Source: Bacteroidales bacterium
GTDB taxonomy: Bacteria; Bacteroidota; Bacteroidia; Bacteroidales; JAADJA01
DNA length: 64,000 bases
Reading direction: 5' to 3'
Assembly (NCBI GenBank): GCA_020438105.1
Contig: JAGQVE010000001.1
Coordinates: 62,001 to 126,000 of the forward strand
This document shows positions 1 to 64,000 of this stretch, one piece after another; position 1 is the first letter of the stretch, and each line of letters opens with the position of its first letter. The notes under the pieces are model-generated. The model saw nothing but the letters and a program-made list of their open reading frames with translations, had not been told where the DNA came from and did no database searches. A program made the translations under genes and the position numbers.

Positions 1-985
1 GGTCATAAACCAGTTCGTCGCCTTTTAAATCAGCAAACTCACGGGCTACCTTGTAAAGCTCAAATGCCTGTTTGGGATTGGTTTGATAAAATGAAACCGG
101 TCCGATCTTAAATTTCAATCCCTCCATCTCCTCCATAATATAAGGATTGCCTTTGTAAAGATGAACTTCAAGGTCGGAGATGATATCATTGGTTTTGCCG
201 TTGATCACATACATCAATGAAGTAATGGCGGGGAACTTTTCTGCCAGCATATCCAGAATACCGGAGATAGCTGCCTGGTCGTTGTCACGAACCACCAGGA
301 TCACCATCAGTTGGCCGGTTGTAGTATTACGGATCAACAGATTTCGAAGAAGGCCGGTCCAGTTTTTCACATCGTAATAATCCAGTTTATGTTCGTCGGC
401 ATAAGCTTTTACGGCAAGGCGAATATCGTTGGAAGGATCGGCCTGCAGATAACAATTGTGAATATCCAGCACCCGGTCGTGCATGCCTGGAATATGAAAT
501 CCGAGGCCATTCATATTGAGGCTGTCAAAATCGAGATCACGGCTGAAATCTGTGATCCACCTGCGGTTTAAAAATGTATATTCCAGCTTGTTACGATAAA
601 AGAATATCTCCCTGGATGCAAGGATAGGCCTTACTCCATGCAGTTCAAGTTTACCAATACGTTTTAAACTTTCAAGCACCTGCTTTTCTTTGTAAAAAAG
701 CTGGTGTTTATAATCCATATTTTGCCACTTACATCCCCCGCAAACTCCGAAATGCTCACATCGGGGCTCCACACGTTTATCCGAATATTGATGGATTTTA
801 CCGGCTACTCCCTCAAAATAAGATTTACGTCTTCTGTTTACAAAAATATCCACCACATCGCCGGGCACCACAAAAGGTACAAATACTACCTTATCCTCTA
901 CCCTGCCAACCGATTTCCCTTCAGCACCCGCATCGATGATCTCCACCTTTTCAAGCGTAAACTTTTTGTTTTTCTTCCTCGCCAT
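1..985 (-). CDS. rlmD: 23S rRNA (uracil-5-)-methyltransferase RlmD/RumA-like, C-terminus cut by window edge
   Basis: TrmA/RlmD-family SAM-dependent RNA methyltransferase that makes 5-methyluridine in rRNA or tRNA. Reading the minus strand from the ATG at 985 gives an open frame of about 328 residues to the window edge, so no stop is visible. It starts MARKKNKK, has a TRAM-like beta-barrel domain (residues about 8-60, with GAEGKSVGRVEDKVVFVPF), then the iron-sulfur motif CEHFGVCGGCKW (C-x5-C-x2-C) at about residue 75-86. The N-terminal half of the catalytic region follows, ending around PVSFYQTNP. The SAM-binding and catalytic cysteine region lies outside. RlmD versus RlmCD-type substrate choice cannot be decided here. 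Confidence 0.88.
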   Translation of the reverse strand, partial: MARKKNKKFTLEKVEIIDAGAEGKSVGRVEDKVVFVPFVVPGDVVDIFVNRRRKSYFEGVAGKIHQYSDKRVEPRCEHFGVCGGCKWQNMDYKHQLFYKEKQVLESLKRIGKLELHGVRPILASREIFFYRNKLEYTFLNRRWITDFSRDLDFDSLNMNGLGFHIPGMHDRVLDIHNCYLQADPSNDIRLAVKAYADEHKLDYYDVKNWTGLLRNLLIRNTTTGQLMVILVVRDNDQAAISGILDMLAEKFPAITSLMYVINGKTNDIISDLEVHLYKGNPYIMEEMEGLKFKIGPVSFYQTNPKQAFELYKVAREFADLKGDELVYD

Positions 986-1020
986 ACCAAGTTTTTTTTG
1001 CAAAGGTAAAACTATTGTTA

Positions 1021-1090
1021 GTTCGAAGTGCGAAGTTTGAAACCTGCCTGCCGGGCAGACAGGTTTGAAGTTCGAAGTCCCGGACTACTT
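1021..1090. repeat. Intergenic inverted repeat with flanking short direct repeats
   Basis: Between the divergent rlmD-like gene and the DUF2752 gene. AAACCTG (1040-1046) pairs with CAGGTTT (1060-1066), and inside it CTGCC pairs with GGCAG around one loop base. GTTCGAAGT occurs on both sides (1021-1029 and 1070-1078). Similar CTGCC/GGCAGG fragments recur at about 1117-1137 and near 62750-62790, suggesting a dispersed non-coding repeat. It could also act as a transcription barrier; there is no clear T tract. Confidence 0.45.
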
Positions 1091-1220
1091 TCTCTTAGTC
1101 GTAGTGCACTGAGCCAGTCTGCCGATCCAGGCAGGTAAAGTCAAGGTGTAATCTAGTACACTGCCCCTTTAGCCGAATCGTAGTATTCCTTTGTTCACGA
1201 ATTTGATTTAACTTTAACCC

Positions 1221-1520
1221 ATGCAACAACTCATCAACTGGCTGGAGTCGCACCAACTGCCTTGTTATTACAAGCAATTGCTGGGCATTGAATGCCTGGG
1301 CTGCGGTATGCAAACGGCCTTTATCCTGTTGCTAAAAGGCGAGCTTATCGAAAGCCTCAAAACCTACCCGGCACTTATTCCGGTGATGTTTTTATTTTCA
1401 TTCCTGATCCTTCATATCATTTTTAAATTCAGGAAAGGAGCCGTGGTTTTAAAAATTTCATTTATTTTTACAGTAAGCATCATGGTGCTTAGCTACATTA
1501 TTAAACATTTCATTCTTTGA
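1221..1520 (+). CDS. DUF2752 family small membrane protein
   Basis: A 99-residue protein of unknown role. It carries the family's cysteine motif CLGCGMQTAF near residue 27 and then two hydrophobic segments (about 45-68 and 75-98), so it should sit in the inner membrane. It starts with ATG and lies 7 bases before the CCC-motif protein gene, followed by an RDD protein and the NAD(P)HX repair enzyme, all co-directional. DUF2752 next to CCC-motif and RDD proteins is a recurring Bacteroidota arrangement, but no biochemical function is known to me. Confidence 0.8.
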   Translation: MQQLINWLESHQLPCYYKQLLGIECLGCGMQTAFILLLKGELIESLKTYPALIPVMFLFSFLILHIIFKFRKGAVVLKISFIFTVSIMVLSYIIKHFIL

Positions 1521-1527
1521 TCAATTT

Positions 1528-1881
1528 ATGCAACCTCAAAGCAATCAACCGATCACACAGGAAAATAACCAGCAGATAGCTTTACCCAATTCAACAACGG
1601 TTTTGGTTTTGGGTATCGGATCCATTGTAATGTGCTGGTGCGATGGCATCGTGGGGCTCATCCTTTCAATACTGGCACTGGTACTGGCCAACCGCGACCT
1701 TGTATTGTACCAGGCCAATCCTGGAAAATACACCGAGAAGTCGTATGAAAATACCAAAACCGGCAGAACCATTGCCATTATCGGACTTGTTATTGCCGCG
1801 GTTTTTTTATTTGCGCTGATCATCGGTTTGTTATTTATGGGACTCAATTTTGCGCTGGCACCCTGGGATTTACTTGATTAA
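1528..1881 (+). CDS. CCC-motif membrane protein (DUF4190-like)
   Basis: A 117-residue protein with a hydrophilic Gln/Asn-rich N-terminus (about 1-24) and two hydrophobic segments, about 25-55 containing MCWCDGIVGL and about 85-112. Between them lies a polar stretch with a tyrosine-rich YQANPGKYTEKSYENTKTGR pattern typical of the family. Function unknown. It sits 7 bases after the DUF2752 gene and 21 bases before the RDD gene, implying one transcript. The cysteine pair in the first segment (residues about 36 and 38) is the eponymous motif in reduced form. Confidence 0.75.
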   Translation: MQPQSNQPITQENNQQIALPNSTTVLVLGIGSIVMCWCDGIVGLILSILALVLANRDLVLYQANPGKYTEKSYENTKTGRTIAIIGLVIAAVFLFALIIGLLFMGLNFALAPWDLLD

Positions 1882-1902
1882 TCAATCTTAAAATAAAAAA
1901 CT

Positions 1903-2409
1903 ATGGAAAATTCAACAATTACAAATTCGGAATCCACAATTCAGGTAAAATATGCAGGTTTCTGGTGGCGGTTTTTAGCACATATTATTGATGGCTTTAT
2001 CATTGGTGCCGTGAGTTGGATCGTTTATATCCCGTTTCTGGCAATATTTGGACTTTCAATATACTCCATGTCGGAAGCCGGGATGGAAATTGAGGACAAT
2101 CCTGCTGCTGTGGGTACCTTTATGTTAGGCTATTTCATCATGATCAGCGTGACCGTTGGTTTGCAATGGTTGTATTATGCTATTATGGAATCCTCAAAAG
2201 CTCAGAGTACTTTAGGGAAAATGGCACTGCGAATTAAAGTGACCGACTATAATGGTAACCGCATCTCTTTTGGAAGGGCTTCGGGACGGTACTTCGGAAA
2301 ATATATTTCCAGTTTGATATTATTGATCGGTTATATCATGGCGGGATTTACCGAAAAAAAACAAGCTTTACATGATATAATGGCCGGATGCCTGGTAATT
2401 AAGGAATAG
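1903..2409 (+). CDS. RDD family membrane protein
   Basis: A 168-residue RDD-domain membrane protein. The first conserved block is YAGFWWRFLAHIIDGFII (about residues 15-32), with Arg and Asp of the RDD signature. Helices follow at about 30-55 and 72-95, and the C-terminal block has QSTLGKMALRIKVTD and GRASGRYFGKYIS. The end, KQALHDIMAGCLVI, is the usual terminal motif. Some RDD proteins have been linked to Na+/Li+ antiport; here a role in transport is only inference. It lies 4 bases before the NAD(P)HX repair gene in an apparent operon. Confidence 0.85.
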   Translation: MENSTITNSESTIQVKYAGFWWRFLAHIIDGFIIGAVSWIVYIPFLAIFGLSIYSMSEAGMEIEDNPAAVGTFMLGYFIMISVTVGLQWLYYAIMESSKAQSTLGKMALRIKVTDYNGNRISFGRASGRYFGKYISSLILLIGYIMAGFTEKKQALHDIMAGCLVIKE

Positions 2410-2413
2410 CTTT

Positions 2414-3946
2414 ATGAAAATCCTCCCCATCGATAAAATCCGCGAAGCTGATGCTTACACCATCAAACATGAGCCCATTGCCGACATCGACCTGATGGAA
2501 AGAGCCGCAAGGGAGCTATGTGATTGGGTAAGCGCAAATATCTTAAAGGAACATCCGATCCTGATTTATTGCGGATTGGGAAACAACGGAGGGGATGGAT
2601 TTGCCCTTGGCAGAATGTTGGCCGAATTAGGTTATAGTATTGAGATCAGGGCGCTTAGGTATAGCGAAAAAATGTCGCCCAGTTGTGCTATCAACTACGA
2701 AAGGGCAAAAAAAATCAAAAAAATCAGAATCACTGAAATCGGGCCGGATGATAAACTCCCTGAAATCCCACAGACTTTTGTAGTTGTAGATGCCATTTTC
2801 GGTTCGGGGCTTACCCGGCCGATTAAAGGATTTATGGCTAATATCGTAAGGCAAATCAACAACAGTGAAAACATCGTTGTAGCCATTGACGCACCATCCG
2901 GCTTTTTTTGTGACCAGAGTAATTCTGTAAATGATGGAGAGATCATCCAGGCCGATTATACACTCACTTTCCAGTTTCCAAAATTTGGTTTTCTTTTTCC
3001 TGAAAACGACCGCTATGTGGGTCATTGGGAGGTTTTGTTCATTGGACTGCATCCCGATTTTATCAGGCAGGTGGAAATAAAAGATCATTATTTGCTTACA
3101 GCCGATTGCAGGCCACTTATCAAAACAAGGAATAAATTTTCGCACAAGGGAACCTACGGGCATGGATTATTGATTGCAGGCGGATATGGTAAAATGGGCG
3201 CCGCCGTGCTCGCTGCCAAAGCTGGTTTAAAAGCCGGTGCCGGACTGATCACTGCACATATCCCGTCTTCAGGAAATGTGATCATGCAAACCGCCGTGCC
3301 AATGGCCATGGTCAGCATGGATGAAGATGAGTTCTATTTCTCAAAACATCCTGATCTGTCGGCTTATAATGCCATTGCGGTGGGACCCGGTTTGGGGACT
3401 GATAAAAAATCACAAGGCGCTTTGAAGCTACTTATCCAGAACACAAAACTCCCAATGGTTTTTGATGCGGATGCCATCAATATCCTGGGAGAAAATAAAA
3501 CCTGGATCCCTTTTGTTCCTAAAAACAGCATTTTCACACCCCATCCCAAAGAGTTTGAAAGGCTGGTTGGTAAAAGCTCCAACGATTTTGACCGAAATGA
3601 AAAGCAAAAGGAGTTTGCTCGAAAACATGGTGTTTACGTAATTCTAAAAGGTGCCCATACCTCAATTGCCTGCCCCGACGGAACCTGCTATTTTAACTCC
3701 ACCGGTAATCCCGGAATGGCCACCGGAGGCAGCGGCGATGTATTGACCGGTATGCTGCTCGGTATTTTGGCACAGGGATACCATCCCAAAGAAGCATGTA
3801 TCCTGGGTGTTTTCCTCCACGGAATGGCGGGTGATTATGCTGCCAGTAAATGGGGATATGAGGCATTAACTGCCGATAATATTACTGACATGATTGGAAA
3901 AGCTTTTCAAAAGCTGACCCATCAGAAAAAAGGTGAAAATCCTTAA
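2414..3946 (+). CDS. nnr: Bifunctional NAD(P)H-hydrate epimerase / ADP-dependent NAD(P)H-hydrate dehydratase
   Basis: Repairs NAD(P)H damaged by hydration: the N-terminal domain epimerises R-NAD(P)HX and the C-terminal domain dehydrates S-NAD(P)HX using ADP. The 510 residues match the usual fused YjeF-N plus carbohydrate-kinase-like length. The epimerase part (about 1-215) shows CGLGNNGGDGFALGRML and VVVDAIFGSGLTRPI. The dehydratase part (about 225-500) shows GTYGHGLLIAGGYGKMGAA, AVGPGLG, TPHPKEFERL, LKGAHTSIA and GNPGMATGGSGDVLTGML with the catalytic Asp. It is the last gene of the cluster that begins with DUF2752, and its 3' end faces the convergent topoisomerase gene. Confidence 0.95.
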   Translation: MKILPIDKIREADAYTIKHEPIADIDLMERAARELCDWVSANILKEHPILIYCGLGNNGGDGFALGRMLAELGYSIEIRALRYSEKMSPSCAINYERAKKIKKIRITEIGPDDKLPEIPQTFVVVDAIFGSGLTRPIKGFMANIVRQINNSENIVVAIDAPSGFFCDQSNSVNDGEIIQADYTLTFQFPKFGFLFPENDRYVGHWEVLFIGLHPDFIRQVEIKDHYLLTADCRPLIKTRNKFSHKGTYGHGLLIAGGYGKMGAAVLAAKAGLKAGAGLITAHIPSSGNVIMQTAVPMAMVSMDEDEFYFSKHPDLSAYNAIAVGPGLGTDKKSQGALKLLIQNTKLPMVFDADAINILGENKTWIPFVPKNSIFTPHPKEFERLVGKSSNDFDRNEKQKEFARKHGVYVILKGAHTSIACPDGTCYFNSTGNPGMATGGSGDVLTGMLLGILAQGYHPKEACILGVFLHGMAGDYAASKWGYEALTADNITDMIGKAFQKLTHQKKGENP

Positions 3947-3954
3947 TATCGGGT

Positions 3955-5814
3955 TTAAGCTACTTTCGCCTCTTCCACCATATCTTCTTCAATACGCAGA
4001 TTGTCGATGATGAAAGTTTGACGCTCGGGTGTGTTTTTGCCCATGTAAAAACTCATGATGTCTTTGAGTGACGAATCACGTTGCAAAAGCACGGGATCAA
4101 GGCGGATGTTGGGCCCGATGAAATGTTTGAATTCATCCGGTGAAATTTCACCCAGTCCTTTAAAACGGGTGATCTCCGGCCTGCCCTTCAGCTTATCAAT
4201 GGCCGTTACTTTTTCTTCATCATTGTAGCAATAAATGGTTTCACGCTTATCGCGAACCCTGAACAGGGGCGTTTGCAAAATATACAGGTGACCGGCTTTT
4301 ACAAGATCCGGGTAAAACTGCAGGAAGAAAGTAATGAGCAATAAACGGATGTGCATACCGTCAACGTCGGCATCGGTGGCGATCACGATGTTGTTGTAGC
4401 GAAGGTTATCGAGCTCCTCATCGATATTAAGCGCCGACTGCAACAGGTTAAATTCCTCGTTTTGATAAACGATCTTTTTACTTAAACCAAAACAATTGAG
4501 GGGTTTTCCCTTCAAACTAAAAACAGCCTGGGTGCTCACATCTCTCGATTTGGTGATGGAACCGCTGGCCGAATCACCCTCGGTAATAAAAAGGGTGGTA
4601 TCAAGGCGCTGCTCATGATTGGTATTGTAATGCACCTTGCAATCACGCAGTTTTTTATTGTGCAAACTCGCTTTCTTCACACTTTCGCGGGCCAGCTTTT
4701 TAATTCCGGCCAGTTCCTTCCGCTCTTTTTCCGACTGAAGGATCTTGCGGTACATTGCTTCTGCTGCATCCTGGTTACGGTGCAGGTAATTGTCGAGGTT
4801 GCGCTTTACAATATCCGAAATATAATTGCGAATGGTTTGTCCGTCGGGTTCCATGTACTGGCTGCCCAGCTTGGTTTTTGTTTGGGATTCAAAAACAGGC
4901 TCGGTTACCTTAAGGCTAATGGCAGCCACAATGGATTGACGAATATCGTTGGTATCAAAATCCTTGTTGTAAAACTCACGGATGGTTTTAACAATGGCCT
5001 CCTTAAAAGCTGCCTGGTGGGTTCCACCCTGTGTGGTATGCTGACCGTTGACAAATGAGTAATACTCTTCGCCGTATTGTTTGGTGGAGTGTGTAAACGC
5101 AAATTCAAGGTCACCCTCCTCGATGTGGATGATGGGGTACAAAACCGGTCCGTTTCCGTTGATATTGCGGTCGAGCAGGTCGAGCAAACCATTTTTGGCA
5201 TAAAAACGCTCGCCATTGTATTTGATGGTTAAGCCTTTGTTGAGGAAAACATAATTCCACAACAGCTTCTCCACATATTCGTTGATGAAATGATAATTCC
5301 CGAAAACCTCTTTATCGGGTTCAAAGATCACGAGGGTTCCAGACTTATCTTCTTTTGCCTCCAGGTCCTCTTCACGGATCAGTTTTCCCTGCGAAAACTC
5401 AACGACCTTAGTTTGTCCGTCGCGAAATGATTGGGTGAGGAAATAACTCGAGAGGGCATTTACCGCTTTTGAACCAACGCCATTCAATCCCACAGCTTTT
5501 TTAAACACTTTGGAATCGTATTTGGCGCCGGTATTGATTTTTGAAACACAGTCGAGCACCTTGCCCAACGGAATTCCACGTCCGTAATCGCGTATGGTGA
5601 CCCGCCTTTCCTCTATGGCAACTTCAATGTTGCGGCCATTGCCCATCACAAACTCATCAATAGCATTATCAATGATCTCTTTGATCAAAACATAAATACC
5701 GTCATCCTGCGAAGCGCCGTCGCCCAGCTTGCCAATGTACATCCCCGGACGAAGCCGGATGTGTTCGCGCCACTCCAACGAGCGTATGTTATCTTCCGTG
5801 TAATTTTCAGCCAT
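3955..5814 (-). CDS. parE: DNA topoisomerase IV subunit B (type IIA, GyrB/ParE family)
   Basis: ATPase and Toprim subunit of a type IIA topoisomerase that decatenates replicated chromosomes. The 619 residues are the expected size for ParE, shorter than most GyrB. Visible motifs in order: MYIGKLGDG, the ATP-binding [19 protein letters not shown] and [11 protein letters not shown] in the GHKL domain, QTKTKLGS (switch lysine), then Toprim EGDSASGS and [14 protein letters not shown] with the metal-binding acidic residues. The start ATG at 5814 has a promoter-like box on its 5' side (CAAAAATA at 5835-5842, the reverse of TATTTTTG). The subunit A partner gene is not in the window. Confidence 0.94.
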
Positions 5815-6089
5815 TTCTAAATCCCCATTTCGGGCAAAAATAATTAAACAAACCTTTGCTGCTAAAGGCTTTCAGGAAAAGTTATTAAATAAAATTGTTC
5901 ATATCTGTTAGCAAGTAGCAAAGCTGTTAGGGTAACTTTTTTTGGCGGGGATTATTATTTACTTTCAGTCATATCGGATTTGCACTCCAAATTTTAAATG
6001 TAATTTTTTATTGTTGTTCGTATTAAGGCTGATAAACACAAGTCTGCCATGCGCGATCCTGCGCTAAGACTTGCGCTTAGGTGGTAGGC

Positions 6090-7568
6090 TCAATCCAACT
6101 TACCGGTAATCTTAATCAAAACCATATCTTTGAAGGTATCAACAGTTTCATACGAAAATCTTTCTTTATACCAGGGAGACCTTTTACTACATAATACCAT
6201 TTCACCCGTTTCGAATTCATCACGGGGAGTTTTAAAATAAATATCCCGGTTCCCCACGTTTTGCGCAACTTCCGTATAAAACATCACACATAAATTACGG
6301 TCCCACGGAACAACTGAATACGATAGCCCCGGATCCATCTTTTTCATGTACTCCCCAAATTGTTCTTCGGTCCAGCCTTTCTCAGGGTAAGCAACCTTCG
6401 AAACAATATCCCTGTAAGGAATAAAGTAAATGATTAACACCAATGAAGCCGTGATAAGCCAACTGACTACCTTAGGCTCTTTTTTGGTCATTCTTTTTAT
6501 CCTTTCAAATAACCAGTTTATACCGAGTGCAACATGTAAAGCAAGCAGCGGGAAAATACTGGCGTGATACCATTCGCATTTGGTGGAAGAAAAAGAAATG
6601 ATGGCGAGTATGGATATGCTGCAAAAAAGAAGATACAAGCCAAACCTGCGGTATTTTTTACCGGATTTGGTAAAAAGGATCGCAACAGAAAATGGTATTA
6701 AAAAGAGCCAAGGGATAAAATCATGCTTATAGAGCAGGTTGATATAATAATACCAGGGATGATTATGTCCGTGATTTTCGCCGGTGAGCCTGCCACCAAA
6801 ATCCTGGAACCAAACATCCTGTAAAAAGCCCGGCGTTTTCCATGCTCGATAAAGATAAAATGAGCTGATCAAAACCAGGAACAAGGCCATTGCACCCCAT
6901 GTTTGCCAATTTTTTACCAGCTTAATAAGTTTCTTTTCATAGAGGGCAAACAGAAGCATTGCTGGTAAAGGGAACAAACCAGCGGCACTTTTAGTAAGAA
7001 CGGCGGCAGCCATAAAAAGGGCTACCAGCCAGATATATCTATTTTGCTTTTCGGTTTGTGTAAGCGTTTTGTAGAAATAAACAAAAACCAGTAAAATCCA
7101 GAAAGCCAGCACTGCGTCGTGATCACCGGTACGGGCAATGTGATGGGTTATAAAACCGGATGACGTAACCAGTACAAGTGAAGCCAGAATGCCGATGGTT
7201 GGATTTTGAAATTGTTTCCATGAAAAATAAACCAGGAAAAACAGCATCAACAGCACAGAGATTGCTACGGGAAGTCGCAGTGCAAGTTCATTGTATCCCA
7301 GAGTTTTAAAGGATAAGGCTTGTAGGATCGTAATCAAAGGGGGTTTCGTATTGGGATGGTCCCAGTTTTCAAAAAACTGATTAAAATTAACCAGGTACTC
7401 ATTATAATAGGCCAGATTATAGGCCCGAAGTGCATAAAATCCCTCATCCCACATACCCAGGGCATCGGTGCTCAGATGCAGAAAAACAGGGAAATAAACA
7501 GCAATTAAAAAAACGATGAAAGGAATGAATTTGTTAAATATGAAGTCTTTATGCCATAAGTTTTTCAT
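6090..7568 (-). CDS. Glycosyltransferase family 39 / ArnT-like membrane glycosyltransferase
   Basis: A 492-residue polytopic membrane protein of the GT-C fold (PMT/ArnT/GT39 type), which transfers a sugar from a polyprenyl-phosphate donor on the outer face of the inner membrane. The acidic motif sits in the first periplasmic loop, LGMWDEGFYALRAYNLAY (about residues 36-53), where Asp/Glu is catalytic in the family. Another feature is HPNTKPPL (about 70-77), resembling the family's H-x-x-KPPL. About ten hydrophobic helices follow, then a soluble C-terminal tail. It stands alone between intergenic regions. The acceptor, lipid A, protein or polysaccharide, cannot be told. Confidence 0.85.
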   Translation of the reverse strand: MKNLWHKDFIFNKFIPFIVFLIAVYFPVFLHLSTDALGMWDEGFYALRAYNLAYYNEYLVNFNQFFENWDHPNTKPPLITILQALSFKTLGYNELALRLPVAISVLLMLFFLVYFSWKQFQNPTIGILASLVLVTSSGFITHHIARTGDHDAVLAFWILLVFVYFYKTLTQTEKQNRYIWLVALFMAAAVLTKSAAGLFPLPAMLLFALYEKKLIKLVKNWQTWGAMALFLVLISSFYLYRAWKTPGFLQDVWFQDFGGRLTGENHGHNHPWYYYINLLYKHDFIPWLFLIPFSVAILFTKSGKKYRRFGLYLLFCSISILAIISFSSTKCEWYHASIFPLLALHVALGINWLFERIKRMTKKEPKVVSWLITASLVLIIYFIPYRDIVSKVAYPEKGWTEEQFGEYMKKMDPGLSYSVVPWDRNLCVMFYTEVAQNVGNRDIYFKTPRDEFETGEMVLCSKRSPWYKERFSYETVDTFKDMVLIKITGKLD

Positions 7569-7665
7569 GACCCGGTGCTTAGAACCACAAAGATATTGTA
7601 ATTAATTTTTTATGCAGAGAAATATATTGGAATGTAAAATTGTCGATTGTTTTTCGAACCTTAAA

Positions 7666-7800
7666 CTCAGAACCCTGAACCCTGAACCCTGAACCCAAAA
7701 CTCAGAACTCAGAACTCAGAACCCAGAACCCCCGTCCGAATCCGCCAACCGGCGGAGGCGGGCAGAACCCAGAACCCACCAGAAGGTGGGCAAGCCCTGA
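7666..7800. repeat. Heptameric low-complexity repeat tract
   Basis: Between the GT39 gene and the lolA-like gene. Seven-base units repeat imperfectly: CCTGAAC about three times (7673-7695), then ACTCAGA about three times (7700-7720), then AGAACCC variants. An embedded inverted repeat, CCGCC-aacc-GGCGG, lies at about 7743-7756. No start codon or protein frame fits it. Tracts like this (cagaacccagaaccc) are a common kind of intergenic filler in Bacteroidota. Confidence 0.6.
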
Positions 7801-7806
7801 ACGATC

Positions 7807-8457
7807 TTACCTCATATCAATTACATCCGCATCAGGGAATTCGGCTTTATTGAAGGTGAAAGTTGATTCGGGCATCTCCACATTGGGAATGAATTTGCGA
7901 ATAACATAGGAATAGGTGCTTCCGTTTTTATCGAAAATGGTGGCTTCCAGTAGCTGATCTTTTTCCTTGTCGATGATCAAACGAACCTTGTAATATGATT
8001 TCCCTTCGATGGGTGTGAGATCAATGATATAGGCAGTGGTGCCGTATGTGAATTCCTCTTTAATAAATTTTGAACGGTATTCCTCATTATAACTCGAAAG
8101 GAGCTTATTGGGCGAAATAGATTCTTCCGAATCTTCAAGTGAATTGATCTGCACCTCTTCGGCATCTGCAATGTAGGTCCACAGGGTTTTCCCATCTGAA
8201 ATAACCGTTTGTCCTGCAATATTGAGGCGGTATTTATCGCCCTCAACGATCAGTGTTCCTTCGGTTTGTTCATCGATACCGGCATCGGTGTTTTCCATTT
8301 TGTAAACAAACTCCACCTCAATGGTTTTATAGGACTCGGTGCGGGTGGTCAGTTTATCTAAAATCTCATTCGACTTTTTGTCTCCCTTGTCGTTATCCTG
8401 CGCTGTCACTTGCAAGCCGATCATTGTGATCAGGGCTAAAAACAATATCTTTTTCAT
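7807..8457 (-). CDS. lolA: LolA-like outer-membrane lipoprotein carrier protein
   Basis: A 216-residue secreted periplasmic protein of the LolA/LolB fold, which shuttles lipoproteins from the inner to the outer membrane. The signal peptide MKKILFLALITMIGLQVTAQ has a likely cut after the Ala-Gln region. The mature part begins with a charged linker, then the typical order ILDKLTTRTESYKTIEVEF, GTLIVEGDKYRL, ISDGKTLWTYIADAEEVQI and a C-terminal strand region with VRLIIDKEKDQL. The gene is 10 bases downstream of ftsK on the same strand, the usual Bacteroidota pairing of FtsK with an LolA homolog. Confidence 0.88.
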   Translation of the reverse strand: MKKILFLALITMIGLQVTAQDNDKGDKKSNEILDKLTTRTESYKTIEVEFVYKMENTDAGIDEQTEGTLIVEGDKYRLNIAGQTVISDGKTLWTYIADAEEVQINSLEDSEESISPNKLLSSYNEEYRSKFIKEEFTYGTTAYIIDLTPIEGKSYYKVRLIIDKEKDQLLEATIFDKNGSTYSYVIRKFIPNVEMPESTFTFNKAEFPDADVIDMR

Positions 8458-8467
8458 TTATGTCTGA

Positions 8468-10918
8468 TTAAATTTGGTCTAAATCTTTCAAAAACTGTTC
8501 CAGAGCTACTTCGGTGGCTACTTTTACTTCACGGGCTTTGCTACCTTCGAAGGGGCCTACGATTCCGGCTGCCTCCAACTGATCAATGATCCTACCTGCA
8601 CGGTTATACCCAAGTTTCAATTTGCGCTGCAACAAAGAAGTGGATCCTTGCTGCGTTTGCACGATGATGCGGGCGGCATCCTCAAACAGCTCATCCCTTT
8701 CATTCGGGTCAAAATCACTTGGTCCTTCACTTTGCTCATCCTGAAAATCGGGTAAATGGAAGGCATCGGGGTAAGCCCGTTGCGATCCGATAAAATCGGT
8801 CAGCTTGTCAATTTCCGGTGTATCGATAAAAGCACATTGCAGCCGGAGCAGGTCGCTGCCGGTTGACAGGAGCATATCACCCCTCCCGATCAACTGATCA
8901 GCTCCACCCGTATCGAGGATGGTACGTGAATCAATCTTGGAGATCACCCTGAAAGCGATCCTTGCAGGGAAGTTGGCTTTTATGGAACCGGTAATGATAT
9001 TTACTGAAGGCCGTTGTGTGGCAATGATCAGATGGATACCGACAGCCCTGGCCAATTGTGCCAGTCGGGTAATAGGCACCTCAATCTCTTTACCAGCCGT
9101 CATGATCAGGTCGGCAAACTCATCGATCACCAACACGATATAGGGCAGAAAACGATGACCGTGAAGTGGGCTCAGTTTCCGGGCCTTAAATTTTACGTTA
9201 TATTCCTTGATATTACGTACCTGTGCATCTTTCAGCAGTTCGTAACGGTTGTCCATTTCAATGCTGAGTGAATTAAGCGTGCGAACCACTTTACGCGTAT
9301 CTGTAATGATCGCCTCTTCCGAATCGGGCAGCTTGGCCAGGAAATGGCGCTCAATTTTCGAATAAAGGGTCAACTCTACTTTTTTCGGATCCACCATCAC
9401 AAACTTCAGTTCGGAAGGATGTTTTTTATACAGTAAGGATGAAATGATCGCATTCAGTCCCACCGATTTCCCCTGCCCGGTAGCGCCGGCCATGAGGATG
9501 TGAGGCATTTTGGTGAGATCAGCGATGAAACTCTCGTTGGCAATGGTTTTTCCCATTCCAAAGGGCAATTCATATTTGGTATTCTGGAATTTATCTGATC
9601 CCAGCACCGACTTCATGGCCACAATATCAGGGTTGCTGTTGGGAACCTCAATACCGATGGTTCCTTTTCCGGGGATTGGGGCAATAATACGAATGCCAAG
9701 GGCTGCAAGGCTCAGGGCGATATCATCCTCCAGATTTTTGATTTTTGAAATGCGGATACCCGGTGCCGGAATGATCTCATACAAGGTAACTGTCGGACCG
9801 ATGGTCGCTTTGATCTTTTTGATCTGAATGGAGTAATTGCTCAGCGTTTCGACAATGCGGTTTTTATTGCGCTCCAGTTCCTCCTTCTGAACCGTTATCT
9901 CATCCGTGCCATATTCCTCCAGCAAATTCAGATCGGGAAATTTATAACCCGGCAAATCGAGCCAGGGATCATAGGGTTCGTCAATGGTATGGTGTTCCGT
10001 TTCTTCTTCTTCGCCCTCTTCTTCCGCCGAATCGCCGTTGCTTTTAGGCGTTTCGATGGTCATTTCAATTTCTTCGTTTTGCGGGTCCGGGTCCGCCTTT
10101 GGAATGGAAGGATCCAAAACGATCAGTTGTTCCGGGCGTTCATCATCTTCATCATCAATATCGCTGGTGGGAATAGGTTTTACAAACTCATCATCGTCAT
10201 CATCCGGGTCCTCCTCATCATCAACGGCAAATTCAGCAGTATTGTATTTATCTTCTTTTCCAGGCTTGTTCCCCTTACGAGGGTCAGCCTGTTTTTTTTT
10301 AAAGGAGATCAATCCTTTTAAAAAGCCGAATGAAAAATCATGGTTAAATATGAGGTAGCTCAATCCGATGAACAATAGCAGCAATCCTGCACCAATTCTT
10401 CCGAGATACTCAGACAGTATGTCGGAATAGACTTTCCCGAATTCGCCACCCAAAACACTGAAATTGTCACTTCCGCCAAATAAGAAACCCAGTGAAAGCG
10501 AAAACCAAAGCATGAAAAGCAATGCAAGCCGGGTGGTTTTCCACAATGGCAAAAGGGTCACTTTCATCAACCATTTCACACCAAACATAAAGAAAAGCAA
10601 AACAAAGGCAAAGGAGCCAATCCCAAACCAACGCTCGATAAAGATCATGGAAATAGCCCTGCCGGCTTTACCGATCCAGTTGCGGGCATCCTCGCCCGGT
10701 TTAACGGCATGATCAGCCTGCCAGGTGAAAAAATACGAGATGAAAGCAAAAAAGAGCACCACCGAAAACATCACAAAAAAGAGTCCGGCAACTTTCCTGA
10801 ATTTCTCACTTTTCAGAAAAGCAATTACCGGCTTAAATGGATTTTTACGGCTTCGTTTGGATGCCGCAGATCCTGATGTTTTTTTACTGTTCTTCAAACT
10901 GTTCGCCTTTTTGGCCAT
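8468..10918 (-). CDS. ftsK: DNA translocase FtsK/SpoIIIE
   Basis: Septum-located DNA pump that clears the chromosome terminus at division. Starting at the ATG at 10918 (MAKKANSLKN) gives 816 residues. Four N-terminal membrane helices (about 45-190) are followed by an acidic low-complexity linker (about 230-330, DDEEDPDDDDDEFV), then the motor: Walker A GATGQGKSVGLN, Walker B IVLVIDEFADLIM, TQRPSVNIITG, and a C-terminal winged-helix gamma domain (LLQRKLKLGYNRAGRIIDQL) that reads KOPS-like DNA sites. The frame stays open to an ATG at 10993, but that would add a hydrophobic stretch, and a promoter-like box sits at 10937-10944. I therefore prefer 10918. Confidence 0.95.
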   Translation of the reverse strand: MAKKANSLKNSKKTSGSAASKRSRKNPFKPVIAFLKSEKFRKVAGLFFVMFSVVLFFAFISYFFTWQADHAVKPGEDARNWIGKAGRAISMIFIERWFGIGSFAFVLLFFMFGVKWLMKVTLLPLWKTTRLALLFMLWFSLSLGFLFGGSDNFSVLGGEFGKVYSDILSEYLGRIGAGLLLLFIGLSYLIFNHDFSFGFLKGLISFKKKQADPRKGNKPGKEDKYNTAEFAVDDEEDPDDDDDEFVKPIPTSDIDDEDDERPEQLIVLDPSIPKADPDPQNEEIEMTIETPKSNGDSAEEEGEEEETEHHTIDEPYDPWLDLPGYKFPDLNLLEEYGTDEITVQKEELERNKNRIVETLSNYSIQIKKIKATIGPTVTLYEIIPAPGIRISKIKNLEDDIALSLAALGIRIIAPIPGKGTIGIEVPNSNPDIVAMKSVLGSDKFQNTKYELPFGMGKTIANESFIADLTKMPHILMAGATGQGKSVGLNAIISSLLYKKHPSELKFVMVDPKKVELTLYSKIERHFLAKLPDSEEAIITDTRKVVRTLNSLSIEMDNRYELLKDAQVRNIKEYNVKFKARKLSPLHGHRFLPYIVLVIDEFADLIMTAGKEIEVPITRLAQLARAVGIHLIIATQRPSVNIITGSIKANFPARIAFRVISKIDSRTILDTGGADQLIGRGDMLLSTGSDLLRLQCAFIDTPEIDKLTDFIGSQRAYPDAFHLPDFQDEQSEGPSDFDPNERDELFEDAARIIVQTQQGSTSLLQRKLKLGYNRAGRIIDQLEAAGIVGPFEGSKAREVKVATEVALEQFLKDLDQI

Positions 10919-10936
10919 ATACCGCTCAATTTCGTG

Positions 10937-10944
10937 CAAAAGTA
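10937..10944 (-). promoter_or_regulatory. Bacteroidota -7 promoter box upstream of ftsK
   Basis: The minus strand reads TACTTTTG, an exact TAnnTTTG match to the Bacteroidota sigma-ABfr -7 element, 18 bases before the preferred ftsK ATG. A good TTTG -33 partner is not evident. Its position inside the longer frame argues for the shorter start. Confidence 0.45.
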
Positions 10945-11067
10945 ATAAATCAAAGCATTCGCAGACTAAGATAAAAATGCCTGCTTTCAACAAAATAGTT
11001 TTAATAAAATTGAAAACTACAGCTTGCTTTTATTATTGCTTTTGAAAGCATGAACTCAAGTTTGTGG

Positions 11068-11094
11068 CAAAAAAAACGCCGGATAAATCCGGCG
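11068..11094 (-). terminator. Intrinsic terminator after the DUF4412 gene
   Basis: On the minus strand CGCCGGA, loop TTTA, TCCGGCG (plus positions 11077-11094) is followed directly by a run of T (plus strand A at 11069-11076). A seven-pair GC-rich stem with a T tract is a classic Rho-independent terminator, placed 28 bases after the stop of the DUF4412 gene. Confidence 0.85.
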
Positions 11095-11121
11095 CTCAGG
11101 TAATTCTTCGAATTGCGATGA

Positions 11122-11799
11122 TTAATATCCGCCTCCAAACATATTCTGAAGTTGATCAGTGGTAATTTCTTTGTACCCCTCAGGAATTTCAAATTCTTTT
11201 TCAGATACTTTTTTCTTTTCAACTTTCACCACTTCCATTTTCATGGTCATTCCCGATTCTATTGTTGAAAACTCCATCAAAACGCCCTTGATATCCTCAT
11301 ACAATGGATCTAAAGCATTTGTCGATCCATCGCCAAGTTCCTCGGTGAACCAGGCTATCAGTTCATATTTTTTCCCGTCAATGATGGAGCTAACAACGGC
11401 CTTTTTGCAACTATATCCGACAATATCTTTGGTTTCGTCGATAAATTGCACATTAACACTGTCAATATTTTTCGCTCCCTCTTCAATACTTTCTTTATCC
11501 ATAGGAATGGCAAATTTTTGCCCCATCATTTGCATCAAAGTAGTTCCTTTATCGGTAGCGGCATCAAAGATCATAATGGTTGTCCCCATTGCCATGGATA
11601 TCTCAACCTTATTCATGGTGCCTTTTACCGTCATCTTCATAGTAGTGGGCATCATGGCCATGGTTTGTGCATCAAGATTACTTTCAGGATAGGTGATATT
11701 ATAAACAATAACACCCTGAAAATCTTTATCACCAGCAAAGCTATTTAAAGAAATAAAGCTGACAAAAATCAGCATATAAAGTTTTATGATACTCTTCAT
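11122..11799 (-). CDS. DUF4412 family secreted protein
   Basis: A 225-residue exported protein of unknown function. Its signal peptide is MKSIIKLYMLIFVSFISLNSFA, and the mature chain begins GDKDFQGVIVYNITYP, the family's beta-strand opening (F-x-G-x-I-x-Y). Methionine-rich stretches follow (TMAMMPTTMKMTVKG, TTLMQMMGQKF), then GYSCKKAVVSS, DGKKYELIAWFTEEL and a C-terminal GYKEITTDQLQNMFGGGY. The pattern resembles LolA-like half-barrels that could bind lipid, but that is inference. It lies 11 bases before the cyclophilin gene's stop side on the same strand, so co-transcription with cyclophilin is likely. Confidence 0.8.
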   Translation of the reverse strand: MKSIIKLYMLIFVSFISLNSFAGDKDFQGVIVYNITYPESNLDAQTMAMMPTTMKMTVKGTMNKVEISMAMGTTIMIFDAATDKGTTLMQMMGQKFAIPMDKESIEEGAKNIDSVNVQFIDETKDIVGYSCKKAVVSSIIDGKKYELIAWFTEELGDGSTNALDPLYEDIKGVLMEFSTIESGMTMKMEVVKVEKKKVSEKEFEIPEGYKEITTDQLQNMFGGGY

Positions 11800-11810
11800 G
11801 TTAAATTCAA

Positions 11811-12248
11811 TTATGATTCTGTAATAACAATTTTAATGATCTTATCTCCTGCACGGATATCATCCACCACATCAATTCCTTCAACAACTTTCCCGAAAAC
11901 AGTATGATTCCGATCGAGATGCTGAGTATTATGCCGGTTGTGGCAAATAAAAAACTGTGATCCTCCGGTATTTCTGCCGGCATGTGCCATCGACAAAACA
12001 CCACGATCATGGCGCTGATTGTCGCCATCCAGCTCGCAGGGAATGGTATAACCCGGTCCGCCCATGCCATTGCCATTGGGGCATCCACCCTGGATCACAA
12101 AATCGGGGATCACCCGGTGAAAAGTAAGTCCATCATAAAAACCTTCTTTCGAAAGTTTCACAAAATTGGCAACGGTGCCCGGCGCATCCTCTTCAAAGAA
12201 CTCCACCACCATTAAACCTTTTTCAGTTTGAATTTCAGCTTGTTTCAT
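11811..12248 (-). CDS. Peptidyl-prolyl cis-trans isomerase, cyclophilin type
   Basis: A 145-residue single-domain cyclophilin that speeds cis-trans isomerisation of proline bonds. It covers the whole family core: [20 protein letters not shown] with the catalytic Arg, [39 protein letters not shown] and [20 protein letters not shown]. There is no signal peptide or membrane anchor, so it acts in the cytoplasm. It lies 22 bases downstream of the signal peptidase gene and 11 bases upstream of the DUF4412 gene on the same strand. Confidence 0.94.
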
Positions 12249-12270
12249 ATATTATTTCAATTTTTATTTA

Positions 12271-13788
12271 TTAATGTATTACCCTGAAAAGTTTATTCCA
12301 CCTGATCTTACCGGTGAAGAGGGTTTTTTCAGGATCGAGGGATAACCAAACAAAAGATGCTTTACCCACTACATGATCCTCTGGCACAAATCCCCAGAAG
12401 CGTGAGTCGGCCGAATTGTGGCGGTTATCGCCCATCATCCAGTAATAATCCATAGCAAATATGTACTTATCGGCAGCTTCCCCATCAATGTAGATAACAC
12501 CATCTTTCACCTTTAAATCATGATCTTCATACACATCTATCAATCGCTCATAAAGTGGCAGATTATCGAGATTAAGATCAACCGTTACACCCTTTTTGGG
12601 AATGTAAATCGGCCCGTAATTATCTCTTGACCATGGATAATTTTCGCTGAAAGGGAATAATATGGTTTCCCAGTTTTCCAGTTTATCCACCATTACCTGA
12701 ACACCCCCAATTGAAGGCCGTTTGCTGAGCTCTTCGGCAACCTCCGCGGTAAGCGGCAAACCCTGTCCCGGATCATTTTTCCAGCTATTGTAATCTTCAT
12801 CTGAAATATCTTCTTCAATTCTGAATCTTTCGTTAATTCCCTTGGGTGCATCCACATAATAACGGAATTGTCCATTTGGCGGGAATGGCAACAATTCACC
12901 ATTAACATAAACAGCCTGGTTAACAATTTGAATTGTATCACCGGGTGTGCCAATACACCTTTTAATGTAATTTTCGCGCTTGTCGACCGGCCGGTAAATG
13001 ATATTTCCGAACCGACGTTTATTATTCCAAACGGCCTGGCGCCCAAACCTTCTCACCAAACTATAATAACTCGCATTACTCTGAAATACGGTTGAAACGG
13101 TATCCCCTTCCGGGTAATTGAATACAACCACGTCGTTGTTTTTAATCTTTGAAATACCCGGAAAACGGTAATATCCCAGCTTGATCCATTCCAAAAATGA
13201 TTTTCTGTCGGTGGACAATGGCATGGTATGATGAACGAACGGAAACGAGAGTGGCGTGTTGGGAACTTTAGGGCCATAAGCGATTTTGCTTACGAATAAA
13301 AAATCACCCCTGAGCAGGCTTTTCTCCATGGAGGATGTGGGAATGGTATAAGCTTCCACCAAAAAAGTGCGGATGATGGTAGCAGCGATCACAGCAAATA
13401 TAATGGCATCAGCCCATTCACGCGTCCAGGTTTTTTTCACTTTAACCCGTTTATCAGCCGGAACAAATTTTTCGTTGGGTGAAAGCCCAAGGTAAGGCAT
13501 ATAAATAAAAGGAAGCATCACAGCCAGGCCTTGCTCCCACATGGCATGCTTTTCGAAACATTTGGCGGTTTCAACCAGCATGAGCATGATCATAAACACA
13601 TTGATAAACGGGATGATCAGGAAAATATACCACCACATCGGCTTATCGATGATCTTCAGCCATAAATATAAATTGTAAAAAGGAACAATGGTTTTCCAAC
13701 CAGGCACACCGGCTTTTTCAAAAACAGGCCAGGCAAATAGTGCCACGAGGGTAAACGATATGGGTAAGAGGAAAATTAAAGCGAGCAT
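12271..13788 (-). CDS. lepB: Signal peptidase I, Bacteroidota long form
   Basis: Membrane serine protease that removes signal peptides from exported proteins. The 505 residues are far longer than proteobacterial LepB, as usual in this phylum. An N-terminal multi-helix extension (about 1-110, DUF5684-like with GVPGWKTIVPFYNLYLWL) is followed by a helix at about 125-145 and the catalytic serine motif YTIPTSSMEKSLLRGDFL. The lysine motif is NYIKRCIGTPGD, and the last box is MGDNRHNSADSRFWG. A long insertion separates the lysine box from the terminal box. The many exported proteins in this window are probable substrates. Confidence 0.93.
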   Translation of the reverse strand: MLALIFLLPISFTLVALFAWPVFEKAGVPGWKTIVPFYNLYLWLKIIDKPMWWYIFLIIPFINVFMIMLMLVETAKCFEKHAMWEQGLAVMLPFIYMPYLGLSPNEKFVPADKRVKVKKTWTREWADAIIFAVIAATIIRTFLVEAYTIPTSSMEKSLLRGDFLFVSKIAYGPKVPNTPLSFPFVHHTMPLSTDRKSFLEWIKLGYYRFPGISKIKNNDVVVFNYPEGDTVSTVFQSNASYYSLVRRFGRQAVWNNKRRFGNIIYRPVDKRENYIKRCIGTPGDTIQIVNQAVYVNGELLPFPPNGQFRYYVDAPKGINERFRIEEDISDEDYNSWKNDPGQGLPLTAEVAEELSKRPSIGGVQVMVDKLENWETILFPFSENYPWSRDNYGPIYIPKKGVTVDLNLDNLPLYERLIDVYEDHDLKVKDGVIYIDGEAADKYIFAMDYYWMMGDNRHNSADSRFWGFVPEDHVVGKASFVWLSLDPEKTLFTGKIRWNKLFRVIH

Positions 13789-13928
13789 ATGTAAATTGAT
13801 TTGTGAGGCTACAAAATTCTCTTTAGTTTTTCAGAAATAAAAGTTATTTGTGATAAAATTTGTTAATGTCCGCGTCAATTAAGGGTTTCGGCAGCATATT
13901 AAATGTTAAAAACTGTTAAACAGAGGAA

Positions 13929-14231
13929 TCATATTTCATAATCTACCACCACGGAATCGCTGGTTACCGACCGAAGAAACACCAGTACTTTTTTATGCTC
14001 CGGATGCAAACGATAAATCTCCAGGTCGTCCTCCGTCTGAAAAATGGTAGTGAGTACAAGATCGTAAGCATTTTGCTTAACGCTGAAATTTAAACCCACT
14101 TCGAGGCTTTTAATTTCGTCGATGTAGATTTTGAGATCTTCGAGGGCTTTTTTAAGGGCCAGTGCATTTTCAAGCTTCTGTGTTTTGTTTTCGTAATCCT
14201 TGAGCTTGAGCATTACAATATGTTTGACCAT
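13929..14231 (-). CDS. Dabb-family (stress-responsive alpha/beta barrel) protein
   Basis: A 100-residue Dabb domain, a ferredoxin-like dimeric barrel. It opens with MVKHIVMLKLKD, the standard first strand with a conserved His, followed by a helix (LENALALKKALEDLK), SLEVGLNFS, and a last part YDLVLTTIFQTEDDLEIYRLHPEHKKVLVFL that carries the Y-x-x-H-P-x-H motif. Members include polyketide cyclases and stress proteins; the substrate here is unknown. It overlaps the upstream HD-domain gene by 19 bases, so the two are translationally coupled. Confidence 0.88.
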   Translation of the reverse strand: MVKHIVMLKLKDYENKTQKLENALALKKALEDLKIYIDEIKSLEVGLNFSVKQNAYDLVLTTIFQTEDDLEIYRLHPEHKKVLVFLRSVTSDSVVVDYEI

Positions 14232-14800
14232 GGTCGTTTGTTTTGGTGGCTGATTTGTTTTGCATGTTGTAAAACCTCCGTAAAACTACGAAAATTTAAA
14301 TTCACCGTTGACAAATAAAGCTCCCTTGCGAAATCGATCATTTCATGAGTAAACTCATGACGTAGAAAACTTATATTGAGATTTTTTTCACCTATGCGAA
14401 AGCGGTCGAGGGCATCGGCATCCTTGAGTACGGAAGTTACCGGCCATGAGGGATGAACTGCCGGAAACTCTTCATACAAACTGTGGCTTGTAACGGCATC
14501 GGCGATGATATTCCAGTGGTTGATGCCCAGCTTATCAAATGTCGCTTTAAAAACCGGCAGTTTATTGTCAGCAGCCCAGCCACCATGTTCGGTACAATAG
14601 CCATCGTGTTTACGTGCCATATCATGGATAAAAGCAGCTGCCAGCACCGATTTTTGCCCTGATTCATCCAAAACCTGTGAACCCAAAATATATGCGTGCA
14701 CCATCACCCGGTACGTATGATTGATGCCATGAATATGGCTGGGATGATCGAAGTATTTTTCTTTGAGGTTGAGGTTTGATATTACTTGCTGCATTTCCAT
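14213..14800 (-). CDS. HD-domain phosphohydrolase-like protein
   Basis: A 195-residue HD-superfamily protein, a metal-dependent phosphohydrolase fold. Ligand positions are visible: H in GINHTYRVMVHA (about residue 27), the HD pair in AAAFIHDMARKHDG (about 53-54), H in VTSHSLYEE and D in LKDADALDRFRIG. The spacing resembles small HD proteins acting on nucleotides, but no substrate can be named. It could start at the ATG at 14794 (MQQVISN) instead of 14800. It overlaps the Dabb gene downstream. Confidence 0.83.
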   Translation of the reverse strand: MEMQQVISNLNLKEKYFDHPSHIHGINHTYRVMVHAYILGSQVLDESGQKSVLAAAFIHDMARKHDGYCTEHGGWAADNKLPVFKATFDKLGINHWNIIADAVTSHSLYEEFPAVHPSWPVTSVLKDADALDRFRIGEKNLNISFLRHEFTHEMIDFARELYLSTVNLNFRSFTEVLQHAKQISHQNKRPWSNIL

Positions 14801-14811
14801 ATATCCAAAAA

Positions 14812-14841
14812 TAAAAAAACCTGCCCAACAGACAGGTTTTT
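14812..14841 (-). terminator. Intrinsic terminator after ftcD
   Basis: On the minus strand AAAAACCTG and CAGGTTTTT form a nine-pair stem (plus 14815-14823 and 14833-14841) around a nine-base loop, and the T run continues after the stem. It lies about 24 bases past the ftcD stop and just upstream of the HD gene, so it should separate the two transcripts. Confidence 0.75.
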
Positions 14842-14864
14842 CATTTAGCTATTTATAAACCGCT

Positions 14865-16556
14865 TCAAAGTTTTTTATCCACGATATCGAGGATCTCTTT
14901 TTGTAAAGTAACCGCTTTATCTTTGATTTCGTTGCCTTTGGCAATGATGTCCTCTACCCAGGTTTTATCGTCGAGGCCACCGGCATTGATCTTTACATTG
15001 AGGAATGCACCTTTCACGCCTGCCAGGGCGGCAATGGCACCCACGCCGGCATCGGAAACAGAATTGGGATTGCCGATCTCCGCCATCGCCTTCATCACTT
15101 CCATCGATTCATAACAAAGGGTCATCACCTTAAAGGGCACCTCTATTGCATTTTTGGTGGCTGCCTGAATGGCTTCATGCCTGACTTGTTTATCTTCTTC
15201 GGTCTTTTTGGGTAAACCAAAGGCATCCATGATCTGATTGAAGGCATCGGTATCTTCATCTACAGTTTTCAGCAAAGCTTCCTGGTAATATTTGCCTTTT
15301 TCGGCCCAGTCGCTAAACTCTTCCCAGCGCTCGTCCCAACCGCGTTTGTGTGATGAGAGGTTGGCCACCATCGTTCCGAGGGCAGCACCCATGGCGCCCA
15401 TCACCGCCGAAATAGAACCACCACCCGGTGCCGGTGATTCGGAGGCCGTTTCATAAGTGAAATCTTTCACGGTCATGTCCACCAGCTTTTTCTTCGATTT
15501 ATCTTCGAGGATGTATTCGATGATCTTTTTGTCGGGGTCAAAAGGCCCAAGTTCGTCCAGTCCCAGTGATTTTACCGCTATTTTGATGATCTCCCGGTCG
15601 GGAATACCAGTGGAACGGTTTTGCATTTTGAGGTAATGTTTTCCGGCATCGAGCATCGCCTTCAGGGGCATCACACCCACCAGCTCTGATCCGGTTACCC
15701 GGATACCCCGGCTTCCGGCGCTTTTCACTACAGCATCAAAGGCTTCATGAACGGCGGTAACGGTGATATCCGTGAGGTTCATAGAGATCTGGGCGATACC
15801 GTATTCTTCAATGAACCAGCCGATGGCTTTCACACTTTTCAGCATTCCGGGCTCATACACCGGGTTGCCTTTTTCGTCTTTAATAATCGTGCCGGTAATC
15901 GGATTTCCTTCTCGTTTAATCCGGCCCCGTTCGCGTACATCAAAAGCAATCGCATTGGCACGGCGGGTGGAAGTGGTGTTGAGGTTCACATTATAGGCAA
16001 CCAAAAAATTCCGTGCTCCGACGGCAGTTACGCCGGTCTTCTTTACATGTTCGTTAAATTCGGCCGGGCCAAAATCGGGTTTCCAGTCTGGGTTGACCAG
16101 TTTTTCTTTCAGCCCTTCATATTCGCCTTTGCGGCAGGTGGCGAGGTTTCTTCGTTCGGGCTTATTGGCTGCAAACTCATAACAATACACCGGGATGCTG
16201 AGTTCCGTTCCGATCCGTTCGGCCAGCTTGCGGGCATATTCCACGGTTTCTTCCATGCTGATGTTTGAAACGGGAACCAGCGGGCACACATCGGTGGCGC
16301 CAAAGCGGGGATGTTCACCATGATGTTTTTTCATATCGATCAGCTCGGAGGCTTTTTTCACCACTCTGAAAGCGGCTTCACACACGGCATCGGGGGTACC
16401 CACAAAGGTGATCACGGTGCGGTTGGTGGCTTTGCCGGGGTCCACATCGATGAGGCGAACGCCTTCCACGGTTTCTACTACATCGGTTACCTGTTTTATG
16501 ATATGCTCATCTCTCCCTTCGCTGATATTGGGAACACACTCTATTAATTGTTGCAT
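14865..16556 (-). CDS. ftcD: Bifunctional glutamate formimidoyltransferase / formimidoyltetrahydrofolate cyclodeaminase
   Basis: Final steps of histidine breakdown: moves the formimino group from formiminoglutamate to tetrahydrofolate, then releases ammonia to give methenyl-THF. The ATG at 16556 (MQQLIECVPNISEGRD) matches the family start and gives 563 residues; an upstream ATG at 16679 only adds a non-conserved leader. Transferase domains (about 1-300) show ECVPNISEGRD, DPGKATNRTVITFVG and KKHHGEHPRFGATDVCPLVP. The cyclodeaminase domain (about 355-563) shows ESPAPGGGSISAVMGAMGAA. The fused form is the one also found in animals. Imidazolonepropionase, an earlier step, lies at 20.9 kb. Confidence 0.94.
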   Translation of the reverse strand: MQQLIECVPNISEGRDEHIIKQVTDVVETVEGVRLIDVDPGKATNRTVITFVGTPDAVCEAAFRVVKKASELIDMKKHHGEHPRFGATDVCPLVPVSNISMEETVEYARKLAERIGTELSIPVYCYEFAANKPERRNLATCRKGEYEGLKEKLVNPDWKPDFGPAEFNEHVKKTGVTAVGARNFLVAYNVNLNTTSTRRANAIAFDVRERGRIKREGNPITGTIIKDEKGNPVYEPGMLKSVKAIGWFIEEYGIAQISMNLTDITVTAVHEAFDAVVKSAGSRGIRVTGSELVGVMPLKAMLDAGKHYLKMQNRSTGIPDREIIKIAVKSLGLDELGPFDPDKKIIEYILEDKSKKKLVDMTVKDFTYETASESPAPGGGSISAVMGAMGAALGTMVANLSSHKRGWDERWEEFSDWAEKGKYYQEALLKTVDEDTDAFNQIMDAFGLPKKTEEDKQVRHEAIQAATKNAIEVPFKVMTLCYESMEVMKAMAEIGNPNSVSDAGVGAIAALAGVKGAFLNVKINAGGLDDKTWVEDIIAKGNEIKDKAVTLQKEILDIVDKKL

Positions 16557-16859
16557 AGTTATGTTGTTTGTTTTTAATGGATTTCCGGCAAATTTATAAA
16601 TTGGTTTTGAATTGGATTGAGAAATATTGGGAAAAATATAAAACATTGGGTTTAACCGCAATGAGTGCAGAGTTTTCACACGTAGAACGCAGAGATTTTG
16701 CGAAGATTACAAAGTTTTATCCAAATAAAAATCATAGCGCTCCTTGCGCATTCTTTGCGTTCGTTGCGGTTTAAATAAGTTGTCTAAACGCAATGGTCGC
16801 TAAGGTTTTCGCGGAGTGCGCTAAATTGATAATAAATTAAATTATAGTGGTCGTTGCGG
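16557..16859. repeat. Intergenic region with a direct repeat (TCGTTGCGGTTnAA)
   Basis: A 303-base gap between ftcD and the SMUG2-like gene with no protein gene. TCGTTGCGGT plus a TTAAA-AAGTT tail occurs at 16761-16781 and again at 16851-16870, where the second copy runs into the stop of the glycosylase gene. Between them is the related phrase CTAAACGCAATGGTCGCTAA, and at about 16656-16700 AACCGCAATGAGTGCAGAG, an inverted relative. These GCGTT/AACGC phrases look like decayed dispersed intergenic repeats. Confidence 0.5.
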
Positions 16860-17525
16860 TTAAACAAGTTTCTCCAGGTAAAGACCGACAAACTCATTGT
16901 ATCTTTTCCTCCGGTATTGCACCACCCAGCGCGGATGAGGCAGTGCGACCACTTCATCGAAAAATTTCTGCTCCTTGTTTAATTTGTTCAGGAATTTGAA
17001 GTTTTTCCCATTGCCCAGGCAATAACAAACCGAGGTATCCATCCCAAAGCCGATGATTGTTTTGATGGATTCGATGATAAAAGGCGTTACCTGCTTCTCA
17101 AGCTTCGGATCATCATAATAATTGTAATTGAGGTCATCCTTCAAAAATCCGAGTGGACAAACAGCATGGATAAAATATTTTGAATAAAAAAGATCCGGTC
17201 CACCGAAGGCGTTGATCATATCGTAAATAAAATCAGCAGAAGCTTCCCTTGATTTTTTATATGGATTTTCAATCCCGCAGTTTTCCTGCAATTTCACCGG
17301 ATCGGTAAACGGAATTCCGGTTACACCTGCGCCAAACCGCCCGGGATTGATGCCGAGCAGCAATTTTCGGGAGCGATGATCCAAATAATATTTATTGTAA
17401 AATTTACGGGCAAGTTCTTTCACAATTTCTTCGGTAAACGGGTTCATCACCTCCAATCCTTTTTGTAGTGAAATGTCGAGTTTCAGGTTTTCATTAAATT
17501 GGTTGATCTTATCTGCTAAAGTCAT
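16860..17525 (-). CDS. SMUG2-type uracil-DNA glycosylase family protein (DUF4918)
   Basis: A 221-residue protein of the uracil-DNA glycosylase superfamily. The active-site opening motif is LLGINPGRFGAGVTGIPFTD (about residues 57-76), with G-I-N-P-G as in SMUG enzymes. A second motif, HAVCPLGFL, comes near 122, and the C-terminal LPHPRWVVQYRRKRYNEFV (about 197) holds the H-P-R loop that replaces HPS. It would excise damaged uracil-type bases. The start ATG overlaps the GNAT stop by one base (TAATG), so the two are coupled. Activity on uracil versus hydroxymethyluracil cannot be read from the sequence. Confidence 0.87.
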   Translation of the reverse strand: MTLADKINQFNENLKLDISLQKGLEVMNPFTEEIVKELARKFYNKYYLDHRSRKLLLGINPGRFGAGVTGIPFTDPVKLQENCGIENPYKKSREASADFIYDMINAFGGPDLFYSKYFIHAVCPLGFLKDDLNYNYYDDPKLEKQVTPFIIESIKTIIGFGMDTSVCYCLGNGKNFKFLNKLNKEQKFFDEVVALPHPRWVVQYRRKRYNEFVGLYLEKLV

Positions 17526-18280
17526 TAATTAAGCTCTTTGTTAAGAATATTTTTAAAGCGGGTATTGCTGATATAATGATCAGCAAGGAGTTTTCCGTTA
17601 TAAACCAAACTATACACACCATAACCCGAAGCGGCCTTGCGGATATCCTCGGATGATTCCATCACAGTTACTTTTAATTCAAGTCTATGCAATTTTGCCG
17701 TTTCCCGCATTTCCTCTACCGATTTAATGAACAACGGGCATTGATTGGCATACACTAAATTTAATCCCTGATAATTTTTAAGATTCTCCTCCCAATTCAG
17801 AAATGCCGGCATCTTTACTTTGAAATCAGTCTTTGCCATTAATACAAACCGGTCTTTTTTAACAACTGTTAGGAAGCCATTTTTTTCAAAAATTGCAGGA
17901 TTGCTCAACCAGGAGCCCTCACTGGAAACGGTGGCAACACCATCCAATCCCTGCGCTTTTGCATCCTTTTCACATTCGGATAATAAAATGGAGCCATAAC
18001 CTTTGCCAAGGTTTTTGTGGGGAAAAACCCACATACAATGAATAAACAGGTAATTTTCGGCGCTTACCGGGCGCCATGCAAACTTGCCCGGCACATATTC
18101 GATAAAACCAACAGTTTCATCTGCAATTTTAAGTAACTTAAGTTTCAAACCCTCTTTGATTCGTTCCTTAAGCCATTCTACTTTTAATTTAAAACCGGGA
18201 TAATTGGGGTCTTTGATGCAAAACAGGCTTTCGTTTGCAGCATTTTCAGGGGTAACCTCTTGAATTTGAAAAGTGCTCAT
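17525..18280 (-). CDS. GNAT family N-acetyltransferase with YoaP-like C-terminal domain
   Basis: A 251-residue protein: an N-terminal GNAT acetyltransferase (about 1-150) and a second small domain (about 170-250). The GNAT core shows FIHCMWVFPHKNLGKGYGSILLSECEK, whose N-L-G-K-G-Y-G loop binds acetyl-CoA. The C-terminal domain has NQCPLFIKSVEEMRETAKL and YGVYSLVYNGKLLADHYIS, the thioredoxin-like YoaP pattern. The acceptor is unknown. It is directly coupled to the SMUG2-like gene. Confidence 0.82.
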   Translation of the reverse strand: MSTFQIQEVTPENAANESLFCIKDPNYPGFKLKVEWLKERIKEGLKLKLLKIADETVGFIEYVPGKFAWRPVSAENYLFIHCMWVFPHKNLGKGYGSILLSECEKDAKAQGLDGVATVSSEGSWLSNPAIFEKNGFLTVVKKDRFVLMAKTDFKVKMPAFLNWEENLKNYQGLNLVYANQCPLFIKSVEEMRETAKLHRLELKVTVMESSEDIRKAASGYGVYSLVYNGKLLADHYISNTRFKNILNKELN

Positions 18281-18319
18281 TTGATTAAATTTTGATCGGT
18301 TAGAAGCCCATTAATATAC

Positions 18320-18343
18320 AAAAAAAGCCGCTTGCGCGGCTTT
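18320..18343 (-). terminator. Intrinsic terminator after the ferritin-like gene
   Basis: AAAGCCGC (18324-18331), loop TTGC, GCGGCTTT (18336-18343): a perfect eight-pair stem. Read on the minus strand it ends in seven T. It lies 17 bases past the stop of the ferritin-like gene and upstream of the GNAT gene, isolating the two. Confidence 0.88.
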
Positions 18344-18359
18344 CAAATATTTAATTTTA

Positions 18360-18863
18360 TCAGAAGGGCCAGAAACTGTTATCGTTCCATACCTGCTCTT
18401 TCAAATCCTCATTGAGCCGATGCAAGAGCCTGTGATGTCCGCTTTCCCACTCAGCCAACATTTCGTAAGTTTCTTTCTCCATGGGATCGGTTGCTTCTTT
18501 GGCACGATCGGAGTAAATTTTTACAGCACGTGTTTCAAAATCCATGGCGGCAGAAATGGCAGCAGCTTCAAAACTGGCTGCAGTGATCTCCTTTTTAATA
18601 TCATCCGAAAGGATTTTTAAAACCGTTTCTTCATTGGGGTCTTCCTCATACTGATCCGGTTTCACAAATTTATGATCCTGGTTGTAAGCCTTAAACTGTT
18701 TTGCAAGGAACTTAATGTGCTCATCTTCTTCCTCGGCCATCATGGTAAATATCTTTTTGGCAGCCTGACTCCGGCTTTGCTCTGCCACATTGCTGTAAAA
18801 TGCTTTTCCCCGCTTTTCGAGCAGGATCGCTTCTTTTAAAATATCGGTGGGTGACTTTGACAT
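18360..18863 (-). CDS. Ferritin-like / rubrerythrin-type diiron domain protein
   Basis: A 167-residue four-helix ferritin-like protein. Glu and His positions of a diiron site are present: E in KEAILLEKRGKAFYSNVAEQ (helix 1), AEEEDEHIKFL (E-x-x-H, helix 2), E in DFETRAVKIYSDRA (helix 3) and AEWESGHHRLL (helix 4, E-x-x-H). There is no rubredoxin domain, so it is an erythrin-type half. Likely role is peroxide reduction or iron handling in the cytoplasm. It is a single-gene unit with its own terminator. Confidence 0.85.
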   Translation of the reverse strand: MSKSPTDILKEAILLEKRGKAFYSNVAEQSRSQAAKKIFTMMAEEEDEHIKFLAKQFKAYNQDHKFVKPDQYEEDPNEETVLKILSDDIKKEITAASFEAAAISAAMDFETRAVKIYSDRAKEATDPMEKETYEMLAEWESGHHRLLHRLNEDLKEQVWNDNSFWPF

Positions 18864-18985
18864 ATCTGTAATTTTTTATTCACTGTAATTATCCCTGCAA
18901 ATTTAAATAAACCATTCATTAAATCCCTTTTAATTCGCAAGGAATTTAGCCTGTGAACATAATTGTGAATAATTCTAAATAAGAG

Positions 18986-19018
18986 TTTATTTTGAGGGCC
19001 GTCAATTGTATAATTTTG
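18986..19018 (+). promoter_or_regulatory. Promoter of the phosphotransferase-RapZ gene
   Basis: TAATTTTG at 19011-19018 fits TAnnTTTG, with TTTA at 18986-18989 as a -33 element 21 bases upstream. It is 19 bases before the GTG start and supports that start. Confidence 0.5.
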
Positions 19019-19037
19019 TTTTACAAACGTACAGCTT

Positions 19038-20462
19038 GTGGAAAACAATTCGACAGATCGGTTAAAGAAATTATTTGTTCAACATTATGGTAATCCGCCG
19101 GAAAAGATCATAAAAATCAAAACAGCCGGTTCGAACCGAAGTTATTTTAGGCTAATCGGAAAGGGACACAGCGTTATTGGAACAATTGGTGAAGACTTGT
19201 TGGAGTCGGAGGCTTTTCAATACCTTACAGATCATTTCCACGAATTGAAAATACCTGTCCCCGAAATTGTGATCAAAAGCGATGATGGAAATTTTTACTT
19301 GCAGGAAGACCTGGGAGATAATGCCCTATTTGACCTTGTTTTAAAAGCTGATCTTTCAAAGGATATATCTACTGAGATCGAAGGTTTATACAAAAAAACG
19401 CTCGAAAATTTAATTCGTTTTCAGCTTGAAGGATCCGAAGGACTTGATTTTAACAAATGTTACCCACGACATGCGTTCGACCGGCAATCGATGCAATGGG
19501 ATTTAAATTATTTCAAATACTATTTCCTCCGACCAACCGGTATAAACTACAATGAGCAACGCCTGGAAACTGATTTTCAATTGCTGATGGATTACCTGCT
19601 TGAGGCGCCCTCAGTTTATTTTATGTACCGTGATTTTCAAGCACGAAATATCATGATCCGCAATGGAGAGCCCTGGTTTATCGACTATCAGGGCGGGCGA
19701 AAAGGGCCACTACAGTACGACCTGGCATCGCTGCTGTTTCAGGCAAAAGCTAATCTGCCAACGGCCTTTAGAGAAAAAATGCTGCAATTTTATCTGGATC
19801 AACTGGAGCTACGAATTGAAGTCGACCGGGAAACCTTTATCAGTTATTATTATGGATTTGTTCTTTTGCGGTTACTTCAGGTTTTGGGTGCATATGGGTA
19901 TCGTGGATATTTTGAGCAAAAACCTCATTTTATAGAAAGTACAGTGTTTGCAATTGCAAATCTTGCATGGTTTGTTGAAAATATAACATTGCCGGTCAAC
20001 CTGCCTGAGCTTCAGCATTGTTTTGGGCAAATGCTACAAAAATCTGAAAGCTCAAAGCGGGAAGGTCTCACAGTTGAAATTAACTCTTTCTCCTATAAAA
20101 AATCAGGGATTCCAAAAGATAAAAGCGGGCATGGCGGAGGGTTTGTATTTGATTGCAGGGCTTTGCCCAATCCGGGGAGATATGCTGAATATAAACAGCT
20201 TTCTGGAAAAGATCAGCCAGTCATCGACTTTTTGCAAAGGGAGCCGGCTGTTCATGACTTCCTGGAACATATTTACAAGATCATTGATCCGGCCATTGAA
20301 AATTACCTGGAAAGAGGCTTTGACTATTTAAGCATCAATTTTGGCTGCACCGGGGGTCAGCACCGGTCAGTTTATTGTGCCGAAAACCTTTATAAACATC
20401 TTAAGGAAAAGTACAACATTCATCTTTCACTTTGCCATAAAATGGAACCCTGGCAAGATTAA
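19038..20462 (+). CDS. Phosphotransferase fused to a RapZ C-terminal domain
   Basis: A 474-residue fusion. The N-terminal part (about 1-330) is an aminoglycoside-phosphotransferase/choline-kinase-like fold: catalytic YRDFQARNIMIRNGEPWFID with the D-x-x-x-x-N motif and IDYQGGRKGPLQYDLASLL for metal binding. Among known relatives is AmgK, the anomeric MurNAc/GlcNAc kinase. The C-terminal part (about 345-470) matches the RapZ/YvcJ C-terminal domain: FSYKKSGIP, GGGFVFDCRALPNPGR, INFGCTGGQHRSV with C-T-G-G-x-H-R-S. It starts with GTG; no upstream ATG is in frame. It stands alone, without a neighbouring MurU-type nucleotidyltransferase. Confidence 0.9.
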   Translation: MENNSTDRLKKLFVQHYGNPPEKIIKIKTAGSNRSYFRLIGKGHSVIGTIGEDLLESEAFQYLTDHFHELKIPVPEIVIKSDDGNFYLQEDLGDNALFDLVLKADLSKDISTEIEGLYKKTLENLIRFQLEGSEGLDFNKCYPRHAFDRQSMQWDLNYFKYYFLRPTGINYNEQRLETDFQLLMDYLLEAPSVYFMYRDFQARNIMIRNGEPWFIDYQGGRKGPLQYDLASLLFQAKANLPTAFREKMLQFYLDQLELRIEVDRETFISYYYGFVLLRLLQVLGAYGYRGYFEQKPHFIESTVFAIANLAWFVENITLPVNLPELQHCFGQMLQKSESSKREGLTVEINSFSYKKSGIPKDKSGHGGGFVFDCRALPNPGRYAEYKQLSGKDQPVIDFLQREPAVHDFLEHIYKIIDPAIENYLERGFDYLSINFGCTGGQHRSVYCAENLYKHLKEKYNIHLSLCHKMEPWQD

Positions 20463-20750
20463 TTCATTATAGCAAAGCTTTATAAGCACGGGAACAAAAT
20501 TGCCAGAATAACACAACCCTTCAATTGAAACTTGTTCCGGATCAAAAGGATTTACACCCTTCCCTTTATTGAGAAAAGCATCCACGGACTGATTTATCCA
20601 TTCGGGAAGCTGAACTCCAAACTCAATTTTATTAAACTGCGCCACGGTATCAGCAGGACCTAAAATACTCACATTAACTTGCGAAAAGGAACTTAAAAAA
20701 AGCAAAACTAACAACAAAGATATAAGAGTCTTCGTGTACAACCTGATCAT
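20427..20750 (-). CDS. Short exported protein, probably a truncated remnant of a larger secreted protein
   Basis: From the ATG at 20750 the frame gives 107 residues: signal peptide MIRLYTKTLISLLLVLLFLS, then SQVNVSILGPADTVAQF and LPEWINQSVDAFLNKGKG, VNPFDPEQVSIEG. The last phrases recall, from memory, the N-terminal Ig-like part of large secreted Bacteroidota proteins, which would continue for hundreds of residues. Here it runs out after about 75 mature residues, and its final 12 codons lie antisense inside the 3' end of the phosphotransferase-RapZ gene. I infer a gene cut down by deletion; expression is uncertain. Confidence 0.45.
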   Translation of the reverse strand: MIRLYTKTLISLLLVLLFLSSFSQVNVSILGPADTVAQFNKIEFGVQLPEWINQSVDAFLNKGKGVNPFDPEQVSIEGLCYSGNFVPVLIKLCYNELILPGFHFMAK

Positions 20751-20893
20751 AAAATGAAGCATTAAATTTGAAAACAATGGAATTAAAAATAAAATTCCCC
20801 GATACTCAAAAATAACCAAATTAACAATGCAGCTGTTCTTTTTGCAGGGTTAAGATTACATCGTATTAATGAGCCATGATTTCTTTTTATTGC

Positions 20894-20901
20894 TATTTTC
20901 G
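20894..20901 (+). promoter_or_regulatory. Probable -7 element of hutI
   Basis: TATTTTCG matches TAnnTTTG at seven of eight positions, 17 bases before the hutI ATG. The -33 element is not obvious. Confidence 0.3.
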
Positions 20902-20918
20902 CATGAAATCGAAAAACA

Positions 20919-22163
20919 ATGTCGTCAATCCTGATTACCAACATAAAAAAACTGGTTTCAACCGAGGAGAATCCTCCAAAATGGAAAGCAGGAAAGGATA
21001 TGTCAAAACTTCCTTCACTGGAAAATTCATTTTTATATATTATTAATGATAAAATTGCCGAGTATGGAACCATGAGCAATATCCGTGCTGAATTTCAACA
21101 AGCAAGCAAAATCATTGATGCTTCGGGTAAAATGGTTTTCCCGGCCTTTTGCGATTCGCACACGCACCTGCTGTACCCTGCCAGTCGCGAAATTGAATAT
21201 GTGGATAAAATTAAAGGACTAACCTACGAAGAAATTGCCAAACGCGGAGGTGGTATTTTAAATACAGCTCAAAAGATGAAGCAAACTACCGTTGCCGAGT
21301 TAGTTGATTCAGCGCTGGAACGGCTTGATGAGATCAAAAAATTCGGGACCGGCGCAGTTGAGATAAAAAGCGGCTATGGACTTGACACCGAGGAAGAACT
21401 CAAAATGCTTTATGCCATCCGTAAGCTTAAGGAGCAATCTCCCCTGACAATTAAAGCTACATTTTTGGGAGCCCACAGCATTCCGGCTGAATACCGCGGT
21501 AAGCAGGAAAAATATGTCGATATTGTGGTTAATGAAATGATCCCCTTAGTTGCTGGCGAAGGCCTGGCCGACTATGTTGATGTATTTTGTGATAAAGGAT
21601 TTTTTACGGTTGAAGATACCGACAGGATTTTAGCCGCTGGTGTTAATCATGGCTTGATCCCGAAAATCCACGCCAATGAATTGGATTATTCGGGGGGTAT
21701 TCAGGTAGGCGTTAAGCATAACGCACTTTCAGTGGATCATCTTGAGTATACTGGTGATTCGGAAATTGAAGCCTTGTTGGGCTCCGGAACAATGCCAACC
21801 ATTTTACCAGGAGCGGCATTTTTCCTGAACATGCCTTATGCTCCGGCGCGTAAAATGATCGATGCAGGTTTGCCTGTTGCCATGGCCTCCGATTTTAACC
21901 CTGGCTCCTCCCCTTCGGGCAATATGCAATTGATTTTGAGTATGGCAAGTGTTTTATATAAACTCACACCCGAAGAGGCAATCAATGCCTGCACAATTAA
22001 CACGGCTTACGCCATGGGACTGGAAAAAGAACTGGGGACTATTAGCAAAGGCAAAAAAGCAAATGTTTTTATAACCAAAGAAATACCTACGGTGGAGTAT
22101 TTGCCATACTATTATGGCGCTAATAAAATTGAAAGCATAATATTAAACGGGCAAATCGCCTGA
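20919..22163 (+). CDS. hutI: Imidazolonepropionase
   Basis: Third enzyme of histidine degradation: hydrolyses 4-imidazolone-5-propanoate to formiminoglutamate. The 414 residues are the normal length for this amidohydrolase. Metal and substrate motifs in order: FCDSHTHLLYPASRE (HxH, about residue 78-80), GGGILNTAQKMK, TGAVEIKSGYGLD, HSIPAEYRG, IHANELDYSGG, SVDHLEYTG, PGAAFFLN and ASDFNPGSSPS. It makes the substrate of FtcD (encoded at 14.9-16.6 kb), but the two are not in one operon; hutH and hutU are not in the window. Confidence 0.95.
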   Translation: MSSILITNIKKLVSTEENPPKWKAGKDMSKLPSLENSFLYIINDKIAEYGTMSNIRAEFQQASKIIDASGKMVFPAFCDSHTHLLYPASREIEYVDKIKGLTYEEIAKRGGGILNTAQKMKQTTVAELVDSALERLDEIKKFGTGAVEIKSGYGLDTEEELKMLYAIRKLKEQSPLTIKATFLGAHSIPAEYRGKQEKYVDIVVNEMIPLVAGEGLADYVDVFCDKGFFTVEDTDRILAAGVNHGLIPKIHANELDYSGGIQVGVKHNALSVDHLEYTGDSEIEALLGSGTMPTILPGAAFFLNMPYAPARKMIDAGLPVAMASDFNPGSSPSGNMQLILSMASVLYKLTPEEAINACTINTAYAMGLEKELGTISKGKKANVFITKEIPTVEYLPYYYGANKIESIILNGQIA

Positions 22164-22174
22164 TTGGATTGTTT

Positions 22175-22546
22175 TTACGAATTACTTGTTAGCCACGCTA
22201 CAGCATCATCCCGGTTTGTGAATACCTTTACATCAAATCCCCTGTTTTGGGAAACGGTTTCATAAAAAACCATTAAGGCTGCCGAATCAGGAAGTTCAGG
22301 TAAAAGGATGGCTTCTTTCCAGCCTTCACCTATTCCAAGTTTTTGGTACATTTTAACCAATTCATAAGCATCAATCGGTGTGGTGGAATTGTCCAATTCG
22401 CGGGTATCAGTAAGAAAACGTGAAATTCCTGATTTGATCGCAAGTTCGATATTAGCTTTTACGTTTTTAATCAACTCCATTGGCTTTACTGCACCCGAAT
22501 AAATTACTTCAAGAATTTTCTCTTCTTTATGGATTTTTTGGATCAT
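22175..22546 (-). CDS. SpoIIAA/STAS-like small protein
   Basis: About 123 residues from the ATG at 22546 (MIQKIHKEEKILEVIYSG). The alternation of strands and helices (ILEVIYSGAVKP, SRFLTDTRELDN, WKEAILLPEL, FDVKVFTNRDDAVAWL) resembles the SpoIIAA-like/STAS fold, which often occurs as a single domain in Bacteroidota with no assigned function. There is no signal peptide. It converges with hutI, 12 bases away. An extended start at 22567 is possible. Confidence 0.6.
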   Translation of the reverse strand: MIQKIHKEEKILEVIYSGAVKPMELIKNVKANIELAIKSGISRFLTDTRELDNSTTPIDAYELVKMYQKLGIGEGWKEAILLPELPDSAALMVFYETVSQNRGFDVKVFTNRDDAVAWLTSNS

Positions 22547-22667
22547 GGTTTTGACAAATTTCCTCAAAGTTAAGGTTTTTCAAAATCCGGAAACCTGAAA
22601 ACCAAAATAGTTTATTTCTTGCTTTTTAAAATTAGGTTCCTAAAATCCTATGTAGAAACCGTGTAAA

Positions 22668-23249
22668 TTAATCTTCATTTTTCATTGACTTAAGCAAATC
22701 AATTAAAGGAACCAATTCAGCGGAATTTTTTCTTTTTCTTTTTTGAATGGCTTTGTAAAAGAAAAAAATGAGAAGACCCGAAATTGTTAAGTGAATTAAA
22801 AACCGGACTTCAATATCAAGATTTTCGATCGCCTCTAAATAACCGATGTTTATTCCCGCCAGTAAAAGAAAGGCATAAATCCACATGTACCTGGAGGTAA
22901 TCAACATTTTCCGATTGAGTTTTGAAATATGATGTTGGATAAATTCTGAATTGTTAAACTGAGCATCATTTTCAATCTTTGAGAATTTTGTTTTATGCAT
23001 TTGCCACAGTATCATTAACATTCCAAACGCAGCAAACAGCAATGCAAACAAAAAATAAGCACTCCCAAAAACCGGAAGCAAAATCATTAAAAGAACAATT
23101 GTTAAGGGCAGCGAAAACCACAAAATAAGCCTTTCATGCCTTGACCGGGATTCCGCCTGATTTAATTTGGTGATAAGCATGTCGGCATCCGGCAGGTGCA
23201 CTTTTTTATGATGCCACAATTCCTGAAGTGATTTAATTGATTGATCCAT
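22668..23249 (-). CDS. Membrane protein coupled to an ECF sigma factor (possible anti-sigma role)
   Basis: A 193-residue protein with four hydrophobic helices arranged as two hairpins (about 40-62, 66-85, 119-137, 143-165). A short cytoplasmic N-terminus (SLQELWHHKKVHLP) and a Lys/Arg-rich tail flank them. The gene overlaps the upstream sigma-factor gene by 17 bases, so they are translationally coupled. That position is where anti-sigma factors sit, but I see no zinc-binding ZAS motif, so the regulatory role is inference. Confidence 0.6.
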   Translation of the reverse strand: MDQSIKSLQELWHHKKVHLPDADMLITKLNQAESRSRHERLILWFSLPLTIVLLMILLPVFGSAYFLFALLFAAFGMLMILWQMHKTKFSKIENDAQFNNSEFIQHHISKLNRKMLITSRYMWIYAFLLLAGINIGYLEAIENLDIEVRFLIHLTISGLLIFFFYKAIQKRKRKNSAELVPLIDLLKSMKNED

Positions 23250-23739
23250 CGTTCATTTTTTTAAAAAGTACTTTTTTAATCCTGCTAATTTTCACCCCTA
23301 CATTCGTCGCAGAAAGACCGGTAATATCAGCTATTTCGGAGTATGAGCAATCATCAAGCAAAAGACTTATAATAATCCGGTCAATCTTTTTCAGCACATT
23401 TATGGCTTCATAAAGCCGGTTAATTTGCTGTTCTTGTTCCTGTTGGTTGTCGTCAATGTGCAAGACTGAGGCGTTTTGTTCAAACTCATTTACGCGCTGT
23501 TTTTGCCTATCTCGGCGTGTTACATAAAGAAGGGCAGTATTGGTTGCAATGCGATAAATCCAGGTTTGAATATTGCTTTCATGGCGGAAATTTTCAAGGT
23601 TATTCCAAACCTTTACAAAGATCTCTTGCAGCAGATCATCAGCATCAGCCCTGTTACCTGTAAAACCCAGGCAAAGTCTGTAAACTTTCTCCTTGGCCTG
23701 AGTATAAACCGCTTTAAATATTGCTTCTTTATTCTGCAT
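23233..23739 (-). CDS. ECF-type RNA polymerase sigma factor
   Basis: A 168-residue group IV sigma factor. Region 2 (about 10-85) shows ADDLLQEIFVKVWNNLENF and NIQTWIYRIATNTALLYVTRR. Region 4 (about 110-160) shows IISLLLDDCSYSEIADITGLSATNVGVKISRIKK with the helix-turn-helix. It overlaps the hydrolase gene upstream by 11 bases and the membrane-protein gene downstream by 17 bases, so hydrolase, sigma factor and membrane protein form one operon. Its target genes are not identifiable here. Confidence 0.92.
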   Translation of the reverse strand: MQNKEAIFKAVYTQAKEKVYRLCLGFTGNRADADDLLQEIFVKVWNNLENFRHESNIQTWIYRIATNTALLYVTRRDRQKQRVNEFEQNASVLHIDDNQQEQEQQINRLYEAINVLKKIDRIIISLLLDDCSYSEIADITGLSATNVGVKISRIKKVLFKKMNDGSIN

Positions 23740-24604
23740 CCAGAAATGACTTTACCTGAAGATCAAACCAATCCGGCTCATCAAGCATAATGAAATGTTT
23801 GGCATTTTCAGCAATCAAAATTTTACACTGGGGCGCATTGGCATATTGGTTTTCAAAGGTAGTTAAAACCATTTCTTTAGTAACACCAAAATCGCGGGCA
23901 CCGGCCCAACTGCCGATCACGAGCATTGGAACATCTATCTGCGGAAGCTGGTTTCTTAAATCGGTGGTCATAAGTTCAAACATGGCCTGCCCTATCGTTG
24001 CCCTGTTGGAATTCAAAGTCCAGCCTAAAATCTCTTCCACCAGACCTGGTTTCGATACCATGGTTTGGATTGCAAATCGCTGCTGAAGCTCAAATATACT
24101 ATCAACAGAATTTTCAATCATTTGCCGCATCAACTTAGCCTGCGTTATAATTTCTTCCTCTTTTGCATACGGATTTAAGGCATGCACCATGTCGGGATAG
24201 GAATCCACGATGATGAGCTTTTCTATCTTTTCAGGGATCTGTGCAGCCACCATCATCGCTAACGCCCCACCTAAGCTATGACCGATGAGTATCGGCTTCG
24301 AATCAAAAGAATTTGCGATAAATACATTGAGTTCATCTGCAAGTTTTGGCAAATAACATGTATCCGTGTCTATGGGCTGTTGGCCAGCAAAACCGGGTAA
24401 AGTGATAACAATGCAAGTATATTCCGAATTTAATTTCTCAACCACATTATTCCAAACTTCGCCCGAACAACCTAATCCGGGAATAAGCAGAATTGGCTTA
24501 CCAGCGCCAGATTTTTCAATTTTAAAGGAATAGGAATTCGTTTTTTGAGCATATAGACTTGTCGCCAAAACTATGGTAGTTAAAATAATTGCTGTTCTTT
24601 TCAT
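23729..24604 (-). CDS. Exported alpha/beta hydrolase
   Basis: A 291-residue alpha/beta-hydrolase with signal peptide MKRTAIILTTIVLATSLYAQ, so probably periplasmic. Oxyanion region LLIPGLGCSGEVWNNVV, nucleophile elbow IGHSLGGALAMMVA (Ser of G-x-S-x-G), acid near DVPMLVIGSWAGARD, and catalytic His in NAKHFIMLDEPDWF. The substrate is unknown; esterase or lactonase activity fits. Being co-transcribed with an ECF sigma factor suggests an envelope-related function. Confidence 0.88.
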   Translation of the reverse strand: MKRTAIILTTIVLATSLYAQKTNSYSFKIEKSGAGKPILLIPGLGCSGEVWNNVVEKLNSEYTCIVITLPGFAGQQPIDTDTCYLPKLADELNVFIANSFDSKPILIGHSLGGALAMMVAAQIPEKIEKLIIVDSYPDMVHALNPYAKEEEIITQAKLMRQMIENSVDSIFELQQRFAIQTMVSKPGLVEEILGWTLNSNRATIGQAMFELMTTDLRNQLPQIDVPMLVIGSWAGARDFGVTKEMVLTTFENQYANAPQCKILIAENAKHFIMLDEPDWFDLQVKSFLDAE

Positions 24605-24675
24605 CGTAAATAAGTTTTAAATTTACGTTTTAGATCAGCAAACAGGTAATTTATTACGGTTTCAGAAAAAAAAAT

Positions 24676-26391
24676 TTAAAAGGAATAGGTAACACCCAGC
24701 AATACATTAAAACGATATGATGGATAATTATTCCAAAGGTATTGTCGTTGCGACAGCAGATTATTCATACTTATAAATCCTGACAGTGCCTGGTTATATC
24801 GGTATTCAACTCCCAGGTTAACATCCGTAAAGCCCTTGATCTTTTGTGCCACCACCTTAATCTCATCATTGGCATCGGTTTCATATAATTTTGCATAAGA
24901 ACTGCTCCTGTTCAGGATTTCAAGTCGCAGCAATATCTTTTCCTGCATGGTGTATTCCGTTGCAAGCTTGAGCTCCAGTCCGGGTTTGTGCCAGGCCTTG
25001 TCCTCATTATCCAGGAAATAATTATTGTACTGCCCGCTTAAAATTGCATTGAATTTACTTTTATAATGAAATCCGAATTCAGCCAGCAGGCGGGTATATT
25101 TCACGCGATCGTAAATTACCGTGAACTGATTATTCAAACCCGGCGCTATAACCGAAGCCGTGTCATTTACAAACAAAGGCATATCAGAAATGGTGGAGTT
25201 CATAAAACTCACGTTGTAATCGAGGTATTTTGTAATACGGCCTTTGAGGCCACCAAACTGACGGCTTTTATAGTTAGTAAACTGCTTTGGCAATGCCGAA
25301 TTGATAAAAGGATTTTCATCGCTGAATGAGCGCAGGGAGTTTTGCTCCATGCGGCCGTCAATGCCCGCATAGGTAATTAAATAATCTTCCACAACCTTAA
25401 CCTCCAGCCGCAATTCGGGATATACATGTACCGACACCCCGGAATCGGATTGTATGGCTGTGTTTACGCCTACCCTGAACAAATACTGATCAAACTGCAA
25501 ACTATAATAAGGAGCAATAGTGGTGAGTCCGGAATTAAAGGATCCGTTGATCGTATCATTATTCAAATAAAAATTAACATCGCCGTTGAGTCCTAACTTT
25601 TCCATTTCGGAGAAGCTGAAGAATTCCATTTTTTTATCCAGGTCGAGCATGAAATGGATATTATGTTCGGTGGATTCGGCCCGGTCGAACAGATAGTAAT
25701 AGTTGAAACCAATATTATGGTGCAGCGACTGCTCGCGTGTGTAATTACTTTCAAAGGCAGTGTTTACGCCAAACAAGGTATAGTTTTGTTTAATGTCCTT
25801 CTTTTCTAAATCCAATTCGGGGAAATCATCGGGGCGGTAGCCGTAAAAATGATATCCATCCCGTTTGACAAAAACATCAGCTGAAAAGGTGTGCTTTTTC
25901 AGGAATTTTTTACCATAAAAATCAACGCTGGAATGGCTGTTGCCGGGATAAGCGAAATCTTTGATCTTACCCGAATGTGAAATATGTTTGATGTGAACGC
26001 CAAATGCATTTTTCTTTGAGCGGAGTTTATTGGCAAAAAACTCGATGTAGGGTGTTCCGTAGTTTCCAAAACCAGCCCGTATGTAATTTTTATAAAGTTT
26101 CGAAACGCTTTCGCCCTCAATCCGGGCAGGAACGATGGGTTCAAGTTGCGCCGGAAGTGAAAGTGTTTTTTCAATAGGCTCATAGTTAAACTTCGGTTTT
26201 TCCAGCTTCTCGTCCGGAATCCGTGGGGAAATATTGATCTTAAACGCATCCGAAACAGTGGGCTGGTAAGGGGCCACCACGGTGATCTCCTCGTTGTCGT
26301 TCACCTCCTGGCTAAACAAACTTACAGAAGATAAAAGCAAGCAAGTCAGCAGGAATAAACTTATGTTGATATGATTGATCTTATTTTTCAT
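24676..26391 (-). CDS. TonB-dependent-receptor-like outer membrane beta-barrel protein
   Basis: About 571 residues from the ATG at 26391 (an ATG at 26400 is also in frame). Signal peptide (LFLLTCLLLSSVSLFSQ), then a periplasmic linker EITVVAPYQPTVSDAFKI with a repeating ARIPDEKLEKP-type stretch. About 450 residues of amphipathic strands follow, ending in an aromatic residue (VLLGVTYSF), the outer-membrane barrel hallmark. No plug domain or TonB box is recognisable. It begins 15 bases after the TPR protein gene on the same strand, and this TPR/barrel pairing recurs across Bacteroidota, so a joint envelope function is likely. Confidence 0.75.
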   Translation of the reverse strand: MKNKINHINISLFLLTCLLLSSVSLFSQEVNDNEEITVVAPYQPTVSDAFKINISPRIPDEKLEKPKFNYEPIEKTLSLPAQLEPIVPARIEGESVSKLYKNYIRAGFGNYGTPYIEFFANKLRSKKNAFGVHIKHISHSGKIKDFAYPGNSHSSVDFYGKKFLKKHTFSADVFVKRDGYHFYGYRPDDFPELDLEKKDIKQNYTLFGVNTAFESNYTREQSLHHNIGFNYYYLFDRAESTEHNIHFMLDLDKKMEFFSFSEMEKLGLNGDVNFYLNNDTINGSFNSGLTTIAPYYSLQFDQYLFRVGVNTAIQSDSGVSVHVYPELRLEVKVVEDYLITYAGIDGRMEQNSLRSFSDENPFINSALPKQFTNYKSRQFGGLKGRITKYLDYNVSFMNSTISDMPLFVNDTASVIAPGLNNQFTVIYDRVKYTRLLAEFGFHYKSKFNAILSGQYNNYFLDNEDKAWHKPGLELKLATEYTMQEKILLRLEILNRSSSYAKLYETDANDEIKVVAQKIKGFTDVNLGVEYRYNQALSGFISMNNLLSQRQYLWNNYPSYRFNVLLGVTYSF

Positions 26392-26406
26392 TGTACTCAT
26401 CTCCCT

Positions 26407-29400
26407 TTAAAATTTCTCCAATTGCACATTTTCACCATCAATATTGATACTTTCGGCACCTTCGTCCTGTGTTGCACCGCTCTGTTCTGCCTCTTCTGCA
26501 TCCAGAATGGCATTTAACTTTGCAAGTGCAATGTTCTTCAATTCAATACCCTCATAATTGTCGATGATACTCTGAAGGGTTTGCTTAGCCTGGAATGTAT
26601 TGCCTTTGGCCACATAAATATCAGCCAGCAGGATAAAACCACTGGCCACCCAATAATCATACGGTCCGTAATTGTTGATCAAAGTGAAAACACTTTTTTC
26701 AGCATTATCAAGATCTTTAAGGTCATATTCAATCTCGGCAATCCGATATTGTGCCTCGGCACCTGCTTCACCTTGTGAATATTCCGCAATGGCTTTAAAT
26801 TGACCCTTGGCCAGTAAAATTTCGTCGGTTTTAAAAAGCGAATTAGCACGGATCACCATTGCCTCCTGTTTCATTTCATCACTGATCTTAGGTTCGGCAA
26901 CCAAGAGGTCGGCCGGTTGAATGGCTTCCGCATAGTTTTCGAGCAGGTAATTCGATTTCATAAGTCCATACCACGATTCCAGGATCGATTCTTTATTTTG
27001 GGCGATTTGCTTCAGCTTACCAAAATATTCCGCGGATTTCGCGTAGTTTTCAAGCTCAAAGGAGAGATCGGCCGCTTTGAGCAACGCCGATTCGGTAAAT
27101 TCAGAACCTTTGTTTTCCAGCACATATTCATAAAGCCCAAGCGCAGCTTCTTTGTTGCCGGCTTTCACCTCTTCATCCGCAAGGTAATAACTGGCACTTA
27201 TGGTAAATGCTCCTTTTGGGAATTTATCAAGATAAGCCTGCAATGCGTTTTTAGCTCCTGCATCTCCATTCATATATTGATTTTCGGCCGAGGTATAGGT
27301 GATCGAATCCTGCTCAGAAGCCGAAATATTAGCAAAGGAGAGATTTTTGGTATAATCGAAAAAGTCGTCAACACGGCCCATATCCACATAAATATTGCGA
27401 ATGCTTTCCAGCGCTTCCCGTGATTCAGTTGTAGCCGGATAATCGGTAATAACACCTTTAAAAGTTGAAAGCGCCAGATCGTTCAGGCCACTGTTATAAT
27501 AAATCAATCCGGCCTTTAAACGCGACTTAACTGCATAGTTGCTTGATGGATAATCGCTGGCGACCTTTTTAAAATTGATCAGCGCCTTTTCGTTGTCTTT
27601 GGTAACAAGGTAGGCATTGGCGAGTTCATAATACGCTTCACTGATGTAGGATGAATTTGGATAGCGGTTAATTACCTTTTGCAAAGCCATCACCTGTTCG
27701 GGATATCGCTGCAAAACGCCAAGTGCTTTCGACTTCTGGATCAACGCGTAATCCACATCAATGGCATTGTAAGAAATTGCTTTATCATAGTATGATATGG
27801 CCTCATCATAACCTTTGTTGGTAAACCAGGCATCACCCAGTCGGAGGCAGGCATCGGCCACCATCACCGGTTCTTCATCTTTTGATTTTGAAACAAACTC
27901 CTTAAAATAATAAATGGAGCCTTTGTATTCCTTCCTTTTGAAATAGACATAACCCAGGCTGTAATTTGCAATGTTGTATACAACGAGTTTTTTGGCTTTA
28001 GGTGCTGCCAGGAAGTCAAGGTAGTATTTTTTAGCACCCCAATAGTTCTCCTGCCGGTAAAACGACTCGGCTATCCAAAATATACTTTCGGCCGTAATTT
28101 CTTTGTCCTCATCAAACTCGGTGGCTTTGGTAAACATTTTAACGGCCTCTTCATAATTGTATTGATTGAAGAGTTCGATGGCATGATAAAAGGTGATCTT
28201 CTGGAAATTACCCTTATAATCAGCCCCTTTCACCTGAATGTTTTCAAGCGCTTCCCGTGCATCTTTAAAATTGCGGGTAGCCATGGAAATCTTAAAAAGG
28301 AAATTGTAGGCTTCATCGGCTCTTTTTGAATCGGGGTAAGCTTTCAGATAGGCCCTGAGCGAACGCACCGCTTCACTGTAAGGGTCATACGAAAGTTCGA
28401 ATGCAAGTTGTGCCTGCTTAAAAAGCGCATCTTCCCTGATTTCGGCATCAAAAGGGATTTTATAAGATGAATTAAATGCATTGGCGGCAAACTGCTTTTG
28501 ATCTGTTTTAAGATAGGCGGCGCCCAGGTAATAATAGGCATACTGAGCGAGGGTATCGTTTTGGCCGGTTGCCCTTTGCAAATTTCTGGCAGCCTCTTCG
28601 TAATCGCCGGTTTCGTAAAAAGTGCGGCCTAAAATGTAATAATCCGACGGGTTCATTTGGTACCTCGAACTCATAAAATATTGCTCCAGGTAAGGACGTG
28701 CCTTTTCATATTCGCCAAGATAAAAGTACGACTGCCCCAAAACCCGGGTGAGTTCAGATGCCCTCTTATCGGTGGCATTTATCAACAGCGGAGGCGCCAT
28801 CGATATCACCTTTGAATATTGCTCCTTTAAAAAATATATTTGAACAATATAGTAAGGCGCGATTGCTTTAAAATTAGGATCGTTTTCCAATTCCAGAAAT
28901 TCCGCCAGAGCCTGGTCATAATTGCCCTCAACATAACTCAAATGCGCAAGGTAATAAGCTGCCGGTGAGCTGTATTTCGAATTGGCATTTTGAACTTTGG
29001 TAAAGGTCTGCCGGGCTTTGTCAAACTCATCACGGCGGAAATAACAATAACCTGATTTGAAATAATACTCCGCTTGTTCTTCCTTTGACAATTCAGTAAC
29101 ATCCACTTTTTCGAAATACTCCAGGGCATTGCGGTATTTTCGGTCGCCATGCGCCAGTTTGCCCAATTGAAAATTCACAAGGTTCTGATACGAGCTGGTG
29201 GGATGATTGCGTGCGAAGGAAGCAAGTTTGTACTCTGCATCGCTATTGTAAAGCTCAAGCGCGCACAGGGCTTCATAATATTCGGCATTTACCCTGAGTG
29301 GCGACTCCGGATTTTCGATGGATTGAATAACAAATTCAAATTGTTTTTGGGCAGCCCCATACTTTTCCTTTTCAAAGAGATCCTTGCCGCTCAGGTATGA

Positions 29401-29502
29401 TTGCGCGGGTTCTTTGTAAATTTCGGTTTGCTGTGCCTTCAAACCCGAAGTGAGCACCAACAAAATTAAAATGGAAATTATCTTTCTGCGAAGTAAAGCC
29501 AT
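26407..29502 (-). CDS. Large exported tetratricopeptide-repeat protein
   Basis: A 1031-residue exported protein. After the signal peptide (ISILILLVLTSGLKAQ) comes almost continuous TPR solenoid, with recurring units such as EYYFKSGYCYFRRDEFDKA, YILGRTFYETGDYEEAAR, SLGYVYFKRKEYKGSIYYF and YELANAYLVTKDNEKALINF. Roughly twenty repeats fill residues 30-1000. The tail is acidic and disordered. It should act as a periplasmic or outer-membrane-associated scaffold, and it is followed by the barrel protein gene. The exact partner is unknown. Confidence 0.85.
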   Translation of the reverse strand: MALLRRKIISILILLVLTSGLKAQQTEIYKEPAQSYLSGKDLFEKEKYGAAQKQFEFVIQSIENPESPLRVNAEYYEALCALELYNSDAEYKLASFARNHPTSSYQNLVNFQLGKLAHGDRKYRNALEYFEKVDVTELSKEEQAEYYFKSGYCYFRRDEFDKARQTFTKVQNANSKYSSPAAYYLAHLSYVEGNYDQALAEFLELENDPNFKAIAPYYIVQIYFLKEQYSKVISMAPPLLINATDKRASELTRVLGQSYFYLGEYEKARPYLEQYFMSSRYQMNPSDYYILGRTFYETGDYEEAARNLQRATGQNDTLAQYAYYYLGAAYLKTDQKQFAANAFNSSYKIPFDAEIREDALFKQAQLAFELSYDPYSEAVRSLRAYLKAYPDSKRADEAYNFLFKISMATRNFKDAREALENIQVKGADYKGNFQKITFYHAIELFNQYNYEEAVKMFTKATEFDEDKEITAESIFWIAESFYRQENYWGAKKYYLDFLAAPKAKKLVVYNIANYSLGYVYFKRKEYKGSIYYFKEFVSKSKDEEPVMVADACLRLGDAWFTNKGYDEAISYYDKAISYNAIDVDYALIQKSKALGVLQRYPEQVMALQKVINRYPNSSYISEAYYELANAYLVTKDNEKALINFKKVASDYPSSNYAVKSRLKAGLIYYNSGLNDLALSTFKGVITDYPATTESREALESIRNIYVDMGRVDDFFDYTKNLSFANISASEQDSITYTSAENQYMNGDAGAKNALQAYLDKFPKGAFTISASYYLADEEVKAGNKEAALGLYEYVLENKGSEFTESALLKAADLSFELENYAKSAEYFGKLKQIAQNKESILESWYGLMKSNYLLENYAEAIQPADLLVAEPKISDEMKQEAMVIRANSLFKTDEILLAKGQFKAIAEYSQGEAGAEAQYRIAEIEYDLKDLDNAEKSVFTLINNYGPYDYWVASGFILLADIYVAKGNTFQAKQTLQSIIDNYEGIELKNIALAKLNAILDAEEAEQSGATQDEGAESINIDGENVQLEKF

Positions 29503-29669
29503 ATCTACACTGCATGTTTAACCGTAATTAAGCCATTACGAGGCATTAGCAAAATTAACAATGATGTCAGGTAGAGATTGCTGCGATACGTGGAAATTAT
29601 AACATTAACTTGTTAATAACTCCACATTAACGCAGGATTGGTATTATTATTTTGAAATATCAGCGAAGC

Positions 29670-29701
29670 TTTAAATTCATACCCAGGAATGGCTATATTT
29701 G
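29670..29701 (+). promoter_or_regulatory. Promoter of the DUF1028 / PorP-SprF pair
   Basis: TATATTTG at 29694-29701 is an exact TAnnTTTG box, with TTTA at 29670-29673 twenty bases upstream. The ATG is 21 bases further on, so the leader is short. Confidence 0.55.
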
Positions 29702-29722
29702 TAAATCTTCAAAAAAATAGTG

Positions 29723-30724
29723 ATGATAAATAAAATGCTAATCCTCCTTCTTTTTCTGAATCCTTTTTCAATTATCAGGGCGCAGGATACCTTTTCAATT
29801 GTTGCCATTGATACCCTCACCGGCGAAATAGGCAGTGCCGGGGCTTCCTGTATCGGTGCACCGCAAATCCCACAAGGTTGTTATATTTTAAGTAATGTGA
29901 TTCCGGGAGTTGGTGCCATTCATACACAAGCTTACTACACAAGCGGAAATCAAAATTATGCCCACTCGCTAATGGTGGCCGGTATGCCACCCGAAGACAT
30001 GATAGATTCGCTGGTGGCCAATGATGTTGGCAATAACCCATCCATAAGACAATACGGCATTGTGGATTTTTATACCGGATCACCCAGAACGGCTGCTTAT
30101 ACCGGAGCCAACTGTGATGATTACAAGAACCATATTGTGGGGCCTAACTATTCCATCCAGGGAAATATACTTCTGGGCCAACAGATCCTCGATTCGATGG
30201 AGGCCCGTTTCCTGGCCAGCGAAGGTGAACTAGCCTGTAAATTGATGGCCGCATTGCAGGGTGCAAAGGTTATCGGAGCCGATACCCGCTGCCTGGACGA
30301 TGGCGTTTCGAGTTTGTCTTCATTTTTGAGAGTGGCCCAGGCGGATGATCCGGCGAACGACCTCTACCTGGACTTAAATGTTCCTTCAACACCGGATGGA
30401 ATAGACCCGATTGATTCGCTGCAATCATTGATTGATTTGTGGGGTGGCTGCGTGGCATCTGACAGGGATAATGGTAAAGATCATGCCATGTTCAACATCT
30501 ATCCCAATCCTGCTCCGGGATATATTCATATCGACCTGCGCAATTTAGGAGATGAAAGTATCCGGTTCACAATCCTTTCAATGAACGGCTCACTAATTCA
30601 GGAAATCGAATTGCAGGGAGGCGAGATCAATCGCATCAAGCATGGTTTAAAAGCCGGAATTTATATCTGTAAAATCCAAACCTCTGAAATCAAAATTTAT
30701 CACCAAAAACTGCTGGTTCAATGA
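29723..30724 (+). CDS. DUF1028 domain protein with T9SS type A sorting domain
   Basis: About 333 residues from the ATG at 29723 (a GTG at 29720 is also in frame). A signal peptide (MLILLLFLNPFSIIRAQ) is followed by the DUF1028 domain (about 22-235): TFSIVAIDTLTGEIGSAGAS, GVGAIHTQAY, RQYGIVDFYTG and GANCDDYKN. DUF1028 is related to the Ntn-hydrolase fold. The C-terminus (about 255-333) is a T9SS type A domain: MFNIYPNPAPGYIHIDL then LKAGIYICKIQT. It should be secreted and anchored at the surface. It overlaps the PorP/SprF gene by 4 bases (ATGA). Confidence 0.9.
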   Translation: MINKMLILLLFLNPFSIIRAQDTFSIVAIDTLTGEIGSAGASCIGAPQIPQGCYILSNVIPGVGAIHTQAYYTSGNQNYAHSLMVAGMPPEDMIDSLVANDVGNNPSIRQYGIVDFYTGSPRTAAYTGANCDDYKNHIVGPNYSIQGNILLGQQILDSMEARFLASEGELACKLMAALQGAKVIGADTRCLDDGVSSLSSFLRVAQADDPANDLYLDLNVPSTPDGIDPIDSLQSLIDLWGGCVASDRDNGKDHAMFNIYPNPAPGYIHIDLRNLGDESIRFTILSMNGSLIQEIELQGGEINRIKHGLKAGIYICKIQTSEIKIYHQKLLVQ

Positions 30725-31659
30725 TCGACTGCAGTAAACAAGGAGTTTTTATTATTTTTTGGATGGTGATGATGCTCTCATTTGGGTCATCAGCGCAAAC
30801 AGATCATTCCGCATCCTCTTTTCTGGCCGTTGAAATGCGGTTTAACATGGGCTACAACAACCCGGCCTTTGGTTATCCGGACATGCCCCAACATTTAACA
30901 TTTAGGGTCAACCCTTATAGTTATCTCAATTTAACCGGAGAGCCGGCAGATGAAAGGGATTTAAACCTTGGCTACACAGGTTTATTTGGCCGGGATCAGC
31001 AAATCGGTGCTGGTTTGCACGTACAATATAATGAGCTCGGTTTCTCCAGCCAGTATAAATTCAAGGGCCATTTGAATTACCGGTTCGATATCGGGGAAAA
31101 ATTGAAGTTGAGAGCTGGCCTGAGTGTTCTGACATTTTCCTGGAATCACCTGGATCTGGAAGGAATAAGAAATGGTGCATGGGATCCCAATGATCCGGTT
31201 CTGAATAATCTAAATGCAAATAATTATGCCCTAGATTTTGATGCCGGGATATTTGCCATTTATGATGGCTTTTTCCTGGGGATCAGCTATCTTGATTTTG
31301 CTAACATTGGTTTGAATGAAGATGCCAAAAGATACATCTGGGCGATCGAGCGTCTGCATATCAACGGGGGTGCTTTTTTCGCAATGGCCGATCATTTCAA
31401 TGCAACAGTGTCGGTGGATGCAGAATATTATAATTCAACGTGGAATTTTGCTTCGGTTATTATGGTTACTTATAAACAGCAATATTTTGCTGGACTCAGT
31501 TATGACCTTCGCGAAAGTGAATACACCCGCAACATCGGTTTTACAGCTGGCGTGGTCATTTTCAAAAAAGTGAACCTGTTTGCAACTTACCTGGCCTATC
31601 CCAATGAATCAAAATTTGCAAGAAAACACTGGAGATACGGGATATCATATCTTTTTTAA
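30721..31659 (+). CDS. PorP/SprF-family type IX secretion system membrane protein
   Basis: A 312-residue outer-membrane barrel protein of the PorP/SprF family. Signal peptide up to about residue 26 (MMLSFGSSAQ), then the family opening with GYNNPAFGYPDMPQHL, internal FNMGYNNPAF, many alternating strands, and a C-terminal WRYGISYLF with terminal aromatic residue. Such proteins are needed for secretion or surface placement of particular T9SS cargo, often the neighbour. Here the start codon overlaps the DUF1028 stop by 4 bases, implying coupled synthesis with that cargo. Confidence 0.88.
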   Translation: MIDCSKQGVFIIFWMVMMLSFGSSAQTDHSASSFLAVEMRFNMGYNNPAFGYPDMPQHLTFRVNPYSYLNLTGEPADERDLNLGYTGLFGRDQQIGAGLHVQYNELGFSSQYKFKGHLNYRFDIGEKLKLRAGLSVLTFSWNHLDLEGIRNGAWDPNDPVLNNLNANNYALDFDAGIFAIYDGFFLGISYLDFANIGLNEDAKRYIWAIERLHINGGAFFAMADHFNATVSVDAEYYNSTWNFASVIMVTYKQQYFAGLSYDLRESEYTRNIGFTAGVVIFKKVNLFATYLAYPNESKFARKHWRYGISYLF

Positions 31660-31697
31660 TAATGACTACCGCATAAATAAAACTTCGAGTCTATGAA

Positions 31698-32195
31698 TTA
31701 ATCTATCGGATTTCCAGCCGAGCGGTTTTTGCTTCGTTCGATGGATTGCAAGGCGAGGTATCCATCACCAAAGCGGCCGATATTATCGAGCTCTACATCA
31801 TATTGATCAAAATGACGCTCTTCGTCCATCACCAGCTCTTCAAATAATTTTTTAGAAACAGAATCGGCATTGGCAGCACATTCGTTGGCCCACAGATTAT
31901 AATCCTTTGCACTGCCTTCTTCCATAGCCCTTGCTTTTTCAAGCATCTTTTTCACATCGTGGATATGATCAACGGGTTCGGCAACTTCCATTTTAACTTC
32001 CCCTTTGAGGAATAAAATACGTTCGGCAAGCTTTTCTACGTGAAGCATTTCATCGATGGCTGTTTTTTTAAATAACAATGCAAGCAGGTCAAATCCCTGG
32101 TCATCGCAATGAAAATGAAAATACATATATTGGTGAACGGCTGCTAGTTCATCACCGATAGCCCTGTTTAATAAATCAATACTCTTGTCATGCAT
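31698..32195 (-). CDS. bfr: Bacterioferritin
   Basis: A 165-residue haem-type ferritin that stores iron after oxidising Fe(II). Ferroxidase ligands are in place: E16, E49, H52 (DEMLHVEKLAERI), E92/E93 in helix C and the E-x-x-H of MDEERHFDQY. M50, the usual haem ligand between subunits, is kept. It sits divergent from the flavin reductase-rubredoxin gene. A promoter-like box, TATTTTTG on the minus strand, lies at 32220-32227 and fits a single-gene transcript. Confidence 0.9.
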   Translation of the reverse strand: MHDKSIDLLNRAIGDELAAVHQYMYFHFHCDDQGFDLLALLFKKTAIDEMLHVEKLAERILFLKGEVKMEVAEPVDHIHDVKKMLEKARAMEEGSAKDYNLWANECAANADSVSKKLFEELVMDEERHFDQYDVELDNIGRFGDGYLALQSIERSKNRSAGNPID

Positions 32196-32329
32196 AATAT
32201 GTCAGTTTTTAAGATATTTCAAAAATACCTAATTTCGCAGACAAAACGGGATTGAACCAAAAAAATTATCAAGTGTTGATAGGGTATCAAAAGAGGTTAT
32301 AAATTATTTATGCAAATCAGGAAAATCCA

Positions 32330-33082
32330 ATGAATTTAGAAGCTTTTTTTAAGATGTCGTATGGCATTTATCTGATCACTTCAAAACGGGGGGGGGAACT
32401 TAGCGGTTATATTGCCAACACGGCTTTTCAGGTTACTTCCGAACCTCCCAAAATCGCCATTAGTTGTCATAAAAACAATATTTCAACACATATCATCGAA
32501 GAGAGCGGGGTGTTTAATCTTTCTGTTCTTGAAAAAGATACCGACGCCGGATTAATTGGCCTATTCGGTTACCAAAGCGGTCATGAAGATGAGAAGTTTG
32601 AACGGGTGGATTATAAATTGGGGAATAATGGTGCCCCGGTTATATTGAGTCATTCAATCGCATATTTTGAATGTAAGGTGGTGGATAAATTTGATGTAGG
32701 TTCTCATTATCTCTTTATTGGTGAAGTAACCGATGGTGAATTACTTGCCAGGGAAAAAGACCCGCTGACTTATTCCTACTTCAGGAATGAAATGAAACTG
32801 ATGGCTCCGGAACGTGCACCGACTTATGTGGATAAAAACAAACTAAAAAAATTTCAGGACGAAAATCAGCAGGAAGAACAAAACAAGGTTGAGGTAAGTG
32901 AAGCAAATAAAAAAGATTTGGGTGACAAATACATTTGCACTATTTGTGCCTTTGTATACGATCCTGAAGTAGGTGACGAGGCCATGGGTATTCCACCTGG
33001 CACTCCCTTTGAAGACTTGCCGGAGGACTACACCTGCCCTATTTGTGCCGCAGCAAAATCGATGTTTATCAGTGACAATTAA
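32330..33082 (+). CDS. Flavin reductase-rubredoxin fusion (high-molecular-weight rubredoxin type)
   Basis: A 250-residue fusion of a flavin-reductase-like FMN-binding split barrel (about 1-165) and a C-terminal rubredoxin (about 200-250). The flavin part has [20 protein letters not shown] and SNVL-type strands through [18 protein letters not shown]. The rubredoxin has both CxxC iron sites: [12 protein letters not shown] and [10 protein letters not shown]. Such proteins shuttle electrons from NAD(P)H to oxygen- or peroxide-reducing partners. It lies divergent from bacterioferritin and 12 bases before a DUF5063 gene. Confidence 0.92.
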
Positions 33083-33094
33083 TACCCAACTAAA

Positions 33095-33646
33095 ATGAAT
33101 GAAATTCCGGATCACCCGGTGTATGCCAAAAGCGTGCTGGAACTTTTAACGGTAGCTAACGACTATTGTGTAACGCTTGGTCAGGCGGAGAAGATCAACA
33201 AACAAAAGCTTACGGATTATTTGCTGAAAGTATTGCCTTTACTGTACCTTAAAGCGAGTTTGATCCCTTCGGTTAAAGCTAGAAATCCGGAGTTCAATGA
33301 AAGGTTCTGGACAGAAGAAGAATGGGAAGCCTTGTTTAATTTGCTTCGAAATAAATTTGGGAAGGATGATGAATTCTGGATTGTAAACCAGGCAGGCAGC
33401 GCAAATGAAACCATTAAAGGCAGCCTTGCCGATCACCTGACTGATATTTACCAGGCGCTCAAGGACTTTTTAATGCTTTACCAAAAAAGCTCCATCGACT
33501 CAAAGGAAAATGCCGTGGAAGAAGTACACAGTTCATTTATTTCGCATTGGGGCACCCGTCTTGTGGATGCTCACAAAACCCTGCATTACCTTTGGATTGA
33601 AGGTATTTCAATGGAAGAAGAACCAGAAACCGACAGTTTCCTTTAA
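33095..33646 (+). CDS. DUF5063 family protein
   Basis: A 183-residue cytoplasmic, mostly helical protein of unknown function. It opens with DHPVYAKSVLELLTVANDYC and has the family block NERFWTEEEWEALFNLLRNKFG, then a coil-rich part and a C-terminal HWGTRLVDAHKTLHYLW. It follows the flavin reductase-rubredoxin gene by 12 bases, which suggests it is co-transcribed. No catalytic motif is apparent. Confidence 0.8.
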   Translation: MNEIPDHPVYAKSVLELLTVANDYCVTLGQAEKINKQKLTDYLLKVLPLLYLKASLIPSVKARNPEFNERFWTEEEWEALFNLLRNKFGKDDEFWIVNQAGSANETIKGSLADHLTDIYQALKDFLMLYQKSSIDSKENAVEEVHSSFISHWGTRLVDAHKTLHYLWIEGISMEEEPETDSFL

Positions 33647-34503
33647 ATCACTTTTTGCACTTCAAAAAACATAATTCCATGATCGGAATAATCTTTAATC
33701 CATTGATCCTGTTCAGGCGAAGGATGGTTAAATTCGGTGAGACCTAAAATTTTAATATCAAATCCTCCGAATTGTTTGAATTCAAGATGACTGCTGGCCA
33801 ACACATGATCCAGGTTCCCTATCAATCCCGAAGTACTTCCATTAAAATAGGTGTACTCAGAATTTTTTGTCAGCATTCGCATTTTATAATTTCCGGGCGA
33901 CATCAGTTTTTTGAGCCTTGCTATTTCTTCGTTTGATGAAATATCCTTATCGCCAGAGGTATAATTCATTCCCATGGTATTGTAATCGCCGGCTACTATC
34001 AAATTTGCCTTATCAGGCCCACCTGAAGCAGCATTGATAGCTGTTTTCAAATTCCTGATCTTATCAAACATATCATCCCTTAAACCCCAGCCCACCGGCG
34101 AATTCATACTTTTCAGGTGAACAAAAAGCATCACATAATGAATATTGTCAATTATAAGCGTAAGTAAAACTCCGGGGCGGAGCATCGCATTGCCTGATTT
34201 GAATTCAAGCCTTTGAGTAACAAAGGAGGAAAAACCTGAACGGATTCCCAATAAAGTTTCCTGGGCCTGCTCACCTTCTGTTATGTGAAATGCGTAGCCG
34301 GTAAAATGGTTCATAAATTCATCAAACACATCCTTGCTTCTCACTTCAAAAAGTGCAAAAACATCGGGATTGTGTTTTTTGATTTCAAGCGCCACCCGTT
34401 CAACTTTTGCTTTGAATTCGGGTTTCAGGTTACCCTTACTGTCCCTGGAATTGGTGCCAAAATTTTCGACATTCCAGGTTAAACATGAAAATGCTTTAGC
34501 CAT
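33643..34503 (-). CDS. Endonuclease/exonuclease/phosphatase family protein
   Basis: About 286 residues from the ATG at 34503 (MAKAFSCLTWNVENFG); the longer frame to 34542 adds an unlikely leader. EEP fold motifs: SCLTWNVENFG (strand 1, N), VFALFEVRSKDVFDEF (catalytic Glu), MLFVHLKSMNSPVGW, NLIVAGDYNTMGMNY (D-x-N) and YSDHGIMFFEVQ (SDH). No secretion signal is present. Substrate could be DNA, RNA or a phosphoester; unknown. Its stop overlaps the DUF5063 stop region by 4 bases. Confidence 0.86.
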   Translation of the reverse strand: MAKAFSCLTWNVENFGTNSRDSKGNLKPEFKAKVERVALEIKKHNPDVFALFEVRSKDVFDEFMNHFTGYAFHITEGEQAQETLLGIRSGFSSFVTQRLEFKSGNAMLRPGVLLTLIIDNIHYVMLFVHLKSMNSPVGWGLRDDMFDKIRNLKTAINAASGGPDKANLIVAGDYNTMGMNYTSGDKDISSNEEIARLKKLMSPGNYKMRMLTKNSEYTYFNGSTSGLIGNLDHVLASSHLEFKQFGGFDIKILGLTEFNHPSPEQDQWIKDYSDHGIMFFEVQKVI

Positions 34504-34585
34504 AGTAATTTGATTTAGGTTAAACAAGATAAAGGTACGCAATTAACCCAATTAAATCAAACTTATGACTTTTTAGCTCCTGACT

Positions 34586-36466
34586 TTATTCGGGAGCTTC
34601 AATTAAACGCGCAATTGACTTAAGCAATTTTTTCCTGTTTATCGGTTTTGTAACATAGTCGTCGCAACCGGTTTCCAGGATACGTTTGTAATCGTCGGCC
34701 ATAGCATAGGCAGTTTGAACAATGACCGGCACATTGATAATACTCTTTATAATACCTGTTGCTTCCAGGCCACTCATTCCCGGAAGTTTAATATCCATTA
34801 GCACGAGATCTATATCAGGGTTATTCCTGACAAACTTCACAGCCTCATGGCCGTCCTTTGCCAGGAACAGATCAGCTTCAGTAGATTTTAAGATTTCGCG
34901 CAGATAGATATAGCTCATTTCATCGTCTTCAACAATGAGGAATTTCTTATTTTTCCAGTTGTATAAGCCATTTTTCGATTTGGGTTTCTTCTCAGAAGGA
35001 GCATCAGGAAATGCATTGGGTAATTTAAAATAAAACTGAGTTCCTTCATTTTGCTTTGAATTGAACCAGATCTTGCCACCCATTAATTCACTCAATTCAC
35101 TGGCAATTGTCAATCCAAGACCCATACCACCATACAAACTTGAAATTTCATACTCAATCTTGTAAAATGGATCAAAAACACTCTGGCCGGTTTCTTCGGG
35201 TATCCCAACCCCGGTATCTTTCACAAAAAACAGCAAATCGGGTTGCTTGTCATCCGGGTTTGAATCATTTGACAAATTACACCCAATCTCGATAAATCCA
35301 TGACTGGTGAATTTAATGGAATTCCAGATCAGGTTTGACAGAACCTGTTTTAACCTATCACGATCAGCCCTGATGCTTGCATTCCCATTTACATTAATAT
35401 TTAATTTCAGTTCAAGATTTTCACGCTGTTTAAAAAGTTCATCTATCTTATAAGTATCATACAGCTCGGTAAGAAAGGGAGCAAGCGCAAATACCGTGGG
35501 ATTTAACCTGATTTTATCTGATTTAAGGTAAGCATAATCAACAGCATCATCAATCACCTTCAGCATTGATTTACCGCATGATTTAATAATATCGATGTAA
35601 TTATTTTGAAATGATTCTTTCAATCCTGGTTCACGCAGCAATTCAGCAAAACCCAGTATTCCATTTACAGGTGTTCGCACCTCCACACCAATATTTCGCA
35701 TGAAAAGTGTGTCAAATTTATCAGGTGGGGCGCTGGAAATAACAGAGGTTATAACATCTTCCTTCGGGGAGAATTTTGCTTCGGTTTCCTGAACTTGTTT
35801 TTGCTGTTCTTTTAAAAGTTTTTGAGCCCTTTCAGCTACCCGAGATTCAAAGGAGTAGTTTAAATCTTTGAGTTCCTGTTGCAAATTCAGGTTTTCAAGC
35901 TTTTCAACCGTCATTTGAATAAGATGCCGGATTACAAGCCCAAGTGGTTGCAATTTCGATTCGCCTTTTTGTGTTTCAAAAAAAATAAAAACACCAAAGG
36001 GATTGTAAATGCTTTCGAAAGGGAAAATGGATGCAAAACGGGTTAATGCCCCCAGACCACTATTGAGTTTTAATCCGAATTGATTAAGCTCCTTAGATGC
36101 AATGAAGACAGGATTTTCAGAAAGCGATACGAGAAACGTATCGGTGTGTGAAATATTAAAAAAACCTTCGGCAACAGGATCACTTTGGGAATAGGAACTT
36201 AGTATTTCAAATTTACCGCTATTAATTTGATAACAGCAAGAGTAAGGGATATCAAGGATTACGGAAATTCTTTCGAGAACATTTTTTAGCAGATCCGTGG
36301 TATTATTGGCCTCCATAATCGTATCTGAAACAAGCCACATAAGAAGTTTTTCTTCCATACGGCCAGCCTGTTGCTCATTTTGTTTTTCGAGTAAACGAAT
36401 TCTCAATTTGAGCTCATTGATTACAGCGTCCTGCTTTTCTGCCATTTTATTTATTGTACCAAACAA
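34586..36466 (-). CDS. Hybrid histidine-kinase-like protein lacking the phospho-acceptor histidine
   Basis: A 626-residue cytoplasmic sensor protein: coiled coil (about 8-35), GAF-like sensor (about 40-190), second coiled coil (about 195-230), dimerisation region, ATPase domain and receiver. In the H-box the sequence is IGVEVRTPVNGILGF where active kinases have S-H-E-I-R-T-P; the His is Val261 (codon GTG at 35684-35686). The ATPase is intact: LSNLIWNSIKFT, VKDTGVGIPEE, GGMGLGLTIASELSELMGG. The receiver also looks active: VLMDIKLPG with Asp558, TAYA and the KP motif. Either another residue is phosphorylated or it acts as a pseudokinase. Confidence 0.9.
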   Translation of the reverse strand: MFGTINKMAEKQDAVINELKLRIRLLEKQNEQQAGRMEEKLLMWLVSDTIMEANNTTDLLKNVLERISVILDIPYSCCYQINSGKFEILSSYSQSDPVAEGFFNISHTDTFLVSLSENPVFIASKELNQFGLKLNSGLGALTRFASIFPFESIYNPFGVFIFFETQKGESKLQPLGLVIRHLIQMTVEKLENLNLQQELKDLNYSFESRVAERAQKLLKEQQKQVQETEAKFSPKEDVITSVISSAPPDKFDTLFMRNIGVEVRTPVNGILGFAELLREPGLKESFQNNYIDIIKSCGKSMLKVIDDAVDYAYLKSDKIRLNPTVFALAPFLTELYDTYKIDELFKQRENLELKLNINVNGNASIRADRDRLKQVLSNLIWNSIKFTSHGFIEIGCNLSNDSNPDDKQPDLLFFVKDTGVGIPEETGQSVFDPFYKIEYEISSLYGGMGLGLTIASELSELMGGKIWFNSKQNEGTQFYFKLPNAFPDAPSEKKPKSKNGLYNWKNKKFLIVEDDEMSYIYLREILKSTEADLFLAKDGHEAVKFVRNNPDIDLVLMDIKLPGMSGLEATGIIKSIINVPVIVQTAYAMADDYKRILETGCDDYVTKPINRKKLLKSIARLIEAPE

Positions 36467-36837
36467 GCATTTAGTTTGTCAGTTAAATTATCAGGAACCA
36501 AAATGACATAGTTCACCTCTGGTGAATTATCAATTAAAGAATGATTGGCTTCCCTTCAAGTAAGTCTGAAACAAACCTGGTACTTGCATCCTGTTGCCGA
36601 GGCATTGGCAAATTTAATTCCAAGAAAAATTGAAAACCAAAATACATATTAACAATTAAGGTAAACTTATTGATATCAAGCATTTGACACAAGAAAAATC
36701 AAAGCAATCGTTAATTGAGTTCTGTTTTACAAAATATATACACCTGTCCCCTTTTTGGAAATTTATCCAATATGGAGAACATATTGAGGAAATATTCATG
36801 GAATTCATCAAGTAAAATGATCATGTAAATTTGATCA
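36467..36837. other. Intergenic gap, no gene seen
   Basis: A 371-base AT-rich gap between the kinase-like gene (upstream side) and the 3' end of the TPR lipoprotein gene. I see no protein gene, RNA gene or strong promoter. A weak inverted repeat, AATGATCA/TGATCATT (36816-36823 and 36832-36839), overlaps the TPR stop codon and could end its transcript, but lacks a convincing T run. Confidence 0.5.
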
Positions 36838-37881
36838 TTACTGAGTTTTACGGTAAGCTTCGATGCGATTAAGGCCCTCGATGGCCCGCTCATAATTCGG
36901 GTGAATTTCAAGGGCCTTTTTATAATCATCCCACGATTTTTCAGGATTATTTAATAATTCATAAGCAAAACCCCGGTTATAATAAGCATCGGTGTAATCA
37001 CTTTTCAACTCAATGGTTTGGGTAAAATAATCAACTGCCGCCTGGTATTCCTCCAGGTAAACAAGGTGTATGTACCCCAGATTATACAAGGCAATGTAGA
37101 AGTTTGGATTTCGATCGAGAATGATATTGTATTGCTGAATGGCTTTTTCATATCTTCCGGTTTCCTGAAAATACATAGCCAATGAATAAGTCACCTCATC
37201 ATTATCAGGCTTAATATTAAGCGCATTGTTATAGTAATTGATGGCCAGGTCATTTTCCTTACCGGCATACAATTGAGCAAGTTGAATATTTGCTTCAAAA
37301 TAGTTTTGATTTACATCTATGGCCTTTTGAAAATTTCGGATTGCCCTGATGGTATCTCCGGTTTCAAGCATTACAACCCCTCTTAGTAAATAACCCTTGT
37401 AAGCCAGTTCATCAGTTTTGAGTGCTTTATCAATGTAAGCCAGGGCTTTCTGATAATCAAGAATAACGATGCTGATTTCTGCCAAACTCAGATAGGCATC
37501 CGGATTTTGATCATTCAATGCTATTGATTTCTCAAGCGATTTTACACTTTTCTGGATCTTGCCCATGGACAGGTAGATATCGGCCAGGGTGATATAATAT
37601 TCACTGTAGCTTGAATCCAACTCAATTGCTGTTGTGATATCCTTAAATGCTTCGTTTAATTCCTGATTTTCGTGGTAAAACTTTGCACGTTCCAGGTAAA
37701 GGTCAGGATTGAGTGAGTCCTTCTTTATCTGGTTGTTCAACTCATCCAGTTTTGCTAAAACAGGATCCTGCATTTCACCTGAGTTATTTTCTTGCGTTGT
37801 CTCCGCATGTTTTGGATTACAACCCATTACAACGCTAAGCAGAATTAAAAGCAAATAAACAGGAATCTTTTTGACCATCAT
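36838..37881 (-). CDS. TPR-repeat lipoprotein
   Basis: A 347-residue lipoprotein. Signal peptide MVKKIPVYLLLILLSVVMGC with the lipobox Val-Met-Gly-Cys; the Cys would carry lipid. About eight TPR units follow from residue 60: EYYITLADIYLSMGKIQKSV, AYLSLAEISIVILDYQKAL, EANIQLAQLYAGKENDLAI, EVTYSLAMYFQETGRYEKAI and DAYYNRGFAYELLNNPEKSW. It is probably attached to the envelope and binds peptides or partners. It sits downstream of recA on the same strand, past a terminator. Confidence 0.88.
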   Translation of the reverse strand: MMVKKIPVYLLLILLSVVMGCNPKHAETTQENNSGEMQDPVLAKLDELNNQIKKDSLNPDLYLERAKFYHENQELNEAFKDITTAIELDSSYSEYYITLADIYLSMGKIQKSVKSLEKSIALNDQNPDAYLSLAEISIVILDYQKALAYIDKALKTDELAYKGYLLRGVVMLETGDTIRAIRNFQKAIDVNQNYFEANIQLAQLYAGKENDLAINYYNNALNIKPDNDEVTYSLAMYFQETGRYEKAIQQYNIILDRNPNFYIALYNLGYIHLVYLEEYQAAVDYFTQTIELKSDYTDAYYNRGFAYELLNNPEKSWDDYKKALEIHPNYERAIEGLNRIEAYRKTQ

Positions 37882-37889
37882 TTAAATTT

Positions 37890-37920
37890 TAAAAAGAAAA
37901 ACGTCCAGTAACTGAACGTT
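37890..37920 (-). terminator. Intrinsic terminator after recA
   Basis: On the minus strand AACGT, mismatch, CAG, loop, CTG, mismatch, ACGTT (plus 37900-37920), followed by TTTTTCTTTTT. It lies 30 bases past the recA stop and should end the bcp-recA transcript. Confidence 0.7.
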
Positions 37921-37950
37921 TATAACCTGGAATGCATTTCACTTTTCCAA

Positions 37951-38958
37951 TTATTTATTCTCTAAACTTTGCCTTACAAGTTGTTCAAGTTCATCGGATA
38001 ATTCAGGATTATCAATGATCAAACTCTTTACAGCATCTCTTCCCTGCCCAAGCTTGGTATCGCCATAGCTATACCAAGATCCGCTTTTCTTCACAATTCC
38101 ATTTTCAACCCCAATGTCGATAATTTCACCGGCTTTGGAAAATCCTTCGCCATAAATAATATCAAATTCGGCTTGCCGGAAAGGAGGTGCTACTTTGTTT
38201 TTTACCACTTTTACACGTACCCTGTTACCAACCACACTGTCGCCGTCTTTGATCTGGCTTATTCTTCTGATATCCAGCCGAACACTTGCATAAAACTTAA
38301 GTGCATTACCACCCGTAGTGGTTTCAGGGTTTCCAAACATCACCCCGATTTTTTCACGTAATTGATTGATAAAGATACAGCAAGCACCTGTTTTGCTGAT
38401 GGTAGATGTAAGTTTACGTAATGCCTGAGACATCAGTCTTGCCTGCAATCCCATTTTTGAATCACCCATTTCACCTTCAATTTCACTTTTTGGAGTAAGG
38501 GCTGCTACAGAGTCAATTACAATCATATCAATAGCTCCGGAGCGAATCAGGTTATCCGCGATTTCCAGGGCCTGCTCGCCATTATCCGGTTGAGAAATCA
38601 ACAGGTTTTCAATATCCACTCCCAGTTTTTGAGCATAAAACCTGTCAAAAGCATGTTCTGCATCAATAAAGGCTGCAATTCCACCCTGCTTTTGCGCCTC
38701 CGCAATGGCATGAATGGCAAGGGTTGTTTTACCGGAGGCTTCAGGTCCATAAATCTCTACCACCCTGCCTTTAGGTAATCCCCCAATTCCTAAAGCAGCA
38801 TCCAAACCAATTGATCCCGTTGAAATAGCAGGGATTCTTTCCACCGGATCATCACCAAGTTTCATAATGGCTCCCTTGCCATATGACCTTTCAATCTTAT
38901 CCAATGTAAGTTGTAATGCTTTTAATTTTTCCTTGTTTAGTTCTTTCTCTTGTGCCAT
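37951..38958 (-). CDS. recA: Recombinase RecA
   Basis: A 335-residue RecA: strand-exchange ATPase for recombination and SOS induction. Walker [16 protein letters not shown] (about 67-81), Walker [19 protein letters not shown], the L1/L2 DNA-binding loops around [19 protein letters not shown] and [17 protein letters not shown], plus [13 protein letters not shown] near the C-terminus. Length is slightly shorter than E. coli RecA because the acidic tail is short. It follows bcp by 13 bases. Confidence 0.98.
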
Positions 38959-38971
38959 GGTTTATTCTTTT

Positions 38972-39433
38972 TTATTTATAATCTTCTAAAATTTGTTCCG
39001 CATGGGTTTTAGTTTTAACCTTGTCAAAAACCCGTTCAATTTTGCCTTCTTCAGAAATGACATAGGTAGTACGTAAAATACCTTCGTATTCTTTTCCGTA
39101 CATCTTTTTCAATCCCCAAACGCCATAATCTTTAATTACTTTTTTTTCAGTATCGGGGATGAGTGGGTAAGGAAAAGAAAACTTGTCGGAGAAGTTTTTT
39201 TGACTTTTTTCATTATCCGCACTTACGCCGATAATTTTAAATCCTTTATCCGATAATTCCTTGTAGTAGTCTCTCAGGTTGCAAGCTTCTGCGGTGCATC
39301 CGGGGGTATTGGCTTTTGGATAAAAAAACAAAATGACTTTTTTCCCTGCAAATTCTCCCAACCTGACATCATTCCCGTCCTGATCTTTAGCCACAATTTT
39401 AGGCGCAATATCGCCAACTTTTAAAAGTCCCAT
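38972..39433 (-). CDS. bcp: Thioredoxin-dependent thiol peroxidase (Bcp/PrxQ)
   Basis: About 153 residues from the ATG at 39433 (MGLLKVGDIAPKIVAKDQDG), the family's usual start. Peroxidatic and resolving cysteines lie in ANTPGCTAEACNLRD (Cp-x4-Cr), with threonine and arginine of the active site (LRDYYKELSDKGFKIIGVSAD). It reduces peroxides using thioredoxin. The -7 box TATTTTTG on the minus strand at 39456-39463 supports this start, and recA follows 13 bases downstream. Confidence 0.94.
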   Translation of the reverse strand: MGLLKVGDIAPKIVAKDQDGNDVRLGEFAGKKVILFFYPKANTPGCTAEACNLRDYYKELSDKGFKIIGVSADNEKSQKNFSDKFSFPYPLIPDTEKKVIKDYGVWGLKKMYGKEYEGILRTTYVISEEGKIERVFDKVKTKTHAEQILEDYK

Positions 39434-39455
39434 TTTCAATTTTTTTGGTAGAAAA

Positions 39456-39463
39456 CAAAAATA
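39456..39463 (-). promoter_or_regulatory. -7 promoter box upstream of bcp-recA
   Basis: The minus strand reads TATTTTTG, an exact TAnnTTTG element, 22 bases before the bcp ATG. A -33 TTTG partner is not clear. Confidence 0.45.
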
Positions 39464-39535
39464 CAATTTTCAATTTTCGGGAGGTTTTAAAATGCAGATT
39501 ACTTTTCAACATTCGACTGAAAGCTTGAAAACCAA

Positions 39536-40186
39536 TCAAGAGTTTTGCTTTTTGAAGAATTTACAAAAGGAAGTTATGCCACAGGAATCACACATTGGTT
39601 TCCGGGCCTTACAAACGTATCGGCCATGCAAAATTAGCCAATGGTGGGCAACATGTATTTTTTCTTCTGGAATAAATTGCACAAGCTGTTTTTCGGTGGC
39701 GAGAGGAGTTTTGGCATTTGTGGTTAAACCAATTCGTGCTGCCACCCTGAATACATGAGTATCAACCGCCATGGCCGGTTTTTTGAAGACTACGGAGGCA
39801 ATCACATTGGCAGTTTTTCTACCAACCCCGGGTAATTTTTGAAGTTCATCCACATCATCCGGAACCACACCATTAAACTCACTGATAAGTGTTTTCGCCA
39901 TACCAATGAGGTTTTTGGCTTTATTATTTGGATAAGAACAACTTTTAATCAACTCAAAAACCTCATCCTGAGTTGCATTTGCAAGGGCTTTTTCATCAGG
40001 AAAAATCTGATAAAACGCCGGAGTAATCATATTTACACGCACATCTGTGCACTGGGCCGAAAGTATCACTGCCACAATTAATTCATAAGGATTGGTATAC
40101 TCAAGTTCTGTTTCGGCAAGGGGATTATTTTCCTCAAACCAGGCAAGTACCTTTTCGAATCGCTTTTTTTTCGAAAGTCTTTCCAT
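39536..40186 (-). CDS. nth: Endonuclease III
   Basis: About 216 residues from the ATG at 40186 (MERLSKKKRFEKVLAW). DNA glycosylase/AP lyase that removes oxidised pyrimidines. The helix-hairpin-helix LPGVGRKTANVIASVVF contains the catalytic Lys, MAVDTHVFRVAARIG the catalytic Asp, and YVCKARKPMCDSCGITSFC the iron-sulfur cysteines with C-x6-C-x2-C-x5-C spacing. A well-spaced promoter lies just upstream. It is convergent neither with bcp nor with its flank; all run on the minus strand. Confidence 0.96.
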   Translation of the reverse strand: MERLSKKKRFEKVLAWFEENNPLAETELEYTNPYELIVAVILSAQCTDVRVNMITPAFYQIFPDEKALANATQDEVFELIKSCSYPNNKAKNLIGMAKTLISEFNGVVPDDVDELQKLPGVGRKTANVIASVVFKKPAMAVDTHVFRVAARIGLTTNAKTPLATEKQLVQFIPEEKIHVAHHWLILHGRYVCKARKPMCDSCGITSFCKFFKKQNS

Positions 40187-40196
40187 ATTTTCCCGG

Positions 40197-40229
40197 CAAA
40201 AATAGCTAATCAACCTGATTCAGGTCAAA
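40197..40229 (-). promoter_or_regulatory. Promoter of nth
   Basis: On the minus strand TTTG (plus 40226-40229), 21 bases, then TATTTTTG (plus 40197-40204), 11 bases before the nth ATG: a good match to the Bacteroidota TTTG/TAnnTTTG consensus. Confidence 0.6.
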
Positions 40230-40257
40230 AAAAAACCCTCCCATAAGGGAAGGTTTT
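40227..40257 (-). terminator. Intrinsic terminator after the 87-residue hypothetical gene
   Basis: Minus strand AACC-TTCCC, loop TTAT, GGGAG-GGTT followed by a long T run (plus A tract 40227-40235). It is 22 bases past the stop of the small gene and overlaps the nth -33 element. Confidence 0.78.
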
Positions 40258-40278
40258 AGTTCCATAAACTAAAAGCTG

Positions 40279-40542
40279 TTAATTCATAAGCAAGTTAATA
40301 TTACCTGCTTGTTTGGTCCGGACAACGTTGAGCGCCCTGGAATAACTCATTATGTTACTGATTACTCTCTTACTTGGGGCAATGCTTTCTTCCTCTGTCT
40401 TAAATTCGTGACCCAATAATTCTTTTAATTCATTTTTCATTTCATCAACTTCAAAATCATGGCCAACCATGGATTCATTAGTTTCGTGTGTTTCATTAAA
40501 AGCAAAGAGAAATAAATCATCAAGGGTAAAAGAACTTTTCAT
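40279..40542 (-). CDS. Small hypothetical protein next to an ECF sigma factor
   Basis: An 87-residue protein from the ATG at 40542 (MKSSFTLDDLFLFAFNET); the frame also opens at 40548. It is acidic in the first half with H-E-T-N-E and then MKNELKELLGHEFKTEEESI, and basic towards the C-terminus (SKRVISNIMSYSRALNVVRT). No membrane helix or known motif. It lies 114 bases downstream of the sigma-factor gene on the same strand and ends in a good terminator. That pairing, in Bacteroidota, suggests a regulator or target of that sigma factor, but that is only inference. Confidence 0.6.
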   Translation of the reverse strand: MKSSFTLDDLFLFAFNETHETNESMVGHDFEVDEMKNELKELLGHEFKTEEESIAPSKRVISNIMSYSRALNVVRTKQAGNINLLMN

Positions 40543-40656
40543 AGGCAAATATGATTCATTTTTAAAAATTTACAGATACCAAACGTAAGCTGTATTTAGA
40601 ATATTTTATTGCCTGATAAAAAGTTTTTAAAACCTTGGTTTTTGGATCAGAATTTT

Positions 40657-41247
40657 CTATTGGGTAAGTACAATATTTTTTTCTGCAATTAATTTTCTCA
40701 AATTGATAAGCGCATATCGCATTCTGCCCAAAGCGGTGTTAATACTTACATCAGTTACTTCGGCAATATCTTTAAAGCTCATTTCAGCATAATGCCGCAT
40801 GTAAAGTACCTCCTTTTGCTCGGGGGGCAGAAGTTCAATCAATTTTCGAACGTCTTTGTGGATTTGATCTGTAATTATCTCTTCCTCAATAGACTTATCA
40901 GTAATATTGATGGTATCGAAAATGTTAAAATCTTCGTTTTTACTATTATCGAAAATGGGCATTCGGTTCGATTTCCTGAAATGATCAATGATCAGGTTAT
41001 GCGCTATCCGCATTGTCCATTGAAGAAATTTTCCTTCTTCGTTATAGGAACCTGCACGAATGGTATTTATAACTTTTATGAATGTATCCTGGAACAAATC
41101 ATCGGCAAGATCTTTATCCTTTACAATCATTAAGATGTAAGCATAAATACGATTTTGATGACGATGGATTAATCTTTCGAGGCTGTTGTGGTCGCCTTTT
41201 AAATATCTACCTATTAGCTCCTTATCGCTTAATACCTGAGCTTTCAT
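40657..41247 (-). CDS. ECF-type RNA polymerase sigma factor
   Basis: 196 residues from the ATG at 41247 (MKAQVLSDKELIGRYLKGD). Region 2: LADDLFQDTFIKVINTIRAG and LQWTMRIAHNLIIDHFRKSNR. Region 4: LLPPEQKEVLYMRHYAEMSFKDIAEVTDVSINTALGRMRYALINLRKL with a helix-turn-helix. A strong Shine-Dalgarno, AAGGAGG on the minus strand, precedes the ATG by 5 bases, which is unusual in this genome. The small hypothetical gene lies downstream. Confidence 0.94.
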   Translation of the reverse strand: MKAQVLSDKELIGRYLKGDHNSLERLIHRHQNRIYAYILMIVKDKDLADDLFQDTFIKVINTIRAGSYNEEGKFLQWTMRIAHNLIIDHFRKSNRMPIFDNSKNEDFNIFDTINITDKSIEEEIITDQIHKDVRKLIELLPPEQKEVLYMRHYAEMSFKDIAEVTDVSINTALGRMRYALINLRKLIAEKNIVLTQ

Positions 41248-41251
41248 ATGC

Positions 41252-41260
41252 ACCTCCTTA
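41252..41260 (-). promoter_or_regulatory. Strong Shine-Dalgarno for the ECF sigma factor
   Basis: Minus strand TAAGGAGGT pairs almost fully with the 16S 3' end, about 5 bases before ATG 41247. Bacteroidota genes rarely carry such a site, and it supports this start over the GTG at 41253. Confidence 0.6.
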
Positions 41261-41384
41261 TTTAATTTGTTAGGATTTAGGGTAGATATTTATTGATCTA
41301 TAGGCGTTCCTCCGTTGTTATAAGGTTAGACGATTTTTTTAAAATTACTTACAATAACTATGCAAAAGTAACACGAAAGTTTCA

Positions 41385-41412
41385 TTTGTGCAAATATAAT
41401 TTAATACTTTTG
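41385..41412 (+). promoter_or_regulatory. Promoter of uvrA
   Basis: TTTG at 41385-41388 and TACTTTTG at 41405-41412 (exact TAnnTTTG), separated by 16 bases, somewhat tighter than the usual spacing. The ATG follows 16 bases later. Confidence 0.45.
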
Positions 41413-41428
41413 GCGACCCCAACAAAAA

Positions 41429-44254
41429 ATGTTAAAATTCGACATCTCAAAATACGATCCCAGAACATATATTTTAATTAAGGGTGCCCGTATGCACAAC
41501 CTTAAAAATATTGATTTGGCCATACCCAAAAATAAGCTTGTTGTAATTACCGGATTGTCAGGATCTGGCAAATCCTCCCTTGCCTTCGACACGCTTTTTG
41601 CCGACGGTCAGCGCAGGTATGTTGAAAGCCTGAGTGCATATGCCCGGCAATTTCTTGGCAGGATGAGCAAACCTGACGTAGATTTTATCAAAGGAATTGC
41701 ACCGGCCATAGCTATCGAACAGAAAGTAAACACCCGCAATCCGAGATCCACCGTTGGTACCTCCACCGAAATTTATGAGTATTTGAAATTACTCTTTGCT
41801 CGAATTGGAATTACATATTCGCCGGTATCCGGGGCTCTGGTTCAGCGACATACGGTGACCAATGTTACTGACTTTGTATTAGGTTTACCTGCTGATAGTA
41901 AAGTGCTGATATATGTCCCGTTAACTACTTCAGATAAAAAGAGATCGGTCAAGGATCAGCTCTCTGTTAGACTCCAGCAGGGATTTAGCAGGGTGATCCA
42001 CAAAAACGAAATTAAAAGAATTGATGATTTACTTGCCGAGAATACGAAAGTGGGTGATGAGCTTTTCCTGGTAATCGATCGGGTGATTGCAAAGCCTGGA
42101 GATGAAGAGTTGAGATCGAGGGTTGCAGATTCAATTCAAACTGCCTTTTTTGAAGGAAGCGGCCATTGTTATATTGAAGCAGAGGATAATGAGGGCAAAA
42201 AAACACATTCATTTTCAAATAAGTTTGAAGCAGACGGAATTGAATTTGAAGAACCTTCAGAAAATCTTTTTAGTTTCAATAATCCTTTCGGCGCTTGTAA
42301 AAAATGTGAAGGATTTGGCAGTGTAATAGGTATTGATCCTGACCTGGTAATCCCGAACAAAAGCCTTTCGGTTTACGAAGAAGCCATTGTTTGCTGGAAA
42401 GGCGAAAAAATGAGCGAGTGGAAGGATGTATTGGTGAAAAATGCTTACAAATTCGATTTCCCGATACATAAACCCATCTATGAACTGACTCCTCAGCAAT
42501 ATGAACTTCTGTGGACCGGGAATTCGCATTTTTACGGGCTGAATGATTTCTTCAAATATGTCGAGGAACAAACCTACAAAATCCAGTATCGGGTAATGCT
42601 TTCCCGCTATCGTGGCAAAACCATTTGCCCTGACTGCAAAGGTACACGGCTCCGAAAAGATGCAGGATACGTTAAGATCAATGGAAGATCGATCAATGAA
42701 ATTGTACTTATGCCGGTTGGTGATGTAAACTCTTTTTTTAACAACATTGAATTGTCCGATCATGAGTTTAAAGTGGCCAAACGATTGTTGATTGAAATAA
42801 AAAACCGGTTACAGGTACTGATTGATGTTGGATTGGGATACCTTACTCTGAACCGCCTTTCAAACACACTATCCGGAGGTGAATCTCAAAGGATTAACCT
42901 GGCAACTTCGCTGGGGAGCAGCCTGGTGGGTTCGCTTTATATTTTGGATGAACCAAGTATCGGATTGCATCCACGAGATACACATCGGCTGATCAAAGTT
43001 TTAAAACAGCTTCGCGACGCCGGAAACACGGTTATCATTGTGGAACACGATGAGGAAATCATTAAGGCGGCTGATGAAATCATCGACATCGGGCCTGCTG
43101 CCGGAATACACGGAGGAGAATTGGTATTTCAGGGTAAATTTGATGAACTTTCAAAATCGAAGGAAAGCTTTACAGCAAAATATATGACGGGTGGTCTTAA
43201 AATAGATATTCCAAACCGCCGTCGCAAATGGAAAAATCACATTGAAATTCTGGGTGCTCGCGAAAATAACCTGAAAGGTATTAATGTAAAATTCCCGTTA
43301 AATACCTTTACCTGTATTACTGGTGTGAGTGGATCCGGTAAAACTTCACTGATCAAACATATCTTATATCCGGTGATCAGAAAAATGAAAGGCGGGTATG
43401 GTGAAAAAACCGGGAAATACGGCAAACTTGAAGGTGATTATCAACTGATTTCGCACATTGAATTAGTTGATCAAAATCCGATAGGAAGGTCCTCCCGATC
43501 GAACCCGGCAACTTATGTAAAAGCCTATGACGATATTCGGTCGCTTTATGCCAGCCAGCAACTGGCAAAGGTACGCGGTTATAAGCCAGGATATTTTTCC
43601 TTTAATGTGGAAGGTGGGCGCTGTGAGGAGTGTGAAGGCGAAGGTGTTGTTAAAATTGAAATGCAGTTCATGGCCGATATTTACCTTAAGTGCGAATCAT
43701 GCGATGGTAAAAGGTTTAAAGATGAAGTACTGGATGTTAAATTCCATGGAAAAGACATCAATGATGTGCTCAACATGACTATCAACCAGGCCATCGATTT
43801 TTTTGGCACCGATAAAAAAGCGACTGCTTCAGAGCATAAAATCGTTGAAAAGCTAATGCCTCTCCAGGATGTGGGCTTAGGTTATCTTGGCCTGGGCCAA
43901 TCATCAAGCACCTTATCCGGTGGTGAAGCTCAGCGTGTTAAACTGGCGTTGTTTCTGAGTAAAGGAGCCAATGAATCACCCACACTTTTTATTTTTGATG
44001 AACCCACTACCGGCTTGCATTTTCATGATATTTCTAATTTATTAAAAGCTTTTGATGCCCTTATTGAAAAAGGCCATAGCGTGCTCGTTATTGAGCATAA
44101 TACAGATGTAATAAAATATGCAGACTGGGTAATTGATCTCGGGCCCGAAGGAGGCGAAAAAGGAGGATCAATTGTGTTTGAAGGAACCCCCGAAGATTTG
44201 GCAAAACAGAAATCCTCCTATACCGGACAGTTTTTAAAAGAAAAGTTTTCCTGA
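41429..44254 (+). CDS. uvrA: Excinuclease ABC subunit A
   Basis: A 941-residue damage-recognition ATPase of nucleotide excision repair. The first ABC half has Walker A GLSGSGKSSLAFDTLF (about 35-50) and signature LSGGESQRINLATSLG. The second has GVSGSGKTSLIKHIL and LSGGEAQRVKLALFLS, with FIFDEPTTGLHFHD. Zinc sites: CKKCEGFGSV, CPDCKGTR and CEECEGEGVV with CESCDGKRF. Length matches E. coli UvrA (940). It is a single gene with its own promoter, upstream of the zinc-uptake operon. Confidence 0.98.
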   Translation: MLKFDISKYDPRTYILIKGARMHNLKNIDLAIPKNKLVVITGLSGSGKSSLAFDTLFADGQRRYVESLSAYARQFLGRMSKPDVDFIKGIAPAIAIEQKVNTRNPRSTVGTSTEIYEYLKLLFARIGITYSPVSGALVQRHTVTNVTDFVLGLPADSKVLIYVPLTTSDKKRSVKDQLSVRLQQGFSRVIHKNEIKRIDDLLAENTKVGDELFLVIDRVIAKPGDEELRSRVADSIQTAFFEGSGHCYIEAEDNEGKKTHSFSNKFEADGIEFEEPSENLFSFNNPFGACKKCEGFGSVIGIDPDLVIPNKSLSVYEEAIVCWKGEKMSEWKDVLVKNAYKFDFPIHKPIYELTPQQYELLWTGNSHFYGLNDFFKYVEEQTYKIQYRVMLSRYRGKTICPDCKGTRLRKDAGYVKINGRSINEIVLMPVGDVNSFFNNIELSDHEFKVAKRLLIEIKNRLQVLIDVGLGYLTLNRLSNTLSGGESQRINLATSLGSSLVGSLYILDEPSIGLHPRDTHRLIKVLKQLRDAGNTVIIVEHDEEIIKAADEIIDIGPAAGIHGGELVFQGKFDELSKSKESFTAKYMTGGLKIDIPNRRRKWKNHIEILGARENNLKGINVKFPLNTFTCITGVSGSGKTSLIKHILYPVIRKMKGGYGEKTGKYGKLEGDYQLISHIELVDQNPIGRSSRSNPATYVKAYDDIRSLYASQQLAKVRGYKPGYFSFNVEGGRCEECEGEGVVKIEMQFMADIYLKCESCDGKRFKDEVLDVKFHGKDINDVLNMTINQAIDFFGTDKKATASEHKIVEKLMPLQDVGLGYLGLGQSSSTLSGGEAQRVKLALFLSKGANESPTLFIFDEPTTGLHFHDISNLLKAFDALIEKGHSVLVIEHNTDVIKYADWVIDLGPEGGEKGGSIVFEGTPEDLAKQKSSYTGQFLKEKFS

Positions 44255-44283
44255 TCAATTTAACGGATCATTATCGTTTTCTT

Positions 44284-44291
44284 TATTTTTG
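44284..44291 (+). promoter_or_regulatory. -7 promoter box of the zinc operon
   Basis: TATTTTTG exactly fits TAnnTTTG, 20 bases before the fur-family ATG. A clear palindromic Zur operator is not apparent in the 57-base gap. Confidence 0.45.
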
Positions 44292-44311
44292 CAACAAAGT
44301 CGCATATTTTA

Positions 44312-44701
44312 ATGAAAACAGATCAAATACTTGAAGAACACCGGTTGTCCAAAACCTCTGGAAGGAGGGAAATTTTGCAGGTCTTTTTGAAGAAGAATAT
44401 TGCATTATCAGAAAAAGATATCAAGGATGAACTGGGAGTTCAGTGCGACAGGGCGACCATTTACCGAACCCTGAACACCTTTGTGAAAAATGGTATTCTT
44501 CATGCCATTCTCAATGATGATGGCCCGGTTAAATATGTCATCAAAAAGGAACCGGAAGATCATATTCATTTTAAATGTACATCGTGTGGCAGCATCGTTT
44601 GTATGCCAGAAATTACGGTAGCAAATATCAATCTACCGAAAGGATTTACCAGGGTGGAAAGCAATTTTTTAGTAATTGGAACCTGTAATCAATGTAACTG
44701 A
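44312..44701 (+). CDS. Fur-family transcriptional regulator, probably Zur-like
   Basis: A 129-residue Fur-family repressor. N-terminal winged helix (about 1-80): SKTSGRREILQVFLKKN, DRATIYRTLNTFVKNGIL. The dimerisation domain has DHIHFKCTSCGSIVCMPEI with a C-x-x-C zinc site and ends in GTCNQCN (second C-x-x-C), together the structural zinc. It is the first gene of an operon with ZnuA, ZnuC and ZnuB homologs; the stop overlaps the znuA start by one base. That context makes a zinc-sensing repressor more likely than an iron one. Confidence 0.85.
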   Translation: MKTDQILEEHRLSKTSGRREILQVFLKKNIALSEKDIKDELGVQCDRATIYRTLNTFVKNGILHAILNDDGPVKYVIKKEPEDHIHFKCTSCGSIVCMPEITVANINLPKGFTRVESNFLVIGTCNQCN

Positions 44702-45588
44702 TGAAAACATCCACATTATACCTATTCACCGGCTTCATATTTTCTTTTGCACTGATTTCAGGTTTGACAGGTTGCCAGCAAACATCAGAAAATAAAGAGA
44801 AGGATATAATCACTGTTAGTATATTGCCTTATCAATATTTCGTTGAAAAAATCGCTGGAAATCTGTTCACCTGTGAAGTGATGATTCCTCCCGGAGCCAG
44901 CCCGGCAAGTTATGAACCCACCCCAAGGCAGGTAATGAATTTATCCAACTCAAAACTTTATCTCCTGAGCGGATATCTTGCCTATGAACAAAACTGGGTA
45001 AAAAACTTCAAGGCCAACCTTCCAAACCTTGAGTTTTATAATACATCGCAGGGCCTGAACCTCATTAAAAATGAGATTAAAAATCATGATGACCATGATC
45101 ACGGACCGATAGAGCCGCACGTGTGGACTTCCCCACAAAATGTTAAGATCATTTCACAAAACATTGCCGATGCACTCATAAAAATTAAACCTGAAAATAA
45201 ATCCATTTTCCTTAAAAATCTGGAGCAGTTTCACAAGGAAATTGATAGCATTGATTTTACCATTAATCAGCTATTGATGGCTAAAACGAACCGGTCATTT
45301 ATCATATATCATCCCGCATTAACGTATTTTGCGCACGACTATAAGCTCACCCAAATTCCGATTGAACAAGAGGGCAAGGAACCATCAGTAAAGCATATTA
45401 GAGCTGTTGCTGATTTTGCAATTGAGAATAAAATCAAGGTGATTCTTATCCAAAAACAATTTAATAAAGAAGAAGCTAAAACACTGGAGCAGGAAATTGG
45501 TGGCAAAATTGTCGAAATTGATCCGCTTGCCTTTGATTGGGAAAATGAGATGATCTTTATTGCAAAACAATTATCCGAAAACCTATAA
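44701..45588 (+). CDS. znuA: Zinc/metal ABC transporter substrate-binding lipoprotein
   Basis: A 295-residue cluster A-I metal-binding lipoprotein. Lipobox LISGLTGC near residue 22. Metal-ligand features: PYQYFVEKIAG, GASPASYEPTPRQV, a short His-rich loop NHDDHDHGPIEPHVWTSP, FIIYHPALTYFAHDYKL and the Asp-containing EIDPLAFDWENE. The loop with His-Asp repeats is the zinc-type marker. It captures metal in the periplasm for the ZnuCB-type pump encoded next, 8 bases downstream. Confidence 0.92.
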   Translation: MKTSTLYLFTGFIFSFALISGLTGCQQTSENKEKDIITVSILPYQYFVEKIAGNLFTCEVMIPPGASPASYEPTPRQVMNLSNSKLYLLSGYLAYEQNWVKNFKANLPNLEFYNTSQGLNLIKNEIKNHDDHDHGPIEPHVWTSPQNVKIISQNIADALIKIKPENKSIFLKNLEQFHKEIDSIDFTINQLLMAKTNRSFIIYHPALTYFAHDYKLTQIPIEQEGKEPSVKHIRAVADFAIENKIKVILIQKQFNKEEAKTLEQEIGGKIVEIDPLAFDWENEMIFIAKQLSENL

Positions 45589-45596
45589 ACGCTGTT

Positions 45597-46355
45597 ATGA
45601 CTGACAAAAAGCTAATACTGACAATTACAAAATTAACCACAGGTTATAATAGCAGCCCGGTATTAAATAACATTAACTTTTCTGTTTACAGTGATGATTT
45701 TATTGGGGTAATCGGCCCAAATGGTGGTGGCAAAACAACCCTGGTAAAAGCAATTCTTGGATTGATAAAACCATGGATTGGTAAAGTTGTTTATGCCAGG
45801 GAAATTGATAAAAACGGAGGAATTGGTTATCTTCCACAAATCAATAACATCGACAGAAAATTCCCGATATCAGTAATGGACGTGGTTTTGTCGGGACTGG
45901 TGCGCAAACAGCGTTTATTTAAGGGCTTTAGTAAAAAGGAAAAAATAGGAGCTTCACAGCTTATTGAGGAGATGGGGATCGGAGAACTTAGTTTAAAACC
46001 CATTGGAGAACTTTCCGGAGGCCAGTTGCAGCGGGTATTTTTAAGCAGGTCGGTGATCTCAAACCCCTCGTTGCTCATCCTCGACGAACCAAATACTTAC
46101 GTTGATAACAATTTCGAAAGTGAACTGTATGAAAAGCTGCGAACTCTCAATAAAAAAATGGCCATTATAATTGTATCGCATGATGTGGGCATGATCTCGA
46201 GCTACGTAAAAACCATTGCCTGTGTAAATAAGGAATTGCATTACCACGAATCGAATATTATTAGTGAGGAGCAACTACAATCATATAACTGTCCGATAAA
46301 ACTGATCACGCACGGCGATGTACCACATACGGTGCTCGGTCAGCATAAACATTAA
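45597..46355 (+). CDS. znuC: Zinc/metal ABC transporter ATP-binding protein
   Basis: A 252-residue ABC ATPase. Walker A GPNGGGKTTLVKAILG (about 39-54), Q-loop YLPQINNIDRKFP, signature LSGGQLQRVFLSRSV, Walker B LLILDEPNTYVD and switch VSHDVGM. Its C-terminal tail is His-rich (HTVLGQHKH). It powers the permease encoded 4 bases downstream. Confidence 0.94.
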   Translation: MTDKKLILTITKLTTGYNSSPVLNNINFSVYSDDFIGVIGPNGGGKTTLVKAILGLIKPWIGKVVYAREIDKNGGIGYLPQINNIDRKFPISVMDVVLSGLVRKQRLFKGFSKKEKIGASQLIEEMGIGELSLKPIGELSGGQLQRVFLSRSVISNPSLLILDEPNTYVDNNFESELYEKLRTLNKKMAIIIVSHDVGMISSYVKTIACVNKELHYHESNIISEEQLQSYNCPIKLITHGDVPHTVLGQHKH

Positions 46356-46359
46356 AAAA

Positions 46360-47202
46360 ATGGCTGATTTACTGCAATATAATTTTTTCATCAATGCCCT
46401 TCTGGCAGCACTTTTCACAAGCATATCCTGTGGAATAATCGGCACTTATATCGTGTCGAAGCGGATAGTTTTTATTAGCGGCGGAATAACTCATACTTCC
46501 TTCGGAGGTGTAGGTTTGGGATATTTCGCTGGTATCAATCCTTTGATCGGAGCAGCTATTTTCAGCCTTTTATCTGCCTTTGGAATTGAGTATATGAGTA
46601 AAAAAATTGCGATACGTGAGGATAGCGCCATCGCGATAATGTGGTCTTTCGGAATGGCTCTCGGGATCATATTTATTTATTTAACACCCGGTTATGCCCC
46701 CAACTTAATGAGTTATCTGTTTGGATCAATATTAACAGTAAGTACCGGAGAAATTGTTCTAACCGGGATTCTGGCAATAGTAATTTTGGCATTCTTTATT
46801 ATCTTTTACAAAATCATCCTTTTTATCGCATTTGATCAGGAATTCAGCCATACACGTAGTATCCCCGTTGGCTTTTTCAATTATCTCATCATGGCATTAA
46901 TTGCCCTTACCATTGTTTTAAGTATAAAGGTTGCCGGCATCATATTAATTTTATCCTTACTAACTATCCCACAAGCTATTGCAAACTTATTTGTGACCGA
47001 CTTTAAAAAAATTGCGATCTGGTCAGTTTTTATCGGTTTTTCGGGAGCAATGGGCGGGCTAATGGGCTCCTGGTACCTCGACATACCATCCGGGGCATCC
47101 ATTATTTTCACGCTGGTAATTCTTTTTTTGATATTCAGGACCTATAAGTCGCTCTTTTTGAAGTCGAAACAGTCAAAATCAAACCCCGCCAGCCAGATTT
47201 AA
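46360..47202 (+). CDS. znuB: Zinc/metal ABC transporter permease
   Basis: About 280 residues from the ATG at 46360 (MADLLQYNFFINALLAALF); a longer frame from 46318 would overlap znuC heavily. Eight or nine hydrophobic helices of the ABC-3 family: GTYIVSKRIVFISGGITHTSFGG, DSAIAIMWSFGMALGI, and LTIPQAIANLFVTDFKK, the coupling motif to the ATPase. It forms the membrane channel of the uptake system. It is the last gene of the operon. Confidence 0.93.
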   Translation: MADLLQYNFFINALLAALFTSISCGIIGTYIVSKRIVFISGGITHTSFGGVGLGYFAGINPLIGAAIFSLLSAFGIEYMSKKIAIREDSAIAIMWSFGMALGIIFIYLTPGYAPNLMSYLFGSILTVSTGEIVLTGILAIVILAFFIIFYKIILFIAFDQEFSHTRSIPVGFFNYLIMALIALTIVLSIKVAGIILILSLLTIPQAIANLFVTDFKKIAIWSVFIGFSGAMGGLMGSWYLDIPSGASIIFTLVILFLIFRTYKSLFLKSKQSKSNPASQI

Positions 47203-47301
47203 ATATACTGTTATATTTGAAACAAACAGTACCGGAAATTGTATAAATCACTATCAATAACACTGCTAACTAGCTTTAATAGAAATAACTTGACACGATT
47301 A

Positions 47302-48348
47302 ATGAACATACGATATAAGTTTCCGGCTGCTGTTCTTTTTCTAATTTTTATTAACACAACTACCTTTTGCCAGGAACCCTATTTCAGTCAGTATTTTAAT
47401 ACACCCTTACTCTATAATCCCGCAATGACAGGTTTAAGTGACGGATTAAAAGTCAGGGTTAATTATCGTAATCAATGGCCACAATATAACGATGATCTGA
47501 AAACATATAATTTTTCGATGGACGTGGCCGAACGCTTTATGCCCGGTGCAGGCGGACTTGGTATCATCTTCAACACCAACAAGGAAGGTGATGGTTTCAT
47601 CAGAAAAAATACTATAGGTGGTTTGGGCTCAGCCCGAATCCGTATGAGCAGGAACCTGGTAAGCCAGCTTGGTTTTATGGTCTCTTATGTTCAAAATCAA
47701 ATTGACAATAACGATTTTATTTGGAGCGACCAGCTGGATAACAGGCATGGGCTTTTGTATCCAACTTCGTCTTTTGCCGGTTTCGAAAACAAAAATGTAT
47801 CATATGCCGACATGAGTATTGGTGCCCTTTTGCATTACGAACAGGAATATATGAGCATGACTTATGGCGGAGCCATTCATCACCTTTTTAAGCCAAACGA
47901 GTCATTTTATAGTCTGGAAATGAATGTTCCACGCAAGTATGTTCTACATGCCAATTTTGTGATCCTTCAGGTGAGTAATGCCCGAAAAGGTTTCAGGTTT
48001 AATCCAGGGATTTTGTTCGAAAACCAGTCGGGATATAACACCTTCAGCTTGGGGACCAATGTATCAAAATCGGTTTTGTATGCAGGAGCCTGGTACAGAA
48101 ATAAAGATTCTCAGATTTATAACTACGAGTCCCTGACGTTGCTAGTGGGAATCAACATTCCGATGGTGAATAAATATAGCAGAATTAAAATGATGTATAG
48201 CTACGACATCAACATTGCCAATATGCCGGGTACTGGAGGATCACATGAAATCAGCCTCCGCTTTGAATTTGATCAAATTCACCTCGTAAAAAGTCAGGAT
48301 GCATTTGCTAATGATTATCCAATCATTTACGATCCTGTTATTTTCTAA
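47302..48348 (+). CDS. PorP/SprF-family type IX secretion system membrane protein
   Basis: About 348 residues from the ATG at 47302 (MNIRYKFPAAVLFLIFIN); the frame extends to 47239 without signal-like sequence. Signal peptide ends near FCQ, then the family hallmark EPYFSQYFNTPLLYNPAMTG, VRVNYRNQWP and many barrel strands, closing with SLRFEFDQIHL. The convergent neighbour is a giant PKD protein with a gliding-type C-terminal domain, the kind of cargo SprF-like proteins support. Function as its dedicated partner is inference. Confidence 0.92.
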   Translation: MNIRYKFPAAVLFLIFINTTTFCQEPYFSQYFNTPLLYNPAMTGLSDGLKVRVNYRNQWPQYNDDLKTYNFSMDVAERFMPGAGGLGIIFNTNKEGDGFIRKNTIGGLGSARIRMSRNLVSQLGFMVSYVQNQIDNNDFIWSDQLDNRHGLLYPTSSFAGFENKNVSYADMSIGALLHYEQEYMSMTYGGAIHHLFKPNESFYSLEMNVPRKYVLHANFVILQVSNARKGFRFNPGILFENQSGYNTFSLGTNVSKSVLYAGAWYRNKDSQIYNYESLTLLVGINIPMVNKYSRIKMMYSYDINIANMPGTGGSHEISLRFEFDQIHLVKSQDAFANDYPIIYDPVIF

Positions 48349-48566
48349 GAGCAATTCTAATCTACTTCTTCCTTAATTGTTTTTGTTGGCCTGTGAACAT
48401 CAATAGTTGATGGTTACATATAACCATTGCCTGTAACCATTCAATACTCCATTGAAGAAACAACACTGCTTTAACCAATTCCAAATAATGTTTGGGTGGA
48501 TAATTGCCACCCGACATCGAATACAAATACTGTTAAATAACATAAGGTGAATTATCAGGCAGGCAA

Positions 48567-48600
48567 AATAAAAAGGTCCGGACTGCAATCAATCCGGACC
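48567..48600 (-). terminator. Intrinsic terminator after the PKD-repeat gene
   Basis: GGTCCGGA (48575-48582) and TCCGGACC (48593-48600) form a perfect eight-pair stem around ten bases. On the minus strand it is followed by TTTTTATTTT. It lies 24 bases past the stop of the PKD-repeat gene. Confidence 0.9.
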
Positions 48601-48624
48601 AAAGTATTTTAATAATCTAAATTA

Positions 48625-51600
48625 TTATCTTACCAGGGTCACCACCCCATTTGTTTTAGGATCTATTTTATCATCAAACGACTGCCCTGTCCATACAGTA
48701 CCATCTTTAAATCGTCCTGCAGCTTTCCAGATATACATTCCCTGGGGCATAAGTACCCCGTCAGGATTGTAACCGTCCCAGCTCTCTGCCGGTGTTCCAT
48801 GTTCATCCAGCTCGTCTGATTCCCACATGAGATTACCTTTCAAGTCAAACACCTGCACTTCATAGGTTTCCAGGTTTACGCCTTTTGGTGTAAAATGGCT
48901 GATCTCATCATTGGGGTTATTTGGTGAAAACGCGGTTGGGAAATACAATCCCCTGAAGAAAATTTTAATTTTATGAATGGTTGTGTCAGAACATTTAAAA
49001 TCATCCGTAGTATTTGGAGGATAATCATTGTATGAAACAAGGGTTACACTGTAGGTGCTGTCATATTCATATACCTCCACCGGATCAGGAACCGTTGAAG
49101 TATTTCCATTTCCAAAATCCCATAAGTAATGGGTTGCAAATATTGAATTATTGGTAAACTTCACCCTTCCCTGAACACCACCATAATCGGTTGAAATTTT
49201 ATAATCACTAAAAGGAACCGGATATACAAGAAATGATTGTTGTGTTTCGCCACTGCACCCATGAGCCTTCATTTTCATGGTAACGGTATAATTATCAATA
49301 CGTGAGTAAGTATGCTGAGGATGCGAAACCGTAGAAGTATTGTCATCGCTCAGATAATCACCAAAATTCCAATGCCATTGAGTAATTTCAAGTTTTGTAC
49401 TGTCATAATCAGGAATAAATGTGGCGGCATTGTTCAAACATGGATTTTTTATTAAAAATTCAAAATCTGGTGCAAAATTCACATAAGCCGGGGTGGTATC
49501 TGTAGTGGAACAACCATGCAGAGATGTGATTTGAAGTGAAACTTTAAATTCACCGGTATCTGCAAACATGTGAACCGGATTTTGCATATTCTCAATAGTC
49601 CCGTCTCCAAAATCCCATTTCCACTCCACTCCGGGATCATTGGGTACATATATGGAAGCATCATTAAATTGAATTTCCTGACCAAAACAAACCCCCAGAC
49701 CTGCAGTATCAACACGGGCAAAAGGATACTCAAATACTTCCAGGGTTTGATACATTGTATCCGTCATAAAATAGCCGTAAACTGTTGCTGACAGGCCAAA
49801 TTTAACGTTATACACTCCCGGGAACATATACCGGTGTAATATGGTATCATGCGGGGAATAATAGGTGCTGTCAGTCCCGTCGCCAAAATCCCAGTACCAG
49901 TCTTCAAATCCTGCTGAAATCGGACTGTAGGAATTATCCAGGAACATGGTAGTATCGCCCAAACATACAAATTGATGCTGAAAATCGGCAATAACGGCAT
50001 TACCAGCATACACCATCTGAATAATATCATCATAACCACCAAACCGATCCCAGACTTTAAGATAAACTTCATACCATCCTTCGGCAGGATATATCCATGT
50101 TGGAGTAGCTGTGCCAGTGGCGGTATCAAGGCTGGTGGTAGGATCCCCAAAATCCCAATACCAGTCGATAATAGTATTTGATGGTTGCGATTCGTCAAAA
50201 AAGAAAGATTCAAGTGTAACATCTGAAGCATAGGTGAAATTTGCTTCCGGGAAATCAGTTATTACAATGGAGTCGCAATATATATCACTGCACCCGTTAA
50301 AATCAAATACGGTTAAACAAATTTCATAAACTCCCGCAGTATCATACGTATGGATTACAGGATTTATATTGTTTGCAGAGGTTCCGTCACCAAAATCCCA
50401 CATTCTGTTTATTACAGGCGATCCATGTCCAACTGAATTATCATTAAAAGTTACCGGAATACTAAGAGCCACCGTATCTGGCATAACATACATCGCTTCT
50501 GGAAGTGAATCGATGGTAATTGTTTGCTGCACCATGTCGTTACAACCGTAAATATTTTCCACCGAAAGTGAAACCTGGAATGGCCCCGGTGTAGAAAAAA
50601 GGTGTGAAGGCTCAAACAAAACTGAGGAGTTATTACCCATTGATCCCGGATCTCCAAAATCCCACATCCAACTGCTTATTTCAGTATTTGCACTATCAGT
50701 TAAGTTTACAAAATAGGTGGTATCACCAAAACATGAAGTAACTGCACTAAATGCTGCTTCAGGCTGCCCCGCAACATAAATCTCTTCTATATATGGAACC
50801 GAGGAACAACCATCGCTATTGATAACGACCAGGGTTACGGTGTAATTTCCAATATTGTTAAACTCATGACATGGATCTTTCAAAGTACTTATATTGCCAT
50901 CTCCAAAATTCCATATCCATGAGTTGATGGTATCAGCATTAGCAATGGACTCATCAGTAAAACATGTTTGCATGCCAACACAGGTAGCAGTATGCGAAAA
51001 TGCAGCTACCGGCAAAGTATCAACCAACACCGGCACAATAGAATCATCAAAACAGCCAAGTTCGTTTTCGACTGTTAAAACTACATCATACAAACCGTGA
51101 TTGCTGTAGGTATAATTTGGATTCTGAATTACTGAAGTTCCTGATCCATCGCCAAAATCCCAATCCCAGTTTATTATTGGAGATGCATCAAAAGTTGACT
51201 CATTGGTAAAAAATGTTGTTTGTCCGAAACAAACTACATCAAAGTCAAAAGCAGCAGTTGGTTTTTCAATCAATATCTGCTTGGTAGTATCATGGCTACA
51301 ACCATTGGCATTGGTAACCTGCAAAAAAACATCATAGGTACCATTCGCCGTAAACATATATTGAGGATTTTGATCAGTGGAGGTAAACCCACCAAAATCC
51401 CAGAAATAGGTTAATTCGCCTCCGGCATTCGGAACAGATGCATCATTGAACTGGATCATCACGCCAGGGCATTGCGAATTATAGGTAAAATCGGCTACAG
51501 GTAATAAATTTACAGTTACAGGACCAACAACAGAATCCATACACCCCAAATCGGTCACAATCTTAAATTTCACATCAAATGTTCCCGCTGTTGTATAAAT

Positions 51601-52347
51601 ATGTCCCGGATTTTCAGTAAAAGCATCCCAGGTACCATCATTTTCAAAATCCCAAAAAAACTGTGTAAATGCATTACTTCCATTGAGGGTAGACGTATTT
51701 GTAAAACTCATTTCTTCACCTAAACAAACATCATCTGCAGTAAATGAAGCATCGGGACCAACAATAACTTCAATTGTTTCCGTATCATCATCAAAACAAC
51801 CCAGGTTATTAGAGGCCTTGAAACGAACAGTATAGTTTCCGGAGGTAGGGTAAGTGTATGAAACATTCCAACCGGTAGCATCCCAAATACCATCATCTTC
51901 AAAGTCCCATTTTAAACTATCATTGGGGAAAAAGGCACTGGAATTGGTATTTGCGCTCCCGGTAAAATCCACCGGGAATCCGTCACATACAGGCGAATCG
52001 GCACTGATACCGGCACTGCTTACCTTATAATTCAGTATTTGCTCTGAATAGCTTTCCTGACCAACTGGATTTTCGAAATACACCGTTAGGGTTACTGTGT
52101 AAGGTCCCTGACCGGGAAAAATAAACCAAACATTGGGACCATAGAGGGTATTGCCTCCAATACTCCATTCCCAATCTGTGATAACCTCACCTCCGGATAT
52201 CACTGTGGCATCCGTAAAGACCAGCGAATCACAATATTGTTCATAGGTAAAACCGGGAGTTACCTGCCCCACACCTTTGTTTGACCAAACCAGCAGGTTG
52301 ATCAAAATCAGCAGAAATCCCAGCTTCCTTATATTTAAGCTTAACAT
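48625..52347 (-). CDS. Giant PKD-repeat surface protein with gliding-motility-type (T9SS type B) C-terminus
   Basis: A 1240-residue exported protein. Signal peptide LGFLLILINLLVWSNKGVG, then about twelve PKD domains of roughly 85-95 residues, each with W-x-W-D-F-G-D-G-T and P-x-H-x-Y-x-x-x-G-x-Y-x-V-x-L, for example INWDWDFGDGSGTS and WYWDFGDGTDSTYY. Each carries a nearby Cys (PVCDG, VCLGE, VCFGQ), suggesting disulfide links. The C-terminus is the gliding-motility-associated type B sorting domain: FPTAFSPNNPNDEISHFTPK, YEVQVFDLKGNLMWESDEL and PQGMYIWKAAGRFKDGTVW. It is probably a surface adhesin. Confidence 0.93.
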   Translation of the reverse strand: MLSLNIRKLGFLLILINLLVWSNKGVGQVTPGFTYEQYCDSLVFTDATVISGGEVITDWEWSIGGNTLYGPNVWFIFPGQGPYTVTLTVYFENPVGQESYSEQILNYKVSSAGISADSPVCDGFPVDFTGSANTNSSAFFPNDSLKWDFEDDGIWDATGWNVSYTYPTSGNYTVRFKASNNLGCFDDDTETIEVIVGPDASFTADDVCLGEEMSFTNTSTLNGSNAFTQFFWDFENDGTWDAFTENPGHIYTTAGTFDVKFKIVTDLGCMDSVVGPVTVNLLPVADFTYNSQCPGVMIQFNDASVPNAGGELTYFWDFGGFTSTDQNPQYMFTANGTYDVFLQVTNANGCSHDTTKQILIEKPTAAFDFDVVCFGQTTFFTNESTFDASPIINWDWDFGDGSGTSVIQNPNYTYSNHGLYDVVLTVENELGCFDDSIVPVLVDTLPVAAFSHTATCVGMQTCFTDESIANADTINSWIWNFGDGNISTLKDPCHEFNNIGNYTVTLVVINSDGCSSVPYIEEIYVAGQPEAAFSAVTSCFGDTTYFVNLTDSANTEISSWMWDFGDPGSMGNNSSVLFEPSHLFSTPGPFQVSLSVENIYGCNDMVQQTITIDSLPEAMYVMPDTVALSIPVTFNDNSVGHGSPVINRMWDFGDGTSANNINPVIHTYDTAGVYEICLTVFDFNGCSDIYCDSIVITDFPEANFTYASDVTLESFFFDESQPSNTIIDWYWDFGDPTTSLDTATGTATPTWIYPAEGWYEVYLKVWDRFGGYDDIIQMVYAGNAVIADFQHQFVCLGDTTMFLDNSYSPISAGFEDWYWDFGDGTDSTYYSPHDTILHRYMFPGVYNVKFGLSATVYGYFMTDTMYQTLEVFEYPFARVDTAGLGVCFGQEIQFNDASIYVPNDPGVEWKWDFGDGTIENMQNPVHMFADTGEFKVSLQITSLHGCSTTDTTPAYVNFAPDFEFLIKNPCLNNAATFIPDYDSTKLEITQWHWNFGDYLSDDNTSTVSHPQHTYSRIDNYTVTMKMKAHGCSGETQQSFLVYPVPFSDYKISTDYGGVQGRVKFTNNSIFATHYLWDFGNGNTSTVPDPVEVYEYDSTYSVTLVSYNDYPPNTTDDFKCSDTTIHKIKIFFRGLYFPTAFSPNNPNDEISHFTPKGVNLETYEVQVFDLKGNLMWESDELDEHGTPAESWDGYNPDGVLMPQGMYIWKAAGRFKDGTVWTGQSFDDKIDPKTNGVVTLVR

Positions 52348-52445
52348 AGATTTAATTATAAAACGTTACCATTTTAGTAGTTCATCCCGTATACGTGCTG
52401 CTTTTCAATAATGTTTGCCAATTAATGTACTATTTTAAGTACCCA

Positions 52446-53900
52446 TTAATCACTACGTTTTCGGGTCATTTCGTAATGCTCCAAAAACGGCTTCAACTGA
52501 TCGACTTTCAGGCGTTTGGCAATAATTTTTTTGCGGTTATCCAGTAAAAAAATGGTGGGGGTTACCCGTATATCATAAAGGTGATGATAATCCGGTGTAA
52601 CACTGCGTGTACCATTCACATGTATCCAGGGTAATTGCTCACTTTTAATAAACTTTTTCCAGGCTACCAGGTTGGTATCAGTGCATACAGCAAATACTTT
52701 AAAATCAAGGGAGTCCTCCTGATCCCAGGCTTTCAGTGCTTTTATTTCTTTGCGGCAATGGGCACAACCCTCTTCATAAAACAAAACGATGATATAGTTT
52801 GCATCCTGCCGGTATAAAGATGCAAACCCTCCGCTTGTATCCATGAGGATCATATTTGGGGCATCAGCTCCGATCAGGATATTTCTGAGGGCATCTGCTC
52901 TTTCTTCAAGGGTTTTCAGCGTTGATTTACCTGTCCAAAACGCCCTTCCTGTGGCATAATATTTATCAATCATGTGCACAAAAATCTCATCAAACCCCAT
53001 TACATTCGATGTTTCAAACTTATATGTAAGAAACCATACTGTATACTTGAAAGTCTCGGGATTGGTATCTACCCTTGCAATAAACTTATCTATCTCCCTG
53101 ATCAATGAGTCGGGGTGCTGATAAATGATTTTGTTGAAATAGGTTTCTAATTTCCTGTGATATACCGGTGTGCGCAACAAACGGGCATCGGCCGGATTAA
53201 AATCATCCCAGTAATGGTTCTTATAATATTGATAGGTAAATACCGAGTCCTGCAGTTGTTTTTGGGTTAGGCCAAAATCTTCCATCCTGGGATCATCCAT
53301 CCCTTTTAGCAATACCGAGACAAACAAATCAGGATTTTCATCAATAACATTTTGCTTGTATTTATTCAGCCGTGTTCTTAATGCCTGAACCGAGTCATTG
53401 ATCTGCTGCGCCGACAGACTCCCCTTTTCAAGCTTTGCCAGTGAATCGGCCAAATAATGAAGTGTTTTTTGAATATTTACATTATAAGTGATAAAATCAT
53501 AAAATACCGTGTTCTCCTTCGAATTTTTAAATTGAATTCCGGAATAAAGATCGGGCAGGGCAGTTTGAACTTTAAATTGTTGCTCTTTATTTGCGATTAT
53601 TTCAAAATATTTGTTGTTATGCTGACCGGCCAAAATGTAAACACCCGCTGGAAGCAATGTATCAGCTTCAAAAACAAAGTGCCCTTTTTTATCGAGATAA
53701 GCAGTGTCAGTAAGGTAAGTTTTATCCCCATAATAATTGGCAAGATAAAGCACCGAATCAGTGGCATCTTTTATTGTTATATCAATCCGGAATCCCGATT
53801 TACTTTGTGCAGTAATTTTTTCGTTCGCGACAATAATTGCAATCAAAGTCAATGCAATGACTCTGAAATACACCATCACTCTTTTATAATTATCATTCAT
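52446..53900 (-). CDS. Exported thioredoxin-fold protein (DUF4369/DUF5106 plus TlpA-like domain)
   Basis: A 484-residue exported protein: signal anchor (VIALTLIAIIVANEKITAQ), a DUF4369-like beta domain (about 35-130), a helical middle (about 140-335, DUF5106-like), and a C-terminal TlpA/thioredoxin domain (about 345-480). The redox motif is FYEEGCAHCRKEIKAL (C-x-x-C), and the cis-proline region is VTPTIFLLDNRKKII. It would handle thiols in the periplasm. It lies divergent from the selenoprotein gene 220 bases away, an interesting but unproven link. Confidence 0.88.
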   Translation of the reverse strand: MNDNYKRVMVYFRVIALTLIAIIVANEKITAQSKSGFRIDITIKDATDSVLYLANYYGDKTYLTDTAYLDKKGHFVFEADTLLPAGVYILAGQHNNKYFEIIANKEQQFKVQTALPDLYSGIQFKNSKENTVFYDFITYNVNIQKTLHYLADSLAKLEKGSLSAQQINDSVQALRTRLNKYKQNVIDENPDLFVSVLLKGMDDPRMEDFGLTQKQLQDSVFTYQYYKNHYWDDFNPADARLLRTPVYHRKLETYFNKIIYQHPDSLIREIDKFIARVDTNPETFKYTVWFLTYKFETSNVMGFDEIFVHMIDKYYATGRAFWTGKSTLKTLEERADALRNILIGADAPNMILMDTSGGFASLYRQDANYIIVLFYEEGCAHCRKEIKALKAWDQEDSLDFKVFAVCTDTNLVAWKKFIKSEQLPWIHVNGTRSVTPDYHHLYDIRVTPTIFLLDNRKKIIAKRLKVDQLKPFLEHYEMTRKRSD

Positions 53901-54120
53901 AGCGTAAAAAAAACAAAGCTAAACTGAAAGATGTAACTGTTTAAAATATCTTTTTACAATCTTTCAAATCCTTATTGTTAACAAGACTGTAAACGCGCCT
54001 GAAAGTTGCGTTCATATATTCAAAACAAAATATCAATTAAAAACCAACCTTCGTCTGAATCGTATTGTCTGATTTACATATTTATTTTTATTTTTACACC
54101 ATTCTAAACAATTACTGTTC

Positions 54121-55896
54121 ATGACTAAAAAATTACTAATTGTTTTCTTCCTGATACTTGGCCTGACTTCCGGCTATGCTCAAACGGTTATTTGGCAGGA
54201 TGAGTTTGACAATGGTGAAGGCTGGAACATGCAGGACAACTGGGCGATAAACTACGGCACATTACAGTTCACATGGATGCCTGAAGCCACCAACTTTGAC
54301 CTTACTGCCACCTCATTGCCTTTTTACCTTGAAGAAAATTCTACCGAACTCGTGATCAATCAATTTCTTAGTATTTTTTATCCTTCTACGGATGAAACGG
54401 CTCAAATACGCCTCATTACGCAGGATGACCAAATAATAATCTGGGATTACCCACTCAGCAATGGCGATTGGGGATTATCTTCCGGTTCTGATCTTGTGAT
54501 TCCGATCCATGATTTTGCGGGCACGCAGGTTCAATTGCAATTCCGCACATTCGGGGTAACCACTTTCAATTGGAATCAATGGGATGTGAACGATGTTAGG
54601 GTATATGGCACTTTTGATAAAGACATCGCCACCACTAATATTTCTGGCCCAAAATCAGTTGAGCTTTTTGAAACAGGTATCTGGACGGTAGATGTTACAA
54701 ATTTCGGTACTCAATCACTTACCGGGTATACGGTCAGTATTTATGAAAACACAGGTAATGCGCTGATTGGCTCAGTGGAAGAAACGGAGGATATAGAAGC
54801 AGGTGAAACCCGTTTTTATGATATTCAATGGCAATCAAATGCAGCGTTTAATACCTCATTTAAGGCCGTTGTAGAATCGATTGATGATGAATTTCCGGGA
54901 AATAATAAGTCGGCCTCCATGTTTGTAAGAGTCAAACCCGACTTGCTTACCAATGTCCTTTTGTGGGACAATGACAATGGTATTCAATCAGTACTTGATC
55001 CTGAGCATGAAGATATGGTGGACGCTTCCACCGGATTAAAAAGAATTTTAAATGACGCCGATATTGATTACGAATTTGCGAGTAGTCTTCCCCAGAACCT
55101 CGATAATTATGACATAATTTTCGCCACGATGGGGAATTATTGCCTTAGCTGAGGTGGCACTCCCCCTGGTTTTGTAAATGCAACAGACCAGGACAAATTA
55201 GCCAACTACCTCGAAAATGGCGGAAATCTTTACATCGAAAGCGTTAATCTGGGACAGGATTATAATGGAACCGCGTTCTTTGACTTATTGGGAATTGAAT
55301 ACAAAGGAGATGGCGGACAATACGAAGTGGTAACTCTGAAAGGCAATTGTATGAATTGCACCGAATCACTCAAATATTATTATCTGGGTGAAATCAGCCC
55401 GCATTACAGTATAGATGAATTAAAGAGCGATGGTGCTGTGATGTTGATCAATAGTGAAGATGGCAAAGGAAGGTTCTTTGCTTACGAAAATGAAGGCTAT
55501 AAAGTAATCACTTCGTCAATAACTGCGGGGGCAATAGCCAATGATGATTCTCTCAACTTTAAGCCCTATTTATTTAGCGAATTTTTTAATTTTTTCCTGG
55601 GTTACAACCCAACAACAACCTTGCAGGAGAATATCAGTGGAATGCTGGATGGGAATATCTATCCTAATCCATCTCAATCTCAAACCAGTATCACTTTTAG
55701 CTTAGGCAAAGCTGACATGGTGAAAGTTGAAATATTCTCGATGAATGGACAATTGATCGAAACGTTGGCAAATGGATTTTATCCGGCAGGAAGACACCAG
55801 TTAAAATGGGGCAATGGCAGGGAAAAAGGAAGTTATGTATGCCGTATAATTAGCGGCAAACAGGTGATCACTAAAAAGTTGATCCTTGTAGATTAA
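54121..55896 (+). CDS. Candidate T9SS-secreted selenoprotein, in-frame TGA decoded as selenocysteine (U344)
   Basis: One frame from 54121 to 55896, broken only by TGA at 55150-55152; read as Sec it makes 591 residues. Signal peptide MTKKLLIVFFLILGLTSGYAQ; a beta-sandwich region (about 25-165); a CARDB-like Ig region (about 170-275); a Rossmann-like region (about 280-460) with YDIIFATMGNYCLSU, the motif C341-x-x-U344, and LANYLENGGNLYIESVN; a second C410-x-x-C413; and a T9SS type A sorting domain (about 510-591, NIYPNPSQSQTSITFSL). The downstream part has no own start or signal peptide, so readthrough is needed to make sense of its secretion domain. The selC, selA, selB, selD genes follow directly. 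Substrate unknown. Confidence 0.85.
55150..55192 (+). promoter_or_regulatory. Sec UGA codon and bacterial SECIS-like hairpin
   Basis: After the UGA (55150-55152), CCUGGU (55165-55170) pairs perfectly with ACCAGG (55187-55192). Above a small internal bulge (U71 against CAG), UUG (55172-55174) pairs with CAA (55181-55183), closing a six-base loop UAAAUG at 55175-55180. The loop lies 22-27 bases after the UGA, inside the range known for bacterial SECIS elements read by SelB. Pairing was done by eye, with no free-energy calculation. Confidence 0.6.
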
Positions 55897-55960
55897 CGGA
55901 TCGTTAGAGCAAGCTGTAAAAAACACCCGAAAAAATTCCAAATAAACCGGGTTAAAATAT

Positions 55961-56052
55961 AGAGAGGACGGGACTGGTGTTCCAACTGGTCTTCAAAACC
56001 AGTAACAGACGGATAAAACCGGCTGTGGCAGGTTCGATTCCTGCCCCCTCTG
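55961..56052 (+). tRNA. selC: tRNA-Sec (anticodon UCA)
   Basis: Selenocysteine tRNA of about 92 bases. The anticodon arm has a six-pair stem ACTGGT/ACCAGT around loop CTTCAAA (55991-55997), anticodon TCA at 55993-55995. A long variable arm (56005-56026) pairs CAG-CGG with CCG-CTG around ATAAAA with one mismatch. The T arm is GCAGG TTCGATT CCTGC (56028-56044). A D arm GGGAC/GTTCC has a four-base loop TGGT. The acceptor AGAGAGG/CCCCTCT is only seven pairs with one A-C mismatch, unlike the eight-pair bacterial norm, so exact ends are uncertain. No CCA is encoded. It lies between the selenoprotein gene and selA, all co-directional. Confidence 0.92.
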
Positions 56053-56056
56053 CTTA

Positions 56057-56106
56057 TGAACAACTTATCTTTCATAAGCGCAGCGCAATGAAAGGTTAGT
56101 TGTTCA
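56057..56106. repeat. Long inverted repeat directly after selC
   Basis: TGAACAACT (56057-56065) pairs with AGTTGTTCA (56098-56106), and inside CTTTCAT pairs with ATGAAAG around AGCGCAGCGC. It begins 4 bases after the tRNA end. It may help define the tRNA 3' end or stop transcription, but lacks a T run; its loop resembles the loops of the repeats next to it. Confidence 0.55.
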
Positions 56107-56402
56107 AATCCCGACAAACTGAAGCGAAGCGGAAGTTTCGTCGGGATTATACAATCCACAAACTGAAGCGAAGCGGAAGTTTCGTCGGGATTATACAATC
56201 CACAAACTGAAGCGAAGCGAAAGTTTCGTCGGGATTATCAAATCCACAAACCGCAGCGAAGCGAAAGTTTCGTCGGGATACTGAAACCAAATACGACTTT
56301 CACCTAAGTTAAATGTTAAAATCCCGACAAACCGCAGCAAAGCGAAGGTTTCGTCGGGATTATCAAATCCACAAACCGCAGCCAAGCGAAAGTTTCGTCG
56401 GT
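56107..56402. repeat. Array of six degenerate palindromic repeats between selC and selA
   Basis: About six copies with a period near 44 bases in tandem stretches. Each holds AAACnGnAGCGAAGCG-AAGTTTCGTCGGGA, with ends CCCGAC and GTCGGG forming a hairpin. Copies start at about 56110, 56159, 56203, 56247, 56324 and 56372; copy four is followed by 44 unrelated bases, and the last is truncated. The frames through them give repeated peptides only because the DNA repeats. There are no unique spacers, so it is not CRISPR; it looks like a dispersed REP-type element. Confidence 0.8.
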
Positions 56403-56468
56403 CGATAACCCTCAATCAATTCAATCCCCCAATACTTCAAATCATTTATAGGCAAATAATTGCAACCA

Positions 56469-57881
56469 ATGCAAGAAAAACAAGACATATTCAAAAAGAT
56501 TCCGGGCGTAGACAAACTCCTCAATGCACCGGATATTAAGGAATTGATCAGCAAATTCAATCCCGAACTGGTGAAGTTTGCTATCCGTGAGACCTTGAAC
56601 GGCATAAGGCAAAACATCAGTAAATTCAAAAGTCCTCCGTCAGAGGATTATATCATTCACAAAGTCACTGAGTTCATCCAAAACCTTACAAGCAAAAACC
56701 TGAAACCGGTCTTCAATTCTACCGGCGTAATCGTTCACACCAACCTTGGCAGAGCACCTTTCAGCGATCAGGTGCTGATCGAAGCGATGGAAACACTCAA
56801 AGGATACAACAACCTTGAATTCGATCTGGATAAAGGCGAACGCGGTTCGCGCCATTCGCACCTCACCCCAAAACTCAAATATTTAACCGGGGCCGAAGAT
56901 GTTTTGGTAGTAAACAACAATGCCGCTGCTGTGATGCTGGTTTTGCGCACTTTTGCAAAAAACAATGAGGTGGTCGTTTCCAGGGGGGAATTGATTGAGA
57001 TCGGTGGCTCCTTCCGGTTGCCGGAGATCATGGCTGCATCTGATTGTAATATGGTGGAAATAGGCGCTACCAATAAAACCCACCTGAAAGACTATGAAAA
57101 AGCTATTTCTGAAAAAACTGCCATGCTTTTCAAAGCTCATAAATCGAACTATGTCATTAAAGGATTTACCCAGGAAGTGGATTTGCCGGAGCTGGTCAAA
57201 TTAGGGAAAAAACACAATATTCCGGTGGTTTACGACATGGGTTCGGGATTGCTTCGAAAAACCAATGTTCCGGTCTTAAAAGGCGAACCCGACGTTCGGG
57301 AAACCTTAGCACAGGGAATTGACCTGGTTACTTTCAGCGGCGACAAACTTATTGGTGGCCCTCAAGCAGGTATCATCGCCGGGAAAGCAAAATATATCTC
57401 CATCCTTAAAAAGGAACCAATGGTTCGGGCACTTCGTGTTGGAAAAACCACACTGGCATTCATGGAAACAGCTTTGAGCCATTACCTGGATGATAAACTG
57501 CTGGAAAAACACAACACCATTTTCAGTACTTTGCAGCAACCGCTCTCTGTTTTAAAAAAGCGCGCTGAAAAACTGCAGAAAGCCTTAGGAAAGTTTGAAA
57601 TCCACTCGGAGCTTACCGAAAGCGAAGGCTATTGCGGTGGCGGAGCCTTACCTGATGAGGCGGTTAAAAGCTTTGCTGTAAAACTTACAGGTGATTTTGA
57701 ATCAAACAAATCAAGGGCATCCTTCATGGAGAAATTGTATTTTGCCCTCATGCAACAGCCGAAACCGGTGATCGCAATCTTGAAAAAAGGTGAACTCTAT
57801 TTTGATGTACTCACCTTACAGGATAAAGATATTGATCTGCTTGCAACAATCGTTAACCAAACAAAAGCCAGCCTCGCATGA
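56469..57881 (+). CDS. selA: L-seryl-tRNA(Sec) selenium transferase
   Basis: Turns seryl-tRNA(Sec) into selenocysteinyl-tRNA(Sec) using selenophosphate and PLP. From the ATG at 56469 (MQEKQDIFKKIPGVDKLL) it has 470 residues, close to E. coli's 463; a TTG at 56460 would add three. Motifs: N-terminal tRNA-binding domain, FNSTGVIVHTNLGRAPFS, NNNAAAVMLVLRTFA, SRGELIEIGGSFRLPEIM and VTFSGDKLIGGPQAGIIAG with the PLP Lys293. Its stop overlaps the selB start by four bases (ATGA). Confidence 0.96.
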   Translation: MQEKQDIFKKIPGVDKLLNAPDIKELISKFNPELVKFAIRETLNGIRQNISKFKSPPSEDYIIHKVTEFIQNLTSKNLKPVFNSTGVIVHTNLGRAPFSDQVLIEAMETLKGYNNLEFDLDKGERGSRHSHLTPKLKYLTGAEDVLVVNNNAAAVMLVLRTFAKNNEVVVSRGELIEIGGSFRLPEIMAASDCNMVEIGATNKTHLKDYEKAISEKTAMLFKAHKSNYVIKGFTQEVDLPELVKLGKKHNIPVVYDMGSGLLRKTNVPVLKGEPDVRETLAQGIDLVTFSGDKLIGGPQAGIIAGKAKYISILKKEPMVRALRVGKTTLAFMETALSHYLDDKLLEKHNTIFSTLQQPLSVLKKRAEKLQKALGKFEIHSELTESEGYCGGGALPDEAVKSFAVKLTGDFESNKSRASFMEKLYFALMQQPKPVIAILKKGELYFDVLTLQDKDIDLLATIVNQTKASLA

Positions 57882-59836
57882 AACACGTGATCATCGGAAC
57901 AGCAGGCCATGTCGACCATGGAAAAACGGCCCTCATTAAAGCCCTGACCAACTTCGACTGCGATACACATAAAGAGGAAAAAGAGCGTGGCATTACCATC
58001 AACCTCGGATTTACCCACCTCGATCTTCCCTCCGGAGAATCAGTAGGCATTGTGGATGTTCCGGGCCATAAGGATTTCATTAAAACCATGGTGGCCGGGG
58101 CATATGGCATCGACATTGTTTTGCTGGTGGTGGCAGCCGACAGCGGCATCATGCCCCAAACCCGGGAGCACCTGCAGATCATCGAAATGCTGGGCGTTCA
58201 GCATGGTATTATTGTGCTCAATAAAGCCGATCTGGTTGATGAAGAGATGATAGAACTCAACCAGCTTGAGATTTCAGAATTTGTGGAAGGCACCAAACTC
58301 GAAAACGCACCCATTGTGCCGGTTTCATCACTTTCAGGAAATGGAATTGACCTGCTGATCGAAGAAATCGAAAAGATCATCCCAAAGGTAAAAGAGAAAG
58401 AGATCACCGACCGCTTTCGTATGTATATCGATCGTATATTCAATGTGAAAGGGATTGGGTTTGTAGTCACCGGTTCGGTGCTTGAGGGAAAGATCAGTCA
58501 GGGAAAAGATTTATACCTGCTTCCGGGAAAAGCTAAGAAAGTGAAGATCCGGGGACTCGAACGGCACGGCAGTCCGACAGAAGAAGTTTTCGTGGGCGAC
58601 CGCGCAGCTATCAACCTGGCCGGGTTAAAGTTTGAAGATTATGTTCGTGGTATGGTTTTGAGCAACAAACAACTCGAAGAAACCGAAATGATCGATGCCA
58701 CCTGTACCATCTTTGATGAAACCACGGTTTTGGGCGTTTGGTCGAATGTGATTTTTTACACAGGCACTTTTGAGTGCAATGCCCGCATACATCTATTGGA
58801 TAAAGATGAACTTTCGGCCGGACAAACCGGAATTGTTCAGTTACACCTCAGTAAACCGGCTGTATTGGTGAACAAGGATAAATTCATTATCCGAAATACC
58901 TCAAACGACCTTACCTATGGGGGCGGAACGGTGATTGATGTGCAACCGCTGCATCATAAACGCCGAACAGAAAAGGTGATCAGTGAATTGACCGAGCTGG
59001 TGGATGCCACGCTCAACAGCGACAAGCTGATTAACCTGGTTAAAATTGAACTTGGAAAAACCAACATTCCGGAATTTGCTTCCGCTATCGCCTCTAAAAT
59101 TCACAAAACAACTGACGAAGTAGTTGCAGAATGTGAAGAAAATCAAAATAAGGAGGTGTTGATTTTCAAATCCGGCGATCAGGTTATTCTGCTTCGAAAT
59201 AACAGGGATGCTTTTTACCGCAAGCAGGTTTTGGAAGAAATCAATTCATATCATCAAAAAAATCCAATTTTAGAAGAAGGGCTTGAAACCATCGATTTTT
59301 ATGGCAAGTTCGGATTCGGGACCAATGAGGCCGGTAAAATTTATCTCGATCATGTGATGAGCAGTATTTATCAGGAAGGATTAATTAAAAAAGTGGCCAA
59401 CACCTGGGCCCTGAAAGACCACGAGGTAAAGATTGATCCCAAAACCCAAAATCAGTTGAATTGGCTGGAGCAAACCATTCTGAATGTTGGGATGGATAAA
59501 CCCATGAGCTCTGAAATTGAAGAAAAGGCACATCAGGAAAAGATCAACAAAGACCGGTTGAAAATGATGCTAAAATTCCTGCGGAAAGAAGGCAAACTGG
59601 TATTTTTCGAGGGGGAATACATTCACAGTGAAATCGTGAACCGAAGCCGGAAAATATTGTTGGAGAAAATAGTCACAAAAGCTGATGGTATCAACGAAAA
59701 GGAGTTCAGAGAAATGATTGAAGGAACAAAAAAACTGGTGCAGATGCTGCTCGGAATTTTCCTGGAAGAAGGCAGTGTGATCAAGCCCACTTTTTATATC
59801 CTGATCACTGAAAAAGGAAAAAACATGTTGAATTAA
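57878..59836 (+). CDS. selB: Selenocysteine-specific translation elongation factor
   Basis: Delivers Sec-tRNA(Sec) to UGA codons by binding the SECIS hairpin. The 652 residues have an EF-Tu-like GTPase first: GTAGHVDHGKTALIKAL (G1), ERGITINLGF, DVPGHKDFIKTM (G3), LNKADL (G4). Domains II-III (about 175-390) follow, then winged-helix repeats at the C-terminus (about 400-652) that would bind the mRNA hairpin. Length is a little greater than E. coli SelB. It is coupled to selA by a 4-base overlap and ends 26 bases before yedF. Confidence 0.96.
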   Translation: MKHVIIGTAGHVDHGKTALIKALTNFDCDTHKEEKERGITINLGFTHLDLPSGESVGIVDVPGHKDFIKTMVAGAYGIDIVLLVVAADSGIMPQTREHLQIIEMLGVQHGIIVLNKADLVDEEMIELNQLEISEFVEGTKLENAPIVPVSSLSGNGIDLLIEEIEKIIPKVKEKEITDRFRMYIDRIFNVKGIGFVVTGSVLEGKISQGKDLYLLPGKAKKVKIRGLERHGSPTEEVFVGDRAAINLAGLKFEDYVRGMVLSNKQLEETEMIDATCTIFDETTVLGVWSNVIFYTGTFECNARIHLLDKDELSAGQTGIVQLHLSKPAVLVNKDKFIIRNTSNDLTYGGGTVIDVQPLHHKRRTEKVISELTELVDATLNSDKLINLVKIELGKTNIPEFASAIASKIHKTTDEVVAECEENQNKEVLIFKSGDQVILLRNNRDAFYRKQVLEEINSYHQKNPILEEGLETIDFYGKFGFGTNEAGKIYLDHVMSSIYQEGLIKKVANTWALKDHEVKIDPKTQNQLNWLEQTILNVGMDKPMSSEIEEKAHQEKINKDRLKMMLKFLRKEGKLVFFEGEYIHSEIVNRSRKILLEKIVTKADGINEKEFREMIEGTKKLVQMLLGIFLEEGSVIKPTFYILITEKGKNMLN

Positions 59837-59862
59837 TAATTTAAGAAGATAAAAACTACCTA

Positions 59863-60474
59863 ATGAAAACACTTGACGCAACCGGGCTGAAATGCCCCAT
59901 GCCATTGATCCAAACAAAAAAGGCACTGAAAGAGATCGGCAAGGAAGATACGCTTCGAATCCTGATTGATAATGAAACTTCCGTGAAAAATGTGACCCAC
60001 TTTCTCAACGATAATAATTTACCGGTGGTTCAAAAGCGCGACGGTGAAATTTTTGAGTTGATCGTAAACAAAACAGGCGACGAAAGTTATGCGACTTCCG
60101 ATGCGGAAGCTTATTGCGAAATCCCTGAGCCGAAAGGCAGCAGCTATGTTGTGGTTTTTGCCAAAGATTATCTGGGCGAGGGAGAGTACGATCTCGGAAA
60201 TTCGCTGGTAGGCGCTTTACTCACCACCATGTTGGCCTCTGAGCGTTTGCCCGGAAAAATCATCGTTCTGAATAAAGGCGTTAACCTCGTAACAACCGGC
60301 TCACTCTATCTTAAACAATTGAAGGAGCTCGAAGCAAAAGGTGTGGATATAATGACCTGCGGCACCTGCCTCGATTATTACGATAAAATGGATGTGCTGG
60401 AAGTCGGGCGCGTTTCAAATATGGCCGATATCCTTGATGCTATGCTGGATGGAGGAAAAGTGATAAATATTTAA
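59863..60474 (+). CDS. yedF: Selenium-metabolism sulfurtransferase-like protein YedF
   Basis: A 203-residue YedF-type fusion known to travel with selenium genes: a TusA/SirA-like domain (about 1-75) with the conserved cysteine in DATGLKCPMPLIQTKKAL, and a DsrE-like domain (about 85-203) with MTCGTCLDYYDKMD. Probably handles selenium or sulfur transfer between proteins before SelD uses it, but the step is not established. It sits between selB and selD; its stop overlaps the selD start by one base. Confidence 0.9.
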   Translation: MKTLDATGLKCPMPLIQTKKALKEIGKEDTLRILIDNETSVKNVTHFLNDNNLPVVQKRDGEIFELIVNKTGDESYATSDAEAYCEIPEPKGSSYVVVFAKDYLGEGEYDLGNSLVGALLTTMLASERLPGKIIVLNKGVNLVTTGSLYLKQLKELEAKGVDIMTCGTCLDYYDKMDVLEVGRVSNMADILDAMLDGGKVINI

Positions 60475-61511
60475 TGATGGAAATTGATCTCTTAAACCTG
60501 GTTGAACAGGGCGGCTGTTCCGCTAAGCTTTCCGCAGCAGAGCTGAAGGAGGCACTGTCCGATCTGCCGGTAATTAAACACGAGAATGTTCTGGTTGATA
60601 TTGAGACACATGATGATGCCGGAGTTTTTAAGATCCGTGATGATTATGCCCTTATCCAAACCACTGACTTTTTCCCGCCGGTTTGTTCGGAGGCTTATGA
60701 TTTTGGTCAGATTGCTGCGGCTAACGCCCTCAGTGATGTATACGCCATGGGTGGACAGGTTTTATCGGCGCTTAACATCATGCTTTTCCCGGCCGATTTA
60801 CCCATGACAATCCTGAAGGAGATCCTGCGCGGCGGTCAGGATAAAGTGCAGGAATCGGGTGGGTTTATTCTTGGTGGTCATACCATCACCAACGAAATCC
60901 CAACCTACGGACTTGCCGTTACCGGCTGGATCCATCCCGATAAAGTAGTGACTAACGATCAGGCCGAAGCCGGAGATGTTTTGATTCTATCTAAACCCAT
61001 CGGGACCGGTATTATCATTTCGGCAAAGAAAAATAACCTCGTTTCCATAGAAGCTTATGAAGCCGCAAAAAACAACATGAAACATCTTAACGACAAGGGT
61101 GCCGAAGTGATGAACCAGTTCGGCATTAAAGCAGCCACTGATGTTACCGGGTTTGGCATAATGGGCCATGCCATGAAAATGGCCGATGGAAGTAAGGTGT
61201 CCATTCGAATTAATTCAAAAGCAATCCCTACCCTGCCCTCGGTGATGGATTTGATTGAGATGGGATGTATTCCGGGTGCGGCGTTCCGTAATCAGGAGTT
61301 TACGGATGCAGATTGCGAATTTGAGGATGCGGTGGATTACAATCACAAAATGCTGGTGCTGGATGCACAGACTTCTGGAGGGTTATTAATGGCTGTGAAA
61401 CCGAAAGATGCGGAAGCGGTTGTTGAACAATTAAAAAAATCGGGGTATCCCAATTCTGCCATTGTAGGTGAGGTGATCCCCCGTCGAAATAAGTCAGTTT
61501 ATGTTTATTAG
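60474..61511 (+). CDS. selD: Selenide, water dikinase (selenophosphate synthase)
   Basis: Makes selenophosphate, the selenium donor for SelA, from selenide and ATP. The 345 residues match the family. The catalytic pair is in EQGGCSAKLSAAEL (Cys15 and Lys18); here the residue is cysteine, not selenocysteine. Other motifs: DDAGVFKIRDDYALIQTTDFF (metal Asp), AANALSDVYAMGGQVLSALN, GGHTITNEIPTYGLAVTG, ATDVTGFGIMGHAMKMA, and the C-terminal LDAQTSGGLLMAV. It closes the Sec operon and starts with two ATG in a row. Confidence 0.97.
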   Translation: MMEIDLLNLVEQGGCSAKLSAAELKEALSDLPVIKHENVLVDIETHDDAGVFKIRDDYALIQTTDFFPPVCSEAYDFGQIAAANALSDVYAMGGQVLSALNIMLFPADLPMTILKEILRGGQDKVQESGGFILGGHTITNEIPTYGLAVTGWIHPDKVVTNDQAEAGDVLILSKPIGTGIIISAKKNNLVSIEAYEAAKNNMKHLNDKGAEVMNQFGIKAATDVTGFGIMGHAMKMADGSKVSIRINSKAIPTLPSVMDLIEMGCIPGAAFRNQEFTDADCEFEDAVDYNHKMLVLDAQTSGGLLMAVKPKDAEAVVEQLKKSGYPNSAIVGEVIPRRNKSVYVY

Positions 61512-61573
61512 TTTTACCCTTTAAATCTTATTTAATTTGTGCTGACTATACTGAATTCTGCAATTTTGAAGCT

Positions 61574-62044
61574 ATGACCAACTCCGACCTCATTCATAAA
61601 TTCTACAACTCCTTCAGCAACTTTGATCTGGAAGGAATGGCAAGTTGTTATCATAAAAACATAGAGTTCCAGGACCCCGCATTCGGATCATTAAAGGGGG
61701 AAAGAGCCATTAAAATGTGGGCGATGTTAATTTCCCGAAAGGAAGTGATCAGGGAGATCCGCTTTTCAAACATTCAGGCAGGAGAGGAAAACGGAAGTGC
61801 AGATTGGGTAGCCGAATATGCATATGGTCCTGAAAAGCGGAAAGTAGTAAACCGCGTGCATGCTGAATTTAAGTTCCGGGATGGCAAGATCATTAAACAT
61901 TATGATCACTTTGATTTATGGAAATGGTCGCGACAGGCCCTTGGCCCGGTGGGCTATTTGCTGGGTTGGAGTTCGTTTTTACAAGGTAAAATTCATAAGG
62001 AAACTAACAGACGGCTGGATGAATTTATACAAAACCAAAAATAG
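61574..62044 (+). CDS. NTF2-like / SnoaL-family protein
   Basis: A 156-residue cone-shaped alpha+beta barrel of the NTF2/SnoaL superfamily. It shows the opening helix LIHKFYNSFSNFDLEGMASC, YHKNIEFQDPAFGSLKGERA with the conserved D-P, and strands ending VHAEFKFRDGKIIKHYDHFDLWKWSRQA. Many relatives are small isomerases or ligand-binding proteins; the ligand here is unknown. It lies 62 bases after selD on the same strand, but with a gap and no obvious operon signal. Confidence 0.85.
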   Translation: MTNSDLIHKFYNSFSNFDLEGMASCYHKNIEFQDPAFGSLKGERAIKMWAMLISRKEVIREIRFSNIQAGEENGSADWVAEYAYGPEKRKVVNRVHAEFKFRDGKIIKHYDHFDLWKWSRQALGPVGYLLGWSSFLQGKIHKETNRRLDEFIQNQK

Positions 62045-62145
62045 GAAGCCGAACCGCTTCAAGTATCTAAAAAAAAAACGCGTTAAGCATCCCACTTGAT
62101 GATATACTATTTCAAGGGTCTCGCCGCCGGCAATCATTGATCAAA

Positions 62146-62177
62146 TTTGTTATTGATTCATTATTGGTGTATTTTTG
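62146..62177 (+). promoter_or_regulatory. Promoter of the parDE module
   Basis: TTTG (62146-62149), 20 bases, TATTTTTG (62170-62177): the cleanest Bacteroidota promoter in the window, 17 bases before the ParD ATG. Confidence 0.68.
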
Positions 62178-62194
62178 CATCAAAACTACCTACT

Positions 62195-62434
62195 ATGGCA
62201 CGACAAAGTATTTCCTTTACAGAACCGAATGATGAATGGTTAAAATCACAAGTTGAAAGCAAAGAGTATGCGAGCAAAAGTGAGATTATCAATGATTTGA
62301 TAAGGCAAGCTAGAAAACAACAAGTTCAAGTTGACTGGATAAGAGCTAAACTGGAACAATCTGAAAACAGCGGATTTACGGACGCTTCAAAAGACCAGAT
62401 TTTGAAAGAATCAAAGTCGCTGATTAATGGCTAA
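62195..62434 (+). CDS. parD: ParD-family antitoxin
   Basis: A 79-residue antitoxin from the ATG at 62195 (MARQSISFTEPNDEWLKSQ); the promoter at 62170 rules out the longer frame. A ribbon-helix-helix DNA-binding half (about 1-45) with SISFTEPNDEWLKSQV and SKSEIINDLIRQAR, then a toxin-binding tail. It represses its own operon and neutralises the ParE toxin. The toxin gene overlaps it by 8 bases. Confidence 0.93.
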   Translation: MARQSISFTEPNDEWLKSQVESKEYASKSEIINDLIRQARKQQVQVDWIRAKLEQSENSGFTDASKDQILKESKSLING

Positions 62435-62714
62435 TTACAGATTGAGCAATCAGGCCAAAGATGACTTAATTCGAATTCATCATTACGGAGCTGAAAAATT
62501 CGGGTTAGCCCAGGCTGATAAATATTTTGATTCGTTTTTTAAATATTTTGACATCATAAATGAGCGACCATTTTCATTTGAATCAGTTGATTATATAAAA
62601 AGTGGATACAGACGTTGTGTTTGTGGATCTGACAGCATTTACTTCAGAATAAATGATGGTATTGTTGAAATTATGGCAATTATAGGAAGACAAGACTTAA
62701 ATGCTATTATTTAA
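62427..62714 (+). CDS. parE: ParE/RelE-superfamily toxin
   Basis: A 95-residue ParE-type toxin: MANYRLSNQAKDDLIRIHHY opening, helical hairpin FGLAQADKYFDSFFKYFDII, and C-terminal strands SGYRRCVCGSDSIYFRINDG, IVEIMAIIGRQD with the final Arg-x-Asp. ParE toxins act on DNA gyrase or topoisomerase; the actual target here is untested. Overlap with the ParD gene gives coupled synthesis. Confidence 0.92.
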   Translation: MANYRLSNQAKDDLIRIHHYGAEKFGLAQADKYFDSFFKYFDIINERPFSFESVDYIKSGYRRCVCGSDSIYFRINDGIVEIMAIIGRQDLNAII

Positions 62715-62884
62715 AACTCTTCAAGTGTCACTGAGCACTCTACGCTTCAAGCGCCCCGCCGGTCCGCTGAACAGGCAGGCTTGAAGCATACAACAATAAA
62801 ACCACCCCCCTCCCCGTTTGAGATATCTTCAACTGCTTTCCAAAAACAAATGGTTTAATTATACCTAATCAAACAATCTTATAC

Positions 62885-63784
62885 ATGATCAGAAAAAACC
62901 GAAGCTCGTTATTTATTGTAACGATTTTGCTTGCTGGGCTTGTTGTGTCGTGCAGCGAAAGAGAAGATGTAACCCAATACGCTCCCACAGAAACCTATCC
63001 CGATGATAACACGCTTGATGGAATCGCCAGCAAAAAGGCCATGATCGTTATCGCCCACGACGACGATATGTGCGCCATGACAGGCACCATCTCTATGCTC
63101 AACAAAAAGGGATGGGACATCCGGGTTATTAGCATCAGGAAAGATGAAGACCGCAACGAAGCCCACCGCAAGGCTTGCAGCCGTTTACTGGACTCGGTAA
63201 TGTTTTTCAATTTTGATCCGGCCAAACTTAGGATTGAACCGGAAGATGGACAAAATTTATACGATGCAATTCCAAAAGATCAGTTTGAAAAGGTATTTAA
63301 CCGCCCGCTGGTGGAGCAGGAGATTCAGAAAAAAATCAATCAATTCCAACCTTCAGTGATCTTTACCCTCGACAGCGAAATGGGAGGTTACGGTCATCCG
63401 GAACATGTGTTTATCAGTCAGTTGGTGGTGGATTTGGCAAAAGCGGATTCAATCCAACCTGAATATATTTATCAAAGCGTTTACACAGATCACATGGAAA
63501 AAACGATCATGGCGAGGCACTCAAAGCGGATGAAGTCGTGGGGTTTTCCGGGTGATGGCTGGGAAAGGGCAAAGGCAGCTTATAACACCCCGGAAGGCAT
63601 GCCAGAACCCACCGTGCAGATCAACATCACATCCGAAGCTCAGGCCAAGATGAATTACCTTAAATCATACAACAAACGCGAACGCAAAACCATGGGTTTC
63701 TTTATCCCGGCCTTTGAATTTTACAGCGCCGAAGAATATTTTAATATATTTGACAGGGAGTTTTATCGGGTGATAAAGCTTTAA
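62885..63784 (+). CDS. PIG-L family deacetylase lipoprotein
   Basis: A 299-residue zinc deacetylase of the LmbE/PIG-L fold. Lipobox LAGLVVSC near residue 25 anchors it in the envelope. Active-site motifs: MIVIAHDDDMCAMTGTISML (the A-H-x-D-D of the family, with Asp as base) and the distal zinc His in GGYGHPEHVFISQ. Substrates of relatives are N-acetylglucosamine-type sugars and bacillithiol or mycothiol precursors; not determined here. Its ATG is 170 bases after the ParE gene, on the same strand. Confidence 0.9.
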   Translation: MIRKNRSSLFIVTILLAGLVVSCSEREDVTQYAPTETYPDDNTLDGIASKKAMIVIAHDDDMCAMTGTISMLNKKGWDIRVISIRKDEDRNEAHRKACSRLLDSVMFFNFDPAKLRIEPEDGQNLYDAIPKDQFEKVFNRPLVEQEIQKKINQFQPSVIFTLDSEMGGYGHPEHVFISQLVVDLAKADSIQPEYIYQSVYTDHMEKTIMARHSKRMKSWGFPGDGWERAKAAYNTPEGMPEPTVQINITSEAQAKMNYLKSYNKRERKTMGFFIPAFEFYSAEEYFNIFDREFYRVIKL

Positions 63785-63795
63785 GGAAATATCAA

Positions 63796-64000
63796 ATGCC
63801 AAAAAATAAAAATGTAAAATCTCACATCCTTCTTAGCATTTTTAGTTTATCACTTTTTATAACTTCTTGCTGTTTTTCAACTAAGGAGAAATACCTTGGC
63901 AGCAATCTATATCTTTCTGAGTATAGTAATATAGAACGAAGTATTTTATTTCAGCAAAAAAGATGTTCTAATACAGGAATTGAGATTGTACCAATGACAG
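63796..64000 (+). CDS. Partial lipoprotein of unknown function, cut by window end
   Basis: From the ATG at 63796 the frame stays open to the window edge (68 complete codons). The start is MPKNKNVKSHILLSIFSLSL followed by FITSCC, a likely lipobox with lipidated Cys near residue 25. The mature part (KYLGSNLYLSEYSNIERSIL) has no recognised family. It begins 11 bases after the PIG-L stop. It is rather AT-rich. Confidence 0.6.
   Translation, partial: MPKNKNVKSHILLSIFSLSLFITSCCFSTKEKYLGSNLYLSEYSNIERSILFQQKRCSNTGIEIVPMT

What the first reader, a model, noticed from the sequence alone, without database searches (positions are those of the whole stretch)
54121..55896. Candidate new selenoprotein: a type IX secreted cargo with an in-frame UGA
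The sequence shows one continuous frame with a single TGA at codon 344, no other stop, and identical frame on both sides. The protein before it has a signal peptide; the protein after it has a T9SS type A sorting domain that is useless without that signal peptide. The gene lies 64 bases from tRNA-Sec and upstream of selA-selB-yedF-selD. I know of no described selenoprotein delivered by type IX secretion, so this would be a new class of extracellular selenoprotein.
Basis: partly seen in the sequence, partly recalled or inferred. Interest (0 to 1): 0.95.

Follow-up and report, generated by a model that had tools for sequence, protein, structure and literature searches.

The report
Selenoproteins exported by type IX secretion
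A gene next to a bacterium's selenocysteine genes carries one in-frame UGA, shared by all 27 copies examined, and likely makes a selenium-containing protein that is predicted to leave the cell by type IX secretion and would do redox chemistry outside; no selenoprotein exported this way turned up in the papers searched.

Summary
Frame 54121-55896 has one internal stop, TGA at codon 344, 64 bases before tRNA-Sec and selA-selB-yedF-selD. Relatives occur in 14 of 17 same-genus genomes and, full-length, in 13 of 393 sampled genomes of the order. All 27 copies that span the site have TGA there, in an invariant C-x-x-U-[GS]-x-T-P-P-G motif. All 13 genomes lie among the 42 SelB-positive of 393, and the three genus members that lack the gene lack SelB. 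Just after the UGA lie the most codon-conserved stretch and a partly covarying hairpin; codons after it are under purifying selection. All 25 complete copies tested match the T9SS type A sorting domain. No Cys form was found in two searches of 5.8 billion proteins. The Sec lies in a predicted glutamine-amidotransferase-like domain. The genome has two more T9SS-tailed genes with UGA, thioredoxin-like with UxxC. In that family all five copies read from SelB-less genus members have Cys instead. So there appears to be a T9SS-delivered selenoproteome. Two genomes of the order with such UGA genes showed no SelB. Sec insertion and export rest on comparison; the redox role is inferred; nothing was tested at the bench.

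The parts
54121..55896 (+). Selenoprotein gene, 591 residues with UGA as codon 344
   Evidence: one TGA and no other stop in 14 of 17 genus genomes and in 17 of 17 full-length copies in the order sample
54121..54180 (+). Signal peptide (about residues 1-20)
   Evidence: Read from the sequence by eye; helix 2-18 in the model; no predictor was run
54184..54930 (+). Beta-sandwich domain (about residues 22-165) and Ig-like, CARDB-like domain (about 166-270)
   Evidence: Strands in the model; CARDB at E up to 0.1 in 9 of 10 members (below the cut-off in the window protein)
54931..55596 (+). Sec domain (about residues 271-492), class I glutamine-amidotransferase-like fold
55141..55152 (+). C-x-x-U motif: Cys341 (55141-55143) and the UGA for Sec344 (55150-55152)
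   Evidence: Invariant in 27 of 27 copies
55166..55191 (+). Candidate bSECIS hairpin; apical loop 55176-55182, 23 nt after the UGA
55657..55887 (+). T9SS type A sorting domain (residues 513-589)
   Evidence: TIGR04183, 47.3 bits; matched by 25 of 25 members of A10
55961..56053 (+). tRNA-Sec
   Evidence: beside the gene in 13 of 14 genus loci
56460..57881 (+). selA (listed from TTG 56460; an ATG lies at 56469)
   Evidence: TIGR00474, 537 bits
57878..59836 (+). selB
   Evidence: TIGR00475, 296.8 bits
59863..60474 (+). yedF
   Evidence: TIGR03527, 184.3 bits
60474..61511 (+). selD (no in-frame TGA; Cys type)
   Evidence: TIGR00476, 364.3 bits; sequence
52446..53900 (-). Divergent TlpA-like gene (DUF4369, DUF5106, AhpC-TSA), a possible redox partner
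   Evidence: found upstream in 4 of 14 loci (many of the other loci are short)

Best explanation
The gene has one UGA, in frame in all 27 copies that span it, and this UGA is likely read as selenocysteine, giving a protein that is predicted to cross the outer membrane by type IX secretion and would act outside the cell through a Cys-x-x-Sec redox pair. Steps: (1) SelA, SelD and the neighbouring tRNA-Sec would make Sec-tRNA, and SelB would bring it to codon 344, guided by the hairpin just after the UGA (the genes and the conserved hairpin are shown; their action is inferred). (2) The signal peptide would take the chain to the periplasm, and the C-terminal type A domain would take it through SprA to the surface or medium (domain and SprA gene shown; route inferred). 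(3) Cys341 and Sec344 lie in one loop of an amidotransferase-like domain that also holds invariant Glu373, His428, Asp432 and Arg451 (invariance shown; geometry inferred). They would cycle between thiol/selenol and a selenenylsulfide and reduce a disulfide, peroxide or similar oxidant outside the cell. (4) Electrons would come from the T9SS-tailed UxxC thioredoxin-like proteins of the same genome or from the TlpA-like neighbour (the weakest step). My estimates: Sec insertion 0.96, T9SS export 0.9, extracellular thiol/selenol redox role 0.65, relay with the UxxC proteins 0.35.
For: One internal TGA and no other stop in 14 of 17 genus genomes and in 17 of 17 full-length copies of the order sample; C-x-x-U-[GS]-x-T-P-P-G in 27 of 27 copies. 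SelB: all 13 genomes with a full-length copy are among the 42 SelB-positive of 393 (hypergeometric 3.6e-14); the 3 genus genomes without the gene have no SelB over the cut-off. Beside tRNA-Sec in 13 of 14 genus loci, with selA and selB next in 13 of 14. RNA: most codon-conserved ten-codon window of 444 begins 6 codons after the UGA; folding energy lowest there on average; covariation, 9 cells with changes on both sides against 2.0 in shuffles. dN/dS after the UGA 0.06 to 0.16 in three close pairs. TIGR04183 in 25 of 25 members tested, SprA in the genome. Second family: UGA at the catalytic Cys of T9SS-tailed thioredoxin-like proteins in 19 of 28 genus copies read, Cys in 5 of 5 from SelB-less genomes.
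Against: No protein or label evidence. The hairpin breaks one published bSECIS rule (G among the first two loop positions) in nearly all copies, the own sequence alone is not unusual against synonymous shuffles (p 0.22; 8 of 25 copies below 0.05), a window 30 bases before the UGA is almost as stable (-11.6 against -12.0), and 12 of 26 copies break one lower pair. No Cys homolog supports the residue in this family. The Sec loop has low confidence in the model (block mean 51). No redox assay, no known relative with a function. In the second family, G049 and G160 have the UGA but no SelB match at 1e-65. Relatedness of genomes was not corrected in the statistics.
Confidence: 0.65

Rival explanations
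1. It is a selenoprotein exported by T9SS, but Sec344 with Cys341 binds a metal, selenium species or electrophile, or serves as an amidotransferase-like nucleophile, not as a redox pair.
For: The fold of the Sec domain is amidotransferase-like in the model, and invariant Glu373, His428, Asp432 and Arg451 stand in the same domain. No homolog with a known redox function was found.
Against: C-x-x-U is a redox-type motif in many listed selenoproteins (PMC13188914, section 7). The other UGA genes found in the genome are thioredoxin-like.
Confidence: 0.26
2. It is a selenoprotein, but the sorting domain does not lead it out; it stays in the periplasm or on the inner face of the outer membrane.
For: Export was not tested; only sequence domains and SprA were found. 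The other T9SS parts were not searched.
Against: TIGR04183 is kept in 25 of 25 members tested and P-N-P of the tail is invariant in A10; the T9SS machinery gene SprA is full-length (2601.5 bits).
Confidence: 0.06
3. The UGA is a plain stop: two neighbouring genes, a 343-residue secreted protein and a separate tail protein.
For: Public annotation splits it so: 12 first halves of 343-346 residues and 13 second halves.
Against: The region between the UGA and the first start codons is conserved as protein (T-P-P-G, Gln357, Gly368, Tyr371, Glu373) and the start that gene callers chose differs between copies. The stop is never TAA or TAG in 27 copies. The second half has no signal peptide. SelB tracks the gene.
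Confidence: 0.02
4. UGA is read as another amino acid by read-through or a changed genetic code.
For: The frame is open on both sides.
Against: TGA ends 20 ORFs of 100 or more codons in the window; the gene is found with SelB and beside tRNA-Sec; in the second family the UGA stands where relatives have the catalytic Cys.
Confidence: 0.01

Closest known systems
Known CxxU and UxxC selenoproteins of prokaryotes (119 families and subfamilies, Table 1 of PMC13188914, read)
   Same: One Sec, CxxU motif, Sec machinery near by
   Different: None is described there with T9SS ('type ix' and 'secreted' occur 0 times in the text). Most are said to have thioredoxin-like folds; this one has an amidotransferase-like domain in the model and no Cys form in our searches
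CTP synthase C-terminal region-related selenoprotein (glutamine amidotransferase, GxUxG, NF004836; table entry in PMC13188914)
   Same: Sec in an amidotransferase-type protein
   Different: Motif GxUxG there; here CxxU in a loop before the G-G-N-L-Y strand. NF004836 did not match the window protein at E 0.001
Predicted secreted selenoproteins of the Global Ocean Sampling study: trypsin-like serine protease, putative secreted MucD with CxxU (PMC2398784, passages)
   Same: Sec in a protein predicted to be secreted
   Different: Other families, with Cys homologs listed; no T9SS in the passages seen
Secreted ResA/TlpA-like thioredoxins with a T9SS tail (second family here, NF002854 and TIGR04183)
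   Same: T9SS tail and Sec in the same genomes
   Different: Unrelated fold, UxxC, and Cys forms exist
Sec-free domain paralogs in long T9SS-type proteins and in a zinc carboxypeptidase (P0012)
   Same: Same domain, 25-31% identity
   Different: About six residues of the Sec loop are missing in the alignments shown; no Sec

Membership tests
Bacterial selenoprotein | In-frame UGA conserved among relatives, with coding selection on both sides | tested here: met
   27 of 27 copies; dN/dS after the UGA 0.06-0.16 in three close pairs
Bacterial selenoprotein | Sec machinery (tRNA-Sec, SelA, SelB, SelD) in the genome | tested here: met
   SelB in all 13 genomes of the order sample with a full-length gene
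Bacterial selenoprotein | Homologs with Cys in place of Sec | tested here: not met
   None found. This is usual for known families, not required by definition. The second family meets it
Bacterial selenoprotein | Selenium shown in the protein | not testable with these tools
   Needs 75Se or mass spectrometry
bSECIS element (model in PMC13188914, section 5) | Apical loop of 3-9 nt, upper stem of 4-16 bp, loop 16-37 nt from the UGA, energy of -7.5 or lower | tested here: met
   Common structure: 7-nt loop, 9 pairs, 23 nt; energies -8.3 to -20.1 in 26 copies folded; individual minimum-energy folds vary
bSECIS element (model in PMC13188914, section 5) | G in the first two loop positions | tested here: not met
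   Commonest loop is AAAUGCA; L062 has AGUUGGA. The review says that some bSECIS elements do not fit the model
T9SS type A cargo | C-terminal type A sorting domain | tested here: met
   TIGR04183 47.3 bits; 25 of 25 members
T9SS type A cargo | Signal peptide | tested here: inconclusive
   Seen by eye in the copies; no predictor available
T9SS type A cargo | T9SS in the genome | tested here: met
   SprA, TIGR04189, 2601.5 bits; other parts not searched
T9SS type A cargo | Export that depends on the T9SS | not testable with these tools
   Needs a mutant
Class I glutamine amidotransferase | Fold | tested here: met
Class I glutamine amidotransferase | Nucleophile Cys in a G-x-C-x-G elbow (motif recalled) | tested here: not met
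   The only invariant Cys/Sec columns in 25 copies are 341 and 344
Thioredoxin-fold redox selenoprotein | Thioredoxin fold of the Sec domain | tested here: inconclusive
   The model matches amidotransferase-like folds; a fold not listed is not excluded

The most novel reading that the evidence does not exclude
Sec-using Bacteroidales run an extracellular selenoproteome: type IX secretion delivers at least two unrelated selenoprotein families to the cell surface, a Sec-only amidotransferase-like CxxU protein built into the sel operon and T9SS-tailed UxxC thioredoxins, which together form a selenol redox relay outside the cell and are a main reason why these bacteria keep the Sec machinery.
Probability: 0.4. 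Interest if true: 0.93.

Novelty: new variant of a known kind. Interest (0 to 1): 0.86.

Why it matters
Selenols oxidise easily, so a secretion route used by several selenoproteins would show that some bacteria spend their costliest amino acid on chemistry outside the cell. A family without a known Cys form would be missed by methods that look for Sec/Cys pairs. Public annotation now splits the gene into two proteins, and one second half is named only for its sorting domain. The tight link to the sel genes makes it testable what keeps Sec use alive in this group.

Tried and rejected
Plain stop or changed code: rejected. Formate dehydrogenase as the Sec client of the genus: TIGR01591 gave 27 matches at 1e-40 in 13 of 17 genomes (one over the family cut-off), none with an internal stop. 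A Cys form: none in two searches of 5.8 billion proteins (which scored 7994 and 7637 candidates), in 393 genomes of the order at 1e-30, or in 395 of the phylum at 1e-20 (only the own genome matched). The full-length model was weak (pLDDT 66.8) and its Foldseek list was filled by beta-sandwich proteins. Alignment A6 was misaligned and not used. The thioredoxin fold is not in the rows; that proves nothing. PDB sequence search gave only tail, FlgD-like and Ig-like matches and one hit at E 0.92. tRNA-Sec by Rfam in the genus: the tool counts 14 of 17 genomes over the cut-off, but one of these, G003, has 47.3 bits against a cut-off of 47, at the level of second hits in other genomes, and I take it for background; the 13 hits of 57-65 bits lie beside the gene. 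A paper by Haft and Tolstoy (2025) is not held, so an earlier report there is not excluded. Paper searches listed no T9SS selenoprotein by title or abstract; the one paper holding both terms was seen only in the listing, the two by passages (unrelated). PMC13188914: sections 5 and 9, parts 1 and 2 of section 7, and passages. PMC12013277, PMC5029168, PMC2398784: passages.

Full report
OBSERVATION. Frame 54121-55896 reads as 591 residues with one TGA, codon 344, and ends in TAA. Of 20 ATG-started ORFs of 100 or more codons that end in TGA in the window, only this one runs on in frame for 100 or more codons. tRNA-Sec begins 64 bases after the stop codon, and selA, selB, yedF and selD follow. The bacterium is not named; one relative, given as the same genus by the tool, lies on a contig of the same length as a record titled Bacteroidales bacterium, so the window likely comes from the Bacteroidales.

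RELATIVES. In 17 genomes of the genus 14 have a relative (43-58% identity apart from the own copy) with exactly one TGA and no other stop; G002, G003 and G008 have only weak domain or tail matches. In 393 sampled genomes of the order 14 match at 1e-30: 13 hold 17 full-length copies, each with one TGA, and G350 keeps only a piece of about 120 residues (about 95-214) with a TAG. In 395 genomes of the phylum only the own one matches at 1e-20. I read 14 genus copies and 13 further copies: all 27 have TGA in the same place and the motif C-x-x-U-[GS]-x-T-P-P-G. L009 was dropped as the same contig as the G009 copy; L068 and L070 are near-identical and counted apart; the G012 copy is cut by its contig end 43 codons after the site.

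SEC MACHINERY. SelB is over its cut-off in 12 of 17 genus genomes. The other five are the three without the gene, G013 (contig ends about 41 codons into selB) and G012 (contig ends in the gene). In the order sample 42 of 393 have SelB; all 13 genomes with a full-length gene are among them (hypergeometric 3.6e-14; shared ancestry not corrected), and G350 is not. Most SelB-positive genomes (29 of 42) lack the gene, so SelB has other clients there. In 11 of the 13 the gene lies on the SelB contig within 4 kb; in G282 and G348 it does not. In the genus, gene, tRNA-Sec, selA and selB follow each other in 13 of 14 loci. In the order, tRNA-Sec lay in the fetched stretches of 4 of 13 copies.

RNA SIGNAL. 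Folding 45-base pieces along 25 genes, the mean energy is lowest directly after the UGA (-12.0 kcal/mol), though a piece 30 bases before it is close (-11.6) and single genes rank from 1st to 21st of 91 positions (one of 65). Against synonymous codon draws the mean z is -1.39, below zero in 24 of 25, with p under 0.05 in 8 of 25; the window's own copy is not unusual (p 0.22). Among codons for the same residue in 24 copies, the ten-codon window that starts 6 codons after the UGA is the most conserved of 444 (0.77; mean 0.43), and the ten best windows all start 3 to 12 codons after it. For the hairpin 55166-55191 in 26 copies, 88.9% of 234 cells pair (86.2% in shuffles, at most 50.9% when slid), 9 cells have changes on both sides (2.0 in shuffles, 0 of 500 reach it) and 4 pairs do (5 of 500 reach it); further pair types, 8 against 6.9, are not unusual, and one lower pair is broken in 12 of 26. 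Loop size, stem, spacing and energy fit the published bSECIS model; the rule of an early G in the loop is not kept (PMC13188914, section 5).

NO CYS FORM. Searches with the read-through protein and with a profile of ten copies found 10 and 12 family entries (10 shared), all 343-346 residues long, that is, cut at the UGA. The 13 entries of the other half start after it. In this family I found no entry with Cys at the site.

A SECOND T9SS FAMILY. AhpC-TSA gave 21 matches in the own genome, two with an internal TGA. Both are thioredoxin-like with a signal-peptide-like start, UxxC and a type A sorting domain. A genus search gave 42 rows, 20 with a TGA. Of 30 loci fetched, two were dropped (L126 cut before the site, L139 a different protein); of 28 read, 19 have U and 9 have Cys there. 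All 5 copies from G002, G003 and G008 have Cys; of the 23 others 19 have U (Fisher 0.0013). All 28 match TIGR04183. The RNA after the U codon is more stable than after the Cys codon (means -12.2 and -8.1; Mann-Whitney 0.002), although one Cys copy of a SelB-positive genome reaches -14.2. In the order 53 of 393 genomes match at 1e-40 with 70 rows; 15 rows in 12 genomes have a TGA, and in all 15 it stands at the catalytic Cys. Ten of the 12 genomes are SelB-positive; G049 and G160 are not. T9SS tails of the order-level copies were not tested. In G011 and G014 a member of this wider family lies just after selD.

KNOWN WORK. The 2026 review PMC13188914 lists 119 families, none described with T9SS in the parts read. 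No NCBIfam selenoprotein model of June 2026 matched either family at E 0.001. Secreted selenoproteins of other kinds were predicted in PMC2398784 (passages). The nine new families of deep-Sep all have Cys homologs (PMC12013277, passages), which this family lacks in our searches.

CONCLUSION. Sec insertion is strongly supported by comparison, T9SS export is well supported by sequence, the redox role is inferred from CxxU, and the relay with UxxC partners is a proposal. Novelty: selenoproteins are a known kind; the T9SS route, the amidotransferase-like scaffold and the lack of a Cys form make this a new variant.

Noticed in passing
L108:1682-2458 (-) and L109:1339-2601 (-), own-genome contigs C88 and C51: Two more genes with an in-frame UGA: thioredoxin-like, UxxC, T9SS type A tail.
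   Followed up: yes
L068, L069 and others: G009:C43, G016:C225: A UGA copy and a copy without TGA of the thioredoxin-like family lie side by side in G009 and G016 (coordinates).
   Followed up: no
L085 (G350): A remnant of the CxxU gene, about 120 residues with a TAG, in a genome without a SelB match: looks like decay after loss of Sec use.
   Followed up: partly
L061 (G005) against window 55960-58623: tRNA-Sec and selA-selB are 88-89% identical in DNA to the window while the selenoprotein gene gave no blastn match and its first half is 42% identical: a mosaic locus.
   Followed up: partly
window 56095-56401: Tandem repeats holding TTTCGTCGGGAT (5 in the window, all here; 0.01 expected), between tRNA-Sec and selA.
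   Followed up: partly
G113:C53 and C65, G173:C18, G282, G348: Four genomes have two copies of the CxxU gene, next to each other in G173, which also has two SelB matches, as does G348; the G113 copies have frames of 871-888 codons.
   Followed up: no
window 62147-62714: Two small overlapping genes that look like a ParD/ParE-type antitoxin-toxin pair (by eye from the translations; not searched).
   Followed up: no
G049:C37 and G160:C83: UxxC UGA genes in genomes without a SelB match at 1e-65: missing contigs or real loss, not settled.
   Followed up: partly
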